A DNA stretch of 64,000 nt, taken from Fimbriimonadaceae bacterium. Its GTDB lineage: Bacteria; Armatimonadota; UBA10988. Shown here one piece after another: positions 1 through 64,000 of this stretch (positions within the stretch are counted from its first letter, which is position 1; the number at the start of each line of letters is the position of its first letter). Under the pieces are notes generated by a model. It was not told the DNA's origin. It saw nothing but the letters and a program-made list of their open reading frames with translations, and did not search any database. The stretch lies in contig JADZEX010000004.1 of NCBI GenBank assembly GCA_020850355.1, positions 1 through 64,000 of the forward strand, in the 5' to 3' direction. Made by a program: the position numbers and the translations under genes.

Positions 1-1087
1 CCGTCCGCCCCGCCGGCCCCGCCTCGGGCGTCCGGACCAGCCGGCCGGAGTCGTCCAGCAGCCAATACTGCCCCCGCACCGCGAACAGTCGGAACGGCTC
101 ATCGCCGGGGTAGCGGAACTCGTCGGTGCGGGTCCAGTCCAAGTTCCCGTCGAACTGGCTGGCCGGCGACTGTTCCAGCCGCGCGAAGGTGCCCACCAGG
201 CCGAGCTCGGGGGCATTGACCGGTACCCGCCAGGGCGTCTCGGGCAGCAGGGCAGCACGCCGCTCGAAGGGCCACTCCGGCGCGTCAAAGGCGCGCACCA
301 GACCCACATACCGAGCGAGCACGCGGACCCGCCAGCGCTCTGGCGCGAAGAGGTCGAAGCTGGTGATGGTCTTGTCCGGCTGGCGCTCGGACTCCGGCCA
401 ATAGGACGACAGAAAGCTACCCGCAACCAGCGGCGGGCCTGTGCGGCTCCAGCAGCCCGGCCCTGTCGACGCCACAGCCACCTCGTCCACCTCGTCGAAG
501 GTGCGGCCAGCCAGCCGTTCCAACGGCACAGCGTGGAGGATGTCCAGCGGCAGCGCCTGCGCATTCCCCGGCACTGGCTGCCACGGCAACGTAGGGAACC
601 ACAGCCGATCCGCGGTGACCAGCCACCGGATTGGTCGCCGTCGGTCCAATAACGCCCACGCCTGGTACCGCCGGATCACAGCGGTCGCCGGGACCAGCTC
701 TTCCCACAGCGTGCCAATCTGGCCGGGGACGCCGAACCGGGCATTGTCGAGTTCGTCGAGTCGCCCTAACTTGCCCTGGAACAGCACGGCGTGGACTTCG
801 AGGCGCTCCGGAAGGCCCTGGCCGAGTCGCCCGTACGGCATGAATGGACTCCATCCCCGGTCCGGAGTCGCGCGCCAGCGCCCGGGCGACCCAGGCGGCA
901 CGGCCGGTGCAGGCGGCGGGAAGCTGGGGGGCTCGGCGCGGGCGGTCGCCTCGGGCGGCGGGGGGTGGTCACGCCAGGGAAGCCGTTGATAGCCCAGCCA
1001 GCCCCCGGCCAGCAGCAGCGCCGGCGCCAGCAGCCGCCAGTGGCGGAGTCGCTGCAGTCCCGTCACCACCCACGCTCGCGTCGCCAT
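1..1087 (-). CDS. Membrane-anchored protein of unknown function, C-terminus cut by window edge
   Basis: An open frame of 362 codons runs off the left edge without a stop. The ATG at 1087 is followed by one N-terminal hydrophobic segment (about residues 19-32, rich in Leu/Ala) and then a proline-rich stretch (about residues 43-70), so the protein is probably anchored by its N-terminus with the rest outside the cytoplasm. The remainder is soluble, rich in Trp, Arg and Pro, and I recognise no domain. The frame holds across the whole segment and reads like real protein, for example LDWTRTDEFRYPGDEPF near the edge. A promoter-like pair sits just upstream (1127-1156). The function is unknown. Confidence 0.7.
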   Translation of the reverse strand, partial: MATRAWVVTGLQRLRHWRLLAPALLLAGGWLGYQRLPWRDHPPPPEATARAEPPSFPPPAPAVPPGSPGRWRATPDRGWSPFMPYGRLGQGLPERLEVHAVLFQGKLGRLDELDNARFGVPGQIGTLWEELVPATAVIRRYQAWALLDRRRPIRWLVTADRLWFPTLPWQPVPGNAQALPLDILHAVPLERLAGRTFDEVDEVAVASTGPGCWSRTGPPLVAGSFLSSYWPESERQPDKTITSFDLFAPERWRVRVLARYVGLVRAFDAPEWPFERRAALLPETPWRVPVNAPELGLVGTFARLEQSPASQFDGNLDWTRTDEFRYPGDEPFRLFAVRGQYWLLDDSGRLVRTPEAGPAGRT

Positions 1088-1126
1088 CGCCCCAGCCCCG
1101 CGCCGCGGTCGTCGCGGCGTGTTGAG

Positions 1127-1156
1127 GTTGTACCACACGGCGTGGCGCCAGTTCAA
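1127..1156 (-). promoter_or_regulatory. Sigma70-type promoter for the partial gene at 1-1087
   Basis: Read on the minus strand: TTGAAC (1156-1151), an 18-bp spacer, then TACAAC (1132-1127). The predicted start lies about 33 bases upstream of the ATG at 1087. The same -10 (TACAAC) appears before the Rrf2 gene at 17336. Confidence 0.5.
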
Positions 1157-1195
1157 CAAGCTGGTCCGACCCGGCTACGACGTCGCCGAGGATCG

Positions 1196-2110
1196 TCAGG
1201 CTGGCAGTCCCGCCAGCAGCTCCCGCAACGCCGCGACCGCGGTCTCGTCTTGTGCTGCGGCGGTGCTCAGCAAGGCCGTTTGGCGCTCGGCTGGCAGGGC
1301 CTTGTCGCCCGCCGCGGCGAGCGCCGCGGCGACGGCCTCGCAGGCGTCGGCGGCGCGCTGGGCCGGGGCGGCGACCGGTGGGTGGGTAGCAGCCACGTCG
1401 CGCAGCCAGGCCGCCGCGTGGCGGCGGCACTCCGACCAGACTTGCGCGTTCCACCAATGGCCGTGCGAGTTGCCGAGGCCGGCCGCCACTGCCGCCAGCC
1501 AGTTCCGCCAGGCCAGTGGCCCGACGCCGTAGTCGGCGCTGGTGTAGGCCAAGGGGTCGTCCCACAGGGCCACGGCGTACTGCAGCGCCGCGCCGACCAC
1601 CACCTCCGGCGTCGCCACGGGGCCGGCGTCGAGGCGGTAGAAGCCGCAGTGGACCTCGTCGCCGAGTTCCGCCCAGGTGCCCCAGGTGAGGTGCCGCGGC
1701 GGGAAGTCGACACCCGGCCAGGGCTGCGCGGTCAACAGACCGGTGTCGTCGTGACCCAGGATCAACTGGCCTTCCATGTTGATCAGGTAACACGCCGCAC
1801 CACCGTCCAGGGCGGCGCGGATCGCCGCTTCGAGGGCGGCGCGCTGGTCAAGGTCCGCGTCGCGCCCGAAGCATCCCCCGAGCGGCGTGGTCACCAACCC
1901 GAGGTTCCGCAACAGCCGCTCGATCGGCGCGCGGTCGTAGCAGTACGGGCCGCTGGGGCACAGCTCGCGGTGGATGTTGCAGACGAATGCCTGCCCGCTC
2001 CCACCAAACAGCGCCGCCACGCCCGGATCCCGGCCGAGATACCCCGCCGCACCCTGGACCGCGCCCAGAATGGTGCAGTTGTGCGGCGGTTGATGCAGTG
2101 TCCGACTCAT
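1196..2110 (-). CDS. BtrH_N-like / papain-like cysteine peptidase family protein
   Basis: 304 residues. The N-terminus (HNCTILGAVQGAAGYLG) places a Cys in a Gly/Ala-rich helix. About 140 residues later comes a Gly-His-Asp region (QLILGHDDTGLL). This arrangement resembles the BtrH N-terminal/C39-like papain fold, in which a Cys near the start and a later His form the active site. The C-terminal third is helical and Ala-rich. No signal peptide is seen. The start at 2110 is set by a strong GGAGG seven bases upstream; the reading frame stays open much further upstream, but that part overlaps the fucosidase on the same strand and is a shadow. Family assignment is by motif reading only; a purely structural role is possible. 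Confidence 0.6.
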   Translation of the reverse strand: MSRTLHQPPHNCTILGAVQGAAGYLGRDPGVAALFGGSGQAFVCNIHRELCPSGPYCYDRAPIERLLRNLGLVTTPLGGCFGRDADLDQRAALEAAIRAALDGGAACYLINMEGQLILGHDDTGLLTAQPWPGVDFPPRHLTWGTWAELGDEVHCGFYRLDAGPVATPEVVVGAALQYAVALWDDPLAYTSADYGVGPLAWRNWLAAVAAGLGNSHGHWWNAQVWSECRRHAAAWLRDVAATHPPVAAPAQRAADACEAVAAALAAAGDKALPAERQTALLSTAAAQDETAVAALRELLAGLPA

Positions 2111-2140
2111 CGTCGCCTCCTTTTCGTGGCTTATCGCCGC

Positions 2141-2194
2141 AAAGGGGTCAGGACCCTTTTCCCCGCGAAGCGAGAAAAGGGTCCTGACCCGTTT
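2141..2194. repeat. Long inverted repeat (REP-like palindrome), possible terminator of the fucosidase gene
   Basis: Arms at 2141-2161 and 2174-2194 match over 21 bases with one mismatch; the inner 17 bases (gggtcaggacccttttc and its complement) are perfect. The 12-base loop can itself pair as cgc-gaa-gcg. The element lies between two minus-strand genes, 15 bases past the fucosidase stop. The near-palindromic gggtcaggaccc core and symmetric T/A runs resemble repeated extragenic palindromes, and either strand would give a stem followed by T residues. I see only one copy in this window. Confidence 0.65.
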
Positions 2195-2208
2195 ATTGGC
2201 AGTCAGCG

Positions 2209-3918
2209 TCAGAAGACTCCCACCTCCCAGATCGTCGGTGCCTTGGTGGCTTCGAGGATGTGCAGCCGGAGGTAGCGGCCGGTGACCGGCGCGAACTGCT
2301 GCTCGTAGGCCTTGCCGGCGCGGCTGCCTTGATAGGCGGTTTGCCAGGGCTGGTCGGCGGTGAGGCGGTAGAGCAGCCGGAAACTGGTGATCCGCGGGTC
2401 GAGCTCGGCGATGGTCAGCGTGCCGAAGGTCTCGGGCTGTTCCAGGTCGATATCGAGCCAGCACTCGCGGGTCTCGTCGCTGGTCGCCCAGCGCGTGTCG
2501 AGGTCGCCGTCGACGGCTTTGTCGGCGCCCCAGACCGTGCCGCCGGGGTGGACGTTGCTGGCGGAGGCCGGCTTGTTGTAGGTCAGGCTGACCTTCGTCG
2601 CGGGCGGCGTCTGCGGGGCGTCGGCCAGCTCCAGGCCGGCCAGCACCGGTGCGGCCTTGGCCGCCTCGATCCGCCAGCGCAGCCGCTGCGCGCGCTGGCG
2701 CGGCACCGCGTGCAGGTTGCGGCTGCCAATCACCGTGCCCCGCGCCAGCAGCTCCCACTGCCCGTCGCGCTGAACCTCTACCGCGTAGCGCTGGACCCGC
2801 TCGCCGTAGGCAATCGCCTCGCTGAGCCCGACCACGTTGAACTCCCGCGGTGCGCCCAGGTCGAGCTCCAGCGTGGCGCTGGTGCTGCCGTCGGGCGCCG
2901 CCCAGAAGGTGTCCAGGTCGCCATCGAGCAGCGCCGCCGTGCCCGGCGCCGGGCCGCTGATCGTGGCGCCCGCCAGCACACTGCGTTCGCGAATCGCTCG
3001 CACCGCCGCGCCGAACTCGCGCAGCCGCTCCACGTCGGGGTCGGCGAACAGGCCCCGCCGGTCGGGCGGCACATTCAGCAGCAACACGCTGTTGCGGCCG
3101 ACCGACTTGAAGTAGATGTCGAGCAGATGGTCGAGCGACTTGACCTGCCCGTCCTGCGCGGCGTGGTAGAACCAGCCGGGTCGGATCGAGACGTCGCACT
3201 CGGCCGGCGACCACTGGTCACCCCGTGCACTGGCCTCGCCTGGCCGCGCCACGCCCGACTCGTTGCCGACCCACCGCACGTCCGGGCCCATGATCGCGAT
3301 CAGCGCCCGCGGCGCCAGGCGGCGGATAGTGGCGTAGTAGCGCTCCCAGTCGTAGACCTGCCGCTTCCCATTCGGCCCCTCGCCGCAAGCGCCGTCGAAC
3401 CAGACTTCGTCGACCGTGCCGTACTGGGTCAGCAGTTCGGTGAGCTGGTTCACGAAGTAGTCGTTGTAAGCCTCGGTGCCGTAGACCGCGCTGTTGCGGT
3501 CCCAGGGCGAAAGGTACAGCCCGACTTTGATTCCCGCCGCGTGGCAGGCCGCCGTGAACTCCCGCACCACGTCGCCCTGGCCTCCCCGCCAGGGGCTGCG
3601 CTTGACCGCGTGAGCGGTGTACTGCGACGGCCAGAGGCAGAACCCGTCGTGATGCTTGGCGGTCAGGATGATCAGCTTGAAGCCGGCCTCCTGGGCGGTC
3701 CGGACCCACTGCGTGGCATCGAGCGCCGTGGGGTTGAAGCTCGCCGGATCCTCGTGCCCGTCGCCCCACTCGCGGTCGCCGAACGTGTTCACGCCAAAGT
3801 GGACGAACATCGTCAGCTCCATCCGCTGCCAGGCAAGCTGCTCGGCTGTGGGTACGGGCGGCAGCGGCACCGGCGCGGCCAGGCCGGCAGCCAGGGCCAG
3901 GGTACTGAAGGGTGGCAT
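2209..3918 (-). CDS. Secreted alpha-L-fucosidase (GH29) with C-terminal discoidin-like modules
   Basis: 569 residues. A short hydrophobic signal sequence precedes the GH29 catalytic domain, about residues 28-330. Hallmarks are MFVHFGVNTF near the start of the barrel, LTAKHHDGFCLWPS, GLYLSPWDRN, and EVWFDGACGEG, where D175 is the expected nucleophile. After the barrel come two F5/8-type-C (galactose-binding-like) modules, about 345-460 and 470-569, with the usual GRYLRL pattern. GH29 enzymes remove terminal fucose with retention of configuration. The start at 3918 was chosen because it gives a clean signal peptide; an upstream extension reads through the intergenic palindrome. A second GH29 gene lies at 51738. 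Confidence 0.93.
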   Translation of the reverse strand: MPPFSTLALAAGLAAPVPLPPVPTAEQLAWQRMELTMFVHFGVNTFGDREWGDGHEDPASFNPTALDATQWVRTAQEAGFKLIILTAKHHDGFCLWPSQYTAHAVKRSPWRGGQGDVVREFTAACHAAGIKVGLYLSPWDRNSAVYGTEAYNDYFVNQLTELLTQYGTVDEVWFDGACGEGPNGKRQVYDWERYYATIRRLAPRALIAIMGPDVRWVGNESGVARPGEASARGDQWSPAECDVSIRPGWFYHAAQDGQVKSLDHLLDIYFKSVGRNSVLLLNVPPDRRGLFADPDVERLREFGAAVRAIRERSVLAGATISGPAPGTAALLDGDLDTFWAAPDGSTSATLELDLGAPREFNVVGLSEAIAYGERVQRYAVEVQRDGQWELLARGTVIGSRNLHAVPRQRAQRLRWRIEAAKAAPVLAGLELADAPQTPPATKVSLTYNKPASASNVHPGGTVWGADKAVDGDLDTRWATSDETRECWLDIDLEQPETFGTLTIAELDPRITSFRLLYRLTADQPWQTAYQGSRAGKAYEQQFAPVTGRYLRLHILEATKAPTIWEVGVF

Positions 3919-3963
3919 GGCGTCTCTCAGCGGCTCGCTTCGACGGCGTCGGCGAGCGACCTG

Positions 3964-3981
3964 CCCCGCAAGCTTGCGGGG
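3964..3981. repeat. Perfect 18-bp palindrome between divergent genes
   Basis: ccccgcaagcttgcgggg is its own reverse complement. It sits 46 bases upstream of the fucosidase ATG and 64 bases upstream of the membrane-protein ATG, so it could be an operator or a cruciform/terminator-like element. I see no second copy. Confidence 0.55.
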
Positions 3982-4044
3982 GCCGTCGCAGCCTTGCCAC
4001 GCTAGCGGATCGACCTGTGGCAGGCTTGGCTCCAGGAGAGAGCC

Positions 4045-5244
4045 ATGTCCGTGCAATGGCTGTTCGGTATCGTTCTAGCTGTCCTGACTATGGTGTTGCC
4101 GCCGGCGCCGCTGCGTCGGTTGGCTGAGCGCGTCGGGGCCCTTTTGGATGCTGCTCTGATCGCGGCGGGTCTGGCCGCCTCGCGGGCGGGCTGTCGCTTG
4201 ACCAGCTTGCCGGCGATCGCGAGCGTCAAGGAGGCGGTCGTTGGCTCCGTCCTCCTCGTGCTGTTGCCGGTCGCTCTGTTGGCTGATTACACGATTGTCG
4301 TGGCCAGTCTGACCCTCCTGCTGCCCGCCAGCGAGGCGGCCTGCTGGTTCGCGCTGACTCTCGTCGTGCTCGGGGCCGCCTGTGGGGTAGTCGAGCATCT
4401 GGTCAATCGGTGGCTCGGCTTGCTCCTCGGGGCCCTGATTCTGACGGTTCAGATGACCCTGGCCTACGCCAAGCAGTCGGCCGTCAATCAGGTGCAGGCG
4501 ATGTCCGGGCAGCCGGTGCCGTTGGCCCACTTGCAGGTCGCGCTGGCGGTGCTCTCCCAGGCCCTGGCCGTGGCGGGCGCGTTTACCTTGACTGGCCTGG
4601 GTTTAAGGCTGGCGATGGATGGCCTGGTCTCGCTTTCGGCGCAGGTGCTGCGGCTGCCCCTCCGCTGCGTCGCCTGGATTGGGGGCGTCTGCGCTGCTTG
4701 CCCGTTGGCCGGCCTGCTGCCGGCCTGCATGGAACCCGTGGTGGCGCTGCTCGAGGCCTGGCAGCGGCGCGTCGCCAGCATCCTGCTGAACCGCTTGCGG
4801 AAGCCCGTGCCGCTGTCGCCGTGGGAGTCGGCCCAGGCCACCCATGCCTTCAGCCTCCTGCGCGCCGAGCAGGAGCACGAGCGGCGGGAGCGGCTCGCGG
4901 ATCTGCAGGCTGACCGCACTCGCCGGGCGGCCTGGCGCCAGGCCAACAACGAGATCGACGCGGCCACGCGCCAGCAGTACTGCGAGCTGGCCCGCGCTGG
5001 CGGCCGGGCGGCTGGGATCGCAGCCGCCCCGGAGCTGGTCCGACAGGCGATTCGCGGCGTCCACGAGTTGGACCTGCTCAGTTACTGCAGGGACGCCCTG
5101 CTGAAGCCCTTCCAGCGCTACCGCCGCGGCAGCACCGCGCCAACCACCGAGCCGATCCAGGCAGCGCCGCCCAGCACTGCGGCCGACCCCGATCCCACTG
5201 ACTTTCTCACGCCGCATCCGAACGGCGTTGCCAAGACTAGCTAG
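4045..5244 (+). CDS. Polytopic membrane protein of unknown function
   Basis: 399 residues. The ATG is preceded by AGGAGAG at 4034-4040. The N-terminal 260 residues contain about six hydrophobic segments (around 5-22, 64-82, 85-105, 108-140, 160-185 and 215-240). The C-terminal 140 residues are charged and predicted cytoplasmic, starting with a helical Arg/Glu-rich stretch (about 275-310). The last 35 residues are Pro/Thr-rich and disordered. No family is recognised. The gene ends 9 bases before a lipoprotein gene with a von Willebrand-A-like fold, and the two almost certainly form an operon. Confidence 0.75.
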   Translation: MSVQWLFGIVLAVLTMVLPPAPLRRLAERVGALLDAALIAAGLAASRAGCRLTSLPAIASVKEAVVGSVLLVLLPVALLADYTIVVASLTLLLPASEAACWFALTLVVLGAACGVVEHLVNRWLGLLLGALILTVQMTLAYAKQSAVNQVQAMSGQPVPLAHLQVALAVLSQALAVAGAFTLTGLGLRLAMDGLVSLSAQVLRLPLRCVAWIGGVCAACPLAGLLPACMEPVVALLEAWQRRVASILLNRLRKPVPLSPWESAQATHAFSLLRAEQEHERRERLADLQADRTRRAAWRQANNEIDAATRQQYCELARAGGRAAGIAAAPELVRQAIRGVHELDLLSYCRDALLKPFQRYRRGSTAPTTEPIQAAPPSTAADPDPTDFLTPHPNGVAKTS

Positions 5245-5253
5245 GAGCGAACC

Positions 5254-6036
5254 ATGATGAAGTCCCTGCGCCTCCTGTTCGCCAGCGTGCCCTTGGTTCT
5301 GGCTGGCTGCCGGCCCCTCCCACTGCCCGGGGTGCAGCCGGTTCCGGCCGCCGCCGTGGCCGCGCCCGCCGCCCAGGCCGTGCCCCGATCGGTGGCCATC
5401 GTGCTGGACGCCACCGAGCCGACCATCTTCGAGCAAGCCGCTGCGCTCGTCGAGCAGGCGGTGCAGGCCGCCGGTCCGGGCGACCGGCTGCTGCTGGTCC
5501 GCGTCGGCGAAGCCCTGGAGCCGGCCCGCGACGTCGTGGTCGCGAACCTGCCCGCCCTGCCCCCTCTTGCCAAGCCGGGCAACATCGACGAGTTCGCCGG
5601 CACTGCCAAGGCACTGCAGGATGTCTGGGGTCAGGTCGCCGGGCAGCAGCAGCGGATCAAGACCGTCATTTCGACCTGGCGAGCGCTGCCGCAGTGCCAC
5701 GGCACAGACCTATGGGCGGCCCTGAAGTACGCCGCCCAGTGCCTGCCTCCCGGCCAGGATCGACACCTGGTGGTGCTCAGTGACCTGCATCACCAGACCG
5801 CCGCGGTGAGCACCCAGGCCCCCCCGACCGACCTGCTGCCGCTGGCCAACGTGCAGGCGCGGGTGATGTTCATCAAGGACCTCCACACCGCGCACGCCAA
5901 GGAGGCCGCGCTCTGGCAGCAGTACCTGGTCAACTCCGGGGCGACGGCGGTGGAGCTGTACGACCAGCCGGCCAGCCGCGACCAGGTGATACTGGCGCCC
6001 TCGGGGGCGCCGCGCCAGCCACCCCCGCCGTGGTAG
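5254..6036 (+). CDS. Lipoprotein with von Willebrand factor A-like domain
   Basis: 260 residues with a type II signal peptide: MMKSLRLLFASVPLVLAGC, lipobox LAGC with Cys19. The following domain starts SVAIVLDATEP, runs through GTDLWAALKYAA and reaches HLVVLSDLHH, which matches the order of the three metal-site (MIDAS) loops of a VWA fold. The first loop is DATEP instead of DxSxS, so metal binding may be lost. The last 40 residues end in a Pro-rich tail. AGGAGC lies upstream of the ATG. It is cotranscribed with the membrane protein at 4045; together they could form a cell-envelope complex, but this is inference. Confidence 0.7.
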   Translation: MMKSLRLLFASVPLVLAGCRPLPLPGVQPVPAAAVAAPAAQAVPRSVAIVLDATEPTIFEQAAALVEQAVQAAGPGDRLLLVRVGEALEPARDVVVANLPALPPLAKPGNIDEFAGTAKALQDVWGQVAGQQQRIKTVISTWRALPQCHGTDLWAALKYAAQCLPPGQDRHLVVLSDLHHQTAAVSTQAPPTDLLPLANVQARVMFIKDLHTAHAKEAALWQQYLVNSGATAVELYDQPASRDQVILAPSGAPRQPPPPW

Positions 6037-6044
6037 CCCGCCGC

Positions 6045-6074
6045 CTGCCGGTGGCGCAGACGCGCCACCGGCAG
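6045..6074 (+). terminator. Stem-loop after the VWA lipoprotein gene
   Basis: Twelve-base perfect arms (ctgccggtggcg) with a 6-base loop, starting 9 bases after the stop at 6036. No T-tract follows, so it would be an atypical intrinsic terminator or an RNA 3' end stabiliser. Confidence 0.6.
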
Positions 6075-6127
6075 GGCCCATTGAGCTGAGTCGGCCAAAC
6101 CCCAAGCAACAAGCGGTCCGTGGGTAG

Positions 6128-6709
6128 CGAATAGCGGTTCTGCTAAGGAGGATTCTGAATAGGGATCCGATTGGGTACCGGGGTGGAGCGTACGCATACC
6201 GGTACGTGTCTGCCCAGCCCGTTGTTCGCCGGGATCGGAGCGGTCTCGAGGACGAGGCCGTAGAGCCGGCCATCAACCCCAGTGCTGTGAAACTCTGTGC
6301 GAACGCAGGTATCAATGTACCCGAGTGCTACGTCGGATCCGCTAAGACCGGTGTCGGTTCGGTGATCGACAGCACGGAGAACCAGCTTGTTGCAGGGAAT
6401 GGTCCTTGGCACGTCGTACAGGCTGGTTCGGCCGCGTCACAGTCGCATCGAGGCTGCACGGTACTAGAAGAGGTTTGGAGCCGTCTGGTCCTTGGACGGG
6501 GCTGGGTGTTGGAGTTTCCGCTCATTGTCAATCCAGTACTGGCCTCCTGGTCGAACATGGCCACTTTCGTTGGCGGTAGCGAGTCTGCAATCGAGGATCC
6601 TCAATGTTGCACTCGGACTCCGATCCTATTCTGCCGGCAGTGTTGGCGCTACTGGACGACCTTGGCACCTGCCCATTTGCACCACTCTTTCAGAGCCTCT
6701 GCCATCTAG
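6128..6709 (+). pseudogene. RHS-protein C-terminal end remnant: RDPIGY core motif plus toxin tip
   Basis: From 6158 the frame reads NRDPIGYRGGAYAYRYV and then VVRRDRSGLE. This is the signature that closes the RHS/YD-repeat shell, normally RDPIGYxGGxNLYxYVxNxPxxxxDPxGL, after which the variable toxin tip begins. The frame continues about 155 residues (to 6709) as a tip without a family I recognise. The upstream shell is missing: there is a stop at 6125, and no YD repeats precede it. Base composition is visibly less GC-rich than the neighbours, consistent with an acquired cassette. It is probably a displaced or decayed orphan tip rather than an expressed gene. Confidence 0.7.
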
Positions 6710-6978
6710 TCTCAGTTGATTCCCTCGCAGTTGAGGTAGTCCTTGAGGCGATCACACCCGCATGCGATGATGGAAGAATTCTGATGTTCCGATCCGACTA
6801 CCTCCTTGGCTCCCAGCATCTGCGCGACGCTGTGACGCCAGAATGGCTCAGGAGAGCGGCCCACACATACGAGCAGGTGCTCAGGAACAGTGAAGGCTCG
6901 CTCATCATGTTCGATGAGGTGGGACTGTGGCTGGAGCGCGGCGTCGGCTTACCGGAGGGGGACACACAGATAAGTTAG
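6604..6978 (+). CDS. Small acidic protein, possible RHS immunity protein
   Basis: 124 residues, starting at an ATG inside the last third of the RHS tip frame and ending 112 bases before another RHS fragment. It is acidic, all-soluble and has balanced amino-acid use (for example LMFRSDYLLGSQHLRD and SLIMFDEVGLWLERG), unlike the shadow frames. Position directly after an RHS tip is where cognate immunity genes are found, and the lower GC matches the tip. I know no family for it. No clear ribosome binding site is seen, so expression is uncertain. Confidence 0.5.
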   Translation: MLHSDSDPILPAVLALLDDLGTCPFAPLFQSLCHLVSVDSLAVEVVLEAITPACDDGRILMFRSDYLLGSQHLRDAVTPEWLRRAAHTYEQVLRNSEGSLIMFDEVGLWLERGVGLPEGDTQIS

Positions 6979-7078
6979 CGAGTGAACCGTCTCCTCCCTA
7001 CCATCAGCACTCCGGTCCTCTCGACAGACGCCCACACCCTCCCTCCACCCGGCAACATCGCCGAGGCGAGCCTTGTGA

Positions 7079-7231
7079 CCGCCGGCGCTTTACGTCGAGG
7101 ACAACCTCGGCCACCGCACGCGCTCCAAGTACGATGGGCAGGGCAATCGGACTCTCGTCACCGACGCGCTGGGGAGCACCTGGGAGACCGCCTGCAACCT
7201 CGCCGACCAGGCCGTCTCCACGCAACAGCCG
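7079..7231 (+). pseudogene. RHS YD-repeat fragment
   Basis: In frame from 7079: LYVEDNLGHRTRSKYDGQ, then GNRTLVTDALGSTWETACN. This matches the RHS/YD repeat consensus (YDxxGNLTSVTDALGNTT). The frame has an upstream stop at 7076 and no initiation codon, and it dissolves into unrelated sequence before deoC. It is a broken piece of an RHS shell, located downstream of the tip remnant at 6128, so the original order has been disrupted. Confidence 0.65.
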
Positions 7232-7326
7232 GCGACCGGGCGGGCGACAGGCGCGGAAGGAATGCCGCCTCTGGCGGCGAAGCGCGTGGTCGTGGCCAGG
7301 CCACCTGGTTGTGGGAAGGACCTTCG

Positions 7327-8013
7327 ATGGATTGGACCTACGCCGACGTCGCCAAGATGATTGATCACTCGCTGCTCAATCCGGCGCTGACCACGGTTGA
7401 GCTGGAGGCTGGGATTGTGCTGGCGCGGCGCTATGATGTGGCCAGTGTGTGCATCAAGCCGTATGCTCTGGCGCGGTGCAGCGAGCTGCTGGCAGGGAGC
7501 ACGGTAGCGCCGAGCACGACGATTGGGTTTCCGCATGGCGGGCAGACCACCGCAGTGAAGGTCGCCGAGGCGCGGCAGGCGTTGGCGGACGGCGGGCGCG
7601 AGCTGGACATGGTCGTGAACATCGGCCAAGTGCTCAGCGGCGCCTGGGACGCCGTCACCGCCGATCTGCGGGCGGTGATTGAGTGTACTCACGCGGGCGG
7701 CGCCAGGGTCAAGGTGATCTTCGAGAACTGCTATCTGAGTGACGACCAAAAGATCCGACTGTGCGAGATCTGTGGTGAGCTCGGGGCCGACTGGGTGAAG
7801 ACCTCGACCGGCTACGGCAGCGGCGGGGCGACCTTGGAGGATTTGACGCTGATGCGCCGCCACAGCCCGCCGGCGGTGCAGGTCAAGGCAGCGGGCGGGG
7901 TGCGCGATCTGGACGCCCTGCTGGCGGTGCGGGCGGTCGGTGTGACGCGCTGCGGGGCGACCCGGACCGCTGAGATGCTGGACGAAGCGAGGCGTCGGCT
8001 CGGCCTGGCCTGA
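7327..8013 (+). CDS. deoC: Deoxyribose-phosphate aldolase
   Basis: 228 residues. DeoC splits 2-deoxy-D-ribose 5-phosphate into glyceraldehyde 3-phosphate and acetaldehyde in deoxynucleoside catabolism, in the cytoplasm. The class I aldolase residues are all present: D94 (in LDMVVNIG), Schiff-base K158 (DWVKTSTGY) and K187 (VQVKAAGGV); IGFPHG and GATRTAEML are also typical. The length fits the family. The start at 7327 is set by GGAAGGA just upstream; an extended frame to 6982 runs across the RHS fragment in another frame and is rejected. It is monocistronic, convergent with the gene at 8029. Confidence 0.95.
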   Translation: MDWTYADVAKMIDHSLLNPALTTVELEAGIVLARRYDVASVCIKPYALARCSELLAGSTVAPSTTIGFPHGGQTTAVKVAEARQALADGGRELDMVVNIGQVLSGAWDAVTADLRAVIECTHAGGARVKVIFENCYLSDDQKIRLCEICGELGADWVKTSTGYGSGGATLEDLTLMRRHSPPAVQVKAAGGVRDLDALLAVRAVGVTRCGATRTAEMLDEARRRLGLA

Positions 8014-8028
8014 CCGCGGGCGCGGCGC

Positions 8029-8691
8029 TCAGAAGGTGAGCTGCCACTGTACGCCGCCGAGGCTGGCGCCGGGGGCGGCGAAGGGGTCGAGGAAGCAGTC
8101 CCAGCGCTGCGCCGCGTCGGGTGTGGCGCGGTAGGACAAGCCGATCCCGGCGGTCTGCAACGAGCGGTGGCTGTGCCACGACGGCAGGGCGTTGTGGCGC
8201 GGCAGGCAGGCCGGCTTGCTGAGCCAGCCGAGCCCGAGCTGCCAGGGCTGGTCCGGGGCGCTGCGGAGGGTGAAGGTGGGCGGCCAGTTGAGGTCGCTGG
8301 CGGCGGCGGTGGCGACGCCAGCGGCCAGGCCGAGGCTGCCGTAGAGCCAGCTATCGCCGCCGGCGGCGAGTGCGCCGCAGTATGCCACGGAGCCGGTCAC
8401 GAGGCCCAGCCGCAGGCCGCGTTGCAGGCGCGACGACTGGCCGTCCCGGCCGAGCACGGCGGCCAGGTCAAACGCCTCGGGCGGGAGCGCGCTGAAGTGG
8501 TCGGCGACGACCTGCCGCACGAAGGCCTGCCGGTCCAGTGGTTGGTGGAACTTGGCGAAGCGGGCGAAGGCCGGCTCGGGGAAGGTCGCCGCGAAGTAGT
8601 GCGCCTGGGCGGGCTCGGCCGCTCCGCCGCTGCGCAGCAGGCAGCCCAGGCTGATCAGCAGCAGTCCGCGCCGGCGGCAACTCCAGGGCAT
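8029..8691 (-). CDS. Secreted or membrane protein of unknown function
   Basis: 220 residues from the ATG at 8691, which has GAGAAG seven bases upstream; an alternative ATG seven codons earlier lacks a good site. The N-terminus (PWSCRRRGLLLISLGCLL) is a signal peptide or anchor. A Gly/Ala-rich hydrophobic stretch (about 107-135) may be membrane-embedded. The C-terminal part alternates aromatic and polar residues (GGVQWQLTF at the end), as in outer-membrane beta-barrel-like proteins, but no family is recognised. Positions 8692-8813 upstream hold no gene. Confidence 0.6.
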   Translation of the reverse strand: MPWSCRRRGLLLISLGCLLRSGGAAEPAQAHYFAATFPEPAFARFAKFHQPLDRQAFVRQVVADHFSALPPEAFDLAAVLGRDGQSSRLQRGLRLGLVTGSVAYCGALAAGGDSWLYGSLGLAAGVATAAASDLNWPPTFTLRSAPDQPWQLGLGWLSKPACLPRHNALPSWHSHRSLQTAGIGLSYRATPDAAQRWDCFLDPFAAPGASLGGVQWQLTF

Positions 8692-8813
8692 CGCTTCTCT
8701 CACCATCAGCATACCCAGACGCGGCGCAGCATACCCCTGCCAACCGCGGTGGGGTGGAGTCTGTCAGGTCGGCCGCGCGGTGGCCAGCCCCGCCGGTTGC
8801 ATTGCGGTTGCGT

Positions 8814-10031
8814 TCAGGCCAGATGTTGCCGCAGCCAGGCCCAGGCCGCGGTCTGCATCGCCGCATTGAACTCGTGCGGGGCGTCATAGAGCCGGCAGGC
8901 GATCTTGTCGGGGGCGCCGGCCTTGGTCCAGATCCGCTGCAGTTTGGCGAAGGCATGCTGCACGCCGGCGGGGTCGAACAGCCCGTCCTGCGAGCCGTTG
9001 ATCACCAGCAGCGCCCGCGGCGCGGCGAGGCCGACGATGTCGGGGTAATCGAGGAAGCGGTTGAGACCCGGCACCATGAACATGTGGCCGAGCGTGTTGC
9101 GCACCTTGCTGCGGAGCTGCGCCGGGAAGGAGCACATCCAGCCGACGGCGACCGCCGCCTTGATCCGCTCGTCGGCGGCGATCAGTTGGCCGGAGCGGTA
9201 GCCGCCCATCGAGAGGCCGACGCAGCCCAGCCGCTGCGGGTCGACCTCGGGGCGGCTGGCGAGGTAATCGACGGTGCGCAGGTCGTCGACGGCCATCATC
9301 CCGGCCCAGGTGTGGCCGGTCGAGGCGATGGCGCGCTGGACGACGTCGGCGTGCAGGCTGGAGCGCTGGTTGTAGGCGGCGACGCGGTCGGCCGGCAGGT
9401 CGACCGGCCGTTCGCGCCAGTCGGCGGGGTCGCCGTCGACCAGCAGGCGGCGCTCGCCCCAGTAGAAGGCGTCGATGGCGATCACGACGTAGCCCTGGCG
9501 GGCCAGCTCCCAGGCGATCGCCCGGCCGCCGTAGTACTGCTTCTGGAAGGTCGCCAGCACGGCCGGCTGCGGGTCGGCGTGGAGGATCTTCTCACGGCCC
9601 CAGACGAAGAAGGCGCCGTGGTCGTGCAGCGCGACGATCCCGGGCGCGGGGCGTTCCTGGCGAGCCGGCCGCAGCAGCGTGGCGGGCACGCGCAGGCCGG
9701 GGGCGGTCTGGATGGTGAGTTCCTCGCGGATCACCTCGGCGCCGTCATCGCGGCGGCGCCACTGCGGGTCGGGTGCGACCGCCGGCGGGTCATGGCGGTG
9801 CAGCTCGCGCAGTTTGGCGAGGGCAATGGCGCGCCAGCCGGCCGGGTCGGTGAAGCGGTCCTGCAAGAACGACAGCGGGAACTCGCCGCTGGTGGGCAGC
9901 AACTGCAGCTCCGCGTCGAGCGAGCCGAGGTCGGCCGGGGGGACCGCCGCCTGGGCCGCGGCCGGCCCGACCAGGAGGGGCAGGCCGAGACTACCCGCGA
10001 GCGCCTGCTGGAACTGCCGGCGTGACCACAT
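8814..10031 (-). CDS. Tat-exported alpha/beta-hydrolase, acetyl-xylan-esterase/dienelactone-hydrolase type
   Basis: 405 residues. The N-terminus MWSRRQFQQALAGSLG is a twin-arginine signal. The hydrolase domain carries the full triad: S274 in GLSMGG, D349 in NGSQD and H386 in APHEF. PGIVALHDHGAF and YVVIAIDAFYWGERR are the oxyanion region and second strand typical of the large AXE1/dienelactone-hydrolase esterases of polysaccharide degraders. It likely removes acyl groups from sugars outside the cytoplasm. GGAGAAA precedes the ATG at 10031. It is divergent from the histidine kinase; a 9-bp direct repeat lies in the shared upstream region. Confidence 0.82.
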   Translation of the reverse strand: MWSRRQFQQALAGSLGLPLLVGPAAAQAAVPPADLGSLDAELQLLPTSGEFPLSFLQDRFTDPAGWRAIALAKLRELHRHDPPAVAPDPQWRRRDDGAEVIREELTIQTAPGLRVPATLLRPARQERPAPGIVALHDHGAFFVWGREKILHADPQPAVLATFQKQYYGGRAIAWELARQGYVVIAIDAFYWGERRLLVDGDPADWRERPVDLPADRVAAYNQRSSLHADVVQRAIASTGHTWAGMMAVDDLRTVDYLASRPEVDPQRLGCVGLSMGGYRSGQLIAADERIKAAVAVGWMCSFPAQLRSKVRNTLGHMFMVPGLNRFLDYPDIVGLAAPRALLVINGSQDGLFDPAGVQHAFAKLQRIWTKAGAPDKIACRLYDAPHEFNAAMQTAAWAWLRQHLA

Positions 10032-10086
10032 TGGTTTCTCCAGGCGGGCTGTTCGCCGCGCGGCCGCGGACTCTTCCTGCCCGGGC

Positions 10087-10107
10087 TTAACGCGGCGTTT
10101 AACGCGG
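10087..10107. repeat. Direct repeat TTAACGCGG x2 in divergent promoter region
   Basis: TTAACGCGG at 10087-10095 and again at 10099-10107, 12 bases apart, between the esterase and the histidine kinase. A possible operator; no promoter elements in this 208-bp gap are clear enough to call. Confidence 0.4.
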
Positions 10108-10239
10108 GCGGCGTGACCATGAGGTACGAATCGGAACGGTGCGGACGATAGCAGAGGTAGCGGTCGGAGCATCATCACGGCGGAGTGCAGGCCGGTTGCA
10201 GGCGCGCTGAGTAGCGTCGGTCGCGAGGCGTCCCCGGCA

Positions 10240-12600
10240 GTGGGCCTGGGCGGCGTCTGGTTGGCGGTGGCCGGACTGCTGGGCACCCACCTCTTGTTGG
10301 AACTGCTGCTGCACCGCGGCGCGCGCGCGGCGGCGCTGGCGTCCGAGGCCTGGATCCTGCTGGCCAGCGCGATCGCGACGGGGCTCTTGTGGCCGGCACT
10401 GGCGGCGCTGCCGGCCGACGAGGTGGCGCTGCGCCGGAGCTGGCGCCGGCTGGCCTGGGGGCAGACCCTGATCACGGCGGGGCACCTCGGCCACCTGTTG
10501 TGGGTCGTGGGGCAGCGCGCCACCGCGGGACTGGGTCCGGCCGATTGGGGTTACCTGCTTGGCGGGGCGTGCTTCGTGGCCGGTCTGTTGAGCCTGCCGG
10601 CGATGCCGCTGTTGCGCCGCGAAGAGTGGAAGCTGCTGCTCGACCTGGGGATCGTCACCTCGGCGGTGCTCTGTCTGTTCTGGATCTTCCTGATCGCCCC
10701 GACCCTCGACTCGGCGATGCGCGGCGCGGCGCTGGCGAAGGCGCTGATCTACCCGGTGGTCGACCTGGCGCTGCTGTTCGCGGCGATGGCGGTGATCCTC
10801 CACCCGGCCCGGCAGCAGGACCGGCGGCCGATGCTGGCGATCTCGACGGCGGTCGTCTGCGGGGTGGTGGCCGACGTCTGCTGCCTCGCGGCCGGGCTCC
10901 GCGCCGACGCCGGAGGCAGCCGTTGGGGTGAGCTGCTGCTGACCGCCAGCGCCACCGCGGCGCTGGTGGCGGCCGCCTTTCTGGCGCGCCACCAGCAGTT
11001 CGAACGGCCGCTGGCGGGCGACCCGGCGCAGCGCTCGCCGAGCCGCTGGACCAGCCTGGTGCCGTACTTCTGGGCCGGCACGGCCTACGTTTTGTCGGAG
11101 TGGTCGCAGCGCCAGGGCAGCTCGGCCTGGTCGGTCTGGCTGGAGACCAGTGTCGCGCTGGTGATGGTCCTGGTGGTCGTGCGGCAGGTGCTGGCGATCG
11201 AGGAGAACGGCCGGCTGTTCGCCTCGGCGCAGCGCGAGATTGGCGAGCGCCGGCGGGTCGAGCGCGAGCTGCGGCAAGCGCAGGAATCGCTCGAAGAGCG
11301 GATCGCCGAGCGTACGGCCGAGCTGGCCGAGGCCAACGAGAAGCTCGCTGGCGCCAACCGTGAGCTACGTGAGACGCAGCAGCGCAACATCCAGCAGGAG
11401 CGACTACGGGCCCTCGGCACGATGGCCAGCGGGGTGGCGCACGACTTCAACAACGCCCTGACGCCGATCCTGGGCGCCAGTGAGCTGTTGCTGCTGCAGC
11501 CAGGCGCGCTGCGCGACGCGGACCGGGTCCGCCGGAACCTCACGATGATCGCCGCCTGCGCCCAGGACGCCGCCGCGGTGGTGGCCCGCCTGCGCGAGTT
11601 CTACCGCCACCGCGACCCCAGTGAGCTGACCGAACCCGTCGACCTGGCCAAGGTGCTGGAGGAGTCCCTGGCGGTGGCGCGCCCCCGCTGGAAAGACCAG
11701 GCACAAGCCGCCGGCTGGACCATCGCAGCACGGTTGGAGTGCTCCGAGCTGCCGCCCTTCTATGGCCAGGCCCCGGCGCTGCGCGAGGCGCTGGTGAACC
11801 TGGTGGTCAACGCCGCCGACGCGATTCAGCAGCGGCCGAGCGAGGACCGCACGGGCCTGATCGTCCTGTCGGCGAGCCAAGATGGCGACGACTTCCTGCT
11901 GACGGTCCGCGACGACGGCGTGGGGATGAGCGAAGAGACCCGCCTGCACTGCTTCGAGCCGTTCTACAGCACCAAGGGCGAGCGCGGCACCGGCCTCGGT
12001 CTGGCGATGGTCTACGGCATCGTGCAGCGCCATGCTGGCAGCATCGAGGTGACCAGCCTGCCCGGCCGCGGGACCTGCTTTGAGTTGCGGCTGCCAGCGA
12101 CCCAGCCGGTTGCGCCACCGATCGAAGGGCCGGTCGCCAGCACCAACATCCCGGCTCCCCGCCGCATTCTGGTGATCGACGACGAGCCGTGGGTGCGAGA
12201 GGTGATCGTCGAGTACCTGGAGCTCGATGGCCACCTGGTGGAGGCGGCCACCAACGGCCGCGAGGGCCTGGAGGCCTTCCAGGCCGGCGCGCACGATGTC
12301 GTGATCACCGACCGCGCGATGCCGGTGCTGAACGGTGACCAGGTCGCCGCGACCATCAAGTCGCTGGCGCCGCAGACGCCGGTGGTCCTGTTGACCGGCT
12401 TCGGCGAGCTGATGCAAGCCAACGGCGAGCTGCCGCACGGGGTCGAGGTGGTGGCCGGCAAGCCGATCACGATCCAAGGCCTGCGCGACTGCCTGGCGCG
12501 CGCGATCGCGCTGCAGGCCCTGCCCAGCAGCCAGGTCAGCGAGAGTCCGGCGATCAGCCTGCCGTTCCCGCAGAGCGACTCCCCCGCCGCCGCGTCGTGA
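10240..12600 (+). CDS. Hybrid sensor histidine kinase with C-terminal receiver domain
   Basis: 786 residues. The N-terminal 310 residues hold about eight membrane helices, of a kind I cannot assign to a named sensor family. A coiled coil follows (about 325-390, RRVERELRQAQESLEERIAE), then the HisKA domain with the phospho-acceptor H401 in GVAHDFNNALTP, and the ATPase domain (LVNLVVNAADAI, DDGVGMS, GTGLGLAMV). A receiver domain ends the protein (LVIDDEPW, D691 in ITDRAMPVLNG, K in AGKPI). GVAHDFNN is the NtrB/Walker HisKA subtype often in orphan hybrid kinases. There is no separate response regulator nearby. The GTG start at 10240 has a weak binding site, so the true start is uncertain. Confidence 0.9.
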   Translation: MGLGGVWLAVAGLLGTHLLLELLLHRGARAAALASEAWILLASAIATGLLWPALAALPADEVALRRSWRRLAWGQTLITAGHLGHLLWVVGQRATAGLGPADWGYLLGGACFVAGLLSLPAMPLLRREEWKLLLDLGIVTSAVLCLFWIFLIAPTLDSAMRGAALAKALIYPVVDLALLFAAMAVILHPARQQDRRPMLAISTAVVCGVVADVCCLAAGLRADAGGSRWGELLLTASATAALVAAAFLARHQQFERPLAGDPAQRSPSRWTSLVPYFWAGTAYVLSEWSQRQGSSAWSVWLETSVALVMVLVVVRQVLAIEENGRLFASAQREIGERRRVERELRQAQESLEERIAERTAELAEANEKLAGANRELRETQQRNIQQERLRALGTMASGVAHDFNNALTPILGASELLLLQPGALRDADRVRRNLTMIAACAQDAAAVVARLREFYRHRDPSELTEPVDLAKVLEESLAVARPRWKDQAQAAGWTIAARLECSELPPFYGQAPALREALVNLVVNAADAIQQRPSEDRTGLIVLSASQDGDDFLLTVRDDGVGMSEETRLHCFEPFYSTKGERGTGLGLAMVYGIVQRHAGSIEVTSLPGRGTCFELRLPATQPVAPPIEGPVASTNIPAPRRILVIDDEPWVREVIVEYLELDGHLVEAATNGREGLEAFQAGAHDVVITDRAMPVLNGDQVAATIKSLAPQTPVVLLTGFGELMQANGELPHGVEVVAGKPITIQGLRDCLARAIALQALPSSQVSESPAISLPFPQSDSPAAAS

Positions 12601-12662
12601 GGGGCGGCCGGCGCCGCGGCGGTCGCTGCCAGAGGATTGGCCGGCAGTGCCGGCGAAGACAG

Positions 12663-12686
12663 CGCCCGCGCGGAGGGCCGCGGGCG
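12663..12686 (+). terminator. GC stem-loop after the histidine kinase gene
   Basis: Arms cgcccgcg / cgcgggcg with an 8-base loop, followed by ggtt. It lies between the kinase stop (12600) and the next ATG (12727). It could be a weak terminator; chance is possible at this GC content. Confidence 0.3.
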
Positions 12687-12726
12687 GGTTCCAGCCGCCG
12701 GCCGGCACTCCCGGGGAGACCGCGAC

Positions 12727-15474
12727 ATGAGCACCCCAACGCTGCGCTGGCGAGTTGTCGTACCGGCGTTCCTGAGCGTCGTCGGCGCGACGGCGCAGAC
12801 CGTCTTCCACGTCGCGCCGGCCGGTCGCGACAGTTGGTCGGGCCGGTTGCCGGCAGCGAACGCGGCCGGTACCGATGGCCCTTTCGCCACGCCGCAGCGG
12901 GCGCAGCAAGCCGTCCGCGACGCCCGCGCCGCGGGCGCCGTGACCGTCGAGCTGCACGGCGGAGCCTACGAGCTGCGCAGCCCGCTGACGCTGACCGCCG
13001 CCGACGCCGGGACGGCGGACGCGCCGGTGTGCTGGCGGGCGGCCGCTGGTGAACGGCCGGTGCTGAGCGGCGGCCAGACGATCGACGGGCTGCGCGAGAC
13101 GACGGTCGCCGGCCAGCGCCGCTGGACCGCTCTGCTGCCGGCGGTGGCCGCTGGCGAGTGGACCTTTCGGCAGCTCTTCGTGGCCGCTGCGGACGGCCCC
13201 TGGCAGCGTCGCTATCGGCCCCACCGCGGCATGTGGGCGGTCGACCAGCTGACCTACTCGCCCCGCCGCCAGGCCGCTCCACATCGGGCCGCGCAGAAGG
13301 ACTTCCACTACTACGCCGGCGACCTGCAGCCGTTCCGCAACCTGGCGGATGTCGAGCTGGTGGCGCTGCACCTTTGGAGCTCATCACGGCTACGGATCGC
13401 GCGACTGGATGAGGCCAACCAGATCGTCGAGTTCACCGGGCTGCCGACCTTCGCCATCGGACAGGTCGGTCCGCACAACCCTTACTGGGTCGAGAACCTC
13501 GCCGAGGAGCTGGACGAGCCGGGCGAGTGGTACCTCGATCGACCGACCGGCACCCTCACTTACTTGCCCTTGGCGACCGAGCGCCTGGCCACGACCCGCC
13601 TGCTTGCGCCGCGCCTGGACCGGGTGCTGGTGCTGGCGGGCAACTGGGCGCAGGGCCAGTTCGTCGACCACCTCCGGTTCGAGGGGCTGACGTTTTCGCA
13701 CAACGAGTCGCCGCTGCCGGCCGAAGGCTACGGCGGCTCGCAAGCGCAACCCGACTTGCCCGCGGCAATCGAGGCGACCGGGGCGCGACACTGTCTGTTC
13801 GAGCGCTGCACCATCAGTCAGACCGGCAACTACGGCCTCAGTCTGGGGCGGGGCTGTGCCGACAACCGCATCCGCGGGTGTCGGCTGTTCGATCTGGGCG
13901 GCGGCGGCATCAAGATCGGCGATAGCGCCATGGCGGCCACGGCCCCGGCGCCCGAGCTGCCGACGGGCAACACCATTGAGCAGTGCGCGATCAGCGACGG
14001 CGGCCTGATGTATTACTCCGCCAACGCCATCTGGGCGGGTATCGTCCGCGGCACGGTCATCGCGCACAACGAGATCTGGAACTTCCCCTACTCGGGCATC
14101 GCCGTGGGCTGGAACTGGAGCGATCAGCCGACCTCCTGCGCCGCCAACCGGATCGAGTTCAACCGCCTGCACCAGGTCGTCGCGCTGCTGGCCGACGGTG
14201 CCAGCATCTACACCCTCGGCCGGCAGCCGGGCACGGTGATTCGCGGCAACGTGCTGGCCGACAACCCGCGCGGCCCGCACGCCCGCGAGCACTGGCAGCT
14301 CGGGCTGTACCTGGACGAGGGCTCTTCGGAGATGCTGGTCGAGAACAACCTCAGTTACGGCGTCGGCACCCACGGCTTCAACCTCAACGGCGGCGCGCAG
14401 AACGTCATCCGCAACAACATCTTTGGCCCGGTGCACGGCGACCAGGCACCCTTCGTGCGGATCCACGCCAAGCCGTACGCCAAGGCGAACGTGTACGAAC
14501 GCAATCTGCACTACGCCAGCAGCCCCAACCTGGCCGACGGCGTTTGGCCACTCGATCTGCTGGCGAGCCGCCGCAACCTCTACTGGAACACGGCCGGTCA
14601 GCCGCTGCGCTTTGCCGGCAAGAGCTGGGACGAGTGGCTGGCGCTGGGGCAGGAGGTCGGGTCGGTCCACGCCGATCCGCGGTTCGTCGATCCCGCCCAC
14701 GGCGACTTCCGGCTGCGGCCCGACTCGCCGGCCCTGGCGCTGGGCTTCGTGCCCTTCGACCCCGGTGAGGCCGGCCTCAGCCCGGCCTGGCGGGACGTCG
14801 CGGCGGCGGTCACGGTGACCTCGCCGCCGGTCTACGCGATGCGCCCGGCGGCGATCCCGGAGCCGGTCCCGGGGTTCCGCCTGAGTCTCGAGGACGTGCC
14901 GCCGGGGATGGTCCCGCGCGAGCTGGACCTCGCCTCGGCGGTCGGCCGGCCACAGGATGTCGGCGTGGTTGACGGGGTCGCCGCCAACGGCCAACGGAGC
15001 CTCCGGCTGACCGACGTGGCGCTGCCAGCGCGGTCGTTCCTGCCCTACCTGACGCACACCCTCAGCCGGCCGAGTACGGCGGGCACGGTCACCTTGACCG
15101 GCCGGGTGCGGCTCGAGCCCGGCGCGCCGTGCGGCGTGTCGTTGGAGTTCCGCGACTACCAGCCCGCGTCGGGCCGCGAGTTTGCGGGTGGGCCGAACGT
15201 CCAGGTCAGCGGCGACGGGCAGGTCTCCGCCGGCGGGCAGACCTTGGGGCAACTCACGCCCGGTCAGTGGCTGCTGGTCAGCATCCGGTTCACCCTCGGG
15301 CAGCCGGCGGCGCCACCGGCCAGCGTCGTCGCGACCTGGCCCGACGGCGCCATCCGGCAGGTCACCGTGCCCCTGGCCGCGGACTTCCGCGTCCTCAGCC
15401 GGGTGATGTTCGTCGGTTTCGGCAACACCGCGGGCAGTTGCTACCTCGACGACCTGGCGCTGTCCGTCGAGTGA
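12727..15474 (+). CDS. Secreted right-handed parallel beta-helix protein (polysaccharide lyase/GH141-like)
   Basis: 915 residues with a signal peptide (VVVPAFLSVVGATAQ). It starts with the typical FHVAPAGRDSWSGRLP, DGPFATPQRAQQAVRDAR entrance of secreted beta-helix enzymes. Successive coils follow (NRIRGCRLFDLGGGGIKIG, NTIEQCAISDGG, NEIWNFPYSGIAVGWN, NVIRNNIFGPV), about residues 30-680. The last 200 residues form a beta-sandwich that may bind carbohydrate. Pectate-lyase-type and GH141 (fucosidase/xylanase) enzymes share this fold; the catalytic type cannot be fixed from sequence alone. GGGGAGA precedes the ATG. Confidence 0.75.
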   Translation: MSTPTLRWRVVVPAFLSVVGATAQTVFHVAPAGRDSWSGRLPAANAAGTDGPFATPQRAQQAVRDARAAGAVTVELHGGAYELRSPLTLTAADAGTADAPVCWRAAAGERPVLSGGQTIDGLRETTVAGQRRWTALLPAVAAGEWTFRQLFVAAADGPWQRRYRPHRGMWAVDQLTYSPRRQAAPHRAAQKDFHYYAGDLQPFRNLADVELVALHLWSSSRLRIARLDEANQIVEFTGLPTFAIGQVGPHNPYWVENLAEELDEPGEWYLDRPTGTLTYLPLATERLATTRLLAPRLDRVLVLAGNWAQGQFVDHLRFEGLTFSHNESPLPAEGYGGSQAQPDLPAAIEATGARHCLFERCTISQTGNYGLSLGRGCADNRIRGCRLFDLGGGGIKIGDSAMAATAPAPELPTGNTIEQCAISDGGLMYYSANAIWAGIVRGTVIAHNEIWNFPYSGIAVGWNWSDQPTSCAANRIEFNRLHQVVALLADGASIYTLGRQPGTVIRGNVLADNPRGPHAREHWQLGLYLDEGSSEMLVENNLSYGVGTHGFNLNGGAQNVIRNNIFGPVHGDQAPFVRIHAKPYAKANVYERNLHYASSPNLADGVWPLDLLASRRNLYWNTAGQPLRFAGKSWDEWLALGQEVGSVHADPRFVDPAHGDFRLRPDSPALALGFVPFDPGEAGLSPAWRDVAAAVTVTSPPVYAMRPAAIPEPVPGFRLSLEDVPPGMVPRELDLASAVGRPQDVGVVDGVAANGQRSLRLTDVALPARSFLPYLTHTLSRPSTAGTVTLTGRVRLEPGAPCGVSLEFRDYQPASGREFAGGPNVQVSGDGQVSAGGQTLGQLTPGQWLLVSIRFTLGQPAAPPASVVATWPDGAIRQVTVPLAADFRVLSRVMFVGFGNTAGSCYLDDLALSVE

Positions 15475-15480
15475 TCGCGC

Positions 15481-15509
15481 TTGACGCCAAGCGGCGGTGG
15501 TGCTATCGT
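15481..15509 (+). promoter_or_regulatory. Sigma70-type promoter of tRNA-Leu
   Basis: TTGACG at 15481-15486, a 17-bp spacer, and TATCGT at 15504-15509. The predicted transcript starts about 5 bases before the tRNA at 15521. Confidence 0.75.
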
Positions 15510-15520
15510 CTGGTCCACCT

Positions 15521-15605
15521 GCCGAGGTGGCGGAATTGGTAGACGCGCTGGATTCAGGATCCAGTGGCCATTATGGTTGTGCGGGTTCGAGTCCCGCCCT
15601 CGGCA
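15521..15605 (+). tRNA. tRNA-Leu, anticodon CAG
   Basis: Acceptor arms gccgagg (15521-15527) and cctcggc (15598-15604) pair fully, with discriminator A at 15605. The anticodon stem ctgga/tccag encloses loop ttcagga, anticodon CAG. A long variable arm (class II) and a standard T arm (gcgggttcgagtcccgc) follow. The 3' CCA is not encoded. Confidence 0.95.
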
Positions 15606-15639
15606 TCTCCCCCACCCCCCGCTCCGATCCGTGGCGTCG

Positions 15640-16887
15640 TCATGCGTCTGCCGCCAGTTCGTGCAACAACTCGCCAGCGGTGCGGGCCACCAGTCGGCCG
15701 CCGCGGTCGGCGCTGAGGCCGGTTTGCTCGCCACTCTCGTAACCGCCGCGGCGCAGGTCGCCCGGCAGGCCGTAGTAGCCCACCCCAAGGCCGTTGGTGT
15801 AACCGTCGACCAGGGTGTGGGGCAGCGGCGAGTGTTCTCGGACGGCGGCGCCGACGGCGGTGAGGGGCTCGCCGGGCAGACCACAGATCGCCAGGTCGCC
15901 CAGCCGCAGCGCCTGCACCTCGAGCCCGGCCGTGGGCGTTGCTTCGCGGCGGGCGGCGGCGCGGTGCCAGGGTACCTCGACCTGGCGGGAGCCGACCCGC
16001 AGCGGCAGGCTCGGGACCACCACGGCCTGACCCAGCGCTGCCAACGCGCGTTCGATGGCGGTCTGCGCCAGCGCGTCGCGCGCCGCGGTGCCGCGGCGGG
16101 CCGGGACGATGTCGCCGGCGCAGCCCTGCAGCAGCAGCGCCTCGGCCCCGGTCGCGGCGCCGATCCACTGACAGAGCGGGCCCGGCCAATCGGCCGAGAC
16201 CTCCTCGGTCTCCCCGTAGATGCTCACGGCGTGACAGGCCAGGTGGAGCAGCGTGGCCACCAACCGCCCGCTGGACGTACGGAGCGCCGCCACGGTGAGA
16301 GTCGGGTCGACGGGCCCGAAGCGCAGCGCGTCGGGCAGCACCGTTGGGTCGGCCGGCTGGAAGACGGTGCGGACGCGGCCGTCGGGCTGGCGGGGGCGCC
16401 GGTTGAACAGCCAGTCACCCAGCCAGGCCCGCCCCAGGAGCAGCTCGACCGGCTGCAGGCTGCGCCAGGCAGCGGCCATGGCGCCGGCCACCAGGTTGGG
16501 CAGCCTGGCGGCGAAGGCCTGGTAGGCCGGGTCCTCGAGCAGCCAGCCGCAGCGGTCGATCCACGGGGTGGGGCTGGTCTGCGGCGTGAAGGGTGAGCGC
16601 GGCGCGCTGTGGGAGTGGGTCGCCGCAACCATCACCGCCGCGGCCGGGAGGCCGCAGCGGCCGGCGACCGCCTGTCGCACCAGGTCGCGGGCGTGGGTGT
16701 CGACGTCGATCAGGTCCCAGACCACCAGGCCGGCCGCGGTGTCGCCGCAGCGCAGGGCCAGGCAGCGGGCGTGCAGCGAGTCGAGCAGACCGCTGTAAGG
16801 ACGCCGGTGGATCCAGTTCGGCAGGGCCGGGTCGTACGGCAGGGCGACGCGGCTGGCGCCGGCCTCGAGGCACGGAGCGGTGGTCAC
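15640..16887 (-). CDS. Neutral/alkaline ceramidase-like protein
   Basis: 415 residues. The motif ATHSHSAP (89-96) and the later LLQGCAGDI are zinc-site and nucleophile-region signatures of the neutral/non-lysosomal ceramidase N-terminal family, whose planctomycetal members are often annotated as hypothetical. No convincing signal peptide is seen. The predicted role, hydrolysis of an amide-linked lipid or a related amide, is inferred from family only. GTG start at 16887. The Rrf2 regulator gene ends 20 bases upstream on the same strand, so the two probably form an operon. Confidence 0.65.
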   Translation of the reverse strand: MTTAPCLEAGASRVALPYDPALPNWIHRRPYSGLLDSLHARCLALRCGDTAAGLVVWDLIDVDTHARDLVRQAVAGRCGLPAAAVMVAATHSHSAPRSPFTPQTSPTPWIDRCGWLLEDPAYQAFAARLPNLVAGAMAAAWRSLQPVELLLGRAWLGDWLFNRRPRQPDGRVRTVFQPADPTVLPDALRFGPVDPTLTVAALRTSSGRLVATLLHLACHAVSIYGETEEVSADWPGPLCQWIGAATGAEALLLQGCAGDIVPARRGTAARDALAQTAIERALAALGQAVVVPSLPLRVGSRQVEVPWHRAAARREATPTAGLEVQALRLGDLAICGLPGEPLTAVGAAVREHSPLPHTLVDGYTNGLGVGYYGLPGDLRRGGYESGEQTGLSADRGGRLVARTAGELLHELAADA

Positions 16888-16907
16888 AGCGGGGCTCCCG
16901 CCCGATT

Positions 16908-17336
16908 CTAGATCACCCAGTTGTCGTGCGCCAGCCGTTGCGCGCGGTAGGCCTCGGCCAACTCGGCGATGCTGACGGCCCCCAGCTCCGCCCGCAGCCG
17001 CTGCCCGATCTGGCGCCAGACGTCGCGGATGGCCCGCGCCCCTGGGCTGACGGGCGCCTCGTCATCTTCCCGCAACGACCCCTCGATGGCCTCGTAGACC
17101 TCCAACACGGTGACCTGCGAGGCGGGCCGGGCAAGCAGGTAGCCGCCCCGGCTGCCGCGCGCGCTGAGCACCACGCCAGCGGTCTTCAGCGGCCGCAGCA
17201 ACTGCTCGAGATACTTGTCGGGAATCGCCTGCCGCGCCGCGATGTCGGCCAACTGCACGCGCTCCCCGCCGGACTCGACCGCCAGGTCGATCACCGCCTG
17301 CAGAGCGTATTCCACCCGCCGCGACAAGTGTAGCAT
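16908..17336 (-). CDS. Rrf2-family transcriptional regulator
   Basis: 142 residues. It begins MLHLSRRVEYALQAVIDLA, and the winged helix carries IAARQAIPDKYLEQLLRPL and GSRGGYLLARPA, the classic Rrf2 recognition helix and wing. There are no cysteines, so it does not carry the Fe-S cluster of IscR/NsrR/RsrR-type members and must sense something else or depend on context. It is probably autoregulated: an inverted repeat GACAA-N8-TTGTC overlaps its start codon, and a sigma70-type promoter lies at 17369-17397. The ceramidase-like gene follows in the same operon. Confidence 0.9.
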   Translation of the reverse strand: MLHLSRRVEYALQAVIDLAVESGGERVQLADIAARQAIPDKYLEQLLRPLKTAGVVLSARGSRGGYLLARPASQVTVLEVYEAIEGSLREDDEAPVSPGARAIRDVWRQIGQRLRAELGAVSIAELAEAYRAQRLAHDNWVI

Positions 17337-17340
17337 TGTC
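17323..17340. promoter_or_regulatory. Inverted repeat over the Rrf2 start codon, possible operator
   Basis: gacaa (17323-17327) and ttgtc (17336-17340), 8 bases apart, centred on the ATG. It is placed where an autorepressor could block initiation; short arms make this only suggestive. Confidence 0.35.
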
Positions 17341-17368
17341 TAGTTTTCCTACCGGCTCGCCTGCCTTT

Positions 17369-17397
17369 GTTGTACGACGGGGCGGGGGTGGCGTCAA
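17369..17397 (-). promoter_or_regulatory. Sigma70-type promoter of the Rrf2/ceramidase-like operon
   Basis: Minus strand: TTGACG (17397-17392), a 17-bp spacer, TACAAC (17374-17369). The expected start is about 26 bases before the ATG at 17336. Confidence 0.65.
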
Positions 17398-17456
17398 GGA
17401 CCGCGCCGGCCTTGCTGCCGGCAACCGGCGGTGCTACGCTCAGCGCGGAGAGCACG

Positions 17457-18008
17457 ATGGCGCGCGAGGCTGCCTGCGGTGGACCGCTGAGCGAACTGGT
17501 GGCGGCCCGCCCGGAGGCGCCGCTCGGGCCAGGCACGGCGGATCCGGCGGTGGTCGAGCTGCTGCGCGGCGTCGCCGTCGAGGACCTGCTGCAGCCGCTC
17601 CGCGACCGCGACGCGGCGACGGCCTGTCTGGCGGGGGTCTGGCTGGCCTTCGGCCACCTGGACACCGCGCACACGCTCTGTCAGCCGCTGGAGAACCCCG
17701 ACGGCAGTTACTGGCACGGCTTGATGCACCGCCGCGAGCCGGACTTCGACAACAGCCACTACTGGTTCCGGCGGGTCGGTCGCCACCCGCTCTACCCGGC
17801 GTTGGGGCCGGCCGTCGCGCCGCTGGCGGGCGCGGTCACGGGAGCCCCGGAGTGGCTCCGGCGGGGCGTCTGGGACCCCTTCGCGTTCATCGATCTGTGC
17901 AGCCGCGAGATCGGCCGCGACTCGGCTCTGGAACGGCTCTGTGTGGCGGTGCAGGCGGTCGAGTGGGAGCTGCTCTTCGAGCACTGCTGGCAACAGGCAG
18001 GAGGTTAA
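17457..18008 (+). CDS. Conserved-looking protein of unknown function
   Basis: 183 residues; GGAGAG six bases before the ATG at 17457. The centre (GSYWHGLMHRREPDFDNSHY, then WFRRVGRHPLY) has clustered Trp, His, Arg and Tyr, a pattern typical of a conserved core or binding site; I have the impression of similar proteins in Planctomycetes but cannot name a domain. No signal peptide or membrane segment. It ends 4 bases before an oxidoreductase gene and is the first gene of an operon with that oxidoreductase and a DUF4855 protein. Confidence 0.7.
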   Translation: MAREAACGGPLSELVAARPEAPLGPGTADPAVVELLRGVAVEDLLQPLRDRDAATACLAGVWLAFGHLDTAHTLCQPLENPDGSYWHGLMHRREPDFDNSHYWFRRVGRHPLYPALGPAVAPLAGAVTGAPEWLRRGVWDPFAFIDLCSREIGRDSALERLCVAVQAVEWELLFEHCWQQAGG

Positions 18009-18012
18009 CACG

Positions 18013-19104
18013 ATGGGCATTCGCTTGGGCGTGGTCGGCTGCGGGGCTTTCGGCAGCAGCTTCATCGGGCTGTTCAAGAAGCACCCGGCGGTCTCGCGGC
18101 TGGCCCTCTGCGACCTTTCGCCCGACCTGCTGCGGCGGCGCGCCGAGCAGCATCAGGTCAGCGAGACCTACGACAGCCTGGACGCCATCTGCGCCAGTGA
18201 TCTCGACGCGCTGGCGATCATCACGCAGCACTGGATGCACGCGCCGCAGGCGATCCAGGCGCTGGCCGCGGGGAAGCACGTCTACACCGCGGTGCCGGCG
18301 GCCTGGACCCTGGAGGAGTGCGACCTGCTGGTCGACGCGGTGCGCCGCAGCGGCCTGGTCTATATGAACGGCGAGACCACCTGGTTCCGTGCCGAGGCCG
18401 ACTACCTTCGCCGCCGCCACGCCGCGGGCGACTTCGGACGGCTGATCAGCCTGGATGCCGAGTACCTCCACGATGTCGACCATGGCCTGCGCGAGGTCGC
18501 GCAGCGGCGCTTCGGGCCGGGTTGGACCCTGCACCACAGTGGCGGCGTGCCGATGCACTACCCGTCGCATTCGCTGGCGTTCCCGATCAGCATCACCAAC
18601 TCGCGGGTGACGCATGTCTCCTGCCACGGCTTCGTGCTGCCCGGCGACGACTGGTTCCGGGCCGACACCGCCACCGGCAACGTGATCAGCAGCGAGACGG
18701 CGCTCTGCGAACTGGCGTGCGGTGCGAACGCTGTGATCCGAGAGTACCGCCGCGTGGGGCATCCGGGCGCCGAGCGGATCACCCGCGTGCTGGGGACCGA
18801 GGCCTCGTACGAGGAGGCCGGCGGGACCAGGCTGTGGTGTTCCAAACAGGGCTGCCAGCCGGTCAGCATCCCGGCCGACTTCGAGCCGCTGCCGGCCGCC
18901 CTGGCCGCCGACAAGGGCGGGCACGGCGGGTCGCACGCCTACCTGGTCCACGAGTTTGTCGAGTGCGTCCGCACCGGGCGCCTGCCGCGGCCGAACATCT
19001 GGCAGGCGGTGCGCTGTTGCGCGCCAGGACACGTGGCCCACGAGTCGGCGCTGCGGGACGGCGAGCGCCTGCCAGTGCCGGACTGGGGCGACCCGCCGGC
19101 CTAA
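18013..19104 (+). CDS. Gfo/Idh/MocA-family oxidoreductase lacking the usual EKP lysine
   Basis: 363 residues. The N-terminal Rossmann fold has GVVGCGAFGSS for NAD(P) binding. The family's catalytic EKP motif, expected after GKHV, reads AVPAAW (GKHVYTAVPAAWTLEE), so the usual Lys is missing. The C-terminal domain has DAEYLHDVDHG and HHSGGVPMHYPSHSLAF. These enzymes oxidise or reduce sugar hydroxyls; the changed motif suggests altered chemistry or a non-oxidoreductase role. GGAGG precedes the ATG. Four bases after the previous gene and 10 before the next. Confidence 0.85.
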   Translation: MGIRLGVVGCGAFGSSFIGLFKKHPAVSRLALCDLSPDLLRRRAEQHQVSETYDSLDAICASDLDALAIITQHWMHAPQAIQALAAGKHVYTAVPAAWTLEECDLLVDAVRRSGLVYMNGETTWFRAEADYLRRRHAAGDFGRLISLDAEYLHDVDHGLREVAQRRFGPGWTLHHSGGVPMHYPSHSLAFPISITNSRVTHVSCHGFVLPGDDWFRADTATGNVISSETALCELACGANAVIREYRRVGHPGAERITRVLGTEASYEEAGGTRLWCSKQGCQPVSIPADFEPLPAALAADKGGHGGSHAYLVHEFVECVRTGRLPRPNIWQAVRCCAPGHVAHESALRDGERLPVPDWGDPPA

Positions 19105-19114
19105 GGGAAGACCG

Positions 19115-21469
19115 ATGCCGCGAGGTTGGGGGCTCTGGCTGCTGCTGGTGACGCCGCTGCGCGCGGAGTACCCGACGCCGGCCGAGGCGGGCTTTCACCA
19201 CTGCGCCCTGATCTACCAGGTCCGCCAGCGCGGACCGGCGGAGCTGGCGCCGTACGTCGCGACCGCCGACCGCTGGCTGTTTGACGCCTTCCTGTTACTG
19301 ACCCAGCGTGCCGACGCCGGGGTCTCGCTGATGACCGGCGAGTCGACCCGCGCGGACTGGGAGTCGCAGTTGGCGTACTGGTTCGCGCCGGGGCGCGACC
19401 TGGCAGCCTTGGACCAGGCGCTGGCCAGCGCGGCGACCCGCCTTGGGCCGCCGGCGCCACGGCAGGTGATGCTGTCGGTGCCCTACCTGCATCACGGCGT
19501 GCGCGATTTCGGCGACTGCGACGGCGACGGGGTCGGCGAGGACCTGCGCACCGTCACCGGCCGCGAGACCGCGCTGCGGTGGTACCTACAGACCGTCCAA
19601 GAGCGCTTCGCGGCGGCGGGCTTCCGTCACCTGCGGCTGTGGGGCGGCTACTACATGAACGAGAGCGTCGACGGCGCCGACGGCGAGACCGCCCGGCGGC
19701 TGGGCGAGCTGCTGCACGGTGCGGGGTTGCGCTACCTTTGGATCCCCTGGTACCGCGCTGCCGGCTGGGACCGCTGGCGGGAGTGCGGTTTCGACGTGGC
19801 GATCTTGCAGCCGAACTACGCCTTCGTCAGCCAGCACCGCGGCAGCATCCGACGGAACCGGCTGGCGGTGACCGCCGAGCTGGCGCGCGAGGCGGGGATG
19901 GGCGTCGAGATCGAGCTACCGATGGGCTTCACCGAGCCCGGCGCGGCGCGGGCCTGGCGACACTATCTGCGCGATGGCGCGGCCGACCGCTGGGGCTATC
20001 AGCAGGCCGCCACCGCTTACTACCTGGGCGGGGCTGACGTCGAAGCCCTCAGCCGGTCGGCCGACCCGGCGCGGCGCGCGCTGTACGACGACCTGGTGAC
20101 CTATGTCACTGGCCGGACCATCGCCGAACCGGATCCGGTGACTGCCTGGCAGGCCGACGGCCGACCGGCGGCCAGCCTCGGCGACCATCTGCTGACGAGT
20201 CCGCCGATGGCCTGGACTGTGGCCGAGGCGCGGTTCGGCGAGCCGCGTGAAGTCGGCGAGCTGGATCTGTTGCTGGACGAGCCCGCGGAGGCCTGGACTG
20301 GCACGGTGACGGTGGACAGCCTGCAGGGCGCCGCCTGGCGGCCCGCCGGCTGGGCCTTGCGGCCGGCCGGTCGCGAGCGCGACCGGCGCTGGCAGGTGGT
20401 GACGGTGCCGGTCGGCGAGGTCACCGCCGGGCTGCGCGTGCGGCTGCAGGGCGACCCCGGCGCGCCGCCGCCGCGGGTGGTGGAGCTGAGCGCCCTGCCG
20501 GCCGCGGTTGGCCTGCCACGGCGGCACCTCGCCTGGCAGTGTGGCTACCAGGTGCGCCCCGCGGCGCCGGCCACTTACCCCGATGCCGGCGGCGAGCTGA
20601 CCGACGGTGATCCGGGCCTGGGCGGCTTCGGCAGCGGCAAGTCGGTCGGCTGGCACGGCGACGCGGTGGCGGCGAGTTTCGACCTGGGCGCCCCGCAGAC
20701 GTTCGTCGCGGCAGAGTTGCAGACTGAAGGTGGTGGCAACGCGGCGGTCCACTGGCCCCACCGCGCGGTACTGCTGTGGGCGGTCGACGCCCCGCCGCCG
20801 ACGCACTCCGCCGGGTTGGGCGCGTTGCCTCAAGGGTTCGGCTGGGCGCCCGGCGGGCCGCCGGTGGTCGACCAACGCCGCAGCGCCACCGCGCTCGATG
20901 GGCATCTGCCGTGGCGCTTGGCGCAGCCGGTCACCGCCCGCTACGTGACCTTCGCCGCCGAGGCCAACGGCTGGCTGATGCTGAGTGAGTTGCGCCTGCT
21001 GAACGCCGCGGGCGACAACCTGCTGGCCGGCCGCCGCTACACCCTGGTGCCAGGGCCGGTCGGGGCGCTGGGCACCTATCCCGACGACGGCCGCAGACTG
21101 ACCGATGGTCAGGTCGCCGGGCAGTATGGCCGCGAGACCGTGGTCGGCTGGAACGATGACGAGCCGCGCCAGATCACGGTGGACCTCGGCCAGCCGCGAG
21201 CGGTCCAACGGGTGTTGACCCACACCCTGGCCGGTGGCGGCGCCGGGGTCTTCCTGCCAGCCGAGGTGACCGTCGAACTCTCCGCCGACGGCACCACCTG
21301 GTCGCCGGCCCAGCGCGTCACCCGCCCCACCGTGAATGAGCCAGGCGACCAGACGCAAGACGCCGTCTTCGCCTGGTCCGCGCCACCCGGCGCGACCGCC
21401 CGCTGGATCCGCGTCACGGTCCGCCGCGGGCGGGGTTGGGGGATGGTCAGCGAGGTCGCGGTGGAGTAG
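19115..21469 (+). CDS. Secreted DUF4855-family protein with galactose-binding-like C-terminal modules
   Basis: 784 residues with a signal peptide (GWGLWLLLVTPLRAEYP). The DUF4855 core covers about residues 20-330: HHCALIYQ at the start, ADRWLFDAFLLLTQ, LRLWGGYYMNES, GFDVAILQPNYAF and MGVEIELPMGF, all characteristic. The family is thought to be a glycoside-hydrolase-like barrel, but no activity is established to my knowledge. From about 360 onward come beta-rich regions, including two modules with the GELTDGDPG / GRRLTDGQ opening typical of discoidin-like sugar binding. It is the last gene of the operon starting at 17457. Confidence 0.85.
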   Translation: MPRGWGLWLLLVTPLRAEYPTPAEAGFHHCALIYQVRQRGPAELAPYVATADRWLFDAFLLLTQRADAGVSLMTGESTRADWESQLAYWFAPGRDLAALDQALASAATRLGPPAPRQVMLSVPYLHHGVRDFGDCDGDGVGEDLRTVTGRETALRWYLQTVQERFAAAGFRHLRLWGGYYMNESVDGADGETARRLGELLHGAGLRYLWIPWYRAAGWDRWRECGFDVAILQPNYAFVSQHRGSIRRNRLAVTAELAREAGMGVEIELPMGFTEPGAARAWRHYLRDGAADRWGYQQAATAYYLGGADVEALSRSADPARRALYDDLVTYVTGRTIAEPDPVTAWQADGRPAASLGDHLLTSPPMAWTVAEARFGEPREVGELDLLLDEPAEAWTGTVTVDSLQGAAWRPAGWALRPAGRERDRRWQVVTVPVGEVTAGLRVRLQGDPGAPPPRVVELSALPAAVGLPRRHLAWQCGYQVRPAAPATYPDAGGELTDGDPGLGGFGSGKSVGWHGDAVAASFDLGAPQTFVAAELQTEGGGNAAVHWPHRAVLLWAVDAPPPTHSAGLGALPQGFGWAPGGPPVVDQRRSATALDGHLPWRLAQPVTARYVTFAAEANGWLMLSELRLLNAAGDNLLAGRRYTLVPGPVGALGTYPDDGRRLTDGQVAGQYGRETVVGWNDDEPRQITVDLGQPRAVQRVLTHTLAGGGAGVFLPAEVTVELSADGTTWSPAQRVTRPTVNEPGDQTQDAVFAWSAPPGATARWIRVTVRRGRGWGMVSEVAVE

Positions 21470-21488
21470 GCGCTGGGGCGGCCCGGCG

Positions 21489-21869
21489 TCAGACCACGCG
21501 GCCCAAGGGCAAGGCCGTGATCCGGATGCCGCCCGGCTGCTGCTTGGCCTGCACCAGGCAGCAGGCTGGCCAGAGCCGGTCACACTCGGCCAGGCAATCC
21601 AGCACGAGCTGGCCGTGGGTGGCGGGCAGGCAACGCTCCATCTGAACCTCGACGACACTCGGCGCTGTGGCCCCGGCCTGCCACAGCAGTTGCCCGAAGT
21701 CGCGGTCGTGGGTCAGGATCACGGCGTGCTGGGCAGCGGCCCAGCCGAGCAACTCGCCGTCCGTCGCGGCCGGATGGCCAACGGCCGACCAGTGCTCGGC
21801 GTGGTGGCCCCCCGCGGACAGGAAGGTCGCCCACTGGGGGCTGAGGTTCATGTCCACCAGAACTCTCAC
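21489..21869 (-). CDS. DUF5615 (PIN-like) toxin of a toxin-antitoxin pair
   Basis: 126 residues from the GTG at 21869. It reads RVLVDMNLSPQWATFL, then DGELLGWAAAQHAVILTHDRDF, which gives the acidic residues (D near the start, E/D in the middle, D-x-D in THDRDF) of the Mut7-C/DUF5615 PIN-like nuclease fold. The gene overlaps the DUF433 antitoxin by 4 bases (GTGA), which sets the start and implies translational coupling. The family is expected to cleave RNA, countered by the partner. Confidence 0.85.
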   Translation of the reverse strand: MRVLVDMNLSPQWATFLSAGGHHAEHWSAVGHPAATDGELLGWAAAQHAVILTHDRDFGQLLWQAGATAPSVVEVQMERCLPATHGQLVLDCLAECDRLWPACCLVQAKQQPGGIRITALPLGRVV

Positions 21870-22084
21870 CCGGCGGTCTCGCGTTCCCAGACGCGCTGCT
21901 CGCGGTACCACGCCCGCACGGCGTCCAGGTCCTCGGGCGTCAGGTACGGGTACAGCGCCAGGATCTCGGAGTCTGGCACCCCAGCGCCGAGGTACTCCTG
22001 CACCGTGGCGGCGGTGACTCGCAGGCCGCGCACGCAGGGCTGGCCGCCCATCACGTCGGGGTTGGTGGTGATCCTGCTGGTCAT
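21866..22084 (-). CDS. DUF433 antitoxin
   Basis: 72 residues: TSRITTNPDVMGGQPCVRGL, RVTAATVQEYLGAGVPDSEI and LTPEDLDAVRAWY, the full DUF433 pattern (winged-helix, VapB-like). It precedes and overlaps the DUF5615 toxin, the standard order for this type II pair. It probably binds and silences the toxin and represses the operon. AGGACC lies upstream of the ATG at 22084. Confidence 0.88.
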   Translation of the reverse strand: MTSRITTNPDVMGGQPCVRGLRVTAATVQEYLGAGVPDSEILALYPYLTPEDLDAVRAWYREQRVWERETAG

Positions 22085-22153
22085 GGTCGTGGTCCTAGCC
22101 GTCCTAGCCACACTATACCGCGTCCACTAACGCCTCGCCAGCCGCTGTGGGCG

Positions 22154-25100
22154 CTACTCCACCACGCCCACCCGGGCCTCGTAGATCCGACGCACCGAGC
22201 GCAAGCGTTCGCGCAGGTCGGCGACCAGTTGCTCCGGTCGCTTGTGCGCCTCGGCGAGGCTCCAGCCAAGCCGCTTGGCCGCGGCCGAGAGGGCCTCGTC
22301 GTCCAACGGCAGCAGCCCGTGGGGACGGTCCAGGGTGATCTGCAACCGGGTCTCGACGCGGCGGAAGTGCAAGTAGTGGCGGTGCAGCAGGTCAGCTTCG
22401 GCCGGCGGCAGACAGCCCGCCGCGGCCAGCGCCCGCAGGGCCGCCGCCGTGTTCGCTTCGCGCGGGCCCCCGGGGCCGGCCTGGATCTGCAGGATCTGCG
22501 CCAGGAACTCGATGTCCAGGATACCGCCCGGCTCCAGCTTGAGGTCGAGGTGCGCCGTGTCGGTGACATCAAGCCGCTCGGTCTCGATGCGGTGCTTGAC
22601 CCGCCGCAGCTCGCCCAGCGTCGCCGCGTCGACCGGCTGGTCGAAGGCGAAGGCCGCGGTCACCTGGCGCAGTGCCGCACCGACCGCCGGGTCGCCGGCG
22701 ACCGGCCGCAGCCGGGTCAGCGCCAGGCGCTCCCAGGCTTCGCCCGACCGTTCGTAGTAGGCGCTGTAGCCCGCCACACTGCGGGTGAGCTGGCTGTTGC
22801 CCCCAAACGGCCGCAACCGGGCATCGAGGTCGTAGAGCCAGCCGGCGCGGGTCCGCTCGCGCGCGGCCCGGAGCACGAACTGTGCCATCTGCTCGGCGAT
22901 CCGCGGCGCCGCCGGGTCGTCGCTGTGGTAAACGAACAGCACGTCCAAGTCGCTGGCGTAGTGGATCTCCTGGCCGCCGAGTTTGCCCAGCCCGACGATG
23001 GCGAAGGGCAGCTCGGCGCCGCCGTCGATGCTCTGCCGGGCGGCGCTCAGGAGCGCCTCCAGGCAGACCTCGGCGAGAGTCGCCAGCTCGCCGGTGGTGG
23101 CTTGACTGTCGAAGGTGCCGAGCAGGTCTTGGACGCCGATCCGGAAATGCTCGCGGCGCCGCCAGCGGCGCAGGTCGTCGAGCCGGTCGGCGACCTGGCG
23201 CAGCGGCGCGGCACGTTCGGCCACCCAGCTCAGCAGCTCGCTGCGGGTCGGCCGGACGCTGACGAAGCGGGGGTCGATCACGCGGTCGAGGTACTCGGGG
23301 TAGTCGCAGATCGTCTGCGAGAGCGCTTCGCTGTAGCCGCCGATCCGGCAGAGCAGCTCGATCACGGGGGGGTGCTCCGCCAGGAAGCGGTAGAACAGCT
23401 CACGGCCCCCGGCGCGGCTGATGAAGCGCTCGAACCAGAGCAACGCGGCGTCGGGGTCGGGCATCCGCTGGACGCAGCTCAGCAGCGCGGGGAGCAGCTC
23501 CACAAAGGCCGCCTGGATTTCGGCCGGCAGCCGCATCGGTGGCTCGCCGTGGGCCAGAAAGAGCAACCGGCGGCGGGCCTCGAAGGGATCGTCGAAGGGC
23601 ACCGCGGCGAGGTGGCCGACGACTTCGGCATCGTCCTCGAGCGGGTCCAGCAGTTCGGCCATCGCGGCGTCGGCGTCGGGGCTGCCGAGCGGGATCGGGT
23701 TGAAGAAGAGATGCCGGCAGAGCTCGCGGGCGGCCGCGGTGTGGCTGCGGTAGTCCTCCAGAAAGCGCCCCGTCGCGGTGAGCGGCCCGGAGTCGCGGTA
23801 GCCCAACCCGCGGGCCAGCCGGCGGAGCGCGCCGCGGTCGGTCGGCAGGACCCGCGTCGGGGCGACCGGTTGCAGTTGCAGCAGGTGCTCGACCCGCCGC
23901 AGGAAGTCGTAGGCTTCGGCCAGGCGACGGCGCTCCAGCTCGCTGATCGCCCCAGCCGCGGTGAGCGCCGCCAGCGCCTCCCAGGTGTTGCGGCGGCGCA
24001 CCGTCGGATCGGTCACGCCGCGATGCAGTTGCAGCAGTTGGACCGTGAACTCGATGTCGCGAATCCCGCCGCGCCCTTCCTTGACGTCGCGTTCGGCATC
24101 GGCGCGCTGGTCAAGCGTCTGGCGATTCTGCCGGATATGCGCCACCCCCAGCCGGCCCATCCGCGTGCCGAAGGCCACCCGCTGCGCGAGCTGCTCGAAC
24201 CGCCGGCCGACTTCCAGATCGCCGGCGGCGCAGCGCGCGCGGGTCAGCGCCTGCGCTTCCCAGGCGGCACCGTGCTCTTGGTAATAGGCGGCACACGACT
24301 CCAGGCTACGGACCAGCGTCCCGCTGCCACCTTCGGGCCGCAGCCGGAAATCGACCCGGAAGACGCGCCCCTCACGGGTCGGCTGGTCGAGGTCGTTGGC
24401 GAGATCGCGGACGACCGCCTCCCAGGTCGCCAGATCGGGGCCGTCGACGGCCGGCAGCCAGACGCACAGCAGGTCGATGTCGCTGTTGTAGTTGAGCTCC
24501 TCGGACCCCCACTTGCCCATCGCCACCACGGCCAGCCCACGCACTTCGCCCTGCTCGCCGACGGGCAGCCCGTGATCGCGGGCAGCGCCGGCCAGGGCGG
24601 CTTGAACGCAGGCATCCGCGACCGCGCTGACCTCTTGGGTGATCGCCTGCTGGGGTTCGTGCAGCAGCAGGTCGCGGGCAATGATCCGCACGAACTCCTG
24701 TCGCTTCCAGCGCCGCAGCGCATCGCCGCGGTGGTCGCGCTGGCGCATCCGCAGGACCTGCCCGACCAGCTCGGCGGTCAGCTCGTCGGCCGCTCGCGGG
24801 GCGCGCAGGCGGTCGGGGTCGAGCAACAGATCGCACAGCCCCGGGTCGCGCACCAGGGCGTCGCCGGTGAAGCTGCCGAAGCCGAGCAGGAAGAGCAGGT
24901 CGTGGGCAAAGCGCGGGTCGGCCAGGAGCTGGCGCGGCAGCGTGGCGCCGGAGACGGCCTCCTGCAGCCGGCAAAGGTTGAGCGCGGCGAGGTCGGGATC
25001 GGGCGCCTGCGTCGCCGCCTGCAGGGCTGCCGGCCAGAGGCCGTGGGCGACCTCGTCCGGGTCCAGCCACTCCAGCCAGCCGAGCAGCAGGCGGCGCCAG

Positions 25101-25219
25101 ACATCGAGCCGGGTGACCCCGACCGCGGCCAGCGCGGCGACCGCCGTGGCCGCAGGCGGCGGCGCGCCGAGCAGTGCCGCCCACAGCTCCGGCCAGTTCA
25201 AGGTGCCACTTTGGCGCAC
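22154..25219 (-). CDS. glnE: Bifunctional glutamine synthetase adenylyltransferase/deadenylase
   Basis: 1021 residues, near the usual 950-1000. GlnE adds AMP to glutamine synthetase and removes it, according to PII state. Both nucleotidyltransferase domains are intact: the first with GKWGSEELNYNSDIDLL (deadenylase half), the second with GKLGGQEIHYASDLDVL (adenylyl-transferase half), each followed by its GlnE-specific helical region (KEGRGGIRDIEF; LKLEPGGILDIEF). The GTG at 25219 was chosen because it falls where a family N-terminus begins and upstream reading enters the divergent promoter. It is monocistronic, divergent from the gene at 25298. Confidence 0.95.
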   Translation of the reverse strand: MRQSGTLNWPELWAALLGAPPPAATAVAALAAVGVTRLDVWRRLLLGWLEWLDPDEVAHGLWPAALQAATQAPDPDLAALNLCRLQEAVSGATLPRQLLADPRFAHDLLFLLGFGSFTGDALVRDPGLCDLLLDPDRLRAPRAADELTAELVGQVLRMRQRDHRGDALRRWKRQEFVRIIARDLLLHEPQQAITQEVSAVADACVQAALAGAARDHGLPVGEQGEVRGLAVVAMGKWGSEELNYNSDIDLLCVWLPAVDGPDLATWEAVVRDLANDLDQPTREGRVFRVDFRLRPEGGSGTLVRSLESCAAYYQEHGAAWEAQALTRARCAAGDLEVGRRFEQLAQRVAFGTRMGRLGVAHIRQNRQTLDQRADAERDVKEGRGGIRDIEFTVQLLQLHRGVTDPTVRRRNTWEALAALTAAGAISELERRRLAEAYDFLRRVEHLLQLQPVAPTRVLPTDRGALRRLARGLGYRDSGPLTATGRFLEDYRSHTAAARELCRHLFFNPIPLGSPDADAAMAELLDPLEDDAEVVGHLAAVPFDDPFEARRRLLFLAHGEPPMRLPAEIQAAFVELLPALLSCVQRMPDPDAALLWFERFISRAGGRELFYRFLAEHPPVIELLCRIGGYSEALSQTICDYPEYLDRVIDPRFVSVRPTRSELLSWVAERAAPLRQVADRLDDLRRWRRREHFRIGVQDLLGTFDSQATTGELATLAEVCLEALLSAARQSIDGGAELPFAIVGLGKLGGQEIHYASDLDVLFVYHSDDPAAPRIAEQMAQFVLRAARERTRAGWLYDLDARLRPFGGNSQLTRSVAGYSAYYERSGEAWERLALTRLRPVAGDPAVGAALRQVTAAFAFDQPVDAATLGELRRVKHRIETERLDVTDTAHLDLKLEPGGILDIEFLAQILQIQAGPGGPREANTAAALRALAAAGCLPPAEADLLHRHYLHFRRVETRLQITLDRPHGLLPLDDEALSAAAKRLGWSLAEAHKRPEQLVADLRERLRSVRRIYEARVGVVE

Positions 25220-25251
25220 TGCGTTCGTCCCCAGGGCGGAGCGAGGTTTCC

Positions 25252-25279
25252 TTGACCCGCCGCATTCCCCTGCTATGAT
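25252..25279 (+). promoter_or_regulatory. Sigma70-type promoter with extended -10 for the 25298 operon
   Basis: TTGACC at 25252-25257, a 16-bp spacer, and TATGAT at 25274-25279, with TG at 25271-25272 forming an extended -10. About 12 bases of leader remain before the ATG. Confidence 0.75.
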
Positions 25280-25297
25280 ACGCCGCGGAGGCCGACC

Positions 25298-26131
25298 ATG
25301 GGCCAAGCGGCAGCCTCGGGCGCCCGTCTCGCCGAACAGATTGCCGGCACCCAGCCAGGGGAAGATCGGTTGGCAGCCTGGTGGTTGGGCCAGTCGGGCT
25401 ACGTGCTGCGGTCGGCCCGCACCACCGTGGCGCTCGATCCCTTCCTTGGCGCCGCCCCGCCCGGCCGCGAGCGGCTCGTTGAACCGCCGCTGGCCGCCAC
25501 TGAACTGGCCGGGCTGGACCTGCTGCTGATTACCCACGACGACCCGGACGCCTTCGACCGCGCCACGGTGGTGACGCTGCTGGCGGCCTCGCCGCAGGCG
25601 CTGCTGGTGCTGCCGGCCCCGCTGGCCGATGTCGCCGCCGACGAGCTGCGGGTGGCCGACGAGCGGCTGCTGCCGTTGCGCGCGGGCGACCTGTACACCC
25701 ACCAGGACCTGCGCCTGCACGCCGTGCCGGCGGCCCACGAGAGCCTGCTGCGCGACGACCGCGGCGACCTGCGGCAACTCGGCTACGTCCTGCAATGGCC
25801 TGCGGCGACAGTCTACGCCGCCGGCGATACGGTGCCCTACCGCGACCAGGTGGCCACCCTGCAACCCTTCAACCCGCAGGTGGTGCTGCTGCCGATCAAC
25901 GGCCGCGACGTCCGCCGCCGGCAGCGCGACCTGGCAGGTTGCCTCAGCGTGGCCGAGGCAGCCCGCCTCGCCAGCGATCTGCGGGCCGAGCTGCTGGTGC
26001 CGACCCACTTCGGCGTGTTCGCCGACGACTCGGCCGATCCGGCCACCCTGCAGAGCTTCTGCGCAACACATGATCCGGCTCTTCAAGCGGCTTTGCCGGA
26101 GCTGGGCGAACGAGTCTACTGGCCGCGCTGA
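25298..26131 (+). CDS. UlaG-like metallo-beta-lactamase-fold protein with degenerate metal motif
   Basis: 277 residues. WWLGQSGYVLRS and TTVALDPFLG open the fold as in UlaG-type lactonases. The metal motif HxHxDH, expected near residue 80, reads THDDPDAFD: the first His (H80) and an Asp remain but the other His are gone. Later ligands look intact (VPAAHE, AGDT, PTHFG). Either it binds one metal or it has another activity. GGAGG precedes the ATG; a strong promoter lies just upstream. It is first of a likely four-gene operon. Confidence 0.7.
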   Translation: MGQAAASGARLAEQIAGTQPGEDRLAAWWLGQSGYVLRSARTTVALDPFLGAAPPGRERLVEPPLAATELAGLDLLLITHDDPDAFDRATVVTLLAASPQALLVLPAPLADVAADELRVADERLLPLRAGDLYTHQDLRLHAVPAAHESLLRDDRGDLRQLGYVLQWPAATVYAAGDTVPYRDQVATLQPFNPQVVLLPINGRDVRRRQRDLAGCLSVAEAARLASDLRAELLVPTHFGVFADDSADPATLQSFCATHDPALQAALPELGERVYWPR

Positions 26132-26183
26132 GGGCCGGGGAGGATTCCCCGGCGGGCGGCCAAAGCAGTGGCAGGAGACGACC

Positions 26184-27008
26184 ATGTCGGCTCTGCCGCT
26201 GGTGACACGCGACCTGGTGAGGCGCCTCGCAGGAGTCGACGCCGCCGTGCGTGCGACGCGGCTGGAGTTGCTGGCGCAGATCGCCGGCAACCCCTTCGGC
26301 GCCGCGGTCCACCGCTACGGGGCGGCCTACGTGCTGCTCTGCCGCGCCTGGGCCGAGCAGAGCAACCTCAACGCCACGCTTTGCGTCGGCCCGGAGCACC
26401 GCGAGCTGCTGCCGACGATGCTGGCGCACTACCAGCAGCTCGGTGTGCGGCCGCGGGTCACCCTGCTGCCCGGCTGGTCGTCACCCGAGCTGGGCCAGGT
26501 GCTGGCCGCGCACGGGCTGGTGGGCAGCAGTTGGAGCTGCGGGCTGTACCGGCTGCCAACCGAGTACCACCCCGCGGTCGCCGACGATGTCAGCGTCGAC
26601 GACGTCACCGACAACGCCGAGCTCTTCGCCAGCCTGTTCGTGGCCGGCTTCGGCCTGCCGGTGGCGACCACCGAACGCGAGGCGACGATCGCGTTCTTGC
26701 GGAGCTGGGCGCAGGTCGACTGGTGGCGGCTCTACACCGCGTCGCTCGACGGCACGCCCTGCGCCATCGGCGTGCTGGCGGTCCGCGACGGGATCGGCTA
26801 CCTGGCCGCCGGGGCGACGCTGCCGCAGTATCGTGGGCACGGCTGTCAGACGGCCCTGATCTGGCGCCGCCTGGCCGACGCCGCGCGGGCTGGCTGCCAG
26901 ATCGTCAGTGTCGAAACCGCCTTCGATTCAACCAGTCAGCACAACGCCGAGCGGACCGGCTTCCGGCCGGCCTACACGTCGACCACCCTGACGGTGCCGC
27001 CAGCGTAA
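26184..27008 (+). CDS. GNAT-family N-acetyltransferase
   Basis: 274 residues. The acetyl-CoA site is LPQYRGHGCQTALIWRRL (Q-x-x-G-x-G variant), followed by ETAFDSTSQHNAERTGF, the usual alpha4/beta7 region. The N-terminal 100 residues contain a separate region (NPFGAAVHRYG) that may be a partner or regulatory domain, as in GNAT proteins of the one-and-a-half-domain type. The substrate is unknown. GGAGA precedes the ATG at 26184. Positions 27009-27091 downstream hold no gene. Confidence 0.82.
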   Translation: MSALPLVTRDLVRRLAGVDAAVRATRLELLAQIAGNPFGAAVHRYGAAYVLLCRAWAEQSNLNATLCVGPEHRELLPTMLAHYQQLGVRPRVTLLPGWSSPELGQVLAAHGLVGSSWSCGLYRLPTEYHPAVADDVSVDDVTDNAELFASLFVAGFGLPVATTEREATIAFLRSWAQVDWWRLYTASLDGTPCAIGVLAVRDGIGYLAAGATLPQYRGHGCQTALIWRRLADAARAGCQIVSVETAFDSTSQHNAERTGFRPAYTSTTLTVPPA

Positions 27009-27091
27009 CGCCCGCCGCGGGCAAGACGCAACCAGCGCCGGCGGCCAAGCGTCAGAGTGAAGCGGAAGCGACCGCGGTCGCGGAGGTGGCC

Positions 27092-27583
27092 ATGTCTGCG
27101 AAGCTGCTACGCTGCGCCGTGCTGTTGACCCTCGGCTTGCTGCCGGCTCTGGCGTCGGAGAAGGCCGACCCGCGGGTCAAGACGGTGCTCGATAAGCTCG
27201 ACCTCAACTACAGCCTCGACGAGCAGCACGACTACCGCCTGGAGTTCACGCTCGAGAGCAAGCGCTCGCAGGTGGTCTACATCTACAGCTCGACCACCAA
27301 GGTGGAAGACATCGAGCTGCGCGATGTGGTCACCGCCGCGGCCGAGTTCAAAGGACCAGTGCCGGCAGCGGTGCTGGAGAAGTGCATGGCCGCCAGCCGC
27401 AAGCTGGCGGTCGGGTCGTGGGAGCTGGAGAAGGACGACGAGACCGGCAATCGGGTCCTGCTGCTGGTTTGCAAGATCCCAACCGACACCTCTCCGGCCG
27501 CGCTGCGCACGATCCTGGAGGCGAGCTGCATCCAGGCCGACCAGCTCGAAGGCGAGCTGAGCGACGGCCAGGACAAGTTCTGA
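27092..27583 (+). CDS. Secreted YbjN-like (type III chaperone-like fold) protein
   Basis: 163 residues with a signal peptide (LLRCAVLLTLGLLPALA). The mature part reads DPRVKTVLDKLDLNYSLDEQ, DYRLEFTLESKRSQVVYIYS, then AVGSWELE and ILLLVCKIP-like strands, the alternating pattern of the YbjN/sensory-regulator fold also seen in secretion chaperones. A secreted member is unusual. GGAGGTGG lies just before the ATG at 27092. Its stop overlaps the next gene (TGATG). Confidence 0.6.
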   Translation: MSAKLLRCAVLLTLGLLPALASEKADPRVKTVLDKLDLNYSLDEQHDYRLEFTLESKRSQVVYIYSSTTKVEDIELRDVVTAAAEFKGPVPAAVLEKCMAASRKLAVGSWELEKDDETGNRVLLLVCKIPTDTSPAALRTILEASCIQADQLEGELSDGQDKF

Positions 27584-28788
27584 TGAGCACCCACCCGGGC
27601 CCAGACGGCGGGGGACGCCTGGTCGGGCGGGACATCATTCTGGTCAGCTCCGACGACTTCGAGGCCGGGCTGAAGACCAGCAAGCACCAGCTCACAGCCC
27701 GGCTGGCGCGCCACACCCGGGTGCTCTTCGTCGAGAGCATCGGCCTGCGCCGACCGCGGGTCAGTGGCAAGGACACCGGCCGGATCGCCCGCAAGATGCG
27801 CCGCTTCCTGGCCGGTCCGCAGCCGCGGGAGGCTGGGCTGTGGGTCTTCACGCCGCTCGCCGTGCCGCTGCACGACCGGCCTTGGGCGCAGGCCTTCAAC
27901 CGCTGGTTCATCGCCCGCTGCGTGCGCCGCGCGGCGCGCCGGCTGGGCTTCCGCAACCCGCTGCTGTGGATGTTCCTGCCCTCGGCGGCCGGCCTGGTGG
28001 GCCGCTGCGGCGAGCGGCTGGCGATCTACTACTGCGTCGACGACTTCGCGCAGTTCAGTGGCAGCAACGTCGCCGCCATCACCGCGCTCGACGACCAGCT
28101 CACGGCCGCCGCCGACGTGGTCTTCTGCAGCGCCGCGGCGCTCGCCGACCGCAAGCGGCGGCTCAACGCCGCGACCTTCTACAGCCCTCACGGCGTCGAC
28201 GTGGGACACTTCAACCAGGCCCTCCAGACGCCGCCCCGGCCGGCCGATCTGCCGCCTGCGAGCGGCCCGGTGATCGGCTACTGGGGCTGGATCGCGGACT
28301 ACTTCGACACCGCCGCGCTGGCCCACCTGGCGCGGCAACGGCCGGACTGGACGATTCTGCTGATCGGCGAGGCGACGATCGCCCTTGACGCCCTGCGGGC
28401 ACTGCCGAATGTGGTTCATCTGGGTCCGCGGCCCTACGAGAGCCTGCCGGCCTACGCCGCCTGTTGCGACGTGCTGCTGATCCCGCGGGAGATGAACGAC
28501 CTGACTCGCAGCATGAACCCGCTGAAGTTGCGCGAGTACCTCGCCACCGGCCGGCCAGTCGTCAGCAGCCCGCTGCCCGAAGTGCTCGACACCCGGGCGA
28601 AGTACGGCGACGCCGTGCTCACCGCCAGCATGCCCGCGGAGTGGCTGGCGGCCGTCGAGCAGCAGTTGGCCGCGGGCCACGACCCGGCGGCGGTCGCCGC
28701 GCTGGTCGCCGACGAGAGCTGGGAAGCCCGGCTGGATGAGGTGGCGGACCGCATCCTGGCCGCCGAAGAGGCCCGCCAGCCGCGCTGA
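27583..28788 (+). CDS. Glycosyltransferase (GT4-like)
   Basis: 401 residues. It starts DIILVSSDDFEAGLKTSKHQ and has YYCVDDFAQFSG and YSPHGVDVGHF, followed by the sugar-nucleotide half VIGYWGWIADYFD, LGPRPYESLPAYAACCD, and the family signature MNPLKLREYLATGRPVVSS (E for the donor ribose). Likely it transfers a sugar to a cell-surface glycan or exopolysaccharide precursor. Start codon overlaps the previous stop (TGATG), so the two are translationally coupled. Confidence 0.9.
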   Translation: MSTHPGPDGGGRLVGRDIILVSSDDFEAGLKTSKHQLTARLARHTRVLFVESIGLRRPRVSGKDTGRIARKMRRFLAGPQPREAGLWVFTPLAVPLHDRPWAQAFNRWFIARCVRRAARRLGFRNPLLWMFLPSAAGLVGRCGERLAIYYCVDDFAQFSGSNVAAITALDDQLTAAADVVFCSAAALADRKRRLNAATFYSPHGVDVGHFNQALQTPPRPADLPPASGPVIGYWGWIADYFDTAALAHLARQRPDWTILLIGEATIALDALRALPNVVHLGPRPYESLPAYAACCDVLLIPREMNDLTRSMNPLKLREYLATGRPVVSSPLPEVLDTRAKYGDAVLTASMPAEWLAAVEQQLAAGHDPAAVAALVADESWEARLDEVADRILAAEEARQPR

Positions 28789-28801
28789 AGCGGAGCGCCG
28801 G

Positions 28802-30034
28802 TCAGCCGGCCAACCAGCCCCGCAGGTCGGCAGCGTAGACCCGCCTGGTGCCGTCCGGGCAGCCGTTGAACAGCAGCCACTCCCAGTCTGGATCCCAGGC
28901 CGGGTGCGGGTCCACCCGCAACTCGCGCCGCGGGCCGACGTAGGGCGGCACGCTCGGCATCCGGACCAGGGTCGTCTCGGCGCCATCCGACAGCCGCAGC
29001 CCGCGGATCGGCACGCTGCCGTCGGCGAAGCTGAGCGGCTCGTGGGGGTAGGCGTCGGTCACCAGATGGCGGCCGTCGCGGTGCAGCGTCGGGTGGCCCG
29101 ATCCGAGCTGACGCGGCGCCAGGACCTCGCGCCCGCGGCCGTCGTAGGCGACGCGGATCAAGCGCAGCGCCCCGTCCAGCTTGAGGTTCATCAGCAGATG
29201 CTGCGAGTCGGGGCACCAGTTCGGGTGGTGTCCACCACGCACCCAGTCCGCGGCGGGCACCGCCACTCGCGCGTCGCCGCCGGCAGCGTCGACGGTCACC
29301 AGCGCCGGCCGCATCCGGCTGCCGTCGTGGGGCAGGTAGCGCAGCACCAGCAGCACGCGCTGGCCGTCGGGCGCTGGTTTCACGTGAAACAGGTAGTAGT
29401 CGCCGGCGCCAGGGTGGTCGACCGCCGCCCCGAGCTGGGCCACCAGGTCGGCCAGGCTGACCACCAGGCGGGTCGCCCCGCTGGCCAGGTCGGTGACCCA
29501 CAGGCCATCGTCGGCCGGCGCGCCGTGGTTGACCGGCGTGGCCTCCGGCGGGACGATCACGCCGTACCCGGCCTGCGTCGCGCCGGTCCGCCGGAGGCAC
29601 GGGCTGTAGGCCAGCCGGCCGTCGGCGGTCGCCATGTAGACCGTGCCGTCCAGCCGCTGGGTCGCGCCGCCGAGCGGGTCGAGGGCCACGCCAAAGGGCT
29701 CGCAGGTGGCTGGATCGAGGTCGTTGTAGAGCAACCGGCCGCCGGCCCACTGGACCTGCGCGCCGAGCTGGGTGTCGGCACCGCGGGTGGTCGCCACGAC
29801 GCGGCTGCCGCCGTCGCGCAGATCGACCAGCACCACCTCGGCCAGGTCCCCCGGCTGGGGCAGGCGATCCTCGGCGGTCAGCCGACAGACCGCCAGCCAG
29901 CGCCCGCAGGGACTGACCGGCGAGGTGTCGTAGAAGCGGTGGAAGCAGCCGTCACGGTCCGGCGTGAGGCAGGTCACCGGGACGGCCGGATCGAACAGTC
30001 GATAGCGTGGGAACGAGGCCGCCAGGTCGGTCAT
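28802..30034 (-). CDS. Beta-propeller protein (oligogalacturonate-lyase/TolB-like)
   Basis: 410 residues, no clear signal peptide. Repeated blades with a Pro-Asp-Gly/Ser turn and Trp (DTSPVSPCGRWLAVCRL, GYGVIVPP, HPNWCPDSQHLLMNLKLDG, DPHPAWDPDWEWLLFNGC) resemble the seven-bladed propeller of PL22 oligogalacturonate lyase and TolB. It is the third gene of an operon with a deacetylase and a LacD-like protein. A parS-like palindrome lies inside its coding sequence (29376-29391, translated LFHVK). Enzyme activity is not proven. Confidence 0.7.
   Translation of the reverse strand: MTDLAASFPRYRLFDPAVPVTCLTPDRDGCFHRFYDTSPVSPCGRWLAVCRLTAEDRLPQPGDLAEVVLVDLRDGGSRVVATTRGADTQLGAQVQWAGGRLLYNDLDPATCEPFGVALDPLGGATQRLDGTVYMATADGRLAYSPCLRRTGATQAGYGVIVPPEATPVNHGAPADDGLWVTDLASGATRLVVSLADLVAQLGAAVDHPGAGDYYLFHVKPAPDGQRVLLVLRYLPHDGSRMRPALVTVDAAGGDARVAVPAADWVRGGHHPNWCPDSQHLLMNLKLDGALRLIRVAYDGRGREVLAPRQLGSGHPTLHRDGRHLVTDAYPHEPLSFADGSVPIRGLRLSDGAETTLVRMPSVPPYVGPRRELRVDPHPAWDPDWEWLLFNGCPDGTRRVYAADLRGWLAG
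29376..29391. other. parS: parS-like ParB-binding site inside a gene, one mismatch
   Basis: GGTTTCACGTGAAACA differs from the parS consensus TGTTTCACGTGAAACA only at the first base; the 14-base core GTTTCACGTGAAAC is perfect. It is inside the beta-propeller gene. parS sites occur inside genes in many bacteria and cluster near oriC. Confidence 0.8.
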
Positions 30035-30072
30035 CGGCCGTCCCTCCGGTCTGGCGCGGCGGGCGCCTTCGC

Positions 30073-30876
30073 TCAGGCGGTGATCCGTAGCGCGCTGTGG
30101 CCGCCCCACCGCGGGTGGTCCCACCAGGGCTGGGCCTGGTCCGCCGCCGCCACCAGCCGTCGCCAGCGGCCGAGGCCCTCGGTGGTCAGCCAGTCACCCG
30201 GCTCGTCACCGCCGTCGCGCCAGGTCAGACCCTCGCAGGCGACGCCAGCGGCACCGCCACGGGTGGCCGCCTCGCTGGTCGGCAGCGCGTCCGACCAGTC
30301 ACCGGTCAGGCCCAGCAGCCAGGGCAGCGGCAGCGCCGCGGCGAGCTCGGCCCAGGCGCTGTCGGCCGGCGCCGGCAGCAGCAGCAGGTCGGCCCCCAGG
30401 TCGAGCGGCTGCCAGCCGGCCACGGCGGCGCTGAGCTCGGCGGCGGTCGGCGCGGTGGCCCACTGCGGGGCCAGGACCAGCGGCACCTGCAGCTTGGCCG
30501 CCTCTTCGCCGATCCGTTCCAACTGCGCCCGCAACCGGCCCTGCGCGGCCTCGTCGGCGAGTGCCGTGAAGCGCGCCACGACGCCGGCCGCCCCGGCCTG
30601 CGCGGCGCGCGCCAGCGGCTCGTCGGGCAGCAGGCAGAGCCCCTCGTCGGCGGCGGCACTGGCGGTCGCCAGCAGGGCGCAACCGCGGTCCAAGGTGGCG
30701 GCCAGCGCGGGGAGCCCGGCATCGGCCGCCAGCAACGCTGCCGAGGCCTGGCCCGAGAGCGCCGCCACCACCTCCAGCGGCACCGGCGCCTGGTCGACCG
30801 ACAGCCACTGCAGCCGGCCGTCCCAATCGGCGAGGGCCTGCAGGCGGCGGAACTTGCCCAGCGGCAGGTCGGGCAT
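30073..30876 (-). CDS. LacD-like aldolase homologue lacking the Schiff-base lysine
   Basis: 267 residues. The start LPLGKFRRLQALADWDGRLQ followed by LSVDQ matches tagatose-1,6-bisphosphate aldolase (LacD), which opens with a GKxRRLQ region and DQR. The C-terminal end (GLTGDWSDALPTSEAATRGG, AAGVACEGLTW) aligns with LacD LSAGVS and GVLCGRATW. But DQR is DQA, the glutamate strand is LVLAPQW, and the DVLKVEVP strand with the catalytic Lys reads DLLLLPAP. The protein is probably not an active aldolase. AGGAG precedes the ATG; it sits between deacetylase and propeller genes. Confidence 0.65.
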   Translation of the reverse strand: MPDLPLGKFRRLQALADWDGRLQWLSVDQAPVPLEVVAALSGQASAALLAADAGLPALAATLDRGCALLATASAAADEGLCLLPDEPLARAAQAGAAGVVARFTALADEAAQGRLRAQLERIGEEAAKLQVPLVLAPQWATAPTAAELSAAVAGWQPLDLGADLLLLPAPADSAWAELAAALPLPWLLGLTGDWSDALPTSEAATRGGAAGVACEGLTWRDGGDEPGDWLTTEGLGRWRRLVAAADQAQPWWDHPRWGGHSALRITA

Positions 30877-30886
30877 CGCGCTGCTC

Positions 30887-31831
30887 CTAACGGCGGTACT
30901 CGTCCCGTTGCGGCCAGAAGCTCGGCGTCGCCAGGGCATGGTCGGCCAGCTCGCCGAGCGTCACGAACTCGGCGCCGAAGTCCTGGCGCGCCGCGGCGAT
31001 CACCTGCTCGTACGAGCGATAGCCCGCATCCCGCCAGCCGGGCGGGTCGCCCGCGCAGGCCAGGCCGGGCATGTGGGCACAACAGACAAACGGCGCGCGG
31101 GCGTCTTCGCAGGCCGCCAGGTGCCGCCGCGCCAGGCCGACCCAGGCAGCGATGTCCTCCGGCGGCAGGTGCGAGCCGTAGTCCGCGCAGTGCGGGATTT
31201 CCAGCACCCCGCCGACCCAGTAGGGCAGCAGGCCAATCCACGAGATGACCTCGTCCGAGCCCTCGGTAACTCGCGGCCGGTAGGCTTGCGGGGTCGCCGT
31301 GCGGGAGCTGCTCCAGCGGATCTTGCAGTCCTCCAGCGCAAAGTAGAGCTCGCGGCAGAACTCGTGGTAACCGCTCCGGAAGCCGCTGGGCTGGTAACCC
31401 GGAAAGGCGCTCGCCAGGATCCGCAGCGCCCGGCTGATGCGCGCGCCGATCATGCCGCGGGTGTGGGTGTGGCGCAGTTGAAACTCCTCGCGCGAGAGCG
31501 CCCGCGCGACCTTGCCGAGCATCGCCTCGTCCTGCACCGCCATCAGGTCGGGCAGGCCGCACTCGAACAGCTCGTGGTCGTAGCCGTGCGGCTGCACCTC
31601 GTGGCCGGCCGCGACGGCGTCGCGCAGCGCCGCCACCAGGTCGGCATCCTCATCCAGCGGCGCCTGGTTCGGGTAGCTGAATGGAATCACGAAGAACGTT
31701 GCCCGCAGCTCCTGGTCGGCCAGCCACTGCAGCAGGCGGCCCACCCGCCGACCGTCGCCCGCGCTGAGGTCGTCGACGGTGAAGCTGGCGTAGAGTCCAG
31801 TGGCATGCACCACGCGCGAAGTGTCCGACAT
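30887..31831 (-). CDS. Polysaccharide deacetylase-like (NodB-type barrel) protein
   Basis: 314 residues. GLYASFTVDDLSAGDG places the first acidic residues of a deacetylase barrel, and GHEVQPHGYDHELFECG gives the His-x3-His metal motif. PGYQPSGFRSGYHEFC and the closing HMPGLACAG strand also fit. It may remove acetyl groups from a glycan or be a cytosolic relative of unknown substrate; no signal peptide is seen. The promoter at 31857-31885 ends about 26 bases before this ATG, which supports 31831 as the start rather than the in-frame ATG at 31885. First gene of a three-gene operon. Confidence 0.72.
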   Translation of the reverse strand: MSDTSRVVHATGLYASFTVDDLSAGDGRRVGRLLQWLADQELRATFFVIPFSYPNQAPLDEDADLVAALRDAVAAGHEVQPHGYDHELFECGLPDLMAVQDEAMLGKVARALSREEFQLRHTHTRGMIGARISRALRILASAFPGYQPSGFRSGYHEFCRELYFALEDCKIRWSSSRTATPQAYRPRVTEGSDEVISWIGLLPYWVGGVLEIPHCADYGSHLPPEDIAAWVGLARRHLAACEDARAPFVCCAHMPGLACAGDPPGWRDAGYRSYEQVIAAARQDFGAEFVTLGELADHALATPSFWPQRDEYRR

Positions 31832-31856
31832 CGTCCACAGGCTCCTGCTCCCGGCG

Positions 31857-31885
31857 ATGGTAGCGCGGGTGCGACGATCCGTCAA
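31857..31885 (-). promoter_or_regulatory. Sigma70-type promoter of the deacetylase operon
   Basis: Minus strand: TTGACG (31885-31880), a 17-bp spacer, TACCAT (31862-31857). Confidence 0.7.
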
Positions 31886-31931
31886 AGGAAAGTGGCTAGT
31901 CCACCTCAGCTCGAGGCATCACCCCCCGACG

Positions 31932-31969
31932 CCGACGCCCCGCGACCGGAGTCGGCCGCGGGGCGTCGG
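31932..31969 (-). terminator. Stem-loop after the lipoprotein gene
   Basis: Perfect 13-base arms (ccgacgccccgcg and complement) with a 12-base loop, 20 bases past the stop of the gene at 31989. No T-tract follows. It separates the lipoprotein gene from the next promoter. Confidence 0.6.
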
Positions 31970-31988
31970 ACTGCTGCCCAGCCGCGCG

Positions 31989-32735
31989 TCAGCGCCGCGT
32001 CAGGGTCAGGCTGATGATGCTGCCGTCGGTGGTGGTGAGGTCACCGGTCACCGTGCCGTTGGGCTGCCGGACGAAGTTGCCCGTCCCGCTGAGCTCGGGG
32101 AAGCCCACGTAGCGGTAGGCCAGTCGCGCGGTGCCGTGGTAGTCCACCTGCCCGAGCACCTCACCGGTCAGGGTCATGTCCGGGGCGACGGGCATCGCCA
32201 TGGTGCCTTCGACGATGCCTCCCGGGCTGACCTCCAGGGCAATGGTGCCCTGTTGGTTGGTGTTGGTGCGCCAGTTCCCGCTCCAGGTGCCGGTCCACGG
32301 GAAGCGGTCCGCCCGCCAGAGCACCACCGCCGTGTTGACCGGGTTGGCCGGGTTCTCAGTGAAGACAGCTTGCAGGTTGCCGCTGACCTCGCCGGTGGTC
32401 TGTAGCCGGACATTGCCGAACAGCGTGCCGACCGCGGTCTGGCGGGTGGCGGCAGCCATCCAGTAGGTCAAGTCCACGGCGCCGCCCGCGTCGACGGTGC
32501 CGGTGATCTGGGCGGTCTCGATCGCGTCGAACGGTGTGCTGAGGTTGGCCACGCGGCCCAGGGCGTCGTTGTCCGACTGCACGGTCAGCTCAATCGCCCC
32601 GTGGTCGCCCTCGGCATCCTGCCAGGCTCCGAGCCACTCGCCGCCGTACAGCGACAGCGCCGAGCCGCTGCTGCAGCCGACGGCCACCGCCGCCAACAGC
32701 CAGCCGCTCAACATGGCAATCCGCTTCAGCCTCAT
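31989..32735 (-). CDS. Lipoprotein with duplicated beta-rich domain
   Basis: 248 residues. MRLKRIAMLSGWLLAAVAVGC ends in a lipobox-like AVGC (Cys21). Two halves repeat: YGGEWLGAWQDAEGDHGAIE (first) and FPWTGTWSGNWRTNTNQQGT (second), each followed by I-x-L-x-V and a Gly-rich strand with G-x-V-x-G. This is a tandem duplication of a beta-sandwich or lipocalin-like unit of about 110 residues. No named family. AGGGAG precedes the ATG. It is last in order behind the HzsA-like fusion (32852) but 116 bases separate them. Confidence 0.7.
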   Translation of the reverse strand: MRLKRIAMLSGWLLAAVAVGCSSGSALSLYGGEWLGAWQDAEGDHGAIELTVQSDNDALGRVANLSTPFDAIETAQITGTVDAGGAVDLTYWMAAATRQTAVGTLFGNVRLQTTGEVSGNLQAVFTENPANPVNTAVVLWRADRFPWTGTWSGNWRTNTNQQGTIALEVSPGGIVEGTMAMPVAPDMTLTGEVLGQVDYHGTARLAYRYVGFPELSGTGNFVRQPNGTVTGDLTTTDGSIISLTLTRR

Positions 32736-32851
32736 GGTGCATACTCCCTGTGGACCGCGGCTCCCACCAGCCGGCCGGCTGGCGGCGCGCGGTCTTGGTT
32801 GCAGGGTACCTGCTGGCGGCGAGCGCGGCAAGGCAGCTGGCCGCGGCGCGG

Positions 32852-35800
32852 CTAGTGGTTGCCGCCGGCCGCCACCTGAGGCCGCCCGGTCTCCCGCAGC
32901 AGCACCCGAAAGCCGACATTGTAGACGCCCTGCCAGGGCTGGTAAGCCAGCCGGAAGCTGGCCGTCGCACGCTGCGGCCGGTCGCGCCAGGAGCCGCCCC
33001 GCACCACCCGCTGACCCGCCGCGGCGAGGTCTTCACGGCCGTCGGCCGGGTCGTAGGGATAGGGCCGGTCCAACGAGCGGGTCCACTCGGCGACGTTGCC
33101 GGCGGTGTCCTGAAGCCCCCAGGGGTTCGGCCGGTACTGCCCCACGGCGGCCGACACCAGCGCGCCGTCGTTGACCTGGGCGTCCTTCGGCAGCCAGTCG
33201 TCGTACTCGCCGGGATTGCGCAGTGGGGTGTCCGGCGTGTAGGGGTCGCTGGCCAGCTCACGGGTCTTGGCGTCGGCCAGGTTGGCGTAGGGCGCAAAGT
33301 CGCCCGCCGCGGCGCCCCACCAGAATGGTGTCGCGCTGCCGGCTCGCGCGGCGTACTCCCACTCGGCCTCGCTGGGCAGCTCGGCGACCTCGCCGCTGCG
33401 CTGGCCGAGCCAGCGACAGAAGTCGACGGCGCGCTGCCAGGCGACGCGGACCACCGGCTGGGTGGGCTGGAAGAGCGGGTAGCCCAGCACGCCGAACTGG
33501 TAGCCTTGCTTGGATTCCCGCCGGCTGTCGTGGCGCGGGTCGAACTGCGCGTACTGCTGATTGGTGACTTCGGTGCGGCCCAGCCAGAAGCCGCGCGGCT
33601 GTCGCACGATGGTCGCCGGCCGCTCGTCGGCCGGTCCCGCCGCCGACCCGACCAGGCCCTCACCGGCCGGGATCCAGACCAGCTCCAGCGTCACCCCACC
33701 GCCGAGGTCCAGCGTCCGGGTCGGCCGGGGTGCGCCGGCCGCGGTCACCTGCAGGGCCGGCAGGGCGGCCGGTGGCGGATCGCTGACGCTGGCCTGCGGG
33801 GCGGCCGGGCTGCCGCTCAGCGGCGGTGGCCCCAGGTGCAGCTCGTCGACGCCGGCGTAGGTCTTACGCTGCTCGGCGCGGCGCAGTTCGCAAGACCGCG
33901 CGCTGTCGCCCGCGATGGTTGCCCAGTCGCCGTGGAACGGGGTGTTGAGGTCGATCCAGGCGATCAACTTGTCCCACTCCTCGCGTTCGAGGGTCACGCC
34001 CTGGTGGCCCTTGCGGAGGGTCTGCACCAGCTCCGTGGTGCTGGCGTGGTAGTCGAGCGGCGCCAGCGTGTGCATGTCGCTCTCGATGCCGGGGTGCCGT
34101 ACGTAGCGGTGCAGGTTGATGTAGCTGCGGCTGAACCGCCCGCCCCACTCGCCGGCGTGACCAGGCATGATCGACTTCCAGTCGCGCACCGGCTCGTCAC
34201 CCCGCAGCGTGAAGAGCGCCTGGCCCTGGTGCGTCGTGCTGCCGTTGTGGCAGGGCACGCAGCGGCGGTCGAGGATCGGCTGCACCTCGTTGGCATAGGC
34301 GAATCCGCGGGCCTGGCCGTACCAGGTGGTCAGATCGGTCGGCGCCTGCCGCGCCGCCAACGTGCGGCGCGCGCCCGGAGCGTCGTTCTGCGACTCGTGA
34401 CAGCCGACGCAGGAGATGGTCTCGCCGGGCATCGCTGTGAACCAGCTCCGCATCTGCTGCAAGGCCTGCCCCTGTGCGTCGAGCGGTTGCACTGCCAACG
34501 GCACGTTGGCCGGCACGCGGAAGAAGGCCGAGCCGTCGGACTCGACCGGCACCGTGCCCAGCACCCGGCGCACGTCCCACGGGCCGTCGAGGCCGATGGT
34601 GCCGTAGAGGCCGCCCATGCCGCGGTAGCCGTAGGTGTAGCTGAGCACCCGCAGCGACTTGACGGTGCCGCGCGGCACGCCGGCCAGGCCGGGTCCGGCG
34701 TAGATGTCGGCCAGGAAGACCAGACCGTCCTTGCGCTGCAGGTTGACCTTGTCAGGGATCACCGGCGCCGGCCGCGTGGCCTGCAGCGGCTGCGGCTCCA
34801 GCAGCGCGTAGCCCGGCTCCTCACGCAGCAGCAGCAGGTTGTCGAAGACGTCGACCAGGTAGATCCCCCACGGCTGGCCCGGCGCCGGCTGCATCGCGGT
34901 CAGGAAGAACTTGCCACTGCCGCGGCCGTCGGACCGGCCGAGCGGCCAGGGGTGCAGGAACTTCGGCCAACTGCTGTCGACCAGTTGGTCGGCCACCACC
35001 GGCTCCACCGGCTGCCCCCAACCCGGGATCCGTTGCACCACACCACTGGCTTCCTGGCGGCCTTTGGCGAAGTCGAAGAGCACCAGCTCACCCATCCGGG
35101 CGACGCCGTGGTGGCCGGTCACGATGCCCACCACCTGGGTCGGCCGACCGGGCACCGGGCGGGCGAAGAAGACGCCGTTGGGCCAGTACGAACTGGACCC
35201 GTAGACGGCCATCTGCTGCGTGCCGTCGGGGTTCATGCTGAACAGGATGCGGCTGTTGGAGTGCGGCAGATCGGCGTACTCCCAGCGCAGGTAGAGGATC
35301 TTCCCGTCGTTCATGACGGTCGGACACCAGTTGTGCTCCTGGTCGAAGCAGAGCTGCCGCGAGCTGCCGTCGGCGCCGAGCCGGAAGAGGTTGGCGACCG
35401 CGGTCGAGCCGTTGACGCACGGCACCGCGACCATTGGGGCGGTTGAGCTGTAGAGGATCTCGCCGTTCGGCAGGTAGCAGGCGTCGTAGTTGTTGATGTC
35501 GGCGCCGAGATCGGGCGTGACCTGCCGCGGCGGCCCGGCCTGGCCGGCGCGTAGCGGCAGCTCATAGACCTGCCAGGGCTGCTGCGGGTGAGACTGCGAG
35601 AGCAGCAGCCGCTGGCCCGACGGGTGCAACTCGACGTCGCCGACGAAGGCGTCCCCGGCCGGCCGGTAGACCGTCCGCAGCGGCGCGGCCAGGTGGCGCA
35701 GGTCGAGCGTCGCCAGGTCGTTGCCGTAGCCACTGCGCGGCAGCACGCAGTTGCTCTGCCAGTTGGCCGGCAGACCCAGCCGGTCGGCCCGCCGGCGGAC

Positions 35801-36820
35801 CAGCAGCAGTTGGTCGCAGTCGAGCAGCGGATTGGCCAACAGCACGGCCCGCTGCAGTTCCACCAGCGCCCGGGCGCGTTCCCAGCCGGCGCGGTCGCCG
35901 CTGGTCAGCAAGGTCTGCAGCCGCGGCAGCTCGGCACTGGCCGCGGCGATCGCGGCCCGCTGGCCGGCAGCCTGCGGGTAGGCCGCGGGGAAGCTGACCA
36001 CCAGATCGTCCAGCGCACGCAGCAGCGCCGCCGGGTTGAGCAGCACGACGCTGCGGCTGACCGGGGCCCAGAGCGCGCTGGCCGCCAGCGCCGCGCGGTG
36101 CAGCTCGACCCAGGCCGGTTGGTCCAGCCGGGTCCGGGCGAGGTGGAGCTGGCTGGCCGTCGCGCGCAGGCCTGGCGCCTCGGGGCCGGCTGTCGCGGCG
36201 AGTTGTTCGATCACCTGCGTGCCGGCGGTCAGGTCGGCCGCCCAGTCGGCCTCGGCCGGAGGCAGTTGGAGGTGCCGTTGCGACCACTGGCTGACGCTCG
36301 ACTGCAGCGCCGGCTGCCGCAGCGCGACGTTGCGGTCGGGGTCGGCGGCGGCGTAGACTTCAACCTCGCTGAGGTGCAGCCAGATCTGCGCCGGGACGCG
36401 CACCCGCAGGTAGCGGCCGCTGGGGTGGTTCAGCTCCACCTCGATCCGCGGCGTGTCGGCCGTCTTGGCGGTCTGGCACCAGGCGCTGTTCCAGCTCACC
36501 TGATCGTCCGACAGCAGCAGCTCGAACCCGCTCAGGCGCTCCGGGATGTGGTTGGCGTAGAGCACCACCCGCACGAGGCTCTGGCGGCTGCCGAGATCGA
36601 CCTGCCACCACGGCCCGGTGTCCTGATTGGTGTGGTGCCCGAAGCCCTGCGTGCGGTTGCCGTCGACCACGCCGGCGGCGTCTTCGGCCGGGCGCACTCC
36701 GCCGGGCGCGCTGGCCCGCAGGGCGACGACCGCCGTCTGCCAGGCCGCCTGCTCCGCCGGCGTGACGGCCCCCGCCGCGCTGACACCCAGCCAGATCACG
36801 ATCCAACCAAGGTCTCGCAT
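32852..36820 (-). CDS. Discoidin-HzsA-like propeller-dihaem-SUMF1 fusion protein
   Basis: 1322 residues with a signal peptide (LGWIVIWLGVSAAGAV). In order: an F5/8-type-C module (about 35-160), a helical spacer (170-350), and a beta-propeller/HZS-alpha-like region (360-770) with YDACYLPNGEILYSST, HNWCPTVMNDGKILYLRWEY, YWPNGVFFARP, GHHGVARMGELVLFD and VPRGTVKSLRV. Two c-type haem sites follow (CVGCH at about 803, CVPCH at about 853). A Pro-rich linker leads to a formylglycine-enzyme/SUMF1-like domain (about 1040-1310; GFWLGRTEVTNQQYAQF, LPSEAEWEYAARAG, NPWGLQDTAGNVAEW, RGGSWRD). HzsA-type proteins of this architecture are known from Planctomycetes. Hydrazine synthesis is not implied. GGGAGG precedes the ATG. 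Confidence 0.85.
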   Translation of the reverse strand: MRDLGWIVIWLGVSAAGAVTPAEQAAWQTAVVALRASAPGGVRPAEDAAGVVDGNRTQGFGHHTNQDTGPWWQVDLGSRQSLVRVVLYANHIPERLSGFELLLSDDQVSWNSAWCQTAKTADTPRIEVELNHPSGRYLRVRVPAQIWLHLSEVEVYAAADPDRNVALRQPALQSSVSQWSQRHLQLPPAEADWAADLTAGTQVIEQLAATAGPEAPGLRATASQLHLARTRLDQPAWVELHRAALAASALWAPVSRSVVLLNPAALLRALDDLVVSFPAAYPQAAGQRAAIAAASAELPRLQTLLTSGDRAGWERARALVELQRAVLLANPLLDCDQLLLVRRRADRLGLPANWQSNCVLPRSGYGNDLATLDLRHLAAPLRTVYRPAGDAFVGDVELHPSGQRLLLSQSHPQQPWQVYELPLRAGQAGPPRQVTPDLGADINNYDACYLPNGEILYSSTAPMVAVPCVNGSTAVANLFRLGADGSSRQLCFDQEHNWCPTVMNDGKILYLRWEYADLPHSNSRILFSMNPDGTQQMAVYGSSSYWPNGVFFARPVPGRPTQVVGIVTGHHGVARMGELVLFDFAKGRQEASGVVQRIPGWGQPVEPVVADQLVDSSWPKFLHPWPLGRSDGRGSGKFFLTAMQPAPGQPWGIYLVDVFDNLLLLREEPGYALLEPQPLQATRPAPVIPDKVNLQRKDGLVFLADIYAGPGLAGVPRGTVKSLRVLSYTYGYRGMGGLYGTIGLDGPWDVRRVLGTVPVESDGSAFFRVPANVPLAVQPLDAQGQALQQMRSWFTAMPGETISCVGCHESQNDAPGARRTLAARQAPTDLTTWYGQARGFAYANEVQPILDRRCVPCHNGSTTHQGQALFTLRGDEPVRDWKSIMPGHAGEWGGRFSRSYINLHRYVRHPGIESDMHTLAPLDYHASTTELVQTLRKGHQGVTLEREEWDKLIAWIDLNTPFHGDWATIAGDSARSCELRRAEQRKTYAGVDELHLGPPPLSGSPAAPQASVSDPPPAALPALQVTAAGAPRPTRTLDLGGGVTLELVWIPAGEGLVGSAAGPADERPATIVRQPRGFWLGRTEVTNQQYAQFDPRHDSRRESKQGYQFGVLGYPLFQPTQPVVRVAWQRAVDFCRWLGQRSGEVAELPSEAEWEYAARAGSATPFWWGAAAGDFAPYANLADAKTRELASDPYTPDTPLRNPGEYDDWLPKDAQVNDGALVSAAVGQYRPNPWGLQDTAGNVAEWTRSLDRPYPYDPADGREDLAAAGQRVVRGGSWRDRPQRATASFRLAYQPWQGVYNVGFRVLLRETGRPQVAAGGNH

Positions 36821-36850
36821 CGCCACCTCCCGCCACGGGCTGGCGGCTGC

Positions 36851-36880
36851 ACTGTAGCACAGACGGACCCCGTGAGTCGA
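36851..36880 (-). promoter_or_regulatory. Promoter of the HzsA-like fusion gene
   Basis: Minus strand: TCGACT (36880-36875), an 18-bp spacer, TACAGT (36856-36851) with TG upstream as an extended -10. Confidence 0.5.
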
Positions 36881-36893
36881 TCCGCCGCGGCGG

Positions 36894-36922
36894 TTGACGG
36901 GCCGGCGGCGGGCGGCTATTGT
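36894..36922 (+). promoter_or_regulatory. Sigma70-type promoter of the GNAT gene group
   Basis: TTGACG at 36894-36899, a 17-bp spacer, and TATTGT at 36917-36922. It is divergent from the HzsA-like promoter. Confidence 0.75.
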
Positions 36923-36946
36923 GCCAACCCGGTGGAGGTGTCACCC

Positions 36947-37486
36947 GTGACCGTGGACCCGCTAGCTCTCGCCCCGACGACGCTCACCGCCGCCTGCGCC
37001 AAGGCCTGGATCGACGACCTGCTGACACTCGAGCAGACCCTGCGGGCGACGGCCGGCGAGACCTACGCGCCGGAGGGCTGGACCGCTGGGCAGTTTCTCA
37101 GCGAGCGGCCCGCCAAGTGGCAGTTGAGCCAGGTGATCCGCACCGACCAGGCCCTGCTGGCCTTCGTGATTGCCAGCGCCCCCGACCCCGCCACCGGCCA
37201 CCTGCACCGGGTCGGCGTACGGCCCGACTGCCAGCGCCACGGGCTGTTCCGCCGCTGCTGCGGGGCGACCGTGGCCGCGGCCCGCGAGCTGGGGCTGCAG
37301 CGGCTGACCTGCACTCTGACCGCGGCCAACACCCGGATGGCCGCCGCCCTGGAGCAACTCGGCTGGCAGCGCTTCGACGCGGCTGGCCTGACCGACTTCG
37401 CCGCGGCGCACGGCTTCAGCGTCGCGCAGGACGAGCTGTGGACCGCCGCCGGTCGGTTCCAGGCGCGCTGGCTGCCGCTGCGCTGA
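36947..37486 (+). CDS. GNAT-family N-acetyltransferase
   Basis: 179 residues from the GTG at 36947, with GGAGG six bases upstream. The acetyl-CoA site is HRVGVRPDCQRHGLFRRCC (R-x-x-G-x-x variant: QRHGLF), then LQRLTCTLTAANTRMAAALE and LGWQRFD, the standard GNAT tail. The substrate is unknown. It starts a group with an SGNH hydrolase (60 bases later) and a YbjN-like protein. Confidence 0.8.
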   Translation: MTVDPLALAPTTLTAACAKAWIDDLLTLEQTLRATAGETYAPEGWTAGQFLSERPAKWQLSQVIRTDQALLAFVIASAPDPATGHLHRVGVRPDCQRHGLFRRCCGATVAAARELGLQRLTCTLTAANTRMAAALEQLGWQRFDAAGLTDFAAAHGFSVAQDELWTAAGRFQARWLPLR

Positions 37487-37545
37487 GCCGGCCGCAGGAG
37501 CCGCGGCCGGCGCGGCGAAGCAGCCGGTCAACGAGGAGCCGTGCG

Positions 37546-38658
37546 ATGTCCAACCCACGACTGCTGGCGCCGCTCTGTGTCTCGGCGCTGGCCGGCCTGC
37601 TGAGCCCCCTGGCCGCCGCCCCGCGACAGCGTGAGGGCATCGAGTGGGTCGTCAGTTACCACTACAACGCCACCGACACCCGCCTGCCGCGCGTCTTGCT
37701 GGTCGGCGACAGCATCACCAACGGCTACCACAGCCTGGTCCGCGACAAGCTGGCTGGCGTCGCCAACGTCTCGTACCTGGCGACCTCGAAGTGCGTCACC
37801 GATGTCAGCTACCTGCGGCTGCTGTCCTACACGCTGGGCGAGTGCCCCTACCAGGTAGTGCACTTCAACAACGGCCTGCACAGCCTCGACACCGACCGGC
37901 CGACCTGGATCGCCGCGCTGCGCGACGCGTTTCGGGTGCTCCGCGAGGAGGGCGGCGGGGCCAAGCTCATCTGGGCCACGTCGACCCCGTTGAAGGACCC
38001 GGCGCTGACCGCCAAGGCAGTCGAGCTGAACGGCCTGGCCGCGCCGCTGGTGGCCGAGCTGGGCCTGCCGACCAACGACTTGTTCGCCTTGATGGACCCG
38101 CTGGACCGCGCGAAGTACTGGTCGGACACCTTCCACTACGGCAACGAGGGCAAGGAGCTGCAGGCGACCCAGGTGGTCGCCGCCGTGAAGCCCCTGCTGG
38201 CGGGCTTCCAGCCGCCGGCCGCCGCCGCGGGCGAGGCGCTCAAGAACGCGGGCTTTGAGACCGCGGGCGGCTGGAACCTCTACCCGCCGAAGCCCGAGGC
38301 CGGCACGCTGGAGTGGACCACCGACCGGCCGCACGGCGGGCAGCGCGCCGCCCGCGTCAACGCGCAGCAGGCGGGGGTCCAGTTCTATCAGCACGGGCCG
38401 CAGTTGGCCGCCGGCGGCAACTATCAGCTCGGCTTCTGGGCCCGGGCCGACCAGCCGCGGTCGATCAAGGTCCACCTGCGCACCCAGAAGCCGCCCTACG
38501 TCTTCTACGGCGAGGTAACCTGCGAGCTGACCGCGGAGTGGCAGGAGTTCCGCACGACATTCCAGCTCCCCGCCGACTACGACCCCGGGGCGCATGTGCT
38601 GTTCTTCAACCTCAGCAGCCCCGGCGTCTACGACTTCGACGACCTGCAACTGCACTGA
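37546..38658 (+). CDS. Secreted SGNH-hydrolase with C-terminal carbohydrate-binding module
   Basis: 370 residues with a signal peptide (LLAPLCVSALAGLLSPLAAA). RVLLVGDSITNGY is block I (Ser nucleophile); VVHFNNGLHSL is block III-like, and DTFHYGNEG supplies the Asp-x-x-His of block V. The last 140 residues (GGWNLYPPKPEAGTLEW to PGVYDFDDLQL) form a CBM4/9-like beta-sandwich ending in FDDLQL. It likely deacetylates or de-esterifies a plant or algal glycan. GAGGAG precedes the ATG. A second SGNH gene lies at 58756. Confidence 0.85.
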   Translation: MSNPRLLAPLCVSALAGLLSPLAAAPRQREGIEWVVSYHYNATDTRLPRVLLVGDSITNGYHSLVRDKLAGVANVSYLATSKCVTDVSYLRLLSYTLGECPYQVVHFNNGLHSLDTDRPTWIAALRDAFRVLREEGGGAKLIWATSTPLKDPALTAKAVELNGLAAPLVAELGLPTNDLFALMDPLDRAKYWSDTFHYGNEGKELQATQVVAAVKPLLAGFQPPAAAAGEALKNAGFETAGGWNLYPPKPEAGTLEWTTDRPHGGQRAARVNAQQAGVQFYQHGPQLAAGGNYQLGFWARADQPRSIKVHLRTQKPPYVFYGEVTCELTAEWQEFRTTFQLPADYDPGAHVLFFNLSSPGVYDFDDLQLH

Positions 38659-38705
38659 ACGGCAGCCCGTGGGGTATGTCATCGTAGTCGTAGCCGGAGA
38701 ACGCG

Positions 38706-40094
38706 ATGCCCATTTCATCTCAGACGATCTGCCAGTGGCTGGACGCCGCCAAGCTGAGCTACGCGGTCAGCCCCGACCAGAGCTACCTGATGCTGCCCTT
38801 CGCCGGGGTCACCGAAATGGTCCGGGTGATCGAGGAGGGTGAGGCGGTGGTCTTCCAGATCACCAACCTCCACAGCCTGACCACCGGCCCGCGCCGGGCG
38901 GCCTGCATGGAGTTCATGCTCGACCACAACTACCGCACCAAGATCGGCACTTTCTCGGTCGACAACAGCGACAACGAGGTGCGGCTGGAGGCCTTCCTGG
39001 CGGTCGAGGATACGACCTGCACGGCCAAGATGATCGAGCGCTACATCCGGGTCCTGGCCAGCGAGGCCCGCACGGCGGTAGCCCAACTCCGCGGTGTCGA
39101 GGCGGGCCAGAGCATCGCCGAAGTGGTCGGCGGCGAGCCCGGCAGCACGCCCCCCACGGAGTTCGAGGTCGGCGGTCTGCCGGCGGCGCCGGTCGAGGAG
39201 CAGGTCTGGCTGGAGCAGGTCCACGCCGCCTTCAGCGCGCAGTGCGCCAATGTCGAACTGACCGACCGCGTCGAGACGATGCGCGACACGGTCTGGCCGG
39301 CACTGCAGACCTTGCGCAGCGCCTCGGTGCAGGCCGGGCGCGAATACCTCACCCCGACCCTGGCGGCCGACCTCGGCCTGACCGCCGCCGAAGAGTACGT
39401 CGTGCTGTTCATGCTGGCGCGCCAGGCCAACGGCGACCGCAAGATCAACTTCAACGAACTCGACCGCGTCTACAGCCGCGGCGCGCAGTCCGGCGAGGGC
39501 GCGGCGGTGGCCAGCCGGCTGACCAGCCTCGAGGTGCTTGAGGCGGTCGACCATGACGACACCGAGCCGTTCCGGCTGACCCGCCGCTACCTGGACCCGC
39601 TGACCGCCCGGCTGCCGTTCACCCACCGGCCCTGGAAGGCCTTGCTGCGCGAAGCCGACCTGCCCGCGGAGGCGGTCTCCGAAGTGGCCTGGCTGGCGGC
39701 GGTGCGGCAGGTGGTCGAGATCGACCTCGCCGATCCGGGCGATCTGGCGGTGGTCGCGATGGTCCATGAGGAGGTCTGGCCAGCGCTGCAGCGGCTGCGC
39801 AAGAAGTCGCTGGTGGCGGGTCAGGCATTCCAGACTGCGCAACGCGTCGCCGAACTGGAGCTGAGCGCCGCCGAGGAGCTGCTGGTCGCCTACATCGGCG
39901 CCCGCGCGGTGACCGAGGACAGCCGGGTCTGGCTGCGCAGCATCGACGAGGTCCACTCCCCCGGTCTCGACAAGTCGGCGGCCGAGGCGGTGATCACCCG
40001 CCTGCTGGCCCTCAACGTACTGCGTTGCTGTGACGACGACGGCCAGGAACCGTACACCCTCGGCTCGGCCGGCGCTGCCTGGCGGCCGAGCTGA
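38706..40094 (+). CDS. YbjN-like domain plus two copies of a helical module
   Basis: 462 residues, no signal peptide. Residues 1-130 have the YbjN/secretion-chaperone-like pattern (LMLPFAGVTEMVRVIEEGEA, then CMEFMLDHNYRTKIGTFSVD, LEAFLAVEDTTCTAKMIERY). Then come two related modules of about 140 residues, 170-310 and 320-460: the first has VWPALQTLRSASVQAGREYL and AAEEYVVLFMLAR, the second VWPALQRLRKKSLVAGQAFQ and AAEELLVAYIGAR. Each ends in a charged DDDxxEP turn. The modules look like winged-helix or helical repeats. The function is unknown. The stop at 40094 is followed by a parS site and a strong hairpin. Confidence 0.7.
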   Translation: MPISSQTICQWLDAAKLSYAVSPDQSYLMLPFAGVTEMVRVIEEGEAVVFQITNLHSLTTGPRRAACMEFMLDHNYRTKIGTFSVDNSDNEVRLEAFLAVEDTTCTAKMIERYIRVLASEARTAVAQLRGVEAGQSIAEVVGGEPGSTPPTEFEVGGLPAAPVEEQVWLEQVHAAFSAQCANVELTDRVETMRDTVWPALQTLRSASVQAGREYLTPTLAADLGLTAAEEYVVLFMLARQANGDRKINFNELDRVYSRGAQSGEGAAVASRLTSLEVLEAVDHDDTEPFRLTRRYLDPLTARLPFTHRPWKALLREADLPAEAVSEVAWLAAVRQVVEIDLADPGDLAVVAMVHEEVWPALQRLRKKSLVAGQAFQTAQRVAELELSAAEELLVAYIGARAVTEDSRVWLRSIDEVHSPGLDKSAAEAVITRLLALNVLRCCDDDGQEPYTLGSAGAAWRPS

Positions 40095-40111
40095 CCCGCG
40101 TGTCGGCCGGC

Positions 40112-40127
40112 TGTTTCACGTGAAACA
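40112..40127. other. parS: parS, ParB-binding site
   Basis: TGTTTCACGTGAAACA matches the parS consensus exactly. It is intergenic, 17 bases after the YbjN-like gene and just before a terminator hairpin. Together with the near-perfect copy at 29376, it suggests this segment is close to the replication origin. Confidence 0.92.
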
Positions 40128-40159
40128 CGGGCCCGTGGTGCGCTGCACCACGGGCCCGT
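40127..40159. terminator. Bidirectional stem-loop between convergent genes
   Basis: Perfect 15-base arms (acgggcccgtggtgc and complement) with a gct loop. It separates the YbjN-like gene (+, ends 40094) from the tricorn-like gene (-, ends 40185). No T-tract on either side. Confidence 0.75.
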
Positions 40160-40184
40160 TGGCTCTCCAGCCGAGGCTGGCGCG

Positions 40185-43100
40185 TCAGCCTTTGGCCGCC
40201 GCCGCAAGCTGGTCCAGCACCGCTTTCACGGCGGCCTCGATCTGCCGGTCGCGGCCGGCTTCCTCATCGCCCGGGGTCGGCTCGACGACGATGTCAGGCA
40301 CGCAGGGGTTGTTCTCCTGGTTGACGTGGTCGGTCACGCGGTACCAGCCGCGGCCAGGCAGGCGCAGCGAGCTGCCATCCAGGAGGGTCGTGCCGCCGGT
40401 GCTGATCACGCCGCCGTAGGTCCGCGTGCCGACCACCGGGCCGCGCTTCAGGACCTGGAAGGCGTGGGAGAGGATCTCGGCGTTGCTGACCGACTGCCCG
40501 TTGCAGAGCAGCGCCAGCGACTTGCTCCAGATCGGCGCCAGCAAGCGGCTGGTGGGGTAGCCTTTGCCGCCGTCGCGGGGGATGGTGTAGGCGTGCGGCC
40601 GGGCCATCACTTGCGCCAGCAAGAGGTCGGCGGTCCAGCCGCCGCCGTTGAAGCGGACGTCGATCAGCAGCCCCTCGCGGCCGTTGCCCGCCGCGAAAAG
40701 GTCCTGCTCGAACTTTTTCAGGCTGGGCTCATCCATCGCCGGGAGCCAGGTGTACCCGAGCTTGCCGCCACTCAGCTTGACGGTCAGCGCGCGCATCCGG
40801 CGGATCCAGTCCTCCTCGCGCAGGCGGTCGATCTCGCCGACGCCGACCGGCCGCAGGCTGACGCTGCGCTCCTTGCCGTCCTTGTCGGCCACCAGCAGCG
40901 TGGTCGGCTTGCCGCCGGTCCCCAGGAGCAGCTCGCTGACATCCTGGCCGGCCCGGACCGCCGCGTCGTTGATCCGCAGCACCCGCTCACCAACCTCGAT
41001 CTTGCTGGACGCCTTGCTGGCCGGCGAAAAGGGCACCACCGCGGCGACCTTCAGGCCGCTGCCGCTGCGGTCGTTGTCCCACTCGACACCCAGCTCGCCG
41101 GCCTGCACGCCACCGCTGGCGGGGCGCGGCGAGCTGAAGCCCTGGTGGCTGGCGTTGAGCTCGCCCAGCAGGTCGTTGACCACGCCGTCGAAGTCGGCGC
41201 GGGTCGGCGCGGCGGCCGCCCGGGCGCGGTGCTTGTCGCCAACCTTGACCCAGTCGGCGCCATGCATCTGGGGGTCGTAGAACTGGTCTCCCATGATGTG
41301 CCAGACCGCGTCGTAGAGGTAAGCCCACTCGGCGGCGACGCTGCGGCGCACCGTCGCCTCGAAGTTGGCGGCGCTGACCGGGCCGCCCAGCGGCATGATC
41401 CCGCCCAGCTTGCCGTCGCCGCGGGCGAAGCGGATCTGGCGGCCGTCGGGGCTCCAGGTCGGGGCGCCGGCGCCAAGGCCTTGCGTCAACTGCCGCGGCG
41501 GACCGTCCCAGTTCTGGGCAAACAGCTCCCGCCGCCCGCCGCCGTCGCCGCAGTAGGCGAACTGCTTGCCGTCTGGCGATGCGATCAGCCAGCTCTCGTT
41601 GCCGATCGTCGAGGTCAGCCGGACCAGCCGCTCGCTCAGCCCGTCCCACTCGATCTCGACCTTCTTCGGCTCCGCCGGGGCTGTGCCGGGACCGCCGGGG
41701 CCACCCGGCCCGCCGGGCGCGCCAGCCGGCGGGCCAGCCGGTTTGGCCTCGGCCGGCTTGCCGTCCTTCGGGGCCTCGGCTGGCTTCGGCTTCGGCTTGT
41801 CGAAGTTGTCGTCGTCTTCGTCGTCGCGGTCGGCGCGGGTCTTCTCCCAGTCGGCCCGCCGCAACCAGACGAAGTAGGCGTCGACCTGCTCGTTCTCACG
41901 GTCGCTCAGGAACCCGAGCTTGCTGCCGTCGCCGCTCCAGCAGGGCGAGTAGTCGCTGCGCGGGTGCTGGCTGACGTTGACCGGCTCGCCGCCGGCGGCC
42001 GGGATGATGAACACATCGGCGTTGTAGTCGTCGTCGCTGCGAGCGAAGGCGATCCAGCGGCTGTCCGGCGACCAGGCCACGTCGGGCGATGACCAGTGCC
42101 GGAACAGCACCTTCTCGTTCTTGAGGTCGGGATCGGCCACCACCAGGTCGCCCTTGCCGCGGATGAAGCTGACCTTCTTGCCGTCCGGCGAGTACTGCAG
42201 ACCGAACTCGTTCGGTGCGCTGGTGGTGCGCCGCGTCGTCTCCAGCTTGGCGCTCCGCCGCAGGCGGGGCTCGTTGGGATCGGCGCTGGTGATGCTGAAG
42301 AGCTCGTTCTGCCGGTACTGGTCGCTGCTGTACCAGAGGGTCTTGCTGTCGGGGCTCCAGGCCAGGCTGCCCTCTTCCCACGGCGTGTCCGTGAGCTGCG
42401 TCGTCGGGCCGCCGTCGGGGTAGCGGGTGACGTACAGGTCGCCGCGAATCACGTAGGCGACTTCCTTGCCGGACGGCGCCACGGCGTACTCGCCAAAGCC
42501 GCTGGTGATGCTGCGGTAGATCTCGGTCGGGTCGGCGCGGTCGACCGGGACGGTGACCGGCACGACCGCCGACTTGCCGGTCGCCGGGTCGAGCAGCCAG
42601 ATCTGGTCCTGCTGCTCAAAGGCAATGCTCCCGGTGCGCCGCGCGCTGCTGGGGTTGCGAACCGGTTCGTCGAAGCTGGTGACCGCCGTCGCCTCCCCGC
42701 CGGCCAGGGCGGTCTTCCAGAGGTTGCGCACCCCGCCGCGGTCGCTGACGAAGTAGACGGTCTGGCCATCGACCGACCAGAGCGGCTGCGTGTCGACCGC
42801 CTGGTGCGTGGTGAGCGGCTTGTAGACGCCGGTCTTGAAGTCGTGGACCCAGACGTCCTCGGACGAACCACCGCTGTACTGCCGCCGATTCGAGGACGAG
42901 ATGCCGCGCACGAAGAGCATCTTGGTGCCGTCGGGCGACCACTGCCCCTGGCTGCCCTCGCCCCGTTGCACCAGCTTCGGGGTGCCGCCGGTTACCGGCA
43001 CGCTGCACTCCAGGCGGTGTGGCCCGACCCCTGGCCCGTAGCGCCGCGAAGCGAACAGCAGCTCCTGGCCGTCAGGGGTGAAGTCGCTGCAACCGTCGGC

Positions 43101-43427
43101 GCCGGGATGGTAGGTGACCCGCCGCAGTTCGCTGCCGTCGATCTTGAGCAGCCAGACATCGGCGTTGCCGCTGCGGGTCGAGCCGAACGCCAGCCATTGC
43201 CCGTCGGGCGAGAAGACTGGGTTGACGTCCTCGGCCGGGTGGTCGGTCAGACGCTCCGCCCGGCCGCCCTTGCTGGGCACGATCCAAATGTCGGCCTTGT
43301 ACGAAAAGGCCAGTTGCGAGCCATCGGGGGAGAGGGCCGGGTCGTGCACGAAGCGGGCCAGCCCCTGCGCCGCCAGCGGCGTCGCCAGGAGCATTCCCGC
43401 CAGCAGCGCGGCGGACAGACGAGGCAT
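40185..43427 (-). CDS. Secreted tricorn-protease homologue
   Basis: 1080 residues with a signal peptide (LSAALLAGMLLATPLAA). The first 600 residues form two beta-propellers with repeated SPDG turns (FSPDGQWLAFGS, WSPDGTKMLFVR, WSPDSRWIAFARS). An acidic/Pro-rich linker follows (DDEDDDNFDKPKPKPAE, then GGPGGPGGPG). Then come a second propeller edge, a helical cap, a PDZ-like domain (about 790-860), and the S41-type peptidase core with the nucleophile S981 in GQSVSNAEI. Tricorn trims peptides released by other proteases; secreted bacterial versions are common. GGAGA precedes the ATG. Confidence 0.9.
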   Translation of the reverse strand: MPRLSAALLAGMLLATPLAAQGLARFVHDPALSPDGSQLAFSYKADIWIVPSKGGRAERLTDHPAEDVNPVFSPDGQWLAFGSTRSGNADVWLLKIDGSELRRVTYHPGADGCSDFTPDGQELLFASRRYGPGVGPHRLECSVPVTGGTPKLVQRGEGSQGQWSPDGTKMLFVRGISSSNRRQYSGGSSEDVWVHDFKTGVYKPLTTHQAVDTQPLWSVDGQTVYFVSDRGGVRNLWKTALAGGEATAVTSFDEPVRNPSSARRTGSIAFEQQDQIWLLDPATGKSAVVPVTVPVDRADPTEIYRSITSGFGEYAVAPSGKEVAYVIRGDLYVTRYPDGGPTTQLTDTPWEEGSLAWSPDSKTLWYSSDQYRQNELFSITSADPNEPRLRRSAKLETTRRTTSAPNEFGLQYSPDGKKVSFIRGKGDLVVADPDLKNEKVLFRHWSSPDVAWSPDSRWIAFARSDDDYNADVFIIPAAGGEPVNVSQHPRSDYSPCWSGDGSKLGFLSDRENEQVDAYFVWLRRADWEKTRADRDDEDDDNFDKPKPKPAEAPKDGKPAEAKPAGPPAGAPGGPGGPGGPGTAPAEPKKVEIEWDGLSERLVRLTSTIGNESWLIASPDGKQFAYCGDGGGRRELFAQNWDGPPRQLTQGLGAGAPTWSPDGRQIRFARGDGKLGGIMPLGGPVSAANFEATVRRSVAAEWAYLYDAVWHIMGDQFYDPQMHGADWVKVGDKHRARAAAAPTRADFDGVVNDLLGELNASHQGFSSPRPASGGVQAGELGVEWDNDRSGSGLKVAAVVPFSPASKASSKIEVGERVLRINDAAVRAGQDVSELLLGTGGKPTTLLVADKDGKERSVSLRPVGVGEIDRLREEDWIRRMRALTVKLSGGKLGYTWLPAMDEPSLKKFEQDLFAAGNGREGLLIDVRFNGGGWTADLLLAQVMARPHAYTIPRDGGKGYPTSRLLAPIWSKSLALLCNGQSVSNAEILSHAFQVLKRGPVVGTRTYGGVISTGGTTLLDGSSLRLPGRGWYRVTDHVNQENNPCVPDIVVEPTPGDEEAGRDRQIEAAVKAVLDQLAAAAKG

Positions 43428-43542
43428 CCGGGTGATCTCCGATCTTTGCGGTAGTTTTGCACAGGGCCCGGCCGGGCGCAACCGCGCGGGGCAATCGCGC
43501 GCCGCGGCGGCGGCGGCCCCCGTCGCGGCGGCGTGCCGGCCG

Positions 43543-43571
43543 TTGACAAGCTCTGCGCCGGGTCGTACGGT
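43543..43571 (+). promoter_or_regulatory. Sigma70-type promoter placing the transcript start at the ABC permease ATG
   Basis: TTGACA at 43543-43548, a 17-bp spacer, TACGGT at 43566-43571. A start 7 bases later falls on the ATG at 43578, predicting a leaderless mRNA. Confidence 0.7.
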
Positions 43572-43577
43572 TCGCCT

Positions 43578-44543
43578 ATGGCTCGACGTCGGCGCGAGTT
43601 CTGGACCGCGATCTGCTGCCTCGCCCCCAGTGCGGTGGTGATCACGGCGTTCCACCTCTGGCCACTGCTCTACGCCGCCTGGGTGAGCCTGCACGATTGG
43701 GGCATCAAGCAGGGCCCCCTGGTCGGCCTCGCCAACTACCGCGAGGCCCTCGGCAGCGCGAAGTGGTGGCAGTCGCTGGGGGTCACCGGCTGGTACGTCC
43801 TGGGCACCGTCCCGGCGACGCTGCTGCTGGCCTACCTGATCGCCGAACTGCTCAACCGCCCGCTGCGCGGCCGCAGCTTCTACCGCGTGCTCTTCTTCAC
43901 GCCCTACATCGTCTCGCCGGTGGCCGCTGCGGCGGTCTGGCGCGGACTCTTCAGCCGCGTCTCGCTGCCGGTCAACCACTGGCTGGTCGCACACGGGTGG
44001 CAGATCAACGAGTCGGGCATCTGGCTAATCGAGCCGCGGGGGCTGTTCCAGTGGATCGCCGAGGCCCACGGCGCCAGCGTGCCAAGCTGGGCTCACGGCC
44101 CGTCGCTGGCGCTTTGCTGCATCATGGTCGTGGCGATCTGGACCAATCTCGGCTTCGCGACGGTGGTGCTGCTGGGCGGGCTGTCGCAGATTCCCACGGA
44201 GGTCTTGGAGGCCGCCCGGCTCGATGGCGCCACCGGCTGGCGGCTGCGGCGGCAGATCATCTGGCCGCTGCTCTCCCCGGTGCTCTTCTTCCTGCTGATC
44301 GTCTTCGTGATCCGCGCGTTCCAGGCCTTCAGCCAGATCTACGTGTTGACCGGCCAGAACGACCTGCTCGGGACGACCTCCACGGCGACCTACTACATCT
44401 GGCAGGAGGCTTTCCAGAGCGGCGGCAAGGGGCCGGGTTTCGGCTCGGCGGTGGCCTACCTGCTATTCGTGATGGTGCTCGCCCTGACCTGGCTGCAGTT
44501 TGCGGTGCTCGGCCGCCGGGTGCATTACGGGAGCGGCGAATGA
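43578..44543 (+). CDS. Sugar ABC transporter permease (MalF-like)
   Basis: 321 residues with six membrane helices. The EAA loop reads TEVLEAARLDGATGWRLRRQ, then IIWPLLSP, which fits a carbohydrate-uptake (CUT1) permease. NYREALGSAKWWQSL and YRVLFFTPYIVSPVAA are typical of MalF/UgpA-type subunits. No Shine-Dalgarno sequence is found; the promoter (43543-43571) places the transcript start at the ATG. It overlaps the second permease by 4 bases. No substrate-binding protein or ATPase gene is found in the window. Confidence 0.9.
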   Translation: MARRRREFWTAICCLAPSAVVITAFHLWPLLYAAWVSLHDWGIKQGPLVGLANYREALGSAKWWQSLGVTGWYVLGTVPATLLLAYLIAELLNRPLRGRSFYRVLFFTPYIVSPVAAAAVWRGLFSRVSLPVNHWLVAHGWQINESGIWLIEPRGLFQWIAEAHGASVPSWAHGPSLALCCIMVVAIWTNLGFATVVLLGGLSQIPTEVLEAARLDGATGWRLRRQIIWPLLSPVLFFLLIVFVIRAFQAFSQIYVLTGQNDLLGTTSTATYYIWQEAFQSGGKGPGFGSAVAYLLFVMVLALTWLQFAVLGRRVHYGSGE

Positions 44544-45358
44544 TCGCCTGGTGGCGGCGGCACGACCTCGGGACGCACCTCCTGCTGCTGCCGCTGGGGC
44601 TGCTGATGGCGGCCCCGTTCCTGTGGATGCTGGGCACGTCGCTGAAGACCTTTGAAGAGACCACCAACCTCTGGCCCTGGCCCGCAGTCCCGCAGTGGCA
44701 GAACTACGCCGAGGCCTGGCGGGCCGCGCCGTTCGGCCGCTACTTCCTGGTCTCGACCGTGACCGCCGCCGCGGTCACCGCCAGCGTCGTGCTGACCGGT
44801 CTGCTCGGCGGTTACAGCTTCGGCGCGCTGCGCTGGCGGGGGCAACAGACCGTGCTGGGAGTCTATCTGGCCACGATGATGGTGCCGTTCGAGGTGATCC
44901 TGATCCCGAACTACCTGATCGTCCAGAAGCTGCACTGGATCGACCGCTTCCCGGCGCTGATCGTGCCCTGGGCGGCCAACGTCTTTTCGGTCTTCCTGGT
45001 GACGCAGGCGTTCAGGTCGTTGCCGAAAGACTTCCGCGAGGCGGCGATGCTCGACGGCTGCGGGCATTGGCAGTACCTCTGGCGGATCGCCGCGCCGCTG
45101 GTCGCGCCGAGTCTGGCGACCGCCGCCATCTTCGCCTTCCTGGGCAGTTGGAACTCGTTGCTCTGGCCGGTGATCGTCCTCAACAGCGAACGGATGCGGA
45201 CCGTCGAGATGGGGCTCAGCAGCTTCTTGCAGGAAGAAGGCGCCAGCCTGCACCTGCTGATGGCCGGCAGCGTGGTGGCGTTGCTGCCGGTGCTGCTGGT
45301 CTTCCTGGCGATGCAGCGCCGCTTTATTGAAGGGCTGGCGGCGGGACTGAAAGGCTGA
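44540..45358 (+). CDS. Sugar ABC transporter permease (MalG-like)
   Basis: 272 residues, six helices. The EAA loop is KDFREAAMLDGCGHWQYLWR. LLMAAPFLWMLGTSLKT and MMVPFEVILIPNYLI are typical MalG/UgpE features. The start overlaps the MalF-like stop (ATGA), so the pair is translationally coupled. The 3' end overlaps the convergent CaCA exchanger gene by 35 bases (45324-45358). Confidence 0.92.
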   Translation: MIAWWRRHDLGTHLLLLPLGLLMAAPFLWMLGTSLKTFEETTNLWPWPAVPQWQNYAEAWRAAPFGRYFLVSTVTAAAVTASVVLTGLLGGYSFGALRWRGQQTVLGVYLATMMVPFEVILIPNYLIVQKLHWIDRFPALIVPWAANVFSVFLVTQAFRSLPKDFREAAMLDGCGHWQYLWRIAAPLVAPSLATAAIFAFLGSWNSLLWPVIVLNSERMRTVEMGLSSFLQEEGASLHLLMAGSVVALLPVLLVFLAMQRRFIEGLAAGLKG

Positions 45359-46523
45359 ACGCCGCCGTCGGCTGATGCTCGGGCGGCAGATGGAAGAAGA
45401 GCACTGCCAGCATCAGGTAGACCGTCAGCAGCAGCACGCCCTCCAGCCAGTGGCTCTCGCCGTCGTTGCTGATCTGACTGACCGTCAACGCCGCCAGCCC
45501 GACCGCGGCGATCTCGGGGACCGTGAAGACCAGGTCCATCGGCATCCCCAGCGCCCGACTCAGCAGTACCAGCACCGGCGCCACGAACAGCGCGATCTGG
45601 ATCGACGAGCCGATCGCAATGGACAGCGAGAGGTCCATGCGGTTCCGCAACGCCACCATCACGGCGGTGCTGTGCTCGGCGGCGTTGCCGACGATCGCCA
45701 CCACGATCACCCCGACGAACAGCTCGGTCATGCCCATCGCCGCGGCGGCCTCGTGCACCGAACCGACCATCAGCTCGGCCAGGATGCCGACGCCGACCGT
45801 CGCCACCACCAGCACGCCCAGCGCGCGACGAATCGACCACGGCTCGTGGCCGCCGCCGTGGTCCTGCGCCGCGGCCTCGTCGTCTTCGGCACTGCCGACG
45901 TAGAGGTGCTTGTGGGTGCGCAGCGTGAAGACCATGCTGAGGGCGTAGACCACCAGCAAGAGGACCGCCAGCTCGGTGCTGATGGCCTGCACCTTGCTGC
46001 CCACCGGCGGGGCGAAGTGTATGAACAGGCTGGGGATCAGCAGCGCGATCACCGCCAGGTACATCAGCGTCGAGCCGAGCTGCGTGGCGGTCGGGTTGAA
46101 GCGCTGCACGTTGTACCGCAGGCCGCCGGCCAGCAACGCCAGACCGAGCACCAGCAGCACGTTGCCGATGATCGAACCGGTCAGCGAGGCTTTCACGATG
46201 CCGTGCATCAGGGCCGCCTGCTGCGGCTGCCGGGCCGCCTCGACGAGCGCCATGCCGGCGATGATCAGCTCGGCGGCGTTGCCGAAGGTGGCATTCAGCA
46301 GCCCGCCGATGCCCTCCCCCAGACGCCGCGAGATCTGCTCGGTGGCGTGGCCCATGAAGCCGGCGATGGGGATGATGGCCAGCGCCGCACAGATGAAGAT
46401 GGCGGTCGGGCTGCTCCACGACGCGTGCCGCAGATGCCCGATCTCCAGCACGATCGAGACCGGGAAGAGCACCAACAGCCAGTTCAGCGATGGTCGGCGG
46501 AGAGCGTCGAGCAGCGCGCGCAT
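45324..46523 (-). CDS. Calcium/cation:proton exchanger, CaCA superfamily (CAX-like)
   Basis: 399 residues, about eleven helices. The two alpha-repeats are present: GHATEQISRRLGEGIGGLLN with ATFGNAAELIIA, and FVGVIVVAIVGNAAEHSTAV. A short acidic loop (DDEAAAQDHGGGHEP) separates the halves. CAX proteins expel Ca2+ in exchange for protons. GAGGTGACC precedes the ATG. It is last in the minus-strand run from the GH gene at 51617, 50 bases after the previous stop. Confidence 0.93.
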   Translation of the reverse strand: MRALLDALRRPSLNWLLVLFPVSIVLEIGHLRHASWSSPTAIFICAALAIIPIAGFMGHATEQISRRLGEGIGGLLNATFGNAAELIIAGMALVEAARQPQQAALMHGIVKASLTGSIIGNVLLVLGLALLAGGLRYNVQRFNPTATQLGSTLMYLAVIALLIPSLFIHFAPPVGSKVQAISTELAVLLLVVYALSMVFTLRTHKHLYVGSAEDDEAAAQDHGGGHEPWSIRRALGVLVVATVGVGILAELMVGSVHEAAAAMGMTELFVGVIVVAIVGNAAEHSTAVMVALRNRMDLSLSIAIGSSIQIALFVAPVLVLLSRALGMPMDLVFTVPEIAAVGLAALTVSQISNDGESHWLEGVLLLTVYLMLAVLFFHLPPEHQPTAAFSLSVPPPALQ

Positions 46524-46573
46524 GGTCACCTCGCGGGTCGAAGTGTGACGCGTTGGCGCGCCGGGCGCCGGCC

Positions 46574-47209
46574 TCAACGGACCAGCGGCAGGGCGGCCAG
46601 CAGGGCCAGACAGGCGGCGCGGGTGTGGTAGGGATCGACGCCGAAGCTGACGTCGCGGTCGCGCCAGTACTCTTCGAGCACCGCCGGCAGCAGCAGCGCC
46701 AGCCAGTAACAGGCGACCCGCTCGAACGGCGAGCAGGCGATCTGGAGCCGGGCCAGGGCGACCGCCGTCAGGCCGAGCAGCCCCAGCACGAAGGCCCTCA
46801 CGGCCGGCGAGGCCGGCCCGGCGGCGCGGCTTAGCAGCAACGCGGTCAGCGCCACCAGCGGCAGCAGCCAGACGTCGCGCAGGCGCGACGCGTCGACCAG
46901 CAGCGGTGACAGGCTGGTCGGGCCGCAACTGGCCAGGGCCACCAGCAGACCGGAGCCAATCGCCGCGCGGGGCGGAGAGGCACCGCGGTCGAGCAGCCAG
47001 GTCTGTAGCAGCGCGGCGCCAGCGGTGGCGACGAACAGCCGCAGCAGGTAGACCGGCGGCGCGGCGGCCCCGCTGTGGAGCAGCAGCACCGCCACCGCGG
47101 TGCCCCCGGCCGCCGGCAGCCACCACCAGTCGCGCCGCCGGGCCACCCGCGCCAGCAGCGTGAAGAAGGTGTAGACCGCCAGGCCAGCCAGCACCAGCAG
47201 CGCGCCCAT
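46574..47209 (-). CDS. Polytopic membrane protein of unknown function
   Basis: 211 residues, with about seven hydrophobic segments separated by short Arg-rich loops, ending EEYWRDRDVSFGVDPYHT. No family is recognised. Its ATG overlaps the miaA stop (TGATG), so it is translationally coupled to miaA. Confidence 0.7.
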   Translation of the reverse strand: MGALLVLAGLAVYTFFTLLARVARRRDWWWLPAAGGTAVAVLLLHSGAAAPPVYLLRLFVATAGAALLQTWLLDRGASPPRAAIGSGLLVALASCGPTSLSPLLVDASRLRDVWLLPLVALTALLLSRAAGPASPAVRAFVLGLLGLTAVALARLQIACSPFERVACYWLALLLPAVLEEYWRDRDVSFGVDPYHTRAACLALLAALPLVR

Positions 47210-48141
47210 CAGCCGCTCACCTCCGTCCACCAATCCACCAGGCGTTGTCCGGTCGCCGTCGCGGACTCGGTCGCCGCCAGCTCCAGCCAGGTCACCCCGG
47301 GCAGGCGCCGGAACCAGGTCAACTGCCGCCGCGCGAACCGCCGGGTGTCCTGCTTGGTGAGCGCCACGGCCTCCTCCCAGGTCAGCTCGCCGGCCAGCGC
47401 CGCCCGCAGTCGCCGGTAGCCGAGCCCTTCCAACGCCTGGCAGTTGGCGGGCAGGCCTTGCTGCAAGAGGTATTCTAACTCCTCACGCCACCCGGCCGCC
47501 AGCATCGCGTCGACCCGCCATTCGATGCGCTGGTACAGCTCCGCCCGCGGCCGGGTCAGACCCACCAGGTGGTAGCGCAACGGCACCGGCCGCGTGCCGG
47601 CGGCGGCGTGGTGCGCGCTGAGCGGCTGCCCGGTGAGCTCCCACACCTCCAGGGCGCGAATCACGCGCTTGCGGTCGGCGACCTGCAGCCGTGCCGCGGT
47701 CGGGGGGTCGACCGTGCTCAGGCGCGCGTGCAACTCGGTGCTGCTGGCCGCCTCCAGCCGCGCTCGCAGCGCCTCGTCGGCGGCCACGCCGGTCAGCGAC
47801 CAGCCCTCGACCAGGGTGCTGAGGTAGAGCCCGGTGCCGGCCACCACCACCGGCAGCCGCCCGCGGGCCGCGATGTCCAGCAGGCAGGCCTCCGCCGCCA
47901 CGCGGTACTCGGCCACCGTGTAGGCCGTCGCCGGGTCCAGGAAGCTGGTCAGGCGGTGCGGTACCGCCGCCCGCTCGGCCGCCGTCGGAGCAGCCGAGCC
48001 GATCTCGCAGCCGCGGTAGATCTGCCGCGAGTCGGCGGCCACCACTTCGCCGCCGAGGTGCTCACAGAAGGCAATCGCCGCCGCGGTCTTGCCGACCGCC
48101 GTGGGACCCAGAATCACCGCCGCTGCGGGCCGGTCGCTCAT
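47209..48141 (-). CDS. miaA: tRNA dimethylallyltransferase
   Basis: 310 residues. MiaA transfers a dimethylallyl group to A37 of tRNAs reading U-starting codons. The P-loop is GPTAVGKT (12-19); ADSRQIYRGCEIGSA is the substrate-binding loop, and VVAGTGLYL and KQDTRRFARRQLTWFR (the C-terminal helix) are diagnostic. The start overlaps the pyrE stop by 4 bases (ATGA). Confidence 0.97.
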   Translation of the reverse strand: MSDRPAAAVILGPTAVGKTAAAIAFCEHLGGEVVAADSRQIYRGCEIGSAAPTAAERAAVPHRLTSFLDPATAYTVAEYRVAAEACLLDIAARGRLPVVVAGTGLYLSTLVEGWSLTGVAADEALRARLEAASSTELHARLSTVDPPTAARLQVADRKRVIRALEVWELTGQPLSAHHAAAGTRPVPLRYHLVGLTRPRAELYQRIEWRVDAMLAAGWREELEYLLQQGLPANCQALEGLGYRRLRAALAGELTWEEAVALTKQDTRRFARRQLTWFRRLPGVTWLELAATESATATGQRLVDWWTEVSG

Positions 48142-48713
48142 CCCACGCCGAGGTCGGCTCGTCCGAACAGTGCCTCGAACCGGTAGCCCGCCGCGGCGAA
48201 GTTCTCAACCGCGCCCTCCTGGCGGTCGACAATGCTCAGGACCACCACCACCTCGACCTGCGGGTACGCTTCCCGCAGCGCGCCGATGGCGTCGAGCGTC
48301 GAGCCGCCGGTGGTGGTGGTGTCCTCGACCATCGCCACCCGCGTCACGCCGCTCAGGTCGGGCCCGGCGATGCGGTCGCCCAACCCGTGGTCCTTGGCGG
48401 CCTTGCGCACGATGAACCCCTGCAGCGGCTGCGGCGTCTCGGCCGACAACGCGACCATCGCCCCGACCAGCGGGTCGGCGCCGAGGGTCATCCCGCCGAC
48501 CGCCTGCACCCCCAGCCCGCTCAGCCGGTCCAACAGCAGCAGGGCGGTCAGCCGCAGGCCCTCAGCCTGCAGCGTGACGTCTTTGCCGTTGACGAAGTAA
48601 TGGCTCTGCCGCCCGGAGGCCAGTGTGAAAGACTGGCCGGGCGCCGCCACCCGCAGGGCGTCACGACGAATCAGCTCCAGCAGCCGCGCCCGCTGCGTCG
48701 CCAGGTTGCTCAT
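48138..48713 (-). CDS. pyrE: Orotate phosphoribosyltransferase
   Basis: 191 residues. PyrE makes orotidine 5-monophosphate from orotate and PRPP in pyrimidine synthesis. FTLASGRQSHYFVNGKDVTL is the N-terminal signature, IVRKAAKDHG the catalytic loop, and VAMVEDTTTTGGS (126-138) the PRPP motif. Its first 53 bases overlap the end of the upstream membrane-protein gene, in a different frame. Confidence 0.96.
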   Translation of the reverse strand: MSNLATQRARLLELIRRDALRVAAPGQSFTLASGRQSHYFVNGKDVTLQAEGLRLTALLLLDRLSGLGVQAVGGMTLGADPLVGAMVALSAETPQPLQGFIVRKAAKDHGLGDRIAGPDLSGVTRVAMVEDTTTTGGSTLDAIGALREAYPQVEVVVVLSIVDRQEGAVENFAAAGYRFEALFGRADLGVG

Positions 48714-49035
48714 CGACCGTCTCCTCGGCAGCCGTCACCCACCGGCTCAGCCGGCCGCGCGACCACCAGACTCCCAGCAGCGCCGCCACCGGCAGCGTCA
48801 GTCCGATCCAGACCTTCTCGGTCGCCGACAGCGCCGGCTCGCGGCGCCAGATCCCCAGCATCAGCAGCAGGCGCACCAGCCACCAGCAGGCCTGCCAGCA
48901 GAGTACCACCAGCAGCCCATCACGCAACCAGGGCTGCTGCCGGAACGCCACCACCGTCAGCGTCAGGAACAGCAGCCCGCTCAGCCCGAAGCCGAGCGAC
49001 ACCCAGCGTCGCCGCCGCCCCGCGAGGTGGGCCAT
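48661..49035 (-). CDS. Small membrane protein of unknown function
   Basis: 124 residues with three hydrophobic segments (about 12-30, 36-60, 72-90) and a polar Ala-rich tail. The tail overlaps pyrE by 53 bases. The ATG overlaps the stop of the preceding GH gene (TGATG). No family is recognised. Confidence 0.65.
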   Translation of the reverse strand: MAHLAGRRRRWVSLGFGLSGLLFLTLTVVAFRQQPWLRDGLLVVLCWQACWWLVRLLLMLGIWRREPALSATEKVWIGLTLPVAALLGVWWSRGRLSRWVTAAEETVDEQPGDAAGAAAGADSS

Positions 49036-51617
49036 CAGGGGGCCGTCAGGCTGTAGATCGCGGCCTGCTGCGCCGGGTCGATGCGCAGCGTCAGGGCCTC
49101 ACCGCGGGTCAGCGGCACGTCGCCGCGCGGGGCGCCGCTGCCATCCAGCGCTTGCGCCCGCAGCGCCTGCTGGGTGCGCAGGGTGATCGTCGCCCGCAGC
49201 GGTTCGGCCAGCGTCGGCCCGCTGCCCCACTTGTTGCTGACGCTGGTGAAGGTCTCGTTCCACTCCATGCCCTGATTCACCACCGCTCCCAACAGCACCA
49301 GCAGCAGTTGCTTCGACTGCGCCACTGGCTGGCCGTCGCGGCTCGCCAGCAAGAGCGTCGCGAAGTTGCGGCCACCAGCGGCCAGCTCGACCGTCAGCGG
49401 TCCGACGGTGACCGCCCGGCCGCCGATCCGGCCGACCACGGCCAGCAGTTGCGGGGTCTCGACCTGCGCGCTGGCGGGCGTTCCGGCAAACCAGCGGAAG
49501 GCGGCCTCCGGCGGGGTCAGCCAGCCCGCCGGCCCCGGCGCTGGGGTGGCCTCGCCGACCAGCCGCGGGGCCCTGTCGCCGGCCACCAGCCGCAGGCCGA
49601 GCCGCGCCTCGCCCGCCAGCCGCGGCTCCGCGCCGGCCAGGCTCCAGAGCTTCTCAGGCGCCGCTTGCCCGGCGGCGATCAGCGCCGGGAGCCGGTCTCG
49701 CCCGACCTCCAGCAGCACCTCGCGCGGCGCCGGCGGCAGCAGGCCCTGGCGCAACAGCAGCGCGGCGAAGGGCGCCGTGGCGAGGTGGGCCGGGTCGCCG
49801 GCCAGGTTGAAGTAGCCGGTCAGCTTCTCGGCCCGGTAGTGGTCGTCGCTGCTGGCGAAGGTGAACTGGTAGACGCCGTCCCAGTCTTGCAGCGCCGCCA
49901 TCGCGGCGACCAGCGGGAACATCTCGGCACGGTAGAAGTTCGGCGCCGGGTGGTTGTACTCGCTGACCGTGAAGGCCCGGCCCGCCACCCGGTGCATCGC
50001 CAGTCGGCTCAGCGTGCCGCCGCTGGCCGACTCCACCAGCGGCGTGTTGCCGATGCTCCAGTTGGCCGGGTCCCAGGGCTTGCCGGGGAAGCTGGGGTGC
50101 TGCCAGTAGCTGTGCATGTCGACGAAGCTGCAGCCGTCGACCTCGCGCTGGATCCCGCCGATCCCGCCGTAGCTGCCCTGGGTGCAGATGATTGGGGCGC
50201 GCAGGCCGATCGTCTCGCGGAGGTGCCGCGTCAGCGTGGCGACGTAGCGGCGTTCGACCTCCAGCAGGTACCGCACCCAGTCGACGCGCTGTTCCTTGAG
50301 GCCGCTGCGGATGGGTGCAGGGAGGTCCTCGAAGCGGGCGTCGGCCGGCAGGTCGAGGCCCGAGCCGGGCCGCAGACTGACCTCCGCGAGTTCGACCGCG
50401 CCCGGGCTATTGCCGAGGTTGAAGCTCAGCCGGACCTTCTCGGCGACGGTCTCGGTGGCGCTGAAAACCAGCGTGTGCCGCGACCAGGTGGCGGTCAGAT
50501 TGGCGCTGCTGTTGAGTCCCAACATGCGCCAGTCAGGCTCCTGCAGCCGGACCCCGAGGCTGATGCTGCGGGCCGGGTCAGCCCGGCCGGCGAAAGACAG
50601 GGTGTAGGTCCGTTCAGCCGTCAGTGAGAGCCCGCGGCGGTGTACCTGGAAGTCCCAGGCGCGGGTGCCCGGCTTGGTCTGCACCGCCCGCAGCGCCGGG
50701 CCACCGGCCGGGCCGGCCGTCGGCAGCACCTGCATCGTCGCCTCGGCCGGCGCGGGCGACTCCAGGATCCAGCGCTCGGCGCCGCGGTCGAAGCGGCCGT
50801 CGGCCACCAGTTCGGCCCCGAGCGGCTCGCCGCCGGCCTGCCACGCCGCGCGGCACTTCGCCGACGTGCCGTAGCGCTCGCGCAGCCAGGCCCCCCAGCC
50901 CGTCAGCAGCGGCTGCAAAAGGTCCGGCGGCAGCGCCAGCAGGTCGCTCGAAAAGGCTGCCCCGAGCAGTGTGTTCTCGTTGTTCAGTTCGCAGACCAGC
51001 ATCCCCGGCTCGTCGGCCCAGCGCCGTTTGGTGTACGGGTTGACGTGCGTCAGCAGCAGGCTGGCGTACTGCCGCTGCTGCTCGATCAGACGCGGGTGGA
51101 AGTAGTCGATCACCTTGCCGTAACGGAAGGCGTAGGGGATCGCCGCGAAGTCGACCCCGGCGTAGTTGCGGGAGACATGCAGGTTGAGGTTGAGGAAGAT
51201 CCCCTGCTGCAACAGCTCGGCGGCGAAGCGGTCGAGTTTGTCGAGCTGCGCCGGGTCAAGGGCCGTCTGCTGGGCGTCGGCCCACAGCCCCCGCGGTGCC
51301 GTGGCGTTGTCGATGTGGTGGAACCGCACGACGTTGATCCCGAGCTGGCGGAAGCGGCGGGCAATCTGCGGCGCCAGTTCGGCCGGGGGGAAGGCCCCGG
51401 CGAAGGTGACGTTGGTGCCAAGGAACCGCAGCCGGCGGCCCTGCCGGTCGTAGCAGTGGCCGTCGCGGAGGGTCACCGGGCCGAGCTGATCGGCGGGCGT
51501 GTCGTTCAGGAAGCCGATGTCCAGCAGGCTGGGCGCCGTGGCCGTGGCCGGCACCACCAGGGGGAAGCCCCCCTCGAAGGGTTGGGCGGTCAGCAGCAGG
51601 GCGGTAAGCCACAACAT
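49035..51617 (-). CDS. Secreted GH5-like (clan A) glycoside hydrolase with inserted carbohydrate-binding module
   Basis: 860 residues with a short signal peptide. The catalytic barrel has RFLGTNVTFAG, INVVRFHHID, the acid/base E214 in CELNNENTLL, and the nucleophile E553 in VSEYNHPA, as in clan GH-A. Between them, about residues 275-420, a CBM4/9-like beta-sandwich is inserted (LVADGRFDRGAERWILES). The C-terminal 200 residues are beta-rich. It could be an endo-beta-mannanase/glucanase or related enzyme. Its stop overlaps the next gene start, so it is translationally coupled to a run that includes pyrE and miaA. Confidence 0.8.
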   Translation of the reverse strand: MLWLTALLLTAQPFEGGFPLVVPATATAPSLLDIGFLNDTPADQLGPVTLRDGHCYDRQGRRLRFLGTNVTFAGAFPPAELAPQIARRFRQLGINVVRFHHIDNATAPRGLWADAQQTALDPAQLDKLDRFAAELLQQGIFLNLNLHVSRNYAGVDFAAIPYAFRYGKVIDYFHPRLIEQQRQYASLLLTHVNPYTKRRWADEPGMLVCELNNENTLLGAAFSSDLLALPPDLLQPLLTGWGAWLRERYGTSAKCRAAWQAGGEPLGAELVADGRFDRGAERWILESPAPAEATMQVLPTAGPAGGPALRAVQTKPGTRAWDFQVHRRGLSLTAERTYTLSFAGRADPARSISLGVRLQEPDWRMLGLNSSANLTATWSRHTLVFSATETVAEKVRLSFNLGNSPGAVELAEVSLRPGSGLDLPADARFEDLPAPIRSGLKEQRVDWVRYLLEVERRYVATLTRHLRETIGLRAPIICTQGSYGGIGGIQREVDGCSFVDMHSYWQHPSFPGKPWDPANWSIGNTPLVESASGGTLSRLAMHRVAGRAFTVSEYNHPAPNFYRAEMFPLVAAMAALQDWDGVYQFTFASSDDHYRAEKLTGYFNLAGDPAHLATAPFAALLLRQGLLPPAPREVLLEVGRDRLPALIAAGQAAPEKLWSLAGAEPRLAGEARLGLRLVAGDRAPRLVGEATPAPGPAGWLTPPEAAFRWFAGTPASAQVETPQLLAVVGRIGGRAVTVGPLTVELAAGGRNFATLLLASRDGQPVAQSKQLLLVLLGAVVNQGMEWNETFTSVSNKWGSGPTLAEPLRATITLRTQQALRAQALDGSGAPRGDVPLTRGEALTLRIDPAQQAAIYSLTAP

Positions 51618-51737
51618 CGGCCGGCTCCGTGGTGAGCGGCCCCCTTCGACACCCGGCGGCCGACTCCTCGCCAAACCGGCCGCGCGGCAGGACTCGGCCC
51701 CGCCGCGGCGAAGGTGCGACCGTCGGGAGATCCAGCG

Positions 51738-53036
51738 ATGGCCGAGCTGCTCAGCAAGTCCGCCTACGAACAGGCAATCGCCGCCAGCCGCGACGACCGC
51801 CTGGCCTGGTGGCGCGAGGCGCGCTACGGGATGTTCATCCACTACGGCCTGCACACCATCTTGGGCCGCAACGAGTGGGCGATGGCGGTCGAGAACTGGT
51901 CGCTTCCGGAGTACGAGAAGCTGGCTCAGCGCTTCACCCCGCGCCGCGGCTGCACACGCGAATGGGCGCAGTTGGCGAAAGACGCCGGGATGAACTACCT
52001 GGTGCTGACCAGCCGACACCACGAGGGGTTCAGCCTCTGGAACAGCCGCGTCAACCCCTACAACGTGGTGAACTGCTGCCCCGGCGGGTTTGACGTGGTC
52101 GAGGAGTTCCTGAACTCTTGCCGCGACCTGGGCTTGCGGGCCGGACTCTACTTCTCGCTGATGGACTGGCACCACCCCGACTCCTGGCGCTGCGCCTTCG
52201 ATCCCGCTGCTCGGGCGCGCTTCTGGGAGTTCTTGCAGGGCATGCTGGAAGAGCTGCTGGGCGGTGCCTACGGCCAGATTGACGTGCTCTGGTACGACGT
52301 CCCGGCGCCGATGGAGTCGCACGAGGGGTGGGCCTCGCTGCCGATGAACCAGCGGGTGCGCGAGCTGCAGCCGCAGATCCTGATCAACAACCGCTCGCGC
52401 CTGGACGAGGACTTCTCAACCCCCGAAGAGCACATCACGGCGGCCGACGGCGGCAAGGGTTGGGAAGCCTGCATGACCTTCAACCGGATCTCCTGGGGCT
52501 ACCTCGACAGCGCCCAGGCGTTGCCGTACAGCTACAACGCCCAGGGCATCGTGCGGATGCTGCACACGGTCGCCTCGGGCGCGGGCAACCTGCTGCTGAA
52601 CATCGGCCCCAACATCGACGGCAGCGTGCCGGCCGAAGCGGTCGAACCACTGCAGACTGTCGGCCGCTGGCTGGCGGCCCACGGCGAGGCCGTCTATGGG
52701 CGCCTCGACCGCTGCACCGCCTCGACCGCCAGCGGCACCGGACGGTTCACGCAGCGCGGCAACAAGCTCTACTTCTGGCAGTGGATCTGGAGCGACGAGC
52801 TGATCTTCGGCGGCTTCGAGACCAAGCTCAAGGCGATCCGAGCGGTGCCCAGCGGCGCCGCGGTGGCCTTCACGCAAGATGCCCGCCAGATCGTCGTCGC
52901 GCCGCGACCGGCCGCCCAGCGCGATGCGATCTGCAACATCAGTCTGCTGGAGCTGGAGTTCGAGGCCCCGCCGGTCCACCGCCGGTGCAGCGCCTATCCG
53001 CAGCTCCACGGCGGGCGGCAGTGGGTCACCGAGTAA
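51738..53036 (+). CDS. Alpha-L-fucosidase (GH29), cytosolic form
   Basis: 432 residues, no signal peptide. WWREARYGMFIHYGLHTILG, LTSRHHEGFSLWNS, GLYFSLMDWHHPD, VLWYDVP (D187, expected nucleophile) and NLLLNIGPNIDG are GH29 hallmarks. Unlike the enzyme at 2209 it has no discoidin modules and is probably intracellular, so the pair could act sequentially on exported and imported fucosides. GGGAGA precedes the ATG. Confidence 0.92.
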   Translation: MAELLSKSAYEQAIAASRDDRLAWWREARYGMFIHYGLHTILGRNEWAMAVENWSLPEYEKLAQRFTPRRGCTREWAQLAKDAGMNYLVLTSRHHEGFSLWNSRVNPYNVVNCCPGGFDVVEEFLNSCRDLGLRAGLYFSLMDWHHPDSWRCAFDPAARARFWEFLQGMLEELLGGAYGQIDVLWYDVPAPMESHEGWASLPMNQRVRELQPQILINNRSRLDEDFSTPEEHITAADGGKGWEACMTFNRISWGYLDSAQALPYSYNAQGIVRMLHTVASGAGNLLLNIGPNIDGSVPAEAVEPLQTVGRWLAAHGEAVYGRLDRCTASTASGTGRFTQRGNKLYFWQWIWSDELIFGGFETKLKAIRAVPSGAAVAFTQDARQIVVAPRPAAQRDAICNISLLELEFEAPPVHRRCSAYPQLHGGRQWVTE

Positions 53037-53092
53037 CGGCGTCCGGACCGGCCGGCGGCAGGTCGGGAGTCCGCGCCGCGGCGCGGTGCGCT

Positions 53093-53098
53093 TATACT
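53093..53098 (+). promoter_or_regulatory. -10 element upstream of the flavin reductase
   Basis: TATACT at 53093-53098, 34 bases before the GTG at 53133. No convincing -35 is present. Confidence 0.35.
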
Positions 53099-53132
53099 GA
53101 AGTCGCCCGGCGCGGGCGGCAGGAGACGTGAC

Positions 53133-53609
53133 GTGGACGAGAAGGCGCGCAAGGCAGCGCTGCGGCTGGTGCCCTACGGGCTGTATGCCGTGACCTGCGG
53201 GCAGGGCGATCAGGCCAACGGCTTCACCGCCAGTTGGCTGACCCAGTGCAGCTTCGATCCGCCGTTGCTGGTGCTCGGCGTGCAGCCGCACACCACCTCG
53301 TACCAGCTCATCAAAGAGGGCGGTTGCTTCGTCGTCAACTTCGTCGACCCCGAGCAGGCCGCCCTGCTACAGATGCTGCTGAAGCCCGTGGCGCGGGTCG
53401 GCAACAAACTCGCCGGGCAGGAGATCGTCACTGGCCAGACCGGCGTGCCGATCTTGCAGCAAGCGGTGGCCTGGTTGGAGTGCCGCGTCGTCGCGGAGTC
53501 GCAGCCGGGTGATCACGCGCTGTTCGTGGCCGAGGTGGTCGAGGCCGGTCGCCCGTCGGACCGGCGGCCGCTGGTCTTGTCCGACACGCCTTGGACCTAC
53601 GCCGGATGA
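53133..53609 (+). CDS. Flavin reductase-like protein
   Basis: 158 residues, with the FMN-binding split barrel of flavin reductases: YGLYAVTCGQGDQANGFTAS, WLTQCSFDPPLLVLGVQPHT, GGCFVVNFVD and DHALFVAEVVEAG. It probably reduces flavin with NAD(P)H for a partner. GTG start with AGGAGA eight bases upstream. It is followed 31 bases later by a TIM-barrel protein. Confidence 0.88.
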   Translation: MDEKARKAALRLVPYGLYAVTCGQGDQANGFTASWLTQCSFDPPLLVLGVQPHTTSYQLIKEGGCFVVNFVDPEQAALLQMLLKPVARVGNKLAGQEIVTGQTGVPILQQAVAWLECRVVAESQPGDHALFVAEVVEAGRPSDRRPLVLSDTPWTYAG

Positions 53610-53640
53610 GCCGCCGCTGGCTGGCGCAGGCAGGGCTGCG

Positions 53641-54426
53641 ATGATCGCCGCCGCGCTCACCGCGCAGTTTGACGACGCGCCCCCGGCCGACGTCGCGGCA
53701 CAGGCCCAGGAAGCCGGCTACGACGCGCTCGACGTCTGGGTCGCCGACCTGGACGGTTTGCGCGAGTCGCTGGCGGCCTACTTCGACAGCGCGCTGCCGC
53801 CGGCGCTGGTCAGCCTGGCCGAGCACCAGCCCAGCGCCCTGCGGACCGCGGCGCGGGTCTGTCGCGGCCGGGTGCGCTTCATCCGCAGCGCGCCCTGGCC
53901 GCCGACCGCCGCCCGGCTGAGCGCCCTGCTGACCGAACTGGTGGCGGTGGCCCGCGGTGAGGGGGTGACTTTCCTGATGCCCCATCACAGCGCTGGCTGG
54001 TGCCGCGAGCCGGCGCAGTTGGCGGCGCTGCTGGCCGACCAGCCGCCGGAGGCGGTGCGCGCGGTGCTGGCGCCCGACCAGGTCGCCCGGCCGCGCGACC
54101 TGCCGCCGACGGAGTGGCTGGCGCGGCTGCCGTTGCCGGCCGCGGGCGCGGTCGCCGCCGCCAACTTCAAGTGGGTCAGCGAGCTGTCGCCCGGCAACGT
54201 GCGCAGTTGGGCTCCGCGCCTGGCGCCGCTGTCGCACGGCCTGACGCCCTGGGCGGCCTGGCTGGAGCGCCTCGCCGCCGACGGCTTCGACGGCGTCTTC
54301 ACGCTGGGCGACGCCCTGCTGCCGGCCGCCGCGGGCGACCGCCCACGCACCGCGCGCGACGACCTGCGCTACCTCCGCCGCGCCTGGCGCTCGGCCAATC
54401 GGCCGGCGCGGGCCGCCGCCGGTTAG
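53641..54426 (+). CDS. TIM-barrel sugar-isomerase-like protein
   Basis: 261 residues. EAGYDALDVWVADLDGLRES and the closing FDGVFTLGDALL match the AP-endonuclease-2/xylose-isomerase-like barrel used by sugar epimerases. The metal ligands are not all apparent, so activity is uncertain. The stop overlaps the convergent gene at 54423 by 4 bases. Confidence 0.55.
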   Translation: MIAAALTAQFDDAPPADVAAQAQEAGYDALDVWVADLDGLRESLAAYFDSALPPALVSLAEHQPSALRTAARVCRGRVRFIRSAPWPPTAARLSALLTELVAVARGEGVTFLMPHHSAGWCREPAQLAALLADQPPEAVRAVLAPDQVARPRDLPPTEWLARLPLPAAGAVAAANFKWVSELSPGNVRSWAPRLAPLSHGLTPWAAWLERLAADGFDGVFTLGDALLPAAAGDRPRTARDDLRYLRRAWRSANRPARAAAG

Positions 54427-57400
54427 GGCAGGCTGAACCAGATCGTCGGCTCGATCAGTTGCCCGTGCGGCACACCGATGCCCTCGGCGTAGGGCCAGTT
54501 GGGCGGTTGCGTGTAGGCGCAGACCGAGATGTCGGACGAGGCGCGCCGGCCGTCGGGCAGCAGCAACTCGATCCAGAAGCGCCGGACCTTGAACCAGTCG
54601 CCCGAGTCGTTGCGCAGTTGCAGCCGGTTGCGGGCCTGCAGCTCGGCGATGGCCTCGCGCGGCAACTCCAGGCCGACCCGTTCGGCCCACACCCCGGCGG
54701 TCTCGTTGCCGCCCGCCGCCGGCAGGCGCCCGACCTCACGGCCGTTCAGCGAGGCTTCGAGGAAGTAGCGCTGGCCGCTATCCAGACCCATGCCGTCGAA
54801 CCGCAGCCAGGCCCGCTGGGCACTCTGTACCTGCGCCCGGGTCAGGCCCGCCAGCGGGTAGGGTCCCGGCTCGCGGCGGTACCGCTCGGTCGCCGGGTCG
54901 AGCCGCCGGACCAGCAGCTCGTCACGCGATTCGACCCGGATGTCGCCCCAGCAGGCCCAGTCGCCGGACGAGTTGTCCTCGGGGCCGACATCGGCCACCA
55001 GCACGAGCTGCACCGGCTGCCCGGCCCAGCGGCTGAGGTCGCCGCTGATTGGTGACCAGGCGTGCTTCGTGACGGTCACCTCGGCGACTTTGGTCTCACT
55101 GCCGGCCGCGTCGCGGACCAGCATCTGGTACAGAATGCCATCCCCCGGATCGCTGCCGTCGCCTTTGCCGACGTAGGCCCGGCAGGCCGCCGGCGTGGCC
55201 GGCAGGGTGACCGCCGCGTAGGTCGCCCGGGCCTGACCGGTGCCGCCCTGGTAAGGCGGGTGCATGAACAGCCCCAGCCGCGTGACATCGCCGCTGGTGC
55301 CCTCCTGCCGGTTGACGTGTCCGCCCATCGCCGGCGCTGGCAGTTCTCGTCCGTCGCGTAGCCGCAGCCGGGCCACCAACTCCTGCGGCAGCGGGAGCAG
55401 CTCCTGGTAGCCCTTGGCCGCGACCAGCGCCAGCTCCCGCGACTGCTGCAGGCCCGCCGCGGCGACGGTCAGCCGCATCAGACGCTCGTCCTCAGCCGGC
55501 GGCGGCCCGAGCTCGATGCTGGCCACGCCAGTCCCGCCGGCCGGCAAGGTCACCCGGCCGCTGCGCCCGTCGCAGGTGGCCGTGAACTCGGCCTCTCGCG
55601 GCAGGTTGCTGCGCAGGCTGATCTGCAGCGCGTGGCCGATCAGCGCGTCGACCTGCTCGGCGATCGGGACCACCGTGAAGTCGATCCAGGCGCCCTCGAA
55701 CTGGAACCACAGTCGCTCGCCGGGTTTGGCGGTCGGTGGGATGTTGACCGCGTGCTCCTGCGCCCTGCGGACCGTCAGCGCCTCACCGGCGAAGACTTCG
55801 TCACGGTCGCAGGTCAGCGCCGGGCCGGCCGGCGCCTGGCCGGTCAGGCGGTAGCTGAAGGCCTTGTCGACCGGCCGCACGTAGGTCAGCCCGCGGGCCC
55901 GGCGGAGCTCGGCCGGACCGATCGGCTGCCCCGCCTGGTCCAACGCCTCGGCGCGGCCAGCGTCGACCGCGAAACCGCACTCGGCCTGCTCCCAGAGCAG
56001 CACTTCCCAGCCCGCGTCCAGCTTGCGGCAGACCCCGGCGCCGTTGCCGGCGGCCTTGGCGTAGCGTTGGAAGCGTCCCCGGCCGTCGACGTAGAGGTTC
56101 GCCGGGCTGACCGCGTAGTCGCTGCGCCAGCCGTGCGGGTCGCTGCTGGCCAGGCTGATCTGCCCATCGGCAGTCCAGCCCTCGAAGCCGTTCGGCGGCA
56201 GGTCCAGGGCCCGCTCGCCGACCTTCGCGATCAGCCGCTCGGTGGGGCTGCCGTTGGCGACGATCTGCGTACCGTCGGCGTAGCGCACCGCGAGCTGGTT
56301 ACGGCGGTAGGCCCCGGTCGCCACCGCGGCGGTGCTCTCGAGCCACTCCCCGGCGGCGCTGAGGTAGCGGATCTGGTCGGCCGCGACCTGCGTGTAGCGG
56401 GCGGCGATCGGCTGCACCAGGTGGTAGCTGCGCAGCCCGTTGCGCAGGCCGCCGGAGGTCACGAAGAAGCCGGGATGGCCAAAGGCCAGGGTGGCGCACA
56501 GGAAGCGGTCGTAGTAGGCGTCGCGCGCGGCGGGCGTCTGGCCGGTGTTCGGGACATTGCTGTAGAACATCTCGGGATTGCCCATCCCGAAGTTGCAGCA
56601 GAGGTCGTGCATCCGGCGCAGGTCGAAGTCGACCAGCCAGGGGTTCTCGAAGATCCGGTAGGCCTGGTCCTGGGCGTAGTTGCCGTCGGTCAGGCCGCTG
56701 TAGAAGCTGTGGTGGTTGCCCTCGCTGTAGACCGGGCCGCCCCAGGCCTTTTTCTGGTGCAGCATGATCTCGCCGTAAAGGTAGAACACCGCGCTGTACG
56801 ACCCGGCGCCCGGGACGCGGGCATCGTAGTCGACCCGATGCCACGGCGCGACGGCGGTGTGGACATCGCAGTAGGCGGTCGAGAACTTGAACTTCTGCTG
56901 GATGATCGGCGCCAGCCGGGCGCAGTATTCCACCGCCCGGGTCGGCTTCGGGGCATAGCAGCGCATCCAGGCGCCCTGCAACTGGTTGCTGCTGGTGCGG
57001 CCGATCAGGTCGGTCGACCAGTACTCGTTGACCGGCGCGAAGTCGGTGTAGTTGTTGTACGGGCCGTAGACGAACCCCAACTCGTCCTGCATGATCCGGG
57101 CGTAGCGCTGCTGGCCCTCGTCGCCGCCCTTGCCCGGCGCCGGGCGGGTGCGGAAGGTGAAGCTCTCGCCGCCGTCGCGCCAGCCGGTCTCGTGGTCGGT
57201 GATCACAATCTCGCTAAGCCCCCAGCGCTTGATGTTGCGCCAGTAGGCGGCGTCGCGCTCGCGGTCGCCGGCGCCGTGGGCGATCCAGACGTGCGTCCCG
57301 GTGACTGCCTTGTACGGCGAAACAGGGTTCGGGATCGTCGGCAGCAGCTCCTCGTACCGCGGGCTGGCCGACAAGATCAGCCGCTCGACACAGTCGTTGC

Positions 57401-58745
57401 GCCGGCCGTCGGTGTTTGGCAGGTAGCGCACGCCGCCGTTGTAGCTGACCCGCTCGCCCTCGATCGCTGGCGCGGCAAACGGCTCGGCGCCGTTGCCCTG
57501 GTACCAGTCGGTGTTGCCAGTCAGGAACAACGGCCGCTCCGGCGGCCCGCTGACGACAATCGCCGGGCGGCCGCCGTGGGCCGGATAGTAGGGCGTGGTG
57601 ACCAGCCGCGGGTTGACCAGCCCGGCGGCCTGCCCGTAGCGCACCTCGGCGACCTGCCCGCCGGGGGCCAGCACGTCGAGCAGCAACGACTTGCCGCGGA
57701 GGCGCATCTGGAAGGTGGCCTCAACCGTCAACTCGCCGCGGCGGAGCGTCCAGCGCGTCACCACGGCGTCGCCCTGGCGCTCGCTGCTGCGCAACACCGC
57801 GGCCTCAGCGGGTTGCGGGCCCTGCGGCGTGGCCAGCCAGCAGCCGCCGCCAACGCTGGGCTGCACCGGCGGGGCGCCGGCCCAGGTCAGGCTGAGGTCG
57901 TCCAGCGTCCCGCGCCGCGGTTCGTAACGCCACGTCAGTTGCCCGTCGGCGCCGCGGTAGGCGAAGACCCAGGTCTCGCCCTCGCGCCGAATCTCGGTGG
58001 TCGCGCCGGGCGCCAGCGTGGGCGGGGTGATCGTGTCGGGCGTGGTCGGAAACGGCAAGGTCCCCGGCCCGCGGTTGGTGCCGACGGTCTGGCCCGGCAG
58101 CGGCGCCAGATTGCGGCTTGGGCGTGGCTCGAAGGTCAGCGGGCCGAACTCCTCGCGGAAAGCGCAGAGGCTGTCGAAGTAGAGCGTGCGGTCCTCTTTG
58201 TTGCGCCCGCCGTTGACCCGCAAGCCGACGAAGCTGCCGCCGGTTGCGAGCTGGGAGACCTGCTGCGGGCTGAGCCGCTCGTGGCAGAGGAACCACTCTT
58301 CCCAGTTGACGTAGGCCAGGTTCACCGTCACTTCGTCGCCGGCGGCGCTGCGCAGCAGCGCCTGCACCGTCACCGGCGGCGTGTCCGAGCGGGGCGCGTA
58401 GCCCCAGTTGTTGCCGTAGACCCAGCAGTGCAGCGCGTCGAGGTTGGCCGGCAGCGGCACCGGGCGGGGCGGCCGGAGCGTCACCTGCGGCCCGCCGGCA
58501 GTGCCGCGGTAGACCAGCTTGCCGACGTACTGCCCGAAGATCTGCTGCTCGCGGGTGCGGCCGAAGCTGGCTTCGCTGGCCTTGGTCTCGACCGTCCAGC
58601 CGGTCAGATCCTCAAAGTCGACCAACGGCGGGTGGGTGTCGTTGACCCGCCCGGCCCAGTCCAACTCGTAGGGCCGGCGGCCCACCGCTTCGTCGCCCGG
58701 CGCGGTCACCAGCCAGGCCACCAGACCAACCGCCAGATGCAGCAT
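54423..58745 (-). CDS. Very large secreted protein, putative glycoside hydrolase
   Basis: 1440 residues with a signal peptide (LHLAVGLVAWLVTAP). In order: a beta-sandwich/galactose-binding-like region (about 40-200, VDFEDLTGWTVE), a second beta-rich region (260-480) like the front domain of large glycosidases, and a TIM-barrel-like core (about 490-830) with HVWIAHGAGDRERDAAYWRN, IVITDHETGWRDGG, FVYGPYNNYTDFAP, CDVHTAVAPWHRVD and YSEGNHHSFYSGLTDGNY. Beta-rich modules (850-1440) end it. It resembles GH36/GH101-like barrels but I cannot name a family. GAGGAGA precedes the ATG. Last of a three-gene operon. Confidence 0.7.
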   Translation of the reverse strand: MLHLAVGLVAWLVTAPGDEAVGRRPYELDWAGRVNDTHPPLVDFEDLTGWTVETKASEASFGRTREQQIFGQYVGKLVYRGTAGGPQVTLRPPRPVPLPANLDALHCWVYGNNWGYAPRSDTPPVTVQALLRSAAGDEVTVNLAYVNWEEWFLCHERLSPQQVSQLATGGSFVGLRVNGGRNKEDRTLYFDSLCAFREEFGPLTFEPRPSRNLAPLPGQTVGTNRGPGTLPFPTTPDTITPPTLAPGATTEIRREGETWVFAYRGADGQLTWRYEPRRGTLDDLSLTWAGAPPVQPSVGGGCWLATPQGPQPAEAAVLRSSERQGDAVVTRWTLRRGELTVEATFQMRLRGKSLLLDVLAPGGQVAEVRYGQAAGLVNPRLVTTPYYPAHGGRPAIVVSGPPERPLFLTGNTDWYQGNGAEPFAAPAIEGERVSYNGGVRYLPNTDGRRNDCVERLILSASPRYEELLPTIPNPVSPYKAVTGTHVWIAHGAGDRERDAAYWRNIKRWGLSEIVITDHETGWRDGGESFTFRTRPAPGKGGDEGQQRYARIMQDELGFVYGPYNNYTDFAPVNEYWSTDLIGRTSSNQLQGAWMRCYAPKPTRAVEYCARLAPIIQQKFKFSTAYCDVHTAVAPWHRVDYDARVPGAGSYSAVFYLYGEIMLHQKKAWGGPVYSEGNHHSFYSGLTDGNYAQDQAYRIFENPWLVDFDLRRMHDLCCNFGMGNPEMFYSNVPNTGQTPAARDAYYDRFLCATLAFGHPGFFVTSGGLRNGLRSYHLVQPIAARYTQVAADQIRYLSAAGEWLESTAAVATGAYRRNQLAVRYADGTQIVANGSPTERLIAKVGERALDLPPNGFEGWTADGQISLASSDPHGWRSDYAVSPANLYVDGRGRFQRYAKAAGNGAGVCRKLDAGWEVLLWEQAECGFAVDAGRAEALDQAGQPIGPAELRRARGLTYVRPVDKAFSYRLTGQAPAGPALTCDRDEVFAGEALTVRRAQEHAVNIPPTAKPGERLWFQFEGAWIDFTVVPIAEQVDALIGHALQISLRSNLPREAEFTATCDGRSGRVTLPAGGTGVASIELGPPPAEDERLMRLTVAAAGLQQSRELALVAAKGYQELLPLPQELVARLRLRDGRELPAPAMGGHVNRQEGTSGDVTRLGLFMHPPYQGGTGQARATYAAVTLPATPAACRAYVGKGDGSDPGDGILYQMLVRDAAGSETKVAEVTVTKHAWSPISGDLSRWAGQPVQLVLVADVGPEDNSSGDWACWGDIRVESRDELLVRRLDPATERYRREPGPYPLAGLTRAQVQSAQRAWLRFDGMGLDSGQRYFLEASLNGREVGRLPAAGGNETAGVWAERVGLELPREAIAELQARNRLQLRNDSGDWFKVRRFWIELLLPDGRRASSDISVCAYTQPPNWPYAEGIGVPHGQLIEPTIWFSLP

Positions 58746-58755
58746 CACCGTCTCC

Positions 58756-59883
58756 TCATCGCCCGGCCGCGCCCAGCCCGAGCACCGTGAAGGCGGTGCC
58801 GTCGCTCTGGGCGTGGTGCTCGGCGAGCACTTCGATCCGGATCCGGTGCGGCCCGGCCGGCAGCCCGCGGCCGATCACTTCGGTCACCCGGTAGCCGCCC
58901 CAGGTCTGGTCGAACCAGGCCTCACAGACTTGCGGCGGCCGGTCGTCGACGGTCACCCGGGCCCGACCCTGCGGACCTTTGATCCGCCAGAACATCAGGT
59001 ACAGCAGGTCGCCGGTGAGGGTGAACTCCAGCACGCTGCCGGGCGCGGTGGCGCGCCAGCCGGACCCGCCGGGGCCCTGGCCGAAGGTGAAGCCCTGGTT
59101 GGCCACCGGCTGCAAGGCATCGGCCTCGCACAACTCGACCCGCGCGAAGCGGTCGCTGTGGAGCGGCGCCGGCAGCGGCGCGATGGCCGGCAAAGTGGCC
59201 GGCAGCCGCTCCAGGGCCTGGGCCAGGAAGCCGGTGATCAGCTCCGCGGTGAGGGTGTGGCCGCGGTCGTTGGGATGCACCTCGTCGGCCTCGTAGTCTT
59301 CCCAACGGATCTCGCCGGCCTGCATCCGCGGCCAGAGCGCGTCGCGAAAGCTGAGCTGTGGCAACCCGTAGTGCGTCGCGACCGGACCATGGACGGCGTG
59401 GGCGTTGCCGCCCGCGCGGTTCATCATGGCCATCGTGATCACCGCCGGCTGCGGCGGCGCCGCCAGGATCTGGCGCAGCAGGCCCTCGTAGGTTTCGGCG
59501 GCCTCGGGGGTTGGGCCGTCGTTGACGCCGTACTCGACCAGCACCAGGTCGGGCCGCTGCGCCAGCACGTCGCGGGCGCAGCGCAGCGCGCCGTAGTTGG
59601 AGCCGGTGGCCCCGATCCCGGCGTTGTGGAATCGCACCGTGGCCTGCGGGAAGGTCTGCCGCAGCCAGGCGGCGACCTGGTCGGGGTAGCGCAGCTCGGG
59701 CCGGCTGGCCTTGGCGCCCTGGGTGATCGAGCCACCAATGCTGACCAGACTGATCGGCTCACCGCGGCGGGCCTGGGCCAGCACGCGGTCCAACCGCGCC
59801 GGGTCGCCGGCACTCAGCAGACCGCCGGGCGGCAGGTCGGGGGCTTGGATGGTCAAGGTCGTCCAGAGCGCCAGGGTCAACAT
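58756..59883 (-). CDS. Secreted SGNH-hydrolase/esterase
   Basis: 375 residues. The N-terminus (LTLALWTTLTIQAPDLPPG) is a short signal. ISLVSIGGSITQGA is block I (Ser), AGIGATGSNYGALR is block II-III, VEYGVNDGP block III, and DEVHPNDRGH block V (Asp-x-x-His). The last 120 residues are beta-rich. It likely de-esterifies a polysaccharide. It lies 9 bases after the isomerase and 10 before the large protein in one operon. Confidence 0.88.
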   Translation of the reverse strand: MLTLALWTTLTIQAPDLPPGGLLSAGDPARLDRVLAQARRGEPISLVSIGGSITQGAKASRPELRYPDQVAAWLRQTFPQATVRFHNAGIGATGSNYGALRCARDVLAQRPDLVLVEYGVNDGPTPEAAETYEGLLRQILAAPPQPAVITMAMMNRAGGNAHAVHGPVATHYGLPQLSFRDALWPRMQAGEIRWEDYEADEVHPNDRGHTLTAELITGFLAQALERLPATLPAIAPLPAPLHSDRFARVELCEADALQPVANQGFTFGQGPGGSGWRATAPGSVLEFTLTGDLLYLMFWRIKGPQGRARVTVDDRPPQVCEAWFDQTWGGYRVTEVIGRGLPAGPHRIRIEVLAEHHAQSDGTAFTVLGLGAAGR

Positions 59884-59892
59884 CGGCCACTC

Positions 59893-60750
59893 CTAAGCGA
59901 GACCGGCCAGGGCCAACTGCTCGCGCAGGAAGGTCGCCGCGCGGCGGATGTCGCCGACCGGGTCGGCGCCGGTCTCGCGCTCGATCGCCAGATAGCCGTC
60001 GAACCCGGCCTCGTGCAGCAACCGCAGGTAGCGCTGCCAGTCCACCAGCCCCTCGCCCAGCGGCACCTCCAGGCGCTTGCCATCGGGCGTCGTGAGGGCG
60101 TCCTTGGCGTGGGTGTGGGCGATGTACGGCCCCAGCACCGCGGCCCCCTCGGTGGGCATGAACTCGGCCAGCGCCGCGGCCTGGTCGTAGGGCGTCTCGA
60201 CCAGCTTCCACTCCCGCAGGATCACCGGCCAGAGGATCAGGTTGGCCGGGTCGTAGTTGGCCCGCAGCCCGGTCCCGCCGACGGTCTCAATCAGTTGGCG
60301 CATCACCCGCGGCGGCTCGGGGCCGGTCTCCATCGCCACGCAGCAGCCCAGCGACTCGCCGTACCGGGCCAGCTCGCCGGTGGCGTCGACAAAGGCCTGC
60401 CACTTCGGCCCGCTGGCGTCGTGCGGCATCACGCCGACGTGGGCCATCCAGATACGGGTCTCGAAAGTGGCACACATCTCGAGCAGTTGCTTGCCCCAGG
60501 CGATGTTCTCGGCGTGGTGCTCGGCCTCGCCGAGATCGACCTGTCCGCCCCAGCAGCAGAGCGCGCTGACCTCCAGCCCGCGGTCGCGGATCTGCTGCGC
60601 GGCCCGGCGCCAAGGCTCGCGGTCGGTGGCCCGGGCGTCGAGCTCGCCGCCACAGGACAGGTGGATCCCGTCCAGCCCCAGCTCGACGGCGATGTCCAGC
60701 GCCTCTTCGAACGGCCGGCGCAGGTTGGAGTGCATCACGCTGATCTTCAC
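59893..60750 (-). CDS. Sugar phosphate isomerase/epimerase-like TIM barrel
   Basis: 285 residues from the GTG at 60750. LGLDGIHLSCGGELD, VAMETGPEPPRVMRQLIE, GLRANYDPANL, YIAHTHAKDAL and YLAIERETGADP place the metal-binding Glu/Asp/His/Glu series of the AP-endonuclease-2 family barrel. This gene is first of the operon. It faces the divergent oxidoreductase (60852), a common pair in sugar catabolism. Confidence 0.88.
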   Translation of the reverse strand: MKISVMHSNLRRPFEEALDIAVELGLDGIHLSCGGELDARATDREPWRRAAQQIRDRGLEVSALCCWGGQVDLGEAEHHAENIAWGKQLLEMCATFETRIWMAHVGVMPHDASGPKWQAFVDATGELARYGESLGCCVAMETGPEPPRVMRQLIETVGGTGLRANYDPANLILWPVILREWKLVETPYDQAAALAEFMPTEGAAVLGPYIAHTHAKDALTTPDGKRLEVPLGEGLVDWQRYLRLLHEAGFDGYLAIERETGADPVGDIRRAATFLREQLALAGLA

Positions 60751-60851
60751 GGCCCTCTCCCGTCAGCGGCGGTATGCACCGCGCGCCGGCCGGCTCCTGC
60801 CGGGAGGGGCCGGCGACTTTGGCGCGAACTGGCCCCGTCGACGAGGACTGC

Positions 60852-62090
60852 ATGAGCGACGCGATCCGGATCGCCATCATCGGCTGTGGGCAGATTCTGC
60901 CGGCGCACCTGAACGGCTTCAAGGCGCTCTGGGACGTCGGCATCCGCGACTTCCGGATCGTCGCGTTGTGCAGCGAACGGGCGGCCGACGCCGCGCGCTA
61001 CGCCGACCGCGGCGAGGCGCCGCCGGTGCTGCAGCAGGCCCCCGGCGGGGTGCCCCACTTGTGGGTCAACGACATCCACCCCGACCCGGTCCCAACCATC
61101 TACACCGACTACCGCGACCTGCTGGCCGACCCGCTGCTGCGGCTGGACGCGGTGCTGATCCTGACGCCGCACCAGACCCACCACCCGATCGCCCTGGCGG
61201 CGCTGCAGCGCGGGCTGCACGTGCTGCTGGAGAAGCCGCTGGCCTACACCGTGGCGACGGCCCGGAGGCTCTGCGAGGCCGCCGCGGCGGCCGGGCGACA
61301 ACTGCAGGTGGCCGAGGTGGCGCACTTCCGCGAGGTCACCCGGATGGCCGGCTGGCTGCTCGGGCGGGGCGACCTGGGTCCGCTGCAGGTCGTCGTGGAG
61401 CACGTCCTGGGAATGGGCTGGTCGCCCCGCCGGCTACGCGGCGATACGCCCTGGCGGCACCGCCTCGAGACGGCCGGCGGCGGGCTGACGCTGGACCGCG
61501 GGGTGCATGTCTTGCACACGCTGGAGCAGGTCGCCGGCCCGATCGACACGGCGGCGGCCTGGACTCCGATTCTCGAGCCGCAACGGTACGTCGGCGACCG
61601 CTTCGGCCACAGCGGCGAGCCGGTCGAGTGTACGGTCGACGACACTTTCGTCGCACAGTTGCGTTTCGCGGGCGGCGCGGTGGGTCAGGTATCCTACAGC
61701 GCGGCGCTGAGCGGCGACCGCACGGCGCTGCCCCTGACGGTTCACGGCCGGCAGGGCACCTTGCGCGGCGGTCGGCTGAGCTTCGCCCAGGGGCCGCCTG
61801 AGATGGTCGTCAGCCGCTTTCAGCGGACCGCGCCGACCGCGGTGCAGCGCAGCCTCTTCCGGCCCGACCTGCACTGCCCCTGGGCGGCGCAACTGGAAGA
61901 CTGGCTGCAGGCGATCCGCAGCGGGCAGCCCGGCGAACTGCGGGCGGAGGTCGGGCTGCGCGACGTCGCCCTGGCCTGGACACTGCTGGAGTCCGATGCG
62001 CTGAACGGTCAGCCGGTGGCCGTGGCCGATGTGCTGGCCGGCCGCTGCCGCGCGCGGCAGGCGGCGCTGGACGCCAGCGCCGGGTCGTAG
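60852..62090 (+). CDS. Gfo/Idh/MocA-family oxidoreductase
   Basis: 412 residues. RIAIIGCGQILPAHLNGF is the Rossmann start, GLHVLLEKPLAYT contains the intact EKP motif, and the C-terminal domain has GGGLTLDRGVHVLHTL, with the His and Asp expected of this family. It oxidises or reduces a sugar or inositol with NAD(P). Divergent from the isomerase operon at 60750. Contrast the paralogue at 18013, which lacks the EKP Lys. Confidence 0.92.
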   Translation: MSDAIRIAIIGCGQILPAHLNGFKALWDVGIRDFRIVALCSERAADAARYADRGEAPPVLQQAPGGVPHLWVNDIHPDPVPTIYTDYRDLLADPLLRLDAVLILTPHQTHHPIALAALQRGLHVLLEKPLAYTVATARRLCEAAAAAGRQLQVAEVAHFREVTRMAGWLLGRGDLGPLQVVVEHVLGMGWSPRRLRGDTPWRHRLETAGGGLTLDRGVHVLHTLEQVAGPIDTAAAWTPILEPQRYVGDRFGHSGEPVECTVDDTFVAQLRFAGGAVGQVSYSAALSGDRTALPLTVHGRQGTLRGGRLSFAQGPPEMVVSRFQRTAPTAVQRSLFRPDLHCPWAAQLEDWLQAIRSGQPGELRAEVGLRDVALAWTLLESDALNGQPVAVADVLAGRCRARQAALDASAGS

Positions 62091-62123
62091 CACGGCGTTC
62101 AGACGCCGGGTAGAGCGAGATGG

Positions 62124-62129
62124 TAGAAT
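62124..62129 (+). promoter_or_regulatory. Extended -10 upstream of the ECF sigma gene
   Basis: TAGAAT at 62124-62129 preceded by TGG, an extended -10. No good -35 is visible. The sigma ATG is at 62187. Confidence 0.4.
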
Positions 62130-62186
62130 GACGGTCGCGGCGCTGGTGCCCGGCTGCGAGCCGCGGGGCGACGGACGGAACGGTTG

Positions 62187-62795
62187 ATGCAGCCGACGGA
62201 CCTGGAGCTGGTCGAGCGCGTGCAGAGCGGCGACACCGAGGCCTTCGGGGGCCTGGTGCGGCGCTATCAGCAGCGTGTCTACAGCCATGTCTGCCGGATG
62301 ACTGGGGGTGGTGAAGACGCCGCGGACCTGACGCAGGAGGTCTTCGTCAAGGTCTACAACTCACTGAACCGTTTCCGCGGGCAGGCGTCCTTTCAGACGT
62401 GGCTGTTTCGGGTGACCGCCAACCTGTGCGTCGATCGGCACCGCCGCGCGGCGCGGGCGCCGCAGGTGACCCGCTCGCTGGATGCGCCGGTCGCCGGCGA
62501 GGATGGCGAGTTTGAAGTCGAAGCGCCGGACTGGGAGCAGAATCCCGAGCAGGTCCTGCTGACTGCGGAGTTGCAGCAAGAGGTGCGAAGCGCTATCCTG
62601 CAACTGAGCGAGAAGCTGCGCGCCGTGGTGGTGATGCACGACCTGGAGGGGCTGAGCTACGAGGAGATTGCGGCAGCGTTGGCGATTCCGGTCGGGACGG
62701 TGAAGTCCCGGTTGTTCAATGCCCGGGCCGCGCTGCACGAGTTGCTGTTGCCGTACGTCCGGGTACGCTCCGCTGGGGGCCCGGGCGGCAAGTGA
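62187..62795 (+). CDS. ECF (RpoE-type) sigma factor
   Basis: 202 residues. Region 2 has VQSGDTEAFGGLVRRYQQRV, DAADLTQEVFVKVYNSLNRF and FQTWLFRVTANLCVDRHRR; region 4 has LSEKLRAVVVMHDLEGLSYE and EIAAALAIPVGTVKSRLFNA. It is followed by its probable anti-sigma factor and a RseB/MucB-like protein, the standard envelope-stress arrangement. Preferred start is the ATG at 62187. Confidence 0.95.
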   Translation: MQPTDLELVERVQSGDTEAFGGLVRRYQQRVYSHVCRMTGGGEDAADLTQEVFVKVYNSLNRFRGQASFQTWLFRVTANLCVDRHRRAARAPQVTRSLDAPVAGEDGEFEVEAPDWEQNPEQVLLTAELQQEVRSAILQLSEKLRAVVVMHDLEGLSYEEIAAALAIPVGTVKSRLFNARAALHELLLPYVRVRSAGGPGGK

Positions 62796-62806
62796 CTGAA
62801 GGTGGC

Positions 62807-63277
62807 ATGATGCGCCGAGATAAGACGATTCACGCCTGGCTCGACCAGAGGCTGAGTCCCGGCGAGCGCGAGCGCTTCGCCGAGCGGCTGGCGGCGGAGC
62901 CGGAGCTGGCAGCGACCGCCGAGGAAGCGCGGCGGGTGCAGCACCTGCTGCGGGCGCTGCCGGTCGACCAGCCCCCCGCCGACCTGGCTGACAACATCAT
63001 GCGCCAGATTCGCACCGCACCGGCGCCGATGGTGCGCCGCTGGGCCTGGTGGCAGCCGTCGCGGGCGATGATGCTGGCGGGCGCCACGGTCGCGGTGCTG
63101 GCGGCCGTGATGCTGGTCCCGCGCGACGAGACCGCGACGCTGGCCGCCACGCAGTTGACCGAGACCGACCGCCGCTTCGTGCAGGAGTGTCTGCGCGACT
63201 ACCATTACGAAGTGTCGACCCGCCTGGCTGGTAGTGGCGCGGCCCAGCGAGCGGCCGATGCGACCCTGGAGTTCTAG
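62807..63277 (+). CDS. Anti-sigma factor, membrane-bound
   Basis: 156 residues from the ATG at 62807; a GTG at 62792 overlapping the sigma stop is also possible. The N-terminal part (HAWLDQRLSPGERERFAERL, EPELAATAEEARRVQHLLRA) is the anti-sigma binding helices, without the zinc-binding His-x3-Cys-x2-Cys of RsiW. One membrane helix (AMMLAGATVAVLAAVML, about residues 84-101) follows, then a periplasmic tail. It is coupled to the sigma gene and overlaps the next gene by 20 bases. Confidence 0.85.
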   Translation: MMRRDKTIHAWLDQRLSPGERERFAERLAAEPELAATAEEARRVQHLLRALPVDQPPADLADNIMRQIRTAPAPMVRRWAWWQPSRAMMLAGATVAVLAAVMLVPRDETATLAATQLTETDRRFVQECLRDYHYEVSTRLAGSGAAQRAADATLEF

Positions 63278-64000
63278 CGCTTTGCGGCCCCTGCTCCGGT
63301 TGACAGTCGTGTGGGCCCTGGCCGCCAACGCGGTGCAGGCGGGGCCGACTGCCGACGACATCCTGCGGCTCTACGGTGAGCAGTACGGCAGTGTTGCCTA
63401 CAAGGGCGCGGAGTGGATCCAGGACCGCCAGGCTGACGGGCAGCCGGTCGCCGTGCGGGCTGAGGTCCGCCAGAAGACCGGCCGCGACTACAGCGCCATC
63501 TCACGCGGGCCCGGGCCCTATGTCGGCGCCATCACCGCCGACGACGGCCAGCGCTGCGTGATCTACCTGCCGAATGAACGGCGGGCCTATCTCTATCCGT
63601 CGCGCGCCGCCGAGGCGCGCTCGCGGCGGCGGCAGGAGATGGAGCTGCTGCGCGACAAGTACGACCGCCGGCTGCTGGGGCAGGAGCAGATCGCCAAACG
63701 CGCCTGCCACCGCATTCGGATGACCCCGAAAGTGGCCGGGCTGCCGGAGGTCGAGGTCTGGATCGACACCCAGCAGTACGTTGCGCTGCGGCAGATTGTC
63801 ACTTCTCGCGGCAAGGTGGCGCGGCAGAGCTACTTCTACCACATCACCTACAACCCGGAGCTGAGCGACGAGCAGTTCCGCGTCGCCCTGCCGGCGGGCA
63901 CCAGCAGCATCACGGTGCCGACCGGCGAGGGCGCCCAGCGGGCCGAGCCGGTGCGTTACCAGAGCCTGCGCGACCTCTGGACCAAGGCCAACCTGCGGGC
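63258..64000 (+). CDS. Secreted RseB/MucB- or outer-membrane lipoprotein-sorting-like protein, cut by window edge
   Basis: 247 codons are visible. The ATG at 63258 overlaps the anti-sigma end; it starts RPWSSSALRPLLRLTVVWAL with a signal peptide ending near VQA-G. The mature domain (ADDILRLYGEQYGSVAYKGA, QDRQADGQPVAV, RRLLGQEQIAKRACHRIRM, VEVWIDTQQYVALRQIV, YFYHITYNPELSDEQF) has the LolA/RseB fold pattern. In this locus it probably senses envelope lipids or proteins and controls the anti-sigma factor. The stop lies beyond 64000. Confidence 0.8.
   Translation, partial: MRPWSSSALRPLLRLTVVWALAANAVQAGPTADDILRLYGEQYGSVAYKGAEWIQDRQADGQPVAVRAEVRQKTGRDYSAISRGPGPYVGAITADDGQRCVIYLPNERRAYLYPSRAAEARSRRRQEMELLRDKYDRRLLGQEQIAKRACHRIRMTPKVAGLPEVEVWIDTQQYVALRQIVTSRGKVARQSYFYHITYNPELSDEQFRVALPAGTSSITVPTGEGAQRAEPVRYQSLRDLWTKANLR

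Follow-up and report, generated by a model that had tools for sequence, protein, structure and literature searches.

ParB is loaded on the chromosome at parS as a CTP-dependent clamp, slides along the DNA and recruits ParA and SMC. Noc, a ParB paralogue that blocks division over the nucleoid, has sites of its own that differ from parS and are spread evenly over the chromosome. Chromosomal parS sets usually comprise fewer than five sites, with a common range of one to twenty-odd. The five strongest sites of Caulobacter lie within 5 kb and parS is disfavoured outside a permissive zone (PMC5815017), while Bacillus subtilis favours a parS cluster over 60 kb, distant extra parS causing SMC collisions (PMC8357415). 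Sets of 20–23 sites have been termed high, and why the number of parS sites varies and what drives their clustering are listed as an open question (PMC7333895). Myxococcus xanthus has 22 sites (PMC3899335). In Streptomyces, a matrix scan gave a mean of 22.8 and a range of 11–65, the highest value coming from one Streptomyces (PMC8743542). A search of open papers found none reporting more than 65 parS sites.

The genome analysed here (assembly G000; 6.67 Mb in 117 contigs, 95% complete) shares with the B. subtilis Spo0J and C. crescentus ParB systems an identical 16-bp consensus, a canonical parAB operon, the oriC position and SMC, but it carries some 110 perfect sites that extend over hundreds of kilobases, apart from outliers. 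The high copy number, the oriC-centred and intergenic distribution and the high GC content are reminiscent of Streptomyces; however, a Streptomyces genome counted in the same way has 25 exact cores, compared with 147 in 1.16 Mb here, where the sites form tight clusters of two to six. M. xanthus also combines many near-origin sites with a large genome, although its sites number 22 only. Noc, too, is a ParB-fold protein with tens of dispersed sites, whereas the present set consists of plain parS and no ParB paralogue was found in the genome. The notable result of this study is the number of parS sites, a hyper-expansion, together with its recurrence in separate lineages.

The window sites and the genome-wide parS set

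The window, i.e. the whole stretch of DNA analysed, comprises the first 64 kb of the 67,082-bp contig C5. Its perfect palindromic parS, TGTTTCACGTGAAACA, occupies positions 40112–40127 (no strand assigned) in a 90-bp gap between two converging genes. One of these codes for a YbjN-domain (YbjN-like) protein (38706–40094, plus strand) and its stop lies 17 bp short of the site; the other codes for a Tricorn-like protease with beta-propeller, PDZ and peptidase S41 domains (40185–43427, minus strand). The sequence-only reading had described an intergenic 16-mer identical to the ParB/Spo0J consensus and very unlikely to have arisen by chance. The match is indeed exact, the position is intergenic and, with 0 copies expected from 100 dinucleotide shuffles, chance is excluded. 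The near-perfect second copy that had been noted about 11 kb away is present at 29376–29391 (no strand assigned), where GGTTTCACGTGAAACA has one outer-base mismatch and an intact 14-bp core. Its location inside a predicted gene had gone unmentioned; this gene (28802–30034, minus strand) codes for a protein of about 410 aa without a Pfam match. Both window sites are real parS sites.

In the whole genome, 168 sites were counted at up to two mismatches, against none for a reversed-pattern control. The perfect 16-mer is present in 112 copies, 79 with a preceding C and 33 with another preceding base, which fall on at least 14 contigs. Two sites have possibly been counted twice, as contigs C46 and C59 share their final ~135 bp. 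Both ends fall in one and the same parS array, whose period is 25 bp; the assembly broke within a parS cluster, and the true number may differ slightly. The 1.16 Mb of sequence examined in detail contains 110 of the 112 perfect sites. In this sequence, no palindromic 14-mer is commoner than the parS core, which has 147 copies against eight for the runner-up; 300 palindromes assembled from permuted half-sites are absent altogether. The parS call at 40112–40127 is right and, by itself, ordinary.

Gene calls were made with a purpose-written codon-model gene finder, according to which 93% of the sequence is coding. Among 154 cores with at most one mismatch, 139 are intergenic, although intergenic DNA accounts for 7% of the sequence. 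On the four dense contigs, a site is present in 18 of the 29 gaps between convergent genes and in 30 of the 173 other gaps, tandem or divergent (Fisher P = 1.7e-6). The sites are grouped into 73 clusters (27 single, 20 double, 20 triple and six larger), with a spacing between neighbours that is most often 50–60 bp (~55 bp). Helical phasing of the spacings was considered and is not claimed: the 10.5-bp signal is weak (P about 0.003) and nearby periods are almost as strong because the spacings peak at 50–60 bp.

Most of the in-gene sites are on sparse contigs. For those near predicted starts, the true start may be located downstream, which would place the site upstream of the gene. Mid-gene sites on C5, C41, C46, C64 and C96 use codons that are rare in this genome: TTT (10%) and AAA (10%) or, in the other frame, GTT (6%), CGT (9%) and ACA (3%), each relative to one commoner synonym. 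The window site at 29376–29391, for example, is translated as F-H-V-K through TTT and AAA. Such use of rare codons in mid-gene copies suggests that selection acts on the DNA and not on the peptide.

Partition genes and position relative to oriC

The genome contains only one ParB-family match, on C96. The protein is canonical over its whole length, with ParB_N, HTH_ParB and ParB_C domains and a GERRWRAA motif, and its best match among solved structures is Spo0J (1vz0). Its amino terminus (LGKGLAALL) is that of an ordinary, ParA-binding ParB and gives no indication of an additional membrane helix. The gene lies directly downstream of parA, coding for a ParA-type ATPase, and three parS sites are located upstream of parA. 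A full-length SMC is encoded on C19 (SMC_prok_B match, 902 bits). The assignment of the window site to a chromosomal partition system, for which the sequence-only reading had regarded a parB gene as indispensable, is in agreement with this single canonical parB adjoining parA.

Contig C96 opens with rpmH-rnpA-yidD-yidC-jag and C46 with dnaA-dnaN-recF; parA, parB and dnaA are supported by tools, and the other names were read from translated or raw sequence. From the conserved gene order at their openings, we infer that both contigs begin at oriC. The start of C46 and the end of C52 share ~126 bp, as do the starts of C96 and C12. The shared sequence is a repeat, perhaps an insertion element; one copy lies within or next to the rpmH-dnaA gap at oriC, interrupting the assembly at the origin, and another between C12 and C52.

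C46 and C96 add up to 270 kb (4.05% of the genome) but account for 102 of the 168 sites (61%), including 65 of the 112 perfect ones. The set as a whole is thus clustered near dnaA, parA and parB. Two further contigs, C22 (24 sites) and C59 (eight sites), are dense as well, their nearness to oriC being an assumption made from site density. On the remaining contigs, sites are sparse.

The same cannot be said of the window segment, which the sequence-only reading had considered origin-proximal on the strength of its perfect site. dnaA and parB are located on C46 and C96, respectively, and neither is on the window contig; no overlap was found between the ends of C5 and 18 other contig ends; and GC skew, proposed as a means of locating the origin, is flat and gives no placement of C5. 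Perfect copies are scattered over many contigs, a pattern that this reading had itself named as contrary to its proposal. The two sites in the 67 kb of C5 compare with 0.37 expected from the sparse remainder (Poisson P = 0.05), or 0.69 when C22 and C59 are counted as remainder (Poisson P = 0.15). Sparse contigs carry sites too, and the two of C5 do not exceed the prediction from the sparse remainder; nearness to the origin thus cannot be read from a perfect parS in this genome.

Expanded sets in other genomes and their possible role

Our broad survey covers two phyla, and the map of the present genome rests on a fragmented draft. In the phylum comparison, which included 291 genomes with this one and allowed up to two mismatches, 289 of the 290 relatives have 0–20 sites, mostly 0–5, and genomes of the same family have 1–2. 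Two genomes are outliers, the present one with 168 sites and G098 with 89; the next highest count is 20. G098, a member of another family, resembles this genome in its high count and in its arrays with ~58-bp spacing, but differs in the outer base (C...G; consensus CGTTTCACGTGAAACG) and in the possession of a second ParB-family gene. The arrays of G098 contain 5–10 sites, have spacers partly common to different arrays and are in many cases located at contig ends.

We also counted the exact 14-mer in 397 genomes sampled from the Actinomycetota, the phylum of Streptomyces. Most have 0–5 cores and genomes of 7–10 Mb have up to 33, whereas three genomes of only 3.4–4.0 Mb, G453, G582 and G657, have 114, 110 and 135 exact cores, respectively. 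G657 is the type strain of the gut bacterium Eggerthella lenta, represented by a single contig of 3,632,260 bp (PMC3035228). In this chromosome, 64 of the 135 sites are found in 372 kb (10%) around the chromosome start, and 57 of these 64 are intergenic; in G453, a 400-kb region around parB contains 49 of the 114 sites, and 44 of the 49 are intergenic. The three genomes probably form one lineage, as ParB of both G453 and G582 closely resembles its E. lenta counterpart. As in the present genome, their sites are origin-peaked, mostly intergenic and preferentially located in convergent gaps. However, this group belongs to a different phylum, its outer consensus is AT...AT (extended consensus ATGTTTCACGTGAAACAT) and not CT...AG, and its sites are mostly single, about half of them lying away from the origin. 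No paper on a parS expansion of the E. lenta type was found in the open-paper search. Twenty named genomes from several phyla have 0–3 cores each, with the exception of Streptomyces (25). Four further Actinomycetota (G318, G627, G568 and G654) have 7–10 cores packed in 3–9 kb, a compact arrangement at the other extreme from the broad zones.

We consider it likely that the massively expanded parS set serves the single ParABS system of this genome, forming a very broad, regional ParB centromere, also used for SMC loading, with scattered satellites that include the window sites. CTP-bound ParB would load at each parS as a sliding clamp, and dozens of close-set clusters on both sides of oriC would create a broad and redundant regional centromere and SMC-loading zone. 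The usual few-kilobase centromere would in this way be widened to at least about 270 kb and probably 500 kb. Farther out, isolated sites, the two of the window among them, would contribute sparse ParB loading along the arms, and the gaps between convergent genes may be the places where clamps least disturb promoters. ParB occupancy, SMC loading, a shared role in segregation and maintenance of the expansion by selection are all predictions of this scheme. A tolerated spread of parS is surprising in the light of the SMC collisions reported in B. subtilis and the permissive zone reported in Caulobacter. As widely spread parS appear to be counter-productive in these two species (PMC8357415, PMC5815017), many of the sites, and the satellites in particular, may see little use, be neutral or have some other function.

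Three other explanations deserve attention. It is unlikely that the window adjoins oriC and that its site is one of a handful of ordinary origin-proximal centromere sites. The site is perfect and the parS set of this genome is indeed concentrated at oriC, but the 112 perfect copies, distributed over at least 14 contigs, the sparse-tail density of C5 and the presence of dnaA and parAB on other contigs, to which no overlap of contig ends ties C5, all argue against such a location. Quite improbable, too, is a double duty of ParB, acting at the oriC centromere and, through the arm sites, in a Noc-like manner or as a nucleoid-wide scaffold. The existence of one ParB-family protein, and hence of no separate Noc, would be compatible with this proposal, as would the perfect single sites found deep in contigs without origin genes, some of them in genes with rare codons, and the approximately half of E. 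lenta sites outside the origin-centred 10% of the chromosome. Against it stand the strong oriC peak of site density in both this genome and E. lenta, where Noc sites would be evenly spread, and the ordinary, ParA-binding amino terminus of ParB, devoid of any sign of an extra membrane helix.

We regard as very improbable the explanation that the palindrome is a dispersed mobile or REP-like repeat, or the operator of another regulator that resembles parS by coincidence. Local duplication does occur in a minority of cases (tandem duplication is apparent in 11 of 77 adjacent pairs), and in G098 arrays at different places share a ~58-bp unit. However, beyond CTGTTTCACGTGAAACAG, with its CTG...CAG edge, the flanks of different clusters have nothing in common and their profile is flat. 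With no shared flanks and few duplicate pairs, the spread of the set is not attributable to a larger repeat, and a mobile or REP-type repeat is rejected for this genome on the flank comparison. Furthermore, the sites favour convergent gaps and not promoters, flank parA, peak at oriC and have as their core the textbook ParB site, all of which argues against this explanation.

If the regional centromere and SMC-loading zone is accepted as the preferred reading, hyper-parS chromosomes may, more tentatively, represent a distinct and convergently evolved organisation, with ParB loaded over hundreds of kilobases around oriC and at outposts on the arms, forming a regional centromere with possibly Noc-like, nucleoid-wide duties. 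Were this the case, the limits derived from collisions and permissive zones in model species would have to be relaxed. The ~90 to 170 sites present in three separate sampled lineages, one of which includes the cultured E. lenta, provide natural experiments on the sharing of ParB among many loaders, on the limits of SMC loading and on whether a bacterial centromere can be regional.

The hairpin beside the perfect site

A hairpin with 15-bp arms (40127–40141 and 40145–40159) and a 3-nt loop directly follows the perfect window site, at 40127–40159 (no strand assigned), one base being common to both. The fold is strong (z = -5.8) and has no run of T. The abutting stem reported by the sequence-only reading is thus real, but its association with parS is not general: a stem lies within 3 bp of only 2 of 154 parS sites, and stems are just as common in convergent gaps without parS as in those with it. 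On these counts, we reject the hairpin and parS as a functional unit; the hairpin is probably an ordinary terminator common to both convergent genes. Elsewhere in the window (32852–36826, minus strand), a 1,324-aa protein combines an F5/8-type galactose-binding domain, a middle domain of the hydrazine-synthase-alpha type and an FGE-sulfatase domain.
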